A stretch of DNA of 22,846 nt, from positions 1-22,846 of IMG/VR virus record IMGVR_UViG_3300046804_004325. One strand, given 5' to 3'. The notes under the pieces were generated by a model, which saw only the letters and a list, made by a program, of their open reading frames with translations, was not told where the DNA came from and did no database searches. The stretch comes from a virus. Positions 1 to 22,846 of this stretch are shown in pieces (the first letter of the stretch is position 1; the number at the start of each line of letters is the position of its first letter). The translations under genes were made by a program, and so were the position numbers.

Positions 1-122
1 TCACTGATCTCTGATTTGACGGTCACCATCTTGCCACCATAGGCATAGTCAGCGACTTCAACTGGATCATTGAATCCCAGCGGCAAATCGCCCCAGGGTG
101 TATTGGGTGGTAAAGCTGCCAT
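1..122 (-). CDS. Hypothetical phage protein, 3'-truncated by window edge
   Basis: The ATG at 122 overlaps the stop of the upstream 108-residue gene as TAATG. The frame stays open to the left edge, so only the first 40 or so residues are visible. They begin MAALPPNTPWGDLPLGF and continue with an acidic stretch and AYGGKMVTVKSEIS. No domain is recognisable. The coupling and the shared strand place it in the DNA ligase operon. The C-terminus lies outside the window. Confidence 0.6.
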   Translation of the reverse strand, partial: MAALPPNTPWGDLPLGFNDPVEVADYAYGGKMVTVKSEIS

Positions 123-448
123 TATTTCACAACCTCGGCGGTCCAGATATTCTGATAATTAGCACCACCTACATAGGTTTGGTTTAACATCATTCTTAAA
201 CTCTGTAGTTTGATTATCTTTTCTCGACTACGACAGGCAACGGACAACTGCTGTAATATGTCCTGAATGTCGGGACGCTGTTGCCAGGTGCCAATGCAGA
301 TGCCGTCGGGATCGCTGTAGCCTCGCAGAGTATCAACTCCGCTGACATAGAAATAATAGGTATCGGGATAACGACACGCTGCCACGGCGCGACGACACCA
401 ATCATCATATTGTGCTCGATTGCCGGCTATGATAAAAAGTTTTTTCAT
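122..448 (-). CDS. Conserved hypothetical phage protein (108 aa)
   Basis: The start ATG overlaps the ligase stop (ATGA at 445-448), which indicates translational coupling. The protein opens with a short beta-type stretch (KKLFIIAGNRAQYDDW) and has a central GVDTLRGYSDPDG segment followed by GTWQQRPD. This pattern recalls small T4-type phage proteins that start with 'FCANREQ' and carry a 'GTWxxxPD' block. No catalytic motif or membrane segment is visible. Its function is unknown; placement next to ligase suggests co-expression with DNA metabolism genes only. Confidence 0.7.
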   Translation of the reverse strand: MKKLFIIAGNRAQYDDWCRRAVAACRYPDTYYFYVSGVDTLRGYSDPDGICIGTWQQRPDIQDILQQLSVACRSREKIIKLQSLRMMLNQTYVGGANYQNIWTAEVVK

Positions 449-1773
449 TTCACATCCTCGGCGCGATCTGCCACACTCTTGTCGGATCTGAATTCAACAA
501 AGACTGGGAGGAATAAACTTGCAACGCTGGACGTCTTGTCTGTGATGCGGGCGTTGTATTTAACGGCGACGATTTTTCCGATGCTAGATTCAGCAGTAAT
601 GCTATTGCGATCATCATCGCTGAAACCCGTACCCACATTAACTCGGATACCACCACAATCAGACTCAAGCACCAAAGCACCAAGACGGCCCACATTTTTA
701 CCTGTCCCTTCTTCCCAGTCCACGACTCTAAGGTCGCATTCCAGCTCGCCCTTGAATTTAATCAGGTTACGGCTGCGCTTATTTTCCCAGATACCTTCTT
801 TGGTCTTGAGAATAATTCCTTCCTGACCTTCGGCCAGCAGTTGTTCAAACATTCTGCGAGCCTCGTAGTCATTCTGAACCTTCTTGGTATATACCAGTGT
901 GACCAGATGACTGAGCTGGCGTGCATCGCGCTGCAGAGCATCTATACAGTCATAGAGCTTGGTAAGACGGTCACTATAGGCTACTGCCTCACGACCAGCT
1001 TCAAAGCCAGCCACAGTAATGGCATCCCAGACTGTGGCACGCACCAGATTGGCTTCTTTGGCGCTCATGGTTCCTTTGACTGCCTTGTTCAGTATGCCAT
1101 TGCCAGTCTTACGATCCAGCATCTTGCCTGCAGTATCCACCACCATGAGCTCGCCATCGAACACCATGTCTATACCATACCATTCTGCCATCTTGCGAAA
1201 AGGTATTTCAAAGCCAGGGTCGGGTATGTTGATCTCCTTGCCATTGCGGCTACGAAATTCTACCTTGCCTTTCTTGACTATGGCATTGAAGCGCATGCCA
1301 TCCATCTTGACCTGAGCAAATGCTGGCCAGGTTACACGGTCTACCAGCTTTTGGTCATAGGCACTGGCCAGCATGCAGGGATATTCAGGAATCAGGCCAG
1401 GCCAGATTTTATTCACCGTGGCATCGCTGACACCGCAGCGCAGATCCTTGGCAATGATGCGTTCAATAACCTGAGCATCGTCCGCGGCCACACTCTCCAG
1501 AACAATGCGCAGATGGTCAATGCCGGCATTGCCAGTCAGAGTACGGTCGCTGAGCAGGCTCAGACGATTCAGAGCCGTATGCAGCAGATCAACCTTCTTG
1601 CCAGTATTGACTCGGTATTCTGGTATCTTGCGAATATAGAAATTCACAAAAGGATTCAGAGCCAGATTCAGAACACGCTGCAGGTCAGCATTGTCACGAT
1701 TCAGCGTCAGAATCTTTTCTTTATAGAGCCTGCTGTTGTTGCTGGCCAGGTCATCCAGAATATCTCTAATCAC
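445..1773 (-). CDS. lig: ATP-dependent DNA ligase, T4 gp30 type
   Basis: Seals nicks in phage DNA by ATP-dependent adenylation, ligating Okazaki fragments and repair or recombination intermediates. The 442 residues are close to T4 ligase in size. The nucleotidyltransferase motifs appear in order: motif I VKMDGMR with the adenylated lysine at K156, then RSRNGKE (about 174-180), motif III FDGEL (205-209), motif IV EGIILK (318-323) and motif V LIKFK (337-341). The N-terminal 130 residues are helical, and the C-terminus looks like an OB-fold region (VGTGFSDDDR). The start is GTG at 1773, overlapping the upstream stop as GTGA; no nearby ATG fits. It sits downstream of the promoter at 1944-1972, with only the 46-residue gene between. 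Confidence 0.95.
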   Translation of the reverse strand: MIRDILDDLASNNSRLYKEKILTLNRDNADLQRVLNLALNPFVNFYIRKIPEYRVNTGKKVDLLHTALNRLSLLSDRTLTGNAGIDHLRIVLESVAADDAQVIERIIAKDLRCGVSDATVNKIWPGLIPEYPCMLASAYDQKLVDRVTWPAFAQVKMDGMRFNAIVKKGKVEFRSRNGKEINIPDPGFEIPFRKMAEWYGIDMVFDGELMVVDTAGKMLDRKTGNGILNKAVKGTMSAKEANLVRATVWDAITVAGFEAGREAVAYSDRLTKLYDCIDALQRDARQLSHLVTLVYTKKVQNDYEARRMFEQLLAEGQEGIILKTKEGIWENKRSRNLIKFKGELECDLRVVDWEEGTGKNVGRLGALVLESDCGGIRVNVGTGFSDDDRNSITAESSIGKIVAVKYNARITDKTSSVASLFLPVFVEFRSDKSVADRAEDVK

Positions 1774-1910
1774 AGTGCTTCTCCATGCTTAAGTAATTGA
1801 CGACGCAGATGCTGCAGCACATAACTCCAGTGCTGCCTGGCCCATTCACTGCGAGCCGACTCCAATACTGCCTCGACTCTTTCCATGCGCTGTATGGTCA
1901 AATCAATCAT
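1770..1910 (-). CDS. Small hypothetical protein (46 aa)
   Basis: The frame is open further upstream, but the ATG at 1910 has the only good ribosome site (GAGGAG six bases before it) and lies about 27 bases downstream of the predicted transcription start of promoter 1944-1972. A longer start at 2018 would cross that promoter and the end of the preceding gene. The product MIDLTIQRMERVEAVLESAR... is helical, rich in Arg, Glu and Trp, with no membrane segment. Its stop overlaps the GTG start of ligase, so it may mainly couple ligase translation to the promoter. Function unknown. Confidence 0.65.
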   Translation of the reverse strand: MIDLTIQRMERVEAVLESARSEWARQHWSYVLQHLRRQLLKHGEAL

Positions 1911-1943
1911 ATATTCTCCTCGAAATGAAGTCTTTACGTCATC

Positions 1944-1972
1944 ATTGTAGCAGAAAATTTGATCGTTGTCAA
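1944..1972 (-). promoter_or_regulatory. Sigma-70-type promoter upstream of ligase operon
   Basis: Reading the minus strand, the -35 box TTGACA is at 1972-1967, the spacer is 17 bases and the -10 box TACAAT is at 1949-1944, preceded by TGC (extended -10). The expected start is near 1937, about 27 bases before the ATG at 1910. The TGA inside TTGACA is also the stop codon of the upstream 66-residue gene. Confidence 0.85.
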
Positions 1973-2169
1973 GCATTTTTTCCCAGGGCATGACTGTATC
2001 GATGTGCACGAACTTCACAGCGCATCTGCTGCTGCAGATCGGTTGTCATGTCAGCTACCTGCTGTTCACTGCGGGCTATGCCACCATAACACCAGCTGTG
2101 CAGACGACCAATCTTGTCTTGTTTGGCGTATTCTAAAATCCAGAATACATCGTCGAATCCGTTGTACAT
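1969..2169 (-). CDS. Small hypothetical protein (66 aa)
   Basis: Starts at ATG 2169, three bases after the stop of the DsbA-like gene. An upstream in-frame TTG at 2175 is less likely. The protein begins MYNGFDDVFWILEYAKQDKIG and contains a single HSWCYGG segment followed by a Gln-rich, probably helical tail. No known domain is recognised. Its TGA stop is embedded in the -35 box of the ligase promoter, so termination of this gene and initiation of the next unit share the same bases. Function unknown. Confidence 0.65.
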   Translation of the reverse strand: MYNGFDDVFWILEYAKQDKIGRLHSWCYGGIARSEQQVADMTTDLQQQMRCEVRAHRYSHALGKNA

Positions 2170-2171
2170 GA

Positions 2172-2507
2172 TCAATCCAATTCTCCACCCTCAGAAATGT
2201 CTGCTGGATCGTAGGCATAACTGGTGGTGCTGGGTCGGGCCAGTACACGATGTGTTGGCGCAGTAATGGTTTCATACAGGGTTTCGAATTGTTCATGCTC
2301 GGCAACTTCTTCGTTGAAGTTACGACGATGATAGACTCGAGCCATGCGACGAAAGATCTTTTTATCTAGTTCGAACTGATCACAGGTCGTCTTGATGATG
2401 TCACGAACCAGATCACGCTCAGCTTCAGACCTGGTCAGGCTGTTGCTTATTTCCTGTAGTGCGGACTCGATCTTTTTTCGATCCGCTGGGTTGCTCGGAA
2501 TGTTCAT
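2172..2507 (-). CDS. dsbA: DsbA-like dsDNA-binding late transcription protein
   Basis: 111 residues. The segment from about residue 42 to 83 (IIKTTCDQFELDKKIFRRMARVY, then a charged linker and FETLYETI) matches the pattern of T4 DsbA, where 'xELGVDGKMFNRLLALYHK' is followed by 'EVVELYDTVF'. In T4, DsbA binds double-stranded DNA and is associated with late transcription; its gene lies close to rnh and gene 33. Here rnh is also near (4949-5848) but separated by several small genes. The ribosome site AGGAG is spaced well from the ATG at 2507. The gene overlaps the end of the upstream membrane protein by 83 bases. The assignment is by pattern and context, not a search. Confidence 0.65.
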   Translation of the reverse strand: MNIPSNPADRKKIESALQEISNSLTRSEAERDLVRDIIKTTCDQFELDKKIFRRMARVYHRRNFNEEVAEHEQFETLYETITAPTHRVLARPSTTSYAYDPADISEGGELD

Positions 2508-2670
2508 TATACTCCTCTATAGAATGAATAGGCCAAAAAATTCTAACTGACTTCCAGTAACGATGGAAGATCCAATTCACTGCACACAACGATGCTGCTG
2601 TGATTATAAACGCTGCTCCGACAAAGAAGCAGCCCAAAGAAAAGAAGATGGTGGAGATTAGTATGTCCAT
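2425..2670 (-). CDS. Small membrane protein (81 aa)
   Basis: The ATG at 2670 overlaps the upstream stop (TGATG) and has GGAGG just before it. Residues 1 to about 35 form one long or two close hydrophobic segments (ILISTIFFSLGCFFVGAAFI, then TAASLCAVNWIF), followed by a hydrophilic tail rich in Lys, Arg and Gln. The predicted topology is a short inner-membrane anchor with a cytoplasmic tail. The last 83 bases overlap the dsbA-like gene in another frame, unusually long for this genome. No family recognised. Confidence 0.65.
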   Translation of the reverse strand: MDILISTIFFSLGCFFVGAAFIITAASLCAVNWIFHRYWKSVRIFWPIHSIEEYNEHSEQPSGSKKDRVRTTGNKQQPDQV

Positions 2671-2846
2671 CAATCCTCCAGATCTGGTTGGTTGCGATTC
2701 TTCTTAGACTTAGGTCTGATCTCGCTGGCCAACTGTGCTTGAATTATGCTGCGCCGCAGTTCTCCGCGACGGTGTGCATCAAGCTCGTTCTGAAACATCC
2801 ATTTAAGATGCTTCTTCATACGAAATGCTGCTGTGGGTTTCAACAT
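2670..2846 (-). CDS. Small basic phage protein (58 aa)
   Basis: ATG at 2846 overlaps the stop of the preceding gene as TAATG, and the stop at 2670-2672 overlaps the next start. The product begins MLKPTAAFRMKKHLKWMF and continues with ELRRSIIQAQLASEIRPKSKKN. It is very basic and probably helical. The 'AAFRM...AxxQAQLA' pattern recalls a small conserved protein of T4-type cyanophages of unknown role. No cysteine or membrane motif is present. Coupling on both sides supports that it is translated. Confidence 0.7.
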   Translation of the reverse strand: MLKPTAAFRMKKHLKWMFQNELDAHRRGELRRSIIQAQLASEIRPKSKKNRNQPDLED

Positions 2847-3226
2847 TAACCTCTCCTCATGGTGCTGATGTCCTTGGCTTCTTGATCGCTGAAGATAGGA
2901 ACCATGTTGCTTTTGTGCATGGTGCCTATGCCAACCATCTTGTCGCCAGTATAAACTTTGGTGGGGGTGGGTGCGGTGTTGCCACCGCCAGTGTCCAGAC
3001 TTGGATACTTTCTGGAGTCGCGACCAGCAGGTATGCTGAGCTTGTAGACATCCTTGAGCTCGCGTTTCACAGGCTTGACTGTCTTGGCTGGATAGCGTTT
3101 CAGCAGATCCTGCCAGCCAGCATCTAACTCGCGAGCGCGCTGTGCTTCGTCGGCATTACGAAATTTACGTTTACCTTTTTTCTTGCCCTGCAGGCTAAGC
3201 CAGGGACCTTCGAGATGCATGCTCAT
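2846..3226 (-). CDS. Conserved phage protein of unknown function (126 aa)
   Basis: The ATG at 3226 was chosen because AAAGGAA precedes it at good spacing; the frame is open a little further upstream, and ATG 3220 is an alternative. The N-terminus MSMHLEGPWLSLQGKKKGK, the NADEAQRARELDAGW helix and the C-terminal block KVYTGDKMVGIGTMHKSN with PIFSDQEAKDIS resemble a family widespread in tailed phages, always hypothetical. It is basic in the first third and has no membrane segment. It lies downstream of the internal promoter at 3292-3320 and is coupled to the following 58-residue gene. Function unknown. Confidence 0.8.
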   Translation of the reverse strand: MSMHLEGPWLSLQGKKKGKRKFRNADEAQRARELDAGWQDLLKRYPAKTVKPVKRELKDVYKLSIPAGRDSRKYPSLDTGGGNTAPTPTKVYTGDKMVGIGTMHKSNMVPIFSDQEAKDISTMRRG

Positions 3227-3383
3227 TACGATTCCTTTGATAACGATATTCACGCTTGAGCCAGTACTTGTACTGCTTCCAGTACTCTGCCATTGTATAG
3301 GGAGTCTGGCGTACTGTCAAGTACTCTTCACAATTTTGTCGCCAGATTTCACCAACCCAGCGACGGAAATCCGAGCCTTTCAT
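3195..3383 (-). CDS. Small conserved phage protein (62 aa)
   Basis: ATG at 3383 overlaps the upstream stop (ATGA). The protein begins MKGSDFRRWVGEIWRQN and contains YTMAEYWKQYKYWLKREYRYQ, an aromatic and basic helix pattern that recurs in small T4-type phage proteins. It has no cysteine pair or membrane segment. A strong promoter (3292-3320) lies inside the coding sequence, and the last 32 bases overlap the next gene. Function unknown. Confidence 0.7.
   Translation of the reverse strand: MKGSDFRRWVGEIWRQNCEEYLTVRQTPYTMAEYWKQYKYWLKREYRYQRNRNEHASRRSLA
3292..3320 (-). promoter_or_regulatory. Sigma-70-type promoter inside a coding region
   Basis: The -35 box TTGACA is at 3320-3315, the spacer is 17 bases and the -10 box TACAAT is at 3297-3292; it lacks the TGC extension. 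The expected start is near 3285, about 60 bases before the ATG at 3226. It is embedded in the 62-residue gene, so coding and promoter constraints overlap here. Confidence 0.7.
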
Positions 3384-3586
3384 TTTGACTTGACAACGCC
3401 GTGAAAGAAACCATTTAATACTGTGACTGCCACCCAGGTGTCAAAGGTATAGGCAATGCTGAGATTAAACAGATAGTTCAGAGCCCAGGCCACACACAGT
3501 GGAAAGAAGACAAAATACAGTATCAGGAATGTCACCATGACACCAATGCCAACTTTCAAACCAAAAATTTCATTCAATTTAATCAT
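3380..3586 (-). CDS. Small membrane protein (68 aa)
   Basis: Start ATG at 3586 (or the adjacent ATG 3589), with GGAG six bases upstream; longer frames to 3628 would overlap the preceding gene and lack a ribosome site. Two hydrophobic segments are visible, about residues 13-33 (IGVMVTFLILYFVFFPLCVAW region) and 45-60, giving a likely two-pass inner-membrane protein. It ends HGVVKSK. Its stop overlaps the next gene as ATGA. Function unknown. Confidence 0.65.
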   Translation of the reverse strand: MIKLNEIFGLKVGIGVMVTFLILYFVFFPLCVAWALNYLFNLSIAYTFDTWVAVTVLNGFFHGVVKSK

Positions 3587-3599
3587 CATCAACTCCAGA

Positions 3600-3926
3600 T
3601 CAATTACAGATGCTCTGTGTACCCACAACTACGCCATAGCTGTTGTAGAGATACTCGGTACGGCATTCAGGGTAACGATAAAAGCCTGGTGGTATGCCTG
3701 GGGGCACGTACACAGGCGGGGGTGGTGCATACACCACAGGTGGTGGTGGCGCTACATAGACTCGAGGACGATTGGCGTCGGCAATGATGCCTCCCAGGAT
3801 CAGACCACCGATCATGGGTCCAACCCATTGGCCACCTCCACCACCATGGTGGTGATGATGCTGAGCCTGGGCTGGCGAGCCTGCCACACCCACGGCCAAT
3901 AAAAGTACTGCTGCTAACTTCTTCAT
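3600..3926 (-). CDS. Secreted-type His/Gly/Pro-rich protein
   Basis: 108 residues from ATG 3926, which has AAGGAG seven bases upstream. The N-terminus MKKLAAVLLLAVGVAG followed by SPAQA is a classic Sec signal peptide with cleavage after AQA. The mature part starts with a five-His run and a Gly run, then GPMIGGLILGGIIA (glycine-zipper-like hydrophobic stretch), then proline repeats (APPPPVVYAPPPPVYVPP), and ends with two cysteines that could pair in the periplasm. This layout is typical of host periplasmic or envelope proteins rather than phage replication-region proteins, so capture from a bacterial host is likely. Role unknown; envelope modification or metal binding are guesses. Confidence 0.8.
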   Translation of the reverse strand: MKKLAAVLLLAVGVAGSPAQAQHHHHHGGGGGQWVGPMIGGLILGGIIADANRPRVYVAPPPPVVYAPPPPVYVPPGIPPGFYRYPECRTEYLYNSYGVVVGTQSICN

Positions 3927-3937
3927 GTTACTACTCC

Positions 3938-4120
3938 TTAGAATGTTGTTACAACACATTCGCTGGGCCGGCGCACAGCATTGCGACGACGAGCTGCGCC
4001 ACGCCCAGTTATGGCCTTGCGCTCACGCTCCAGCTTGGCCTTGCTGACCTTGACCACCGCCACAGGCTCGCGCTTGAATACAAAACAACGCACACCTTCA
4101 ACAATTTGAACTTCCATCAT
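3938..4120 (-). CDS. Small basic protein (60 aa)
   Basis: ATG at 4120 has AAGGAG six bases upstream; the adjacent ATG 4117 is an alternative. The N-terminal part (MMEVQIVEGVRCFVFKREPVAV) looks like a short beta hairpin, and the C-terminal half is strongly basic (KAKLERERKAI, then GRGAARRRNAVRR). The charge suggests nucleic-acid binding, but no family is recognised. It lies between the 79-residue gene and the secreted-type protein and shares their promoter at 4402-4430. Confidence 0.6.
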   Translation of the reverse strand: MMEVQIVEGVRCFVFKREPVAVVKVSKAKLERERKAITGRGAARRRNAVRRPSECVVTTF

Positions 4121-4130
4121 GATCTGCTCC

Positions 4131-4370
4131 TTAGGCTACAGTTTTGGCTTCCATCATTTCACTGAGAATGAACTTGGCAACGTTCATCTGCTTGCGAACT
4201 GTCTCAACGCGAAGTTCGGAAGCACCGTTTGCCATCAACTCTTGACAGTCAGACAAGATACTCATGACCACCATTTCTAATCCGCTGAGTCTAGCAGTCA
4301 ATGAGTTCATGTATTCTTCGCGGATATCGGCTTCCGACATACCATAACAGTTCATTTCAAATTCAGTCAT
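4131..4370 (-). CDS. Small helical hypothetical protein (79 aa)
   Basis: Start ATG 4370, preceded by AGAAAGGACC and about 25 bases downstream of the predicted start of promoter 4402-4430. An in-frame ATG at 4388 lies too close to the transcription start. The product (MTEFEMNCYGMSEADIREEYM...) is acidic and almost wholly helical, with Met- and Leu-rich heptad-like spacing between residues 25 and 70. No known family is recognised. It is the first gene of its transcription unit. Confidence 0.65.
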   Translation of the reverse strand: MTEFEMNCYGMSEADIREEYMNSLTARLSGLEMVVMSILSDCQELMANGASELRVETVRKQMNVAKFILSEMMEAKTVA

Positions 4371-4401
4371 TTTCTGGTCCTTTCTCATTTAACGTACCAC
4401 C

Positions 4402-4430
4402 ATTATAGCAAAAAAGCACCATTATGTCAA
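4402..4430 (-). promoter_or_regulatory. Strong sigma-70-type promoter
   Basis: The -35 box TTGACA is at 4430-4425, the spacer is 17 bases and the -10 box TATAAT is at 4407-4402 with TGC directly before it: a full consensus with extended -10. The 9-mer ATAATGGTG occurs twice, once just after the -35 box and once overlapping the -10 box. The expected start is near 4395. Confidence 0.9.
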
Positions 4431-4477
4431 GCCTTTTCATGCCTGTTTTCGCCTTGATCTGCTTGGCGTTTGCAGGG

Positions 4478-4522
4478 TAATATAAAATTATTAACCTGTT
4501 TCTGCCTGTTTTTCAGGCAGAA
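4478..4522 (-). terminator. Stem-loop plus AT-rich 17-mer at operon end
   Basis: A perfect 9-base stem (4500-4508 with 4514-4522) and a 5-base loop that reads AAAAA on the minus strand covers the end of the DUF6433-like gene. Five bases later comes TTAATAATTTTATATTA (4494-4478). There is no continuous T run, so this is not a textbook intrinsic terminator, but its place at an operon end before a promoter suggests termination or processing. The same arrangement occurs at 13185-13226. Confidence 0.55.
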
Positions 4523-4949
4523 TTTCTGGGAAAGCACGGCGCACCAGAGACTCAGTCAGGCCTTTATACTTCTTCTGAAGCTGCTTGTCTTTTAGAGCGA
4601 TCAGCATGTCAGCCTCGATGCCGTTGATGCCCTCCAGCATCTGAATAAAGATGTTCTCGACCTGCATGCGTTTGATGTTCTTGGGTCGGCGTGGATGATT
4701 CTTGATCAGAATATACAGGCGCTTGCTCTCGGCATAGAAGTTGGTCTCTGCCATGTTGGTGGGGTGTGGTGATCGTTTATAAGGCGGCTCACCCTTGGGC
4801 AGATCAAATTCATACTGTGGATCAAAGTTCAGTGCCAGTACATACTTCAGTGTGGCTCCGTTTTTATGACTCTGCAGCAGCTGAATTCGTTCGGCTTCGT
4901 TCTTGGCCTGACTGACCTTTTCAAATAATTCTGGTAATAGTAGATGCAT
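4491..4949 (-). CDS. DUF6433-like conserved T4-type phage protein
   Basis: 152 residues. The protein begins MHLLLPELFEKVSQAKNEAERIQLL and has a central NFDPQYEFDLPKGEPPYK block. A following YAESKRLYILI block leads to the C-terminal segment DMLIALKDKQLQKKYKGLTESLVRRAFP. This set of blocks matches my memory of a conserved T4-type phage protein, commonly found next to the RNase H gene, as here (start at 4949 overlaps the rnh stop). The function is not established. The stop codon lies next to the stem-loop at 4500-4522, marking the end of the rnh operon. Confidence 0.8.
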   Translation of the reverse strand: MHLLLPELFEKVSQAKNEAERIQLLQSHKNGATLKYVLALNFDPQYEFDLPKGEPPYKRSPHPTNMAETNFYAESKRLYILIKNHPRRPKNIKRMQVENIFIQMLEGINGIEADMLIALKDKQLQKKYKGLTESLVRRAFPEILPEKQAETG

Positions 4950-5848
4950 TAAAATTCTCCGATGTGTTCCATCATGTTCTTCATGCGATGTTCCATGAAG
5001 TAGTTCAGCAGCTGGCTGCGGTCCTTTTTAGTACGACCAGTCCAGGCACTGAGTATATTGTCCCTGACTGCATCAGGTATGTAGTCAAAGTCAATAAGAT
5101 AGCGATTGCGCTGAAAGTTGCGAGCTACTTCCACAGGCACGTGTTGATGAAAATCATCCATGGGCACCTTTTCCCATTCAGCCATGCGTTTCTTGGTTAT
5201 GGGCTTCTGGCGGCTCTCGGTGACGAAGCAGTCGTCAGGGCTGAGAATATTGGGAATGCCATCGCCTTTGTCGCCATTGACAATATGCTCCAGCAGATAG
5301 CTTTGAATGCTGCTGTCAGGCTTGACCCACTTCTTGTGGATAGGGCTGTACTGCTGCACATTCTTGTACTTCTGCAGCTGAATGAAGTCATGGTCGCCGC
5401 TCAGCACCAGAAAGGGCTGAGGTATCTCATCGCCAAAGGCACCATCGGGCTGCAGGTCATTGGTCTGACTCCACTGAGCCATGACAGCAATAACATCGTC
5501 GGCCTCGGCGCCGTCAACATCGATCACAGTATACGGGAAAAAGGTGCTGAGCTCGGCACGAATTTCTGCCAGTGTGTCGAAGATCAGCTTCCAGTCAAAG
5601 CCGCTGTCGGCGCGAGCCTTTTTGCGACTGGCTTTGTAGTAGGGGAATTTATCTTTGCGCCAGTAGTGACGGTTGTCACAGGCAATGACCAGCTCGCCAA
5701 ACTCAGCACCAAATTTTACTTTGTAGCTGCGAATAGCGTTGACAATCATATGGCGAATCAGGTCCTTGCGAATTTCTACATCGGTTCGGCCTGCCAGCTC
5801 GGCCATGAGCGTGCTAATAGCCGTCTGGTTAAAGTCAACAACAATCAT
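4949..5848 (-). CDS. rnh: T4 RNase H-like 5'-3' exonuclease
   Basis: A FEN-family 5'-nuclease that removes RNA primers from Okazaki fragments. The 299 residues are close to T4 RNase H (305). The acidic metal-ligand pattern is present: D5 (VVDFN), D58 (ACDNRHYWR), E115/D117/D118 (GAEADD), D152/D154 (SGDHDF) and D193/D196 (NGDKGDG). The segments YSPIHKKWVK and LIDFDYIPDAVRDNI match blocks of the T4 enzyme closely. Start ATG 5848 has AAGGA upstream and lies about 24 bases after the predicted start of promoter 5879-5907. It is coupled to the DUF6433-like gene, so both form a short replication operon. Confidence 0.93.
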   Translation of the reverse strand: MIVVDFNQTAISTLMAELAGRTDVEIRKDLIRHMIVNAIRSYKVKFGAEFGELVIACDNRHYWRKDKFPYYKASRKKARADSGFDWKLIFDTLAEIRAELSTFFPYTVIDVDGAEADDVIAVMAQWSQTNDLQPDGAFGDEIPQPFLVLSGDHDFIQLQKYKNVQQYSPIHKKWVKPDSSIQSYLLEHIVNGDKGDGIPNILSPDDCFVTESRQKPITKKRMAEWEKVPMDDFHQHVPVEVARNFQRNRYLIDFDYIPDAVRDNILSAWTGRTKKDRSQLLNYFMEHRMKNMMEHIGEF

Positions 5849-5878
5849 TTTAAGTCCTTGAAAATTAGTGGTAACACC

Positions 5879-5907
5879 ATTATATATGAAGTGGACTCTG
5901 CTGTCAA
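5879..5907 (-). promoter_or_regulatory. Sigma-70-type promoter for rnh
   Basis: The -35 box TTGACA is at 5907-5902, the spacer is 17 bases and the -10 box TATAAT is at 5884-5879. There is no TGC extension, but ATAATGGTG overlaps and follows the -10 box as in promoter 4402-4430. The expected start is near 5872. Confidence 0.85.
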
Positions 5908-5922
5908 GTGGTATACACCGTT

Positions 5923-6201
5923 TTATTCTTCACGTTCTTCGTGTAGTCTGGGTTGTTCAAACCGTTTTTCCTGCATGGTCTTTTCTTTGAAGATCTTTCT
6001 GGGATTGGCGCACATATAGCATCGGGGATCGCCGCAGTTCAGTATATGTTTCTTATGATTACGATGCGGCTGTTCAATATATTTCCAACGACGGTCATGA
6101 TGCATGCCATAGTCCTTGGCAATGCCAACCTGGCGATCTATGGCAACCTGATCCTTGTGAAGCCGACGACTATGTTTGATTTTATCGTCTTCATGACTCA
6201 T
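5923..6201 (-). CDS. Conserved phage protein with Cys cluster (92 aa)
   Basis: ATG 6201 has TAAGGAG at good spacing. The N-terminus is basic (KIKHSRRLHKDQVAIDRQVGIAKDYGM). The core HKKHILNCGDPRCYMCANPRK holds cysteines at 56, 61 and 64 and nearby histidines, a likely zinc-binding knuckle, followed by KTMQEKRF. This 'KKHxxxCGxPxCxxCxNPRK' block is widespread in phage hypothetical proteins. A small RNA- or DNA-binding role is plausible from charge and zinc motif, but not established. It follows the AAA+ ATPase with a 9-base gap. Confidence 0.8.
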   Translation of the reverse strand: MSHEDDKIKHSRRLHKDQVAIDRQVGIAKDYGMHHDRRWKYIEQPHRNHKKHILNCGDPRCYMCANPRKIFKEKTMQEKRFEQPRLHEEREE

Positions 6202-6210
6202 ACCTGCTCC

Positions 6211-7338
6211 TTAGAAGGCGTTGAAGTTATAGTTTGAATAACGTTGCTTGGTTAAGATTAACTGATGTCCACGACGGTTCTGGAATTCAAACACGCCCTG
6301 AGCTGGCAGAACCCTGACCAGATCCTGCGCACTGAACAGACTGCTGGTACGATCGTCGTCATCGTCGACATTGAGCCAGTCGCCCAGGCTGGGTATGGTC
6401 TCGGATACAACTCGCTCAGCCTTGGCAGGCACGGCCGGAGCATGCCAGTGGAAACGCTCATGATCCAGGTTCATGGGGTTGCCATGATATTCACTTGGGT
6501 GGTGTACCTTTACAGTCTGACCATTGATCACGATCTTGATGTCATAGTAGGTACCACTGTCAAATTCAGCCTTGACATTCAGCAACTTCACAGCCTCCTG
6601 CGGAGTATCACCGTAGCGGTTAATTTCTTCTACCAGAGCTTTCAGCATGTCAAAGTTAAACTCATTGAACAAACTGGCCACAGTACAGATGCTGTCGATG
6701 TTCTTCAGGCTGGCATCCTTGAGGTTGTCATAGCAGTATTCACGAATGAAGCTTTCTTCCAGGCCACGGAAGTCCAGCATGTAGTAGATGCGACCCGGAC
6801 GATTACGCATATGACGATCCACACGCCATTTGTCGTTGCAGGTCAGCACGAACAGCTTCTGCATGGGATACACACCATCCATGAGTGTCAGGATGTTTTC
6901 CTGTTCGTCTTCATCGTAGACTTTCTCAAACTCATCAAACAGCACCATGCAGGGCTGGTCAATGTCCTGAATCAGCTTGTTGAATTGATCGCCACTCCAG
7001 TCTGAATTGATGACAATGGTGGGAATGCCTTGCTCGGCGCACTTGATGCTGAGCGTGCGCGCCAGCAGAGTCTTGCCTGATCCCTTTTCGCCGGTCAGCA
7101 TCACACCTGTAGACTTGCCCTGACGATCCAGAAAGGTATTGATGATGCGGTCTGCGTTCTTCAGCGTGTCGCCGTAGACACGACCCGCGGGCTCAAAGCT
7201 ATCAATCTGTTCTAGATACAGCCCTTCAAAGGGATGACTCTGTATGATGTAGTTGCCTGCAGGCAGATGATGATGCAGATCTATGGCAGCGCTGTCGGCT
7301 ACCTTGTAGGTGTTTCCATTGCGAATAAAATAGCTCAT
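6211..7338 (-). CDS. AAA+ ATPase
   Basis: 375 residues with a single AAA+ module between about 55 and 240: Walker A GEKGSGKT (83-90), Walker B MVLFDEFE with D135 and E136, sensor 1 LTCND (N168) and an arginine-finger region RNRPGRI (178-184). The N-terminal 50 residues form a small extra domain, and the C-terminal third carries a beta-rich region (YYDIKIVINGQTVKVHH) and an acidic DDDDD run. The order resembles a single-ring remodelling ATPase of the FtsH/katanin-like group found in T4-type phages. The substrate is unknown; no protease motif is present. The start overlaps the preceding stop as ATGA. Confidence 0.9.
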   Translation of the reverse strand: MSYFIRNGNTYKVADSAAIDLHHHLPAGNYIIQSHPFEGLYLEQIDSFEPAGRVYGDTLKNADRIINTFLDRQGKSTGVMLTGEKGSGKTLLARTLSIKCAEQGIPTIVINSDWSGDQFNKLIQDIDQPCMVLFDEFEKVYDEDEQENILTLMDGVYPMQKLFVLTCNDKWRVDRHMRNRPGRIYYMLDFRGLEESFIREYCYDNLKDASLKNIDSICTVASLFNEFNFDMLKALVEEINRYGDTPQEAVKLLNVKAEFDSGTYYDIKIVINGQTVKVHHPSEYHGNPMNLDHERFHWHAPAVPAKAERVVSETIPSLGDWLNVDDDDDRTSSLFSAQDLVRVLPAQGVFEFQNRRGHQLILTKQRYSNYNFNAF

Positions 7339-7553
7339 GTTGTTCCATCATAAGGGTTAAAATACTCCATGGCTCGTTGTCGAGCTTCTTCTTCGGTCAG
7401 GGCCCAGACAATCACGCTGGCCTGGCCGTCGGCAATCCGCATGTCAAAGGGTACTGGTCCATGAAATTCAAAGTCTTCGGGTACTTCTAGACTGATCTGA
7501 AATTGCTGCAGATTTTTGAGTCTGTGTATTACATCATTTATTTTCGTGCTCAT
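7335..7553 (-). CDS. Small hypothetical protein (72 aa)
   Basis: Start ATG 7553 (MSTKINDVIHRLKNLQQF) has AAAGGAAAAAAG before it; the frame is open upstream to 7655 but that stretch codes for another small gene in a different frame. The segment ADGQASVIVWALTEEEARQRAMEYF suggests a compact alpha/beta fold. It ends DGTT with the stop overlapping the AAA+ ATPase start, so the two are likely co-translated. No family is recognised. Confidence 0.65.
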   Translation of the reverse strand: MSTKINDVIHRLKNLQQFQISLEVPEDFEFHGPVPFDMRIADGQASVIVWALTEEEARQRAMEYFNPYDGTT

Positions 7554-7662
7554 CTTTTTTCCTTTCAATGGGCGGAGGAAAGTGTGGTTCGATGACATAG
7601 TGGTTGGCCGCCCACCAACCAAAGGCTGAAAAGAAACCATAGGCCAGTATTTCAAGTATCAT
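7534..7662 (-). CDS. Small conserved membrane protein (42 aa)
   Basis: ATG 7662 lies two bases after the stop of the 157-residue gene. The peptide starts MILEILAYGFFSAFGWWAAN, a single hydrophobic helix, then HYVIEPHFPPPIERKKDEHENK, a proline-containing charged tail. The 'MILEIxAYGFFSAxGW...PPPIERK' layout recurs in small proteins of T4-type phages. It overlaps the following gene by 20 bases. A single-pass membrane protein of unknown role is the best description. Confidence 0.75.
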   Translation of the reverse strand: MILEILAYGFFSAFGWWAANHYVIEPHFPPPIERKKDEHENK

Positions 7663-7664
7663 GA

Positions 7665-8138
7665 TTAGTCCGTATGTGGCGGCAGATCATAGTCTGCAGG
7701 ATCGTTGGGAAAACGTGGTGTGCGATTATTCATGTCAAACTCCCTGAGCTCGAATATGTAGTGACCGCCGCGCCGACTCTGCACCCAGTTCAGCTGCCAC
7801 ATCATGTCATTGTCCTGCATGGCACGAATGATGCTCTCATTGCCGCTCCAGCCCGCGGTGCTGATATGATAACGATATGCCTGACTATCATCCCAGTCAT
7901 CGATGTCATCACCTTCGGTCCAGCCCCAGTCGCGCATAGCCCAGAGGCTGCGAATAAACTTGAACCAACCCTGGGCATCGGTCCAGTGCCAGAGCTTGAC
8001 GACATCCAGAGCTGCCTCGGTGGGATAACCGTCGTTGTCCAGCAGCTCATTGTGAGCAATCAAATCAAAGATGGCACGGCGCGCATCTTCCTTGTCCTGT
8101 TCCAGCTGAGCCAATGCAGCCACGGCATCGTATTTCAT
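7665..8138 (-). CDS. Conserved phage protein (157 aa)
   Basis: Start ATG 8138 (MKYDAVAALAQLEQDKEDARRAIF) is preceded by GGAG at six bases; an in-frame TTG at 8198 is disfavoured. The core KLWHWTDAQGWFKFIRSLWAMRDWGW, followed by an acidic loop and YRYHISTAGWSGNESIIRAM, is rich in tryptophan. The end NWVQSRRGGHYIFELRE belongs to a family common in tailed phages without assigned function. No membrane segment. It is coupled through ATGA to a possible 17-residue ORF upstream. Confidence 0.8.
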   Translation of the reverse strand: MKYDAVAALAQLEQDKEDARRAIFDLIAHNELLDNDGYPTEAALDVVKLWHWTDAQGWFKFIRSLWAMRDWGWTEGDDIDDWDDSQAYRYHISTAGWSGNESIIRAMQDNDMMWQLNWVQSRRGGHYIFELREFDMNNRTPRFPNDPADYDLPPHTD

Positions 8139-8188
8139 CGCAGACTCCAGACAATGATTGTCAGACAAATCATGAACCAAAACATCAT
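8135..8188 (-). CDS. Possible micro-ORF, hydrophobic 17-residue peptide
   Basis: Between two genes a tiny frame reads MMFWFMICLTIIVWSLR and stops. Its first ATG overlaps the stop of the 78-residue gene as ATGA, its second ATG has GGAG at seven bases, and its own stop overlaps the next start as ATGA. The peptide could span a membrane once. The junctions on both sides are the argument for translation; it may serve only to carry ribosomes across the gap. Confidence 0.4.
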   Translation of the reverse strand: MMFWFMICLTIIVWSLR

Positions 8189-8421
8189 GTTTCTCCAAAA
8201 TGTTCTAGAATAGCAGTGGCATAATATGTCGGTCTTTTGTCTATCTCAAGTCCGACCTTACGCTCAACGGCATTATCATACATTACCTTTACACATTCCC
8301 GGATGATTAACTCGGCGAACTTTGACTCAAATGCTTCCGACCAAGTAGGCTCACCTCTGAAGTTATCGTCAGCATATTTTTCAGCTTGTTCTGAAAGTTC
8401 TCGAATTCGCTCGTTCATCAT
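8185..8421 (-). CDS. Paralog 3 of a tandem small-protein family (78 aa)
   Basis: Begins MMNERIRELSEQAEKYADDNF and carries the shared core KFAELIIRECVKVMYDNAV and end AILEHFGET. The same N-terminal NERIREL, central KFAELIxxEC and C-terminal HFG blocks occur in two neighbours (8418-8639 and 8752-8985). The start overlaps the stop of paralog 2, with GGAG upstream. It is helical, with a conserved Cys after the Glu in the core. Function unknown; expanded families of this type are frequent in T4-type accessory regions. Confidence 0.75.
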   Translation of the reverse strand: MMNERIRELSEQAEKYADDNFRGEPTWSEAFESKFAELIIRECVKVMYDNAVERKVGLEIDKRPTYYATAILEHFGET

Positions 8422-8639
8422 TCAACTCCGAAATGTTGTTTAATCTCACTCGCAACTTGTGGCCTGGTGGTATATTCTATACTCGAATCCAATACAATGT
8501 CAATACATTCCCGAACAATCAACTCGGCGAACTTTTTAATCTCTGGATCCATAACTCTAGGGTTAATACCAGAGTACCAACGCTTGTGCCAATGTTCAGG
8601 GTCAGCCTGTTCGGCAAGTTCTCTAATTCGTTCGTTCAT
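8418..8639 (-). CDS. Paralog 2 of a tandem small-protein family (73 aa)
   Basis: Start chosen at ATG 8639 because it overlaps the preceding stop as ATGA; ATG 8648 is in frame three codons earlier. The sequence MNERIRELAEQADPEHWHKRW has an insert, then KFAELIVRECIDIVLDSSI and the end IKQHFGVE. It shares the start with paralog 3 and the end with paralog 1, and a 26-base direct repeat covers the 3' ends of paralogs 1 and 2. Function unknown. Confidence 0.75.
   Translation of the reverse strand: MNERIRELAEQADPEHWHKRWYSGINPRVMDPEIKKFAELIVRECIDIVLDSSIEYTTRPQVASEIKQHFGVE
8421..8446 (-). repeat. 26-base direct repeat, copy at end of paralog 2
   Basis: Identical over 26 bases to 8758-8783. Both copies encode the C-terminal IKQHFGVE region of the small paralogs and run to the stop codon area, which includes GGAGTTGAA. 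Nucleotide identity of this length points to recent duplication or gene conversion. Confidence 0.8.
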
Positions 8640-8755
8640 AAAAACCATTTCTTAATGTGGAAACCAACAATAGCAAACACAGTGAACCATGTAGCAAATA
8701 GCACCATCAATAGATATGCCACAGCCCACCAGCCTGCCTTCTCACCTTCCGTCAT
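8636..8755 (-). CDS. Small membrane protein (39 aa)
   Basis: ATG 8755 overlaps the stop of paralog 1 (ATGA) and its TGA at 8638-8636 overlaps the start of paralog 2. The product starts MTEGEKAGWWAVAYLLMVLF and continues with a strongly hydrophobic stretch (ATWFTVFAIVGF), ending HIKKWFL. One transmembrane helix is predicted, with a short charged N-terminus. Coupling at both ends supports that it is a real gene. No family recognised. Confidence 0.65.
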   Translation of the reverse strand: MTEGEKAGWWAVAYLLMVLFATWFTVFAIVGFHIKKWFL

Positions 8756-8985
8756 TCTTCAACTCCGAAATGTTGTTTAATCTTTGTGCTGGCATTTTGT
8801 ATAGCCCAAAAATATCGTTCGCTATCTTCAGGATCAGCCATGGCATCTACAACTTTTACGCATTCCTGCACAATCAACTCGGCGAACTTCATGATGGCAG
8901 CGTGATCATAGTCATCCATTTTATCCCAGCAGCCCTGCGCTGTTAATCCAGCTTCATACATCAAGTTGTCAAAATCATTGTTCAT
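8752..8985 (-). CDS. Paralog 1 of a tandem small-protein family (77 aa)
   Basis: Begins MNNDFDNLMYEAGLTAQGCW and contains the shared core KFAELIVQECVKVVDAMAD and the end IKQHFGVEE. Its N-terminus differs from the other two paralogs (no NERIREL), so the array is a mosaic. The start overlaps the stop of the 356-residue gene as ATGA. It is helical and soluble by composition. Function unknown. Confidence 0.75.
   Translation of the reverse strand: MNNDFDNLMYEAGLTAQGCWDKMDDYDHAAIMKFAELIVQECVKVVDAMADPEDSERYFWAIQNASTKIKQHFGVEE
8758..8783 (-). repeat. 26-base direct repeat, copy at end of paralog 1
   Basis: Second copy of the repeat at 8421-8446, in the same position relative to the coding frame. 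The copies are 337 bases apart, so recombination between them would delete paralog 2 and the 39-residue membrane gene. Confidence 0.8.
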
Positions 8986-10052
8986 AGCACTCTCAGCAAC
9001 AGGGTATCTTCATTGAAGCGACCATTGAGCTTGGTTTCAGTGGTGGTAAGATCTGTCAAAATCTTTCTCAGTGCCACCTTGCCCGCAGCCATCATTTTAG
9101 GAATCACCACCTCGGGTTTGCGCAGAGTACGCTGCACACTGGTCTCTGGATCATAGCCCTGCAGGCTAGTCCCTTTGACGCTGAATCCAGATGCACCAAC
9201 TGCATTGTACACACCCAGCTTCTTGTTCTTGATGTTGTAGACCCAGAGCTGCTGTGCACCAACAATGCTGGGTGCACTCACACTCTTCAGAGTTTCATGC
9301 TCTCGTAGATACTTTAGATTAGCCACCTGTTCGCCTGCAGGCTTCTGCTTTTTAGCTCGTGGCTTGCGATTGGCCTTTTTAAAGTTAGCATACTTTTCTG
9401 CGTCGTCAATCAGGCTCTGCAGGAACTCTCGGAATGCCTTTAAGTCGCGTTTACCCAGATGTGCATAGGCTTCGGTTACCTGAGCGTCAACGCCAATGAG
9501 TTCTAGTTCGTCAAGTTGTCGTTGACATAGTGTGACGACGCCGGCCATGTACTGCTTTGCCACGTTGGCGGACTGACAGTACTTGTACAGGTTGTAGCCA
9601 GTAGGCTTGTAGGAATTAAGAACAAAATTATCAATCTCGCCATCAATCTCGCCTAAAAATTCGGATTGTCGTTCTGCCATGGCTTCTTGAATGCTGCGCT
9701 TGGGTGTCACAGTCACAGCCACCACGGGCTCGTCTTTCACACTCTTGGCCTGGCTCAGCAGATCTTGAAAATGCAGCTCCATGCGTTTCTGTACAGTGTC
9801 TGCAAAGGTTGTACCATTCATCTGCATGCGTGCCACCCAGCCCCAGGTGCGACTAAATTTATCTTCGTCAATCTTGGCCCAGAATTTATAGTCTGCGGGC
9901 CAGTGCTTTTTAACCCAGGCACCAGCATAGGCCAGGGCGTCTTTCTTGTCTTTTTCATAGTTGTACCAGTTCATGGCCTGCATGAACTTGCCCTGATTAT
10001 CAGCATCAAACGCATCATATTTGGGCTCACTAGAAACGACAGATTTAGACAT
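8982..10052 (-). CDS. Conserved T4-type phage protein (356 aa)
   Basis: ATG 10052 has AGGAG six bases upstream and overlaps the previous gene by 8 bases. The N-terminal third is aromatic and basic (MNWYNYEKDKKDALAYAGAWVKKHW), followed by helical segments and a very basic linker (KKANRKPRAKKQKP, about 225-240). The C-terminal third is beta-rich: QQLWVYNIKNKKLGVYNA, then FSVKGTSLQGYDPETSVQRTLRKPE, ending TTTETKLNGRFNEDTLLLRVL. That C-terminal block resembles a conserved hypothetical protein of T4-type cyanophages. No catalytic motif is recognisable. The basic linker and position among DNA metabolism genes suggest nucleic-acid binding, as inference only. Confidence 0.75.
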   Translation of the reverse strand: MSKSVVSSEPKYDAFDADNQGKFMQAMNWYNYEKDKKDALAYAGAWVKKHWPADYKFWAKIDEDKFSRTWGWVARMQMNGTTFADTVQKRMELHFQDLLSQAKSVKDEPVVAVTVTPKRSIQEAMAERQSEFLGEIDGEIDNFVLNSYKPTGYNLYKYCQSANVAKQYMAGVVTLCQRQLDELELIGVDAQVTEAYAHLGKRDLKAFREFLQSLIDDAEKYANFKKANRKPRAKKQKPAGEQVANLKYLREHETLKSVSAPSIVGAQQLWVYNIKNKKLGVYNAVGASGFSVKGTSLQGYDPETSVQRTLRKPEVVIPKMMAAGKVALRKILTDLTTTETKLNGRFNEDTLLLRVL

Positions 10053-10377
10053 GCAGCTCTCCTAGATTGAAACTAAACTCAATGACACTATCAAATCTGA
10101 AACTACGCCAGTCCTGTTTATCAATATCCCAGACACTGAGCGCGTCTTCGGATCGTTTGCGTGTACTGGTTTGTTCAGTCTGCAGTTTGCCTGCAGGAAT
10201 TAGATCAGGATGCAGACTACAATGTAGCCAACGTCCAGTACCATCTGCCTTGATAAAATGAATATTGACTCGTTCATTGCGAATGACATTGGTTAGCCAT
10301 TCACGAAACAGCTTGCGATCATCGTCTGAGGCTTGGGCATACCATCCATCATGCCAGGTTGAAAAATCATAGCTCAT
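10045..10377 (-). CDS. DUF2693 (SH3 beta-barrel-like) phage protein
   Basis: 110 residues. The stretch FREWLTNVIRNERVNIHFIKADGTGR, followed by HCSLHPDLIPA, then a basic linker and ALSVWDIDKQDWRSFRFDSVIEF, matches the pattern of DUF2693: a short helix, 'FxKxDGxxR', 'C(T/S)LxPxLIP' and 'VWDxxxxxWRSFRxDS'. These proteins are common in T4-type phages and have no established function. The start has AAGGAG upstream. It overlaps the 356-residue gene downstream by 8 bases. Confidence 0.85.
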   Translation of the reverse strand: MSYDFSTWHDGWYAQASDDDRKLFREWLTNVIRNERVNIHFIKADGTGRWLHCSLHPDLIPAGKLQTEQTSTRKRSEDALSVWDIDKQDWRSFRFDSVIEFSFNLGELHV

Positions 10378-10386
10378 TATTTCTCC

Positions 10387-10914
10387 TTATCCAATTTTCA
10401 CCAATTTTTCAAAACTATCAACTGCATACTTGCCATACTTATTTTGCAGCACCTCGCCAGTGTCACGATCAATACCCAGAACCATGTAGGTCTTGGGCTT
10501 GTCTACCTTGGGTGGTACGGCAAAATAATTAAAGCTATCAGTAATCCAGTTATAACCAACTACATAGATGTAGCCTTGTTTGTCGGCTACATTGCGAACC
10601 ATGAAGCGTCGATACTTACCATCTTTCTGCAGAGTAACTGTCTTCATATCGCCCAGAGGTTTTTCTTTCTTGTCCAATACCTTGACAAAGTCATAACCCT
10701 CGGCACTTACTTTGCGAGTAGGCAGATTGAAATGATTGCGTGCTGCAACCAAGAGATTTTCAAATACTGAGCTTAGCTGAATCTCGCCCTCGTCATACAG
10801 ATGCATGAACTGCTTTTTAGATAAACCAAAAGTCTGATTATACTTTTTCTTGAGATCAAATGCGTGTTCGGCTAGGCGACGTTGCGCCTGATTCATGACG
10901 TCTGAAGTGCTCAT
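10387..10914 (-). CDS. Possible PD-(D/E)XK nuclease-like protein (175 aa)
   Basis: The start overlaps the preceding stop as ATGA. The first 60 residues are helical and basic. From about 48 to 135 the order is E52 in a helix (SSVFENLLVAARN), D75 (AEGYDFVKV), then D89-x-K91 (LGDMKTVTL), followed by basic beta strands KYRRFMVRNV, GYIYVVGYNW and FNYFAVPP. A helix Glu, an Asp and a D-x-K at this spacing followed by strands is what a PD-(D/E)XK nuclease core looks like. This is a motif-level guess with no recognised family. A restriction-like or recombination nuclease would be the role if correct. Confidence 0.5.
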   Translation of the reverse strand: MSTSDVMNQAQRRLAEHAFDLKKKYNQTFGLSKKQFMHLYDEGEIQLSSVFENLLVAARNHFNLPTRKVSAEGYDFVKVLDKKEKPLGDMKTVTLQKDGKYRRFMVRNVADKQGYIYVVGYNWITDSFNYFAVPPKVDKPKTYMVLGIDRDTGEVLQNKYGKYAVDSFEKLVKIG

Positions 10915-11141
10915 ATAAACCTTTCACAAATATGACGTTTGGCTTCACGGGTGTTACGAAACTTCTCACCATCTATACTAATGGATCTACCCACAATAGT
11001 CAAGCAGAATTTTTCGTTCTTGTTGACATAAGCCTTCTTGCCACGCACGACTTCTTTGCTGAATGTATTATTCAAACCAGCAAAGAACAAAGTGTCGGCC
11101 AGTTCTTCGCGATACTGCAGAGCTATGAATGCGTCGTTCAT
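10911..11141 (-). CDS. Small hypothetical protein (76 aa)
   Basis: ATGA junctions at both ends. The sequence runs MNDAFIALQYREELADTLFF, then a basic middle (EVVRGKKAYVNKNEKFCLTIVG), then SISIDGEKFRNTREAKRHICERF. The C-terminal part reads like a small beta hairpin followed by a helix with basic residues ('DGxxFRNTREAKRHI'), seen in small phage proteins of unknown role. No metal motif or membrane helix. Confidence 0.65.
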   Translation of the reverse strand: MNDAFIALQYREELADTLFFAGLNNTFSKEVVRGKKAYVNKNEKFCLTIVGRSISIDGEKFRNTREAKRHICERFI

Positions 11142-11437
11142 GATAGTCGGAACTTCTTCAAATAAGCATTGGCTTCGGGATAGGGATCGGGTCTGTGCTG
11201 TCCTTCGTTCTCCAGTATCTGATCCAGATGAGACAGCAGCACCATCTTGATAAGATCATCCACCATGCGCTGCTGACCTGGTCGCAGAGTAGCTGCCCAG
11301 GCTTCCAGGTCTTCTAACTCTTCAAACTGCCACATACGATCCAGCAGCTTGACCTGTTCTATGGTGAGTCCGTCTATGGTCAGACCATTGCCCAGACGAT
11401 CCTGGCGCATCAGGCGTTTACTTTGAAAGCCGCTCAT
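11138..11437 (-). CDS. Hypothetical helical protein (99 aa)
   Basis: Start ATG 11437 overlaps the upstream stop as ATGA; an earlier start at 11473 would lie inside the previous gene. The product (MSGFQSKRLMRQDRLGNG...) has a basic N-terminus, then LTIEQVKLLDRMWQFEELEDLEAWAATL and MVDDLIKMVLLSHLDQIL, both predicted helices, and a short basic tail. No family is recognised. Confidence 0.65.
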   Translation of the reverse strand: MSGFQSKRLMRQDRLGNGLTIDGLTIEQVKLLDRMWQFEELEDLEAWAATLRPGQQRMVDDLIKMVLLSHLDQILENEGQHRPDPYPEANAYLKKFRLS

Positions 11438-11667
11438 CGGTAATCCTTTTTGTCTCCGAATTTTTCGTTCCACTCGAAGCCTGCAGTATAGGCCACTATC
11501 TCTGCAGCTGTCATCTGATCTTTCTCTACCAGAGCCGACATACCAGTGCCGCCTACATAGTAGTGAGGATTGAAGACACGACCATAGTAATTGTCGGCAC
11601 TGCCACGGTCAAACGGGCCACCGTGACGGTTATCGTACTGTACACCATTAAAAGTTCCGTATTCCAT
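11434..11667 (-). CDS. Conserved small phage protein (77 aa)
   Basis: Start ATG 11667 has GGAGG at five bases; longer in-frame starts cross the upstream gene. The N-terminal 45 residues MEYGTFNGVQYDNRHGGPFD, then RGSADNYYGRVFNPHYYVGG, are rich in Gly, Tyr and Asn, a pattern shared by small phage proteins that begin 'GPFDRGSAD.YYGR...PHYY'. The rest (MTAAEIVAYTAGFEWNEKFGD) is a short helix. Function unknown. Coupled to the next gene by ATGA. Confidence 0.75.
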   Translation of the reverse strand: MEYGTFNGVQYDNRHGGPFDRGSADNYYGRVFNPHYYVGGTGMSALVEKDQMTAAEIVAYTAGFEWNEKFGDKKDYR

Positions 11668-11680
11668 GATTGCCTCCATA

Positions 11681-11902
11681 TCAAAACAGGGCAGCTTTTT
11701 CTGCTGCGATTTTCTTGATGGCACGACCAGCTGCTTCGCGGCTATTAGTAAAAGCATAATCATCGCTCAAACTATTAAAGCCTGCGAATCGTTTCCAGCT
11801 ACCATCTGCTTCCAGTGTTTCCACCACAATGTCACTGGCATGATCAAATGGACTGCCCAGGTGAACAATACGAACCAAACCAAAATCATGTGCTACACGC
11901 AT
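11681..11902 (-). CDS. Small hypothetical protein (73 aa)
   Basis: First gene after promoter 11927-11955; ATG 11902 has GAGGAG at seven bases. The protein MRVAHDFGLVRIVHLGSPFD and its continuation DIVVETLEADGSWKRFAGFNSLSDDYAFTNSREAAGRAIKKIAAE suggest a small beta sheet with a C-terminal helix. No recognised family. Confidence 0.65.
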   Translation of the reverse strand: MRVAHDFGLVRIVHLGSPFDHASDIVVETLEADGSWKRFAGFNSLSDDYAFTNSREAAGRAIKKIAAEKAALF

Positions 11903-11926
11903 ATCAATCTCCTCATCATATCTATA

Positions 11927-11955
11927 ATTCTAGCACCTTTGTTGGTGCCTGTCAA
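11927..11955 (-). promoter_or_regulatory. Sigma-70-type promoter
   Basis: The -35 box TTGACA is at 11955-11950, the spacer is 17 bases and the -10 box TAGAAT is at 11932-11927 with TGC before it. The spacer contains an inverted repeat (GCACC, six bases, GGTGC) that could be an operator. The TGA of the upstream gene stop lies inside the -35 box. The expected start is near 11920. Confidence 0.8.
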
Positions 11956-12263
11956 GCCCATTCCAATTCACGGGCAGGGTAGGTAATCTTGCCCTCATAC
12001 TCCAGCTGGTCCTTTTCAAACTCAGTCAGGTAATCGTCGGCTACAACTTCGAAGTCGATGATGGTCTCTTGAAAGTAACTGTCGTTGCATTCAATCTTGT
12101 CACGCAGAGCCATCACAGCCACGGTGGCGTCGCCTTTGAAATTCTTCACCACGTAGTCGTGGCCGCCCTTGGCCTTCCAATAACTGGGGCACTCACCTTT
12201 GCCATCCCAGTCATGGGCGCCGTAGTTTTCGTAGACCTGAGTAGTGATAAGAAGTTTAGCCAT
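11952..12263 (-). CDS. Conserved phage protein of unknown function (103 aa)
   Basis: Start ATG 12263 is one base after the stop of the 56-residue gene and has GAGGAG upstream; the frame extends to 12293 without a ribosome site. The N-terminal block MAKLLITTQVYENYGAHDWD, followed by GECPSYWKAKGGHDYVV, is recognisable in hypothetical proteins of several phage groups. The C-terminal half is acidic (ETIIDFEVVADDYLTEFEKDQLEYEGKI). No catalytic residues are obvious. Its stop is embedded in the next promoter. Confidence 0.75.
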   Translation of the reverse strand: MAKLLITTQVYENYGAHDWDGKGECPSYWKAKGGHDYVVKNFKGDATVAVMALRDKIECNDSYFQETIIDFEVVADDYLTEFEKDQLEYEGKITYPARELEWA

Positions 12264-12264
12264 T

Positions 12265-12435
12265 TTATTGCTCCTCGAAATATGAAATGCCAATCAACAT
12301 GCAGGAAATGCCACACACTGCCATGCCAAAGAACTGCAGCGCCAGACCAAAGTCTATGTCTGTGGTAGTTTCTATACCACCTACAACACCCAGCATCAGC
12401 AGCAGGCCTGTGAAAAAGAATATTGCAGCTTTCAT
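12265..12435 (-). CDS. Small two-helix membrane protein (56 aa)
   Basis: ATG 12435 has AAGGAA upstream. The product starts MKAAIFFFTGLLLMLGVVGG (first hydrophobic helix), has an acidic turn IETTTDIDFG, and a second hydrophobic helix LALQFFGMAVCGISCMLIGI, ending SYFEEQ. It looks like a helical hairpin in the inner membrane. One base separates its stop from the next start. No family recognised. Confidence 0.65.
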   Translation of the reverse strand: MKAAIFFFTGLLLMLGVVGGIETTTDIDFGLALQFFGMAVCGISCMLIGISYFEEQ

Positions 12436-12444
12436 AATTATTCC

Positions 12445-12657
12445 TTAGACGTAGAAATCAGAAGTGAAACCCAGGGCATCGTAGACATATTCGCGCACCA
12501 CAGTGTCTGTAGCTTCACCAAATTCGTCTTTTCTGGACAACTGCTGCAGCATGCCATACACACCAGGCCAGTCCAGGTTCTGCTTCTGAGCAAACAACAC
12601 AATGTCGGCAACTGCCTGGTTACCTGCATCACTGAACATTCCGAATTCTTGAACCAT
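12445..12657 (-). CDS. Small hypothetical protein (70 aa)
   Basis: Start ATG 12657 is preceded by AAGGAG and lies about 25 bases after the predicted start of promoter 12689-12716. The in-frame ATG at 12708 would lie inside that promoter. The product (MVQEFGMFSDAGNQAVADIV...) is helical and acidic, with LDWPGVYGMLQQLSRKDEFGEATDTVVREYVYDALGF. No known family recognised. Confidence 0.65.
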   Translation of the reverse strand: MVQEFGMFSDAGNQAVADIVLFAQKQNLDWPGVYGMLQQLSRKDEFGEATDTVVREYVYDALGFTSDFYV

Positions 12658-12688
12658 TTTGCTCTCCTTCTTAATCATCATAACAACC

Positions 12689-12716
12689 ATTGTAGCACCT
12701 TTTACCATTTTGTCAA
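12689..12716 (-). promoter_or_regulatory. Sigma-70-type promoter
   Basis: The -35 box TTGACA is at 12716-12711, the spacer is 16 bases and the -10 box TACAAT is at 12694-12689 with TGC before it. The expected start is near 12682. It sits just after the stop of the GIY-YIG gene (12725). Confidence 0.85.
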
Positions 12717-12724
12717 CCGTTTTT

Positions 12725-13045
12725 TCAAATAACCCTACGACCTGTATGGTTAAGTGCAGGATTGTGAATCGCGATCAATTCGCGTTCCATGGCATGGGCT
12801 GCTGCCTTGCCCCGCACCACAGCATAGATGCCATAACTATGGGCTATGGTACCATACTTGACAATGCTGTTGCACAAAGCCCAGCCCTTGTCTTCGTTGA
12901 AGGCACGCCAGACATGCTTTTGAATTCTGACTCTGAGGTCCTTCTTGCTGCGACCTGCAGTAATGCCCACATAGCGTGCACCAGTAACATTGTTAATGAT
13001 GACATATACTATGTGGCATCGATCTGAACGCTTTTTTCTTATCAT
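12725..13045 (-). CDS. GIY-YIG nuclease family protein (106 aa)
   Basis: The core of a GIY-YIG nuclease: HIVYVIINNVTGARYVGIT (11-29), in which VYV and YVG stand for the two signature tripeptides, then a basic helix KKDLRVRIQKHVW and, near the end, AMERELIAIHNPALNHTG, which supplies the expected Glu and an Asn-rich tail. The length fits a stand-alone domain. A free-standing homing endonuclease or small nuclease is likely. The start ATG lies at the expected transcription start of the promoter 13052-13079 and has its GGAGG only one base away, so translation from this promoter may be leaderless. Confidence 0.85.
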   Translation of the reverse strand: MIRKKRSDRCHIVYVIINNVTGARYVGITAGRSKKDLRVRIQKHVWRAFNEDKGWALCNSIVKYGTIAHSYGIYAVVRGKAAAHAMERELIAIHNPALNHTGRRVI

Positions 13046-13051
13046 GCCTCC

Positions 13052-13079
13052 ATTATAGCACCTTGATACAAACGGTCAA
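13052..13079 (-). promoter_or_regulatory. Sigma-70-type promoter abutting a start codon
   Basis: The -35 box TTGACC is at 13079-13074, the spacer is 16 bases and the -10 box TATAAT is at 13057-13052 with TGC before it. The ATG of the GIY-YIG gene begins seven bases after the -10 box, exactly where transcription would start. Confidence 0.85.
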
Positions 13080-13120
13080 GCAGAACCAGTAGAAGACCCT
13101 GCAGTTTAGTCGGGTACTTG

Positions 13121-13169
13121 TAACCCATTGATTTCATTGAAGAAAAACATCAATGTTATCAATGGGTTA
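13121..13169. repeat. Large nested inverted repeat in intergenic gap
   Basis: Arms of 12 bases match perfectly (13121-13132 with 13158-13169). After a symmetrical two-base mismatch an inner 6-base stem follows (13135-13140 with 13150-13155), around a 9-base loop that is A-rich on the plus strand. No T run follows on either strand, so it is not an ordinary intrinsic terminator. Protein binding, RNA processing or a structured RNA are possible. It lies between the end of the membrane protein gene and promoter 13052-13079. Confidence 0.75.
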
Positions 13170-13184
13170 GCAGCGGGCTGAAAT

Positions 13185-13226
13185 TAATATTAAATTATTA
13201 AGATTTCGTGCCTAGTTTTTAGGCAC
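13185..13226 (-). terminator. Stem-loop plus AT-rich 17-mer at operon end
   Basis: A 7-base stem (13208-13214 with 13220-13226) encloses a 5-base loop reading AAAAC on the minus strand and covers the stop codon of the membrane protein gene. Six bases later comes TTAATAATTTAATATTA (13201-13185), identical at 16 of 17 positions to the element at 4478-4494. It is a probable termination or processing site for the long upstream operon. Confidence 0.55.
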
Positions 13227-14195
13227 TTCGTCGTTGCGACGAGCGTGGGGATGCTCGGGTCGTGGCCCGGCTTTGTTGAACACCCGATCCAGTATCTCGG
13301 GCGGGATGTGGTGTACATCCTTCTTGTGAATCTTGACCTCTTCAGGGTCTACTGTGTCCTGCACTTCTTCATACTGGAATACTGCGGGCGTGGTTTCTGG
13401 CACAGCCGTGGTTTCGGCAACCACCACAGCCTGTTGCATTACGCGCTCGCGAGCCAGCAGACTCATGTTGCCAGCTATGACCAGCAGAATGGCCAAGGGA
13501 TCGAATACAAAGATCAGACTCATAATGATGAGTCGCACTGCCTTGCCTATCATGTCTTCGGTGCTGGAGCCGTAGATCAGCTCAGCCACATACTTGATGG
13601 GTCCTACTTCAGCTTCAATTTTCCGTACATCTTGCGCGAGAGGCGCACGCTCCTCATTAAGGCGGCCAATTGTTGTCTGGTAGGTTTGTATTTCCGTCTG
13701 AAGGCGATCACGCTCTTTCTGTTGTGAGCGCCGAATACTAACTGCCCTTTCCGCACCTTTTTCTGTGTCACTGCGGCCCATGACCTGATCCACAGCCTCA
13801 TCGAGCTGTTTAAGTGCCTTACGATTACCATCTATGTTCTCCTTGAAAGTCTTTATCTTTTCATCAATGATGGCTAGCTGTCCAGTGCTTTGTCCTGTGA
13901 TGGCCGCCTGATCCAGATGTGCCTTGGATAGGTAACCAAATATGCCCAGACTCGTAATGATGCTAAGAACAACAACTGAGGCAGTAAAATAATAGCGGAG
14001 AATACGAGGAGCGGTAGTCCAATTACGATAAATCCAGCTCGCCGCAACCAATTTAGCAAGTTCAAGGCTTCCTCCCATCAATCCTGTGGCCAAGGGCGCA
14101 CTACTAAAAATACTGATCAGTCCAGCCACGCTAAACCAGGCCGCGCAACCACTGACTGCCAGTGCACTGAGAAATAACAGTCCTATGAATATCAT
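13212..14195 (-). CDS. Coiled-coil inner-membrane protein (327 aa)
   Basis: Residues 1-35 and 37-52 are hydrophobic (IFIGLLFLSALAVSG, then GLMGGSLELAKLVAASW), and a third segment lies at about 70-90 (SVVVLSIITSLGIFGYL). From about 105 to 200 comes a long charged coiled coil (EKIKTFKENIDGNRKALKQL and onward). Another membrane segment follows (AVRLIIMSLIFVFDPLAILLVIAG, about 218-241), then a cytoplasmic tail with Pro- and Glu-rich sequence. The N-terminal pattern with GxLELAKLVxASW and LSKAHxxQ is found in uncharacterised membrane proteins of T4-type phages. The start overlaps the GIY-YIG gene stop as ATGA. A role in holding or signalling at the host membrane is a guess. Confidence 0.8.
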   Translation of the reverse strand: MIFIGLLFLSALAVSGCAAWFSVAGLISIFSSAPLATGLMGGSLELAKLVAASWIYRNWTTAPRILRYYFTASVVVLSIITSLGIFGYLSKAHLDQAAITGQSTGQLAIIDEKIKTFKENIDGNRKALKQLDEAVDQVMGRSDTEKGAERAVSIRRSQQKERDRLQTEIQTYQTTIGRLNEERAPLAQDVRKIEAEVGPIKYVAELIYGSSTEDMIGKAVRLIIMSLIFVFDPLAILLVIAGNMSLLARERVMQQAVVVAETTAVPETTPAVFQYEEVQDTVDPEEVKIHKKDVHHIPPEILDRVFNKAGPRPEHPHARRNDEVPKN

Positions 14196-14587
14196 AATTT
14201 AAGGTGTCGTCTATGAGTTCTTACCATGATCCAATTATTGTAGAATTCTTCGGGTTTGCGCAGCACATCTAAATCGAACTGTATCTTGGCTTCCATGTAG
14301 TTGCATTCACCCTTGCTAGGACACAAGTATAGTATGACTCGGGTAAATTTGTCAATGCCTGACTTTTCGATGTCAGCCTTGAGCTCATCGTTTGAGCCAT
14401 AATAATCCCGCCAGTCTGATTCTGCCAGATAGCGTTTCTTTTTACCCTTGACCTGACGCGTCTTTCGATTCCAAAACAGTTTCTTGCCTATGTAGCGTCG
14501 GCCTGTTTCAGTATTGGTGATGCAGTACACAAACCCATAGTCATTCTCCTTGGGTTCAGTAAACTCAGCATTGTTGTAGATCCACAT
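14192..14587 (-). CDS. GIY-YIG (Seg-like) homing endonuclease family protein
   Basis: 131 residues. The N-terminal NDYGFVYCITNTETGRRYIGKK (15-36) has the GFVY and YIG elements of the GIY-YIG fold, then a basic loop KTRQVKGKKKR, ESDWRDYYGSNDELKADI (about 56-73), and CPSKGECNYMEAKIQFDLDVL with the expected Glu near residue 98, ending YNNWI. The layout 'KESDWxxYxGS...SKGExxYxExK' is common in Seg-like proteins of T4-type phages. It would cut DNA to promote its own spread. A hairpin at 14589-14615 covers part of its ribosome site. It sits between the zinc-ribbon gene and the membrane protein gene. Confidence 0.85.
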   Translation of the reverse strand: MWIYNNAEFTEPKENDYGFVYCITNTETGRRYIGKKLFWNRKTRQVKGKKKRYLAESDWRDYYGSNDELKADIEKSGIDKFTRVILYLCPSKGECNYMEAKIQFDLDVLRKPEEFYNNWIMVRTHRRHLKL

Positions 14588-14588
14588 C

Positions 14589-14615
14589 AGATACTCCTGT
14601 CAATAAAGAGTATCT
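14589..14615 (-). promoter_or_regulatory. Hairpin overlapping the ribosome site of the Seg-like gene
   Basis: An 8-base perfect inverted repeat (14589-14596 with 14608-14615) with an 11-base loop lies between the zinc-ribbon stop and the ATG at 14587. The Shine-Dalgarno AGGAG (14598-14594 on the minus strand) is partly inside the stem, three of its five bases being paired. Such sequestration would lower translation from read-through transcripts. Confidence 0.65.
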
Positions 14616-14622
14616 ATCAGAG

Positions 14623-14784
14623 TTATTCTTCGTCTTCGTCTTCCTGGTCGAAGCTTTCCTCTTCCTCTAGGTCAGACGCACAGAAAGGACACACCGTAAG
14701 TTGATAATAATTGCTGTCCAGATCGTGTATGATTTTGAATACTGCGTCGCAGCTATAACACTCTATGTGCTTTTTATTCCCCAT
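14623..14784 (-). CDS. Small zinc-ribbon protein with acidic tail (53 aa)
   Basis: ATG 14784 lies 11 bases inside the end of the dCMP deaminase gene. The sequence starts MGNKKHIECYSCDAVFKI and has CPFC in the second half, giving two CxxC pairs at 9/12 and 32/35, a zinc-ribbon layout. The tail is nearly all Glu and Asp. 'ECYSCxAxxxIxHDxDxxYY...CxFC' proteins are common in T4-type phages. The likely role is nucleic-acid or protein binding; its partner is unknown. Confidence 0.75.
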   Translation of the reverse strand: MGNKKHIECYSCDAVFKIIHDLDSNYYQLTVCPFCASDLEEEESFDQEDEDEE

Positions 14785-15241
14785 GTTGTTTTTCTATTTT
14801 TTCTATGTTGACACCACCCTGTTGTAAAAACTTGATACCAGCATCGTCGCGATACACATCACGATAGTAGACATTCTTGATGCCCGACACTAAAATTAAC
14901 TTGGCACATTGTGCACAGGGTGCGTGGGTTATGAACATGCTGGCTCCAGCGCCACTCTCGTGACTGCGAGCCAGCTTGGCTATGGCATTCTCCTCGGCAT
15001 GAATAACCTCGGGCTTGGTTACCAGACGTGCAGGGGTTATTGTTCTGCTTTCTGCATCGATTTCTTCAGGAATCTCATCTTCGCAGTTGTTGTCCCAGCC
15101 CGCTGGAGTGCCATTATATCCAATACTTATAATTCTGTCGTCCTTAACGACCACAGCACCTACCTTGAGACGACGAGCTTGGCTAAGTTCAGCGTACCTT
15201 GCCGCAACATCCAGGTGTGCTTGGAGTATATTTGCTTTCAA
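14774..15241 (-). CDS. dCMP/deoxycytidylate deaminase
   Basis: Converts dCMP to dUMP, feeding thymidylate synthesis for phage DNA. Zinc motifs are present: HAEEN (H81 and E83 when counted from the TTG start) and PCAQC (C109, C112), with KVGAVVV and GYNGTPAGWDNNC typical of the family. The closing motif VYYRDVYRDDAGIKFLQQGGV is also typical. The frame is open to ATG 15319, but that start would overlap the 71-residue gene by 131 bases; TTG 15241 with GGGGAA upstream leaves 53 bases of overlap and a usual length (155 residues). The start is therefore inferred. It follows the sugar operon without a gap. Confidence 0.9.
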   Translation of the reverse strand: MKANILQAHLDVAARYAELSQARRLKVGAVVVKDDRIISIGYNGTPAGWDNNCEDEIPEEIDAESRTITPARLVTKPEVIHAEENAIAKLARSHESGAGASMFITHAPCAQCAKLILVSGIKNVYYRDVYRDDAGIKFLQQGGVNIEKIEKQHGE

Positions 15242-15404
15242 TGATTTTTCCCCATCTGGGAGGGTCCAGTGGACACTCCTGGTCTTTAAAACTAGTCTTG
15301 GCTGGCATGAAGCAACCACAGACTGCGCACTGTTTAATCATGCTGCGATAATGTTCGCAGCCACGACATATCTCCATGCGATCCTTGGCATACTGAGTAA
15401 ACAT
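15189..15404 (-). CDS. Small cysteine-rich zinc protein (71 aa)
   Basis: ATG 15404 overlaps the stop of the 4,6-dehydratase gene as TAATG. Starts MFTQYAKDRMEICRGCEHYR with CxxC at 13/16, then CAVCGC (26, 29, 31), C44 and a CC at 66/67. The 'AxxRxxICxxCxxY...QCxxCGCxM' pattern fits a family of small zinc proteins seen in T4-type phages and bacteria (DUF6171-like). Function unknown. It links the sugar operon to dCMP deaminase. Confidence 0.75.
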   Translation of the reverse strand: MFTQYAKDRMEICRGCEHYRSMIKQCAVCGCFMPAKTSFKDQECPLDPPRWGKIIESKYTPSTPGCCGKVR

Positions 15405-16351
15405 TACCAGACAAAATTATGCTGATAGTAATCGACTATGCCTGGCAATTCATCTTTGAAGATGCGCTTGGGTTGCCAGCCCAGAGCCTTGAGTTTAAGA
15501 TCATTGATGCTGTAACGAACATCGCCGCCGGCGCGCTGATAATCAAAATCCAGATGTGCCTCGTAGTCAGTGTTGATGAACATCTGGTCTATGATCTGAT
15601 GTACTACTTCCAGATTGCTGGTTTCATGATTGCCGCTGATGTTGTAGATTTCGTTGACCACACCAGCCTGAATAATATGCAGTATGGCGTCAGCTGTATC
15701 TTCAACATGAAGCCAGGTACGACGTGGAGTACCATTCATGTGCAGAGGCACCTGACGACCCAGGCTTAGATATTTAACTGCCTTGGGTATGAGCTTCTCA
15801 GTATACTGGCCTATGCCATAGTTGTTGGTGGGACGTACTATAATCCAGGGCACATTGTAGGTGCGAGCCCAGGCACTGATCAGCATGTCGGCAGCTGCCT
15901 TGGTGGCACTGTAGGGGTTGCTGGGTTTTAACAGCTGAGTTTCAGTAAAACTACCTGAGTCGATGTCGCCATAGACTTCGTCGGTACTGAAATGCAGCAG
16001 CACTGGTTTTTCGCCAGTATAGTTGCGCAGCAGTTCCAGCAGATTATGCACACCGTCTACGTTGCTGTGTACAAAGTCTGCACTCTTTTCTATGCTGTTG
16101 TCTACATGAGTTTCTGCAGCTGTGTTGATGATGTAGTCACAGTACAGAATCTTCTTCATGTCATTGATGTCGATCTGTTCAAATCTAAATCTATCATAGC
16201 TCTGTAGCTTGGGCAGCAGATTCCAGTTGGCAGCATAGGTGCCTTTGTCCACACCATACACATACCAACCAGCATCCAGACATCGCTTGGCTACGTGATA
16301 GCCAATAAAACCCAGACAGCCAGTTACATAGACAACCTTGATGTTACTCAT
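15404..16351 (-). CDS. NDP-glucose 4,6-dehydratase (RmlB/RfbG-like)
   Basis: An extended SDR enzyme that oxidises and dehydrates an NDP-hexose to the 4-keto-6-deoxy sugar with bound NAD. The Rossmann motif TGCLGFIG spans 10-17, the catalytic triad elements are TDEVYGD (T123, D124, E125) and YSATK (Y147, K151), and further family marks are AAETHVDNS, RPTNNYG, RRTWLHVED and the C-terminal RAGGDVRY. The D-E pair after Thr is diagnostic for 4,6-dehydratases rather than epimerases. 315 residues is a little short of RmlB (about 350). It would start the pathway although it is last in the block. Sugar nucleotide (dTDP or CDP) cannot be read from sequence. Confidence 0.9.
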   Translation of the reverse strand: MSNIKVVYVTGCLGFIGYHVAKRCLDAGWYVYGVDKGTYAANWNLLPKLQSYDRFRFEQIDINDMKKILYCDYIINTAAETHVDNSIEKSADFVHSNVDGVHNLLELLRNYTGEKPVLLHFSTDEVYGDIDSGSFTETQLLKPSNPYSATKAAADMLISAWARTYNVPWIIVRPTNNYGIGQYTEKLIPKAVKYLSLGRQVPLHMNGTPRRTWLHVEDTADAILHIIQAGVVNEIYNISGNHETSNLEVVHQIIDQMFINTDYEAHLDFDYQRAGGDVRYSINDLKLKALGWQPKRIFKDELPGIVDYYQHNFVW

Positions 16352-17154
16352 TAATATTTCTCCACGCTGCGTTGCAATCCAATAAGGTCTGGTATCAGGC
16401 TGGCCAGACGACCACCATTGCCAGTATAATTTAGTGGGCTGGTGCTGTCTATGGTAAAGCTATCATAGCTTAGTCCACGCACATCACACACCAGTCGAAT
16501 CATGTCTGATAATTTTATCTTCTGCATGTATACACAGTTGATGTCACGCTGCCAGATTGGTATATACTTGGCATTGCTAACATGTTTAACCACAGTATAT
16601 AGATCGTCAATGCCAAAGAAATCAAAGTAACGATCATTGATGATTCGAAACTGGGCATCACTGTTCAGGAATCTGGCGATCAATCTGCTGGGTTGTTCGC
16701 CAGTACCAAAACAGTTAAAGATTCTCAGATGGTAAAAGTTTTCGCGCTCCACACAGAGTCGACCCTTGAGGTTCTGACCGAATCCATAGCTGTCAGCTGG
16801 CCAGCAACGAAACAGTTCGGTCTCTTCCACCATGTCGATGTTGCGACTACGATCAAATTCTGCACCACTGCCAGTATCAATGAACTTACCAAACATATGT
16901 GAGTTATGATAAAAGTTCATGAAGACGCCCAGATTGTTGTGGGCATCGGCTACATTGCTGCTGGATGTCATGACAGCTGCAGCGTTGATGATAAGATCTG
17001 GGCGATTGGTATCTAACCAGTGCTTGACCACCAGAGGGTTCAGCAGATCTATGACATCACGAGTCAGGCCAACAACGCTGTGACCTTCACGTTTAAATCT
17101 TTCGGCCAGATTGCGACCAACAAATCCACGACTGCCTAATACTGCTATCTTCAT
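16351..17154 (-). CDS. NAD(P)-dependent sugar epimerase/reductase-like SDR
   Basis: 267 residues with the Rossmann motif GSRGFVG (7-13), IINAAAV (55-61), TGSGAEFD (94-101) and YGFGQNLKGR (123-132). The length and RIFNCFGTGEQPSR segment suggest a reductase or epimerase of the GDP-fucose synthetase or dTDP-4-dehydrorhamnose reductase type. The usual YxxxK has Gln at the Lys place (Q127), with the first Lys at 130, so catalysis may differ. ATGA overlap with the methyltransferase. It likely reduces or epimerises a keto sugar made by its neighbours; direction and substrate are inference. Confidence 0.8.
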   Translation of the reverse strand: MKIAVLGSRGFVGRNLAERFKREGHSVVGLTRDVIDLLNPLVVKHWLDTNRPDLIINAAAVMTSSSNVADAHNNLGVFMNFYHNSHMFGKFIDTGSGAEFDRSRNIDMVEETELFRCWPADSYGFGQNLKGRLCVERENFYHLRIFNCFGTGEQPSRLIARFLNSDAQFRIINDRYFDFFGIDDLYTVVKHVSNAKYIPIWQRDINCVYMQKIKLSDMIRLVCDVRGLSYDSFTIDSTSPLNYTGNGGRLASLIPDLIGLQRSVEKY

Positions 17155-18050
17155 GTTTTAATTCCTACTACGGCGAACGCTGGAGAAAAGGATTCATATA
17201 CAGTATCGTATCTTAAATCAAAAACGTTCAATGGTTGTATTCCGTGTCGGCGTAACAATGCTTTGAGACTTTCAGAATGAAAAATGTTGATGTGTTCATG
17301 CATCTGCATTATTGCATTTCCCTGAGAATTTTTTTTGACATATTCTATTTCATTGGGTACTTCAATATAAAGTAATCCATTGGGGCGCAGATACTGCAGC
17401 ATGTCTTTTACTAGGTCGCTGGGATAACTTACATGTTCCAGAGTATGGCAACACATTACTAAATCTACTGGATCGCAGTCTGCAGGACTTTGTACCGCAG
17501 TTACACCATCGACAAATTCACGGTCTTCTATTTCCGCAACATAACGTCTACAGTTTATAAACTCATCGGGTATATATTGTCCCAGATCTCCGCCATAGTC
17601 CAGCACAGATGTTATATCAGCAACATTGACATAATCTGTAATACTACGAATCACTGCCTCTTTTCTAATCTGAAAGTATTCTGGCATCTGATATGCCTGA
17701 GCTAATTTAAACCATTCTTTGCCCTCATTGCGCAAACGATGAAAAACATATCTCCCATACTGTCTACCCACCTTGTTGTCTATCTGCATGTAATCTTCAT
17801 AGTATCTCTGCATCTGTTCATCAGTAAATCTAAACACAGTAGCAATATAGAAACAATCCTGACATTGTATGGCTTCAGTTTCCCAATCATCAAGCTGCAC
17901 TCTGTCCAACATTCGTTCTATGACAAAATTAGCCATGATGACTTTTGTTTTTTTAGTATTGTGACTACCACAGCAGGTACAGTCGTAGATCTGCGGTATA
18001 GATTTAACTTGATTAAAAACTTTTTCGCTAAAGAGTGTTGGTTTTGTCAT
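17151..18050 (-). CDS. Sugar C-methyltransferase-like protein with Zn site
   Basis: 299 residues. The N-terminus carries CTCCGSH (C24, C27) and CQDC (C63, C66), a four-cysteine zinc site as in NDP-hexose C-methyltransferases. A Rossmann-type SAM region follows: VLDYGGDLGQYI (149-160), then VMCCHTLEHVSYPSDLVKDM with the LEH motif and LRPNGLLYIEVP. The C-terminal segment HEHINIFHSESLKALLRRHG is typical of class I methyltransferases of the Methyltransf_23 type. It probably methylates the keto sugar at a ring carbon. Base composition is AT-richer than its neighbours, hinting at separate acquisition. ATGA overlaps on both sides. Confidence 0.8.
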   Translation of the reverse strand: MTKPTLFSEKVFNQVKSIPQIYDCTCCGSHNTKKTKVIMANFVIERMLDRVQLDDWETEAIQCQDCFYIATVFRFTDEQMQRYYEDYMQIDNKVGRQYGRYVFHRLRNEGKEWFKLAQAYQMPEYFQIRKEAVIRSITDYVNVADITSVLDYGGDLGQYIPDEFINCRRYVAEIEDREFVDGVTAVQSPADCDPVDLVMCCHTLEHVSYPSDLVKDMLQYLRPNGLLYIEVPNEIEYVKKNSQGNAIMQMHEHINIFHSESLKALLRRHGIQPLNVFDLRYDTVYESFSPAFAVVGIKT

Positions 18051-19822
18051 ATCTTAACAAGCATTTCTCGTTCTAGTTCTTCTGGTGTCAGAAATGGTGC
18101 CATTTCATGCAGTCCACCCTGACGCCCGTCGGGCTTGATGGCCTGTGCTGGTAATACATCCAGAGTATTCTGACTCATAAACTCCACAATCGCTGGATAC
18201 TTTCTGCGCATCAGACTAGGCATGAATTGATCCAGTTGTTCGTTGCTTTCTACTTTGAAGTATGCCAGGTCAAAGGCCGCAGCTACCTTGGATAAATCGG
18301 CAAAATATACTCCGGTGCTGTTGCTGACACCCCAGCGGCGTCCGCCAAAAAATTTATCCTGTGTCTGCTTGATGCTCATGTAGCCATCGTTGTTGATGAC
18401 AAAAATCTTTACTGGTATGTTGTATTGTCTAATCACAGCCAGCTCCTGCATGTTGGTGTAGAAGCTGCCCTCGCCTATGACTATGATGATGTTCAGATCT
18501 GGATTGGCAAAATGCGCTCCCACGCTGGCTGGCAAAGCATAGCCCATGTCGCCCTGAGCTGCCTGTGCCATGTAGCGGCAATCAGGTTTATACTTGCCAT
18601 TGGTGCTCAGAATATAACAGGGCTGGCCAGCGTCCACAATGAAGCAGTCTCGCGGTTGCATGTTGCGATTCATACTCTCTACTATCTCATAGAGATTAAG
18701 ACCGCCAGCATCGGGTCTGTGAACCTCGGCATTGTAGATGGGCCAAAGCTCTTTCCAGTGCAGGCACTGCTGACTCCAGGCTGTGGCCTTGTAGCGTTTA
18801 GGATAGGTCTTGACTATATCAAAGAACTCTTTAACATCACCTACTATGGGTAAATCTACTTTGAAGATGTCTTTACCCAGCTCATTGGCATCAATGTCAA
18901 TCATGATCTTCTTGCTGGCTGGACTAAACGTAGCAGCATCATAACCAATGTGTGTGACATTCATGGAACAACCCAGTATGATCAGACAGTCTGCGTTCTG
19001 CAGAGCAAAATTGGCGCAGCGATTACCTTTGATGCCCATCATGCCCAGATTCTGAGGATGCTCATATTCAATCAGATCACGACTCAGGAATGTTGTGACA
19101 AAGGGTATCTGATGTGCATCAACAAAGTCTCGTAGTTGCTGACGAGATCGAGCCAGATTGATGCCATTGCCTGCTACAATTACTGGTCGTTCAGATTTGT
19201 TTATAAGATCTATGGCAACATGAAATGCCTTGTAGTTGGCGCTCTGAGATTCTGCTGGCGGTATAAACTGCTGATAGGCCACAGGAATTTCTGCAGACTG
19301 TAGATTACCTGGAATATCTATCCATACTGGACCAGGACGACCCTGTTGTGCGATCCAGATGGCTCGTTCCAGCTCATAGGGTACGCGCTCAGCCTTTTCA
19401 ATGGCTACTGAGTACTTGGTTAAATGTTCTACTGTGCGATGTGCATCTAAATCCTGTATACCATACTTTCTGATGTTGATGTTCTTGGCACGATTGATAT
19501 ACTTGGCCTGGTTAGCCATGGCAGTGTTGCCGCTGATGAACAACACTGGTGCGCTTTCTTCCCAGGCATTCAGCAGACTGGTCATGGCATTGGTTACGCC
19601 ACAGCCCGCGGTAACGTTGCAGACACTCAGAGTGTTGGTGGTGCGAGCCGCGCCCACGGCGGCATGGCCTGCACCCTGCTCGTGATGAAAGGCGATAAAC
19701 TCTATGCCATCATGACTAATAAACCCATCATTGAGTCCAGCTGTGCTGCCACCCACCAGACCATAGACCTGGCGTATGCCTAGTTCATGCAGACGATGTG
19801 CAATATAATCACAGACGCGCAT
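18047..19822 (-). CDS. Thiamine-diphosphate enzyme, acetolactate synthase superfamily
   Basis: 591 residues with all three domains: PYR with the catalytic Glu at E48 (AFHHEQGAGHAA), a middle domain (RPVIVAGNGINLARS), and PP with GEGS (450-453) and NND (477-479) in place of the usual GDGS...NN. Such enzymes decarboxylate pyruvate or another 2-oxo acid and add the acyl unit to an acceptor. In sugar clusters with RfbH the known example is YerE, which adds a two-carbon unit to CDP-3,6-dideoxy-4-keto-glucose. Other relatives include IolD, which opens a cyclohexanedione ring. The Glu for Asp in the Mg motif is odd. Start ATG 19822 has AAGGAA upstream. Confidence 0.88.
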   Translation of the reverse strand: MRVCDYIAHRLHELGIRQVYGLVGGSTAGLNDGFISHDGIEFIAFHHEQGAGHAAVGAARTTNTLSVCNVTAGCGVTNAMTSLLNAWEESAPVLFISGNTAMANQAKYINRAKNINIRKYGIQDLDAHRTVEHLTKYSVAIEKAERVPYELERAIWIAQQGRPGPVWIDIPGNLQSAEIPVAYQQFIPPAESQSANYKAFHVAIDLINKSERPVIVAGNGINLARSRQQLRDFVDAHQIPFVTTFLSRDLIEYEHPQNLGMMGIKGNRCANFALQNADCLIILGCSMNVTHIGYDAATFSPASKKIMIDIDANELGKDIFKVDLPIVGDVKEFFDIVKTYPKRYKATAWSQQCLHWKELWPIYNAEVHRPDAGGLNLYEIVESMNRNMQPRDCFIVDAGQPCYILSTNGKYKPDCRYMAQAAQGDMGYALPASVGAHFANPDLNIIIVIGEGSFYTNMQELAVIRQYNIPVKIFVINNDGYMSIKQTQDKFFGGRRWGVSNSTGVYFADLSKVAAAFDLAYFKVESNEQLDQFMPSLMRRKYPAIVEFMSQNTLDVLPAQAIKPDGRQGGLHEMAPFLTPEELEREMLVKI

Positions 19823-20843
19823 ATTTTTCCTTGAAATCTTTTAGTAGTTCGGTGAGTTCCAGACCTAGACTAAAGTCATTGACCAGACTGCGTTTCACCA
19901 TTATACCAGTAACTGGCATGATGATGTTCACCAGGCCAGAAGTATTCTTTTTGTCATGGTTCATGGCTTTAAGTACTGCATCGATGTTGATGTCAATGTG
20001 CAGATGATTTGAATACAGATGACTCAGTATACCATGATAGCGTTCAAAGTTATTTTCATTGTGCATTTTGTCGCTCAGCAGATTGGCAATATCCATGCCC
20101 ATGGCCACGGCTATACCATGTGGCACTGCATAGTTAGTGGCACTTTCTATGGCGTGTCCAAAGCAATGCCCATAGTTTAGCAGATTTCTGATGCTGGTGT
20201 CAAATTCATCGAGCTCAATATATCTGCGCTTGATCATTAACGCGTCATGCAGAGCATTGTCCAGATCCTGCAGATTTTGTTCGATGAGTTCGGGACCATA
20301 ACCTGCAATGATCATGAGCTTGACAATCTCGGCCATGCCACTGCGTAGGTCTGCCTGACTCAGTGTGGTCAGGAAGTCACGATTGATCACCACCTGGCCA
20401 GGCGGATAAAAGGTTCCCAGCAGATTTTTATACTCACCAAAATTGATGCTGCTCTTGCTGCCTATGCAGCTATCAGCCTGAGCCAGCAGAGTAGTGGGAA
20501 CAAAGACCCAGTCAATGCCCCGCATATAAGTGCTGGCTATCCAACAGCCTATGTCCTGTGTAACGCCACCGCCAATGACCACCAGTCGGCTATCACGACG
20601 CAGTTGTTTACTGACCAGAGTCTGAATAATCCAGACTATGTTCTCATACTTCTTGCTGTTCTCTGTGGCGTCAATCACCACCATGTTGGGCAGCACACCA
20701 CCCAGATGTTCTGTGACATTGGCATCTACTATGAAGTGTGTACCCAGTGCAGCATAGCTGGCCAACCGCATATCAGAATTAAAGTCCACACGATAGGCTC
20801 CATTACGAGCTCGCTGACTCTCAACGTGAAAATGTTCAAGCAC
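19809..20843 (-). CDS. 3-dehydroquinate-synthase-like sugar phosphate cyclase
   Basis: 344 residues from GTG 20843, chosen because GGAGGA lies seven bases upstream; the frame is open to a TTG at 20867 inside the SDR gene. Motifs: GGGVTQD, then RGIDWVFVPTTLLAQADSCI, KSSINFGEYKNLLGTFYPP, and the metal ligands E172 (GMAEIVK), H226 (NYGHCFGH) and H242 (PHGIAVAMG), with DKKNTSG later. The fold is that of AroB and of cyclases that make inosose or valiolone from sugar phosphates. In a phage sugar block a shikimate role is unlikely; a cyclitol or other carbocycle is the inference. Substrate unresolved. Confidence 0.88.
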   Translation of the reverse strand: MLEHFHVESQRARNGAYRVDFNSDMRLASYAALGTHFIVDANVTEHLGGVLPNMVVIDATENSKKYENIVWIIQTLVSKQLRRDSRLVVIGGGVTQDIGCWIASTYMRGIDWVFVPTTLLAQADSCIGSKSSINFGEYKNLLGTFYPPGQVVINRDFLTTLSQADLRSGMAEIVKLMIIAGYGPELIEQNLQDLDNALHDALMIKRRYIELDEFDTSIRNLLNYGHCFGHAIESATNYAVPHGIAVAMGMDIANLLSDKMHNENNFERYHGILSHLYSNHLHIDINIDAVLKAMNHDKKNTSGLVNIIMPVTGIMVKRSLVNDFSLGLELTELLKDFKEKYARL

Positions 20844-21537
20844 TGGTAAATCCTCCGTCAATGACAATGTTTTGTCCTGTAATATATCTACTGTGTACCA
20901 GATTGTAGACGTTGTTGGCTATCTCACGCGGGCTGGCCAGACGACCCATGGGCACACGCTCCATGATCTTTTTAATGCCATCCTCACCCAGATTCTGTCT
21001 GGTTAAATCAGTGTCTACAAATCCTGGACTCACGCAGTTGATGCAGACACCATGCTGGCTAAACTCAGCAGCCAGAGCCTTGGTCATGCCTTCTAAAGCA
21101 AACTTGTTGGCACTGTAGGCTGCTCGACCAGTTTTGCTGATGCGACTCCAGACACTGCCTATGTTGATGATGTGGCCCTGCCCACGCTCCACCATGCCAG
21201 GCAACACAGCCTGACATAGTCTGAAGGGAGCGTAGACATTGACCTGGTGCTGTGCCATCCAGTCCTTGGATGAAATACTTTCAAAGTTTTTTACTATGTT
21301 GATGCCGGCATTGTTGATCAGCACATCGATCTCTAGATCTTTGATGTCTCTGACCAGCAGATCAATGTCCTGCTCATCATGAAAGTCGGCCTGATAGTAT
21401 TCATCCAGATAGGGCTGCAAGGGAATAAACGACGCTGGCATGGTACCTGTACCAACAACGTAGTGATTATACTCATGAAAGTATTGGGCTATGGCCTGCC
21501 CAATACCTCGAGTGGCACCTGTGACCAGAACCTTCAT
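20836..21537 (-). CDS. Short-chain dehydrogenase/reductase (classical SDR)
   Basis: 233 residues of the classical type. TGATRGIG (6-13) binds NAD(P); NNAG is at 75-78, the catalytic Ser near 128 (INIGSVWS), and YSANK supplies Y141 and K145. The closing PGFVDTDLT and GQNIVIDGG complete the family pattern. FabG-like enzymes are the closest by eye, but the setting points to oxidation or reduction of a sugar or cyclitol ketone. It overlaps the aldolase stop (TAATG) and the cyclase start, so the three are probably made together. Confidence 0.88.
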   Translation of the reverse strand: MKVLVTGATRGIGQAIAQYFHEYNHYVVGTGTMPASFIPLQPYLDEYYQADFHDEQDIDLLVRDIKDLEIDVLINNAGINIVKNFESISSKDWMAQHQVNVYAPFRLCQAVLPGMVERGQGHIINIGSVWSRISKTGRAAYSANKFALEGMTKALAAEFSQHGVCINCVSPGFVDTDLTRQNLGEDGIKKIMERVPMGRLASPREIANNVYNLVHSRYITGQNIVIDGGFTSA

Positions 21538-22346
21538 TACTGACCCGACAATACTTTCCAGCGTGCATCCAGCATGCCGATGCGCTTGTCGTCTTCGGTA
21601 AAGATGGCACCATAGTAGTCACGTTTGTTCTGCAACCATAGAAGCTCAAAGTGTACAGCGTTCAGCAGACCCTGTGCAATGCTGGGCACTTCTGCAGCAG
21701 CACCATCGAACACAATTTTACGAGTCTCAAAACGATTTAGATGCACAGCACGAATCTGCTTTAGTACATCCACGCTGTCTGAGCTTACACCGCCACCAAC
21801 AACAATCTCCTGGCCATGATCCTTGGCCAGCTGAGCTACCTGCAAGACACATTCAGTGACTTTGGGCAGATTGATGTCGTCGCGGCCCCAGCCTTCTTCA
21901 TGATGGCTCAGGCTAAAGTCTACACGACCAAATACCACACCTTTGACACCGTCGGCTGTGATGGCTTCCTTCATCATGCCGTCACGATTCTCATAACCAG
22001 TCTTGGTCTCCATGTTGTAGAAGAATTCAGTATCCAGTTGATCGTCGGCACTGAAGATCTTGTTCTTGCTCTGCTTGAACTTCCACAGAGCATAGGGCGT
22101 CTCAATCATAGGACCAATGACATAGTCCACACCAATCTGTTTGGCCACCATGAGGTCGGTCATGGCTTCACAGCCACCGATCTTCAAGGCCATTTTAAGA
22201 TTGGCCTTGCGTGCCAGTTCTACCAGACGCAGTAGTTCGTCTACTCTGGTACCTTCGGCCTCGAATTCTGCTTTGCAGGCCACGTAGCCGAACTCGTCGC
22301 GGCCACGCTTCAATAGATCCAACATTTTTCTTTCTTTGGTATTCAT
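21537..22346 (-). CDS. HpcH/HpaI-type aldolase/citrate lyase family protein
   Basis: 269 residues. The pattern [24 protein letters not shown], then [18 protein letters not shown] (metal-binding Glu near E82), [11 protein letters not shown] (Asp near 143) and GGGVSSD resembles class II HpcH/HpaI aldolases, which cleave or form carbon-carbon bonds with pyruvate or oxaloacetate. Proteins of this kind occur in surface-polysaccharide loci without proven substrates. The 15-base gap before it has AAAGGA. In this operon it may make or use the 2-oxo acid consumed by the ThDP enzyme, or build an acyl side chain; both are inference. Confidence 0.75.
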
Positions 22347-22361
22347 ATCAGTTTCCTTTGT

Positions 22362-22846
22362 TTATGCACCATAGCGTTGCATGAATTTGTCTACACAATC
22401 CCCGATGTAGTCGATCTGTTCTGCTGTGATCACCGGACTGGTGCCATGGAACAGTGTGTTCATTGTAGCATAGGTTGCCACAGGGAATCGATGGATTGCA
22501 TTCTGGGCTTCAGCCAGATGAGTATAGGCTGGTTGAAGCATGATGTTGCCGGCAAAGTAAGGCCGGGTCTGTATTTTACAGTCCTCCAGGTAGTCAACAA
22601 ATTCGGTTCTCGTAAATGGCGAACCGCTTCGTATCGTCAATGGGAACGCGAACCAGCTAGGATTGCTGTCTCGCTGCGCTCGGGGTAGATGAAAGTAGGC
22701 TTCATACTTTGCATATATTTTAAACAGTCTAGCATAATTTTCACGTCTGCGTCGATGGATCTCAGGCAGCTTTTTAATCTGCACTAGTCCCATGCTGCCC
22801 TGTAGCTCTATGGGTTTAAGGTTGTAGCCAATCTCATCATAGACAT
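22362..22846 (-). CDS. rfbH: RfbH-like 3-dehydratase, C-terminal part (5'-truncated)
   Basis: Open to the right edge, so the real start is outside. The visible part begins VYDEIGYNLKPIELQGSMG and continues with DSNPSWFAFPLTI, FVDYLEDCKIQTRPYFAGNIMLQP and the end QIDYIGDCVDKFM. These blocks match CDP-4-keto-6-deoxyglucose-3-dehydrase (RfbH, E1), a PLP or PMP enzyme of the aspartate aminotransferase fold that removes the 3-hydroxyl. GDP-type ColD is a close relative. The residue that would distinguish dehydratase (His) from aminotransferase (Lys) lies upstream, out of view. It is the first visible gene of the sugar operon. Confidence 0.82.
   Translation of the reverse strand, partial: VYDEIGYNLKPIELQGSMGLVQIKKLPEIHRRRRENYARLFKIYAKYEAYFHLPRAQRDSNPSWFAFPLTIRSGSPFTRTEFVDYLEDCKIQTRPYFAGNIMLQPAYTHLAEAQNAIHRFPVATYATMNTLFHGTSPVITAEQIDYIGDCVDKFMQRYGA

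Follow-up and report, generated by a model that had tools for sequence, protein, structure and literature searches.

Inhibitory hairpins over the ribosome-binding site have been reviewed for the T4 genes e, soc, 49, I-TevI, I-TevII, I-TevIII and segB and for Aeh1 mobE (PMC2988022, PMC3014915). That late RNA loses the 5' arm has been documented in the cases of e and I-TevI; for the others it was inferred (PMC2988022, PMC3014915); the late RNA of e misses the 5' part and is translated well (PMC3014915). T4 late promoters have TATAAATA at -13 to -6, the first base of which is loosely conserved among relatives (PMC1524935). Descriptions of timed silencing through a hairpin that carries a promoter have been limited to a small number of T4 genes and a few homing nucleases. 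The lists of reviewed genes do not contain segE (PMC2988022, PMC3014915), and the literature searched yielded neither a report of a ribosome-site hairpin for the SegE family nor a published transcriptome of a cultured relative showing timing.

Here we analyzed a leader of this kind before a SegE-type nuclease gene in a 22,846-nucleotide stretch of viral DNA (IMG/VR record IMGVR_UViG_3300046804_004325; hereafter the window). As in the window, the leader of I-TevI, the T4 td intron endonuclease, serves a GIY-YIG nuclease and forms, on early and middle transcripts, a hairpin that covers the ribosome site (PMC2988022). Its late promoter is placed so that late RNA misses the 5' arm (PMC2988022), an arrangement that we propose for the window as well. 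Unlike I-TevI, the window nuclease is not intronic and lacks a DNA-binding domain, and its candidate promoter 8-mer is GATAGATA. T4 segB and Aeromonas phage Aeh1 mobE are, like the window gene, free-standing phage nuclease genes with a ribosome-site hairpin; they also have a late promoter (PMC2988022, PMC3014915), for which the window has a candidate, but they are other nuclease genes at other sites, and their products are demonstrated active endonucleases (PMC2988022, Table 1). T4 e, soc and 49 share the inhibitory structure over the ribosome site but are not SegE-family nucleases. T4 segE itself is a PF19835 member like the window gene and has the late-promoter-like TATAAATA upstream; it differs in its length of 205 aa, with an extra C-terminal part, and no ribosome-site hairpin was found in its leader (L203). 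The mechanism is already known; what is new is how widely it occurs in the SegE family, that it alternates there with start/stop overlap, and the variant GATAGATA.

The nuclease and its surroundings

The gene and its upstream neighbor lie on the minus strand of the window:
14192..14587, minus: SegE-type GIY-YIG nuclease gene (PF19835), 131 aa, ATG at 14587-14585
14623..14784, minus: upstream gene for an acidic protein of 53 aa carrying a zinc-ribbon-like CPFC motif; stop codon 35 nt upstream of the nuclease ATG

A profile search matched residues 2-120 of the nuclease to PF19835 SegE_GIY-YIG (E 5.7e-39), and the protein also matched phrog_447. The usual GIY-YIG active-site residues (Y21, Y32-I-G, E99 and N117) were invariant among 30 relatives. 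The initial annotation had called the product a Seg-like nuclease, and the PF19835 match specifies it as SegE-like. The AlphaFold2 model was confident (pLDDT 95.5), and its best match among solved folds was the I-TevI catalytic domain (Z 8.8, rmsd 2.5, 84 residues); the pdb fold search listed I-TevI and not phage endonuclease II, an absence that is no evidence. A sequence-only search against solved structures revealed no significant homology, and a nucleotide-level search of cultured phages returned short or unannotated matches only. The label 'NAD synthetase', attached to phrog_447 in PHROGs and to many phage and cyanophage records, found no support, as fold and profile are those of a GIY-YIG nuclease.

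The nuclease domain fills the 131-aa chain, and the C-terminal 11 residues are too short for a separate DNA-recognition domain. Longer homologues exist, including T4 SegE at 205 aa and those of Bp7 and leE at 271 and 359 aa. Because the window protein has no room for a DNA-binding domain, the label of homing nuclease is not justified and homing is unproven.

Several further features were observed around the gene. A second, distinct GIY-YIG protein (PF01541, 106 aa) is encoded at 12725-13045 on the minus strand, roughly 1.1 kb downstream from the SegE-type gene; the related contigs G001 and G003 have a short GIY-YIG match at a comparable downstream distance, and in G002 one follows directly downstream. 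A sigma-70-like promoter inside the nuclease gene (14355-14326, minus; TTGACA, 18 nt, TATACT; 11/12) faces the downstream gene and can be likened to the promoters reported to be embedded in T4 seg genes (PMC2988022). Upstream, positions 15404-22346 of the minus strand hold a run of sugar and small-molecule genes, encoding NAD-dependent epimerases, a thiamine-pyrophosphate enzyme, a dehydroquinate-synthase-like protein, a short-chain dehydrogenase and a methyltransferase.

The hairpin over the ribosome site

On the minus strand the upstream TAA stop is followed by CTCTGATAGATACTCTTTATTGACAGGAGTATCTGATG, and the leader from that stop to the nuclease start reads TAA CTCTGATAGATACTCTTTATTGACAGGAGTATCTG ATG. 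The following elements were located in it:
14588..14616, minus: RNA hairpin over the ribosome site (5' arm 14616-14606, loop 14605-14599, 3' arm 14598-14588)
14615-14608 with 14596-14589, minus: 8-bp Watson-Crick core of the hairpin, AGATACTC with GAGTATCT
14594..14598, minus: Shine-Dalgarno AGGAG of the nuclease gene, fully paired in read-through RNA
14611..14618, minus: GATAGATA, candidate late promoter of putative function, where relatives have NATAAATA
14605, minus: predicted late-RNA start, +1 if GATAGATA spans -13 to -6 as in T4 (PMC1524935); first loop base

The hairpin at 14588-14616 was confirmed as real. RNAfold gave a stem of 11 pairs including U-G and U-A, formed by TAGATACTCTT (14616-14606) and AGGAGTATCTG (14598-14588) around the loop UAUUGAC, with a stability of about -11.2 kcal/mol, and the nuclease ATG lies directly 3' of it. 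The initial annotation had described an 8-base perfect stem before the ATG that includes part of AGGAG; the stem was found exactly (14615-14608 with 14596-14589), but all of AGGAG, not a part, is paired within the 11-pair fold. Folding showed that read-through RNA buries the Shine-Dalgarno sequence, with the unpaired probability of AGGAG close to 0 apart from its first base (0.21). When the RNA was folded from the predicted late start at 14605, AGG, the first three bases of AGGAG, was about 0.9 unpaired. The cost of opening the start region was 11.6 kcal/mol for read-through RNA versus 6.0 for the predicted late RNA. The hairpin had no match to a known RNA family in Rfam.

How far the hairpin exceeds chance was assessed within the window. 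Dinucleotide shuffling of the 34-nt leader gave an equally good fold in only 7 of 2000 trials, and the nuclease leader was the most stable among the window's 41 gene-start leaders. Equal stability was reached by 3.1% of all window 34-mers, the window held 10 inverted repeats of 8 bp versus about 5 in shuffles, and the 101-nt fold around the hairpin was not unusual (z = -0.07). Taken alone, the window offers moderate evidence; comparison with relatives makes it strong. An inverted repeat arisen by chance, or a structure serving mRNA stability or termination that leaves translation unaffected, would fit a hairpin that is only moderately unusual in the window, and the window alone would not exclude chance. 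The covariation in relatives described below rules out a chance repeat, and the position of the hairpin relative to the ATG, the missing U-run and the enrichment over other late genes argue against this explanation as a whole, which is largely refuted and which we regard as very improbable. An intrinsic terminator was also rejected since there is no U-run, AUGUGGAUC follows the stem, and the hairpin is absent from the terminator-like sites. Between 14,588 and 18,000 the minus strand showed no terminator-like site, which makes read-through to the nuclease gene plausible.

Hairpin and promoter core among relatives

From IMG/VR contigs and cultured phages we collected 340 loci encoding relatives, of which 336 had a leader of at least 60 nt and were grouped into 118 clusters at 85% protein identity. 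The T4-type late-promoter core TA[AG]ATA was present 14-55 nt before the start in 66 of the 118 clusters, with about 10 expected after shuffling. When the segment 3' of the promoter motif was shuffled as the null, 50 of these 66 clusters had a significant hairpin at p<=0.05 and 38 at p<=0.01. Computation further showed that in most hairpin-bearing relatives the late-promoter core overlaps the 5' arm, so that the predicted late RNA lacks that arm; the window has GATAGATA at this place. Median opening costs in relatives with a hairpin were 12.4 kcal/mol for read-through RNA and 4.0 kcal/mol for the predicted late RNA. In typical leaders, such as TAAATATCGGGAGGAGGACTCCCGATG (L208) and TAAATAGTTAAGTCTCTTTGAGGATTTAACTATG (L387), pairing takes in the end of the promoter core and also the AUG. 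Among the 52 SegE clusters that lack the motif, 7 had a hairpin; three of these seven (L211, L416 and L072) carry the near-core variants TAAGTA or TACATA at the corresponding position.

One further set of leaders from marine cyanophages (L289, L298 and L304 among them) pairs AATAGCTCAT with ATGAGTTAT or close variants in a stem that runs into the first codons and is missed by the hairpin test; ten clusters of this type, including L192, were put into the hairpin class by eye. Cultured cyanophage examples are the Synechococcus phages S-CREM1, S-SM2, S-SCSM1 and S-SKS1, and other cultured examples are Variovorax phage V45v66, Escherichia phage Bp7 and Cronobacter phage leE.

The controls were non-SegE genes taken from these loci that carry ATAAATA equally far before the start; 14 of 73 (non-redundant) had a hairpin. 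By the same test the difference from the 50 of 66 SegE clusters gave a Fisher p of 1e-11, a value that serves only as a guide since clusters and controls are partly dependent. Six of the 14 hairpin-bearing controls were themselves GIY-YIG or HNH nucleases (L011, L147, L054, L211, L213 and L218; five called by sequence pattern and L211 by profile, with some further profile support), compared with one nuclease by sequence pattern among the 59 hairpin-less control genes. These six, on SegE-bearing or related contigs, share a TAAATA-plus-hairpin leader.

Covariation was analyzed in two groups of relatives with a common register, cut down to their arms with the loops removed, which by design left no gaps in the alignments. 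Group A1 (7 distinct rows) had 98.4% of cells paired and changes on both sides in 6 of 9 pairs, with a covariation score of 0.667 versus 0.212 for shuffled and at most 0.315 for slid controls. Group A2 (14 rows) had 95.7% of cells paired and both-side changes in 7 of 10 pairs, with a score of 0.732 versus 0.209 shuffled and at most 0.117 slid. Slid controls ranged over 0.02-0.32 across both groups, and all these scores are to be read with the caution that the registers came from predicted folds of the very sequences aligned. The outer three pairs were invariant, since they join the promoter core to the start region. This analysis showed that pairing is kept by compensatory changes in both groups. 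The initial annotation had suggested checking whether pairing is conserved in related phages and had named a lack of compensatory changes among its grounds for refutation; pairing proved to be conserved, and that ground fell away. Covariation across dozens of lineages, with unrelated stems and a fixed promoter core, indicates strong selection against early nuclease.

A small upstream protein with a CPFC or CPYC zinc-ribbon-like motif was encoded in 61 of the 118 clusters, as in the window, and this common neighbor points to the SegE-type nuclease as a probable resident gene. A gap followed the upstream gene in 59 of 60 hairpin clusters. In 31 clusters the nuclease start instead overlaps or abuts the upstream stop, an arrangement that suggests translational coupling; 28 of these have the zinc-ribbon neighbor and only 2 have a hairpin. 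Because these 31 clusters mostly lack the hairpin, tight silencing is not essential for the SegE family. Mapping the hairpin label onto the protein tree required about 22 changes, at least 15 of them forced by well-supported branches, although few alignment columns make these counts rough. On this tree the family thus switched repeatedly between the promoter-bearing hairpin and overlap with the upstream gene. The cost of early expression is testable by comparing hairpin phages with their start/stop-overlap sisters at the same locus.

The candidate late promoter and the proposed timer

The window and its 17 nearest loci all carry GATAGATA, which is invariant across 11 distinct leaders while the flanks, the loop, the 3' arm and the pairing register vary. 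Its last six bases form the outer part of the hairpin 5' arm; its first base, unpaired in the window's subgroup, is likewise invariant. Within the window's own clade stem changes are mostly one-sided, and the L003 group has a rearranged stem. GATAGATA is one core base off the late-promoter consensus, and ATAGATA showed no enrichment upstream of other clade genes (1 seen versus 0.9 expected; 0 seen versus 1.8 expected). The closest long relative, G001 (166,912 bp), encodes a nuclease 85% identical to that of the window and a T4-type gp23, and has NATAAATA before gp23 and other genes. GATAGATA was on this basis ruled out as the general late promoter of the clade, a role that NATAAATA fills. An enrichment of ATATATA before clade genes was also set aside, as it reflects at least in part sigma-70 type TTGACA-TATAAT promoters.

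Because GATAGATA is one core base off and is not enriched before other genes, the late start at 14605 can only be inferred, and applies if T4 geometry holds. The initial annotation had looked for a late start site inside the loop, and the predicted position, the first loop base, agrees with it. The same departure and lack of enrichment elsewhere may mean that the promoter is weak or has been lost in the window's phage. The likeliest reading is that GATAGATA has been kept in place as a late promoter that is weak or in some way special.

We propose that the leader probably acts as a built-in timer that holds the nuclease off until late infection. Early read-through RNA from the upstream genes would contain both arms and fold, burying AGGAG and the base beside the AUG, so that little nuclease would be made. 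Late in infection the phage-modified polymerase would start at the promoter overlapping the 5' arm (GATAGATA, 14618-14611; predicted first base 14605). Late transcripts could not form the hairpin because the promoter supplies the 5' arm, and the ribosome site would then be open and nuclease made. On this model GATAGATA would serve as a late promoter, read-through would extend into the gene, and translation would be low at first and rise late in infection. The I-TevI-like design and timed expression suggested in the initial annotation gain support from the hidden ribosome site and from the T4-type late-promoter core in the 5' arm of relatives, from which the timing would follow.

The main rival reading accepts that the hairpin represses but takes the late promoter to have decayed in the clade, so that output would always be low or would be raised by ribosomes that terminate upstream and open the stem, a form of distant coupling. 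The departure of GATAGATA from the core used by the same phages is consistent with decay. Coupling at a distance would be favored by the upstream stop, which lies about 6 nt before the 5' arm, where a terminating ribosome could disturb the stem; it would also fit the direct start/stop overlap in the 31 sister clusters, 28 with the zinc-ribbon gene, and the many switches between states that the tree requires. However, decay would not preserve GATAGATA in 11 distinct leaders, unpaired first base included, while the 3' arm and register change, and we consider this reading unlikely. Another possibility is that GATAGATA and the stem form an operator for the nuclease itself or another protein. I-TevI autorepresses through an operator over its own late promoter (PMC2988022), and the conservation of GATAGATA exceeds what pairing alone demands. 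The window nuclease, however, lacks a DNA-binding domain beyond its nuclease domain, and the family-wide constant is the late-promoter core within unrelated arms, unlike a single operator, which leaves the operator reading with very little probability.

Tentatively, and short of an even chance in our judgment, a late promoter in a start-site hairpin could be a general, repeatedly rebuilt timing module for nucleases in T4-type phages, including short, resident and possibly non-homing SegE-type nucleases; it would alternate with coupling to the zinc-ribbon gene, and the diverged GATAGATA would serve in the window's clade. The promoter-plus-hairpin leader provides a sequence signature for finding similarly timed genes.

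Similar leaders were also observed before other genes. A lipoate-ligase/LipB-like gene (L186; PF21948, 227 aa) in the 25786 region of G001, minus strand, has a late promoter followed by a hairpin near the start. A late promoter and start hairpin also precede genes for proteins of 384 and 174 aa with no assigned function. Finally, a cyanophage protein starting MKSLSQSEYGELR (L296, L297 and L340) is preceded on several contigs by a late promoter and then a small stable hairpin.
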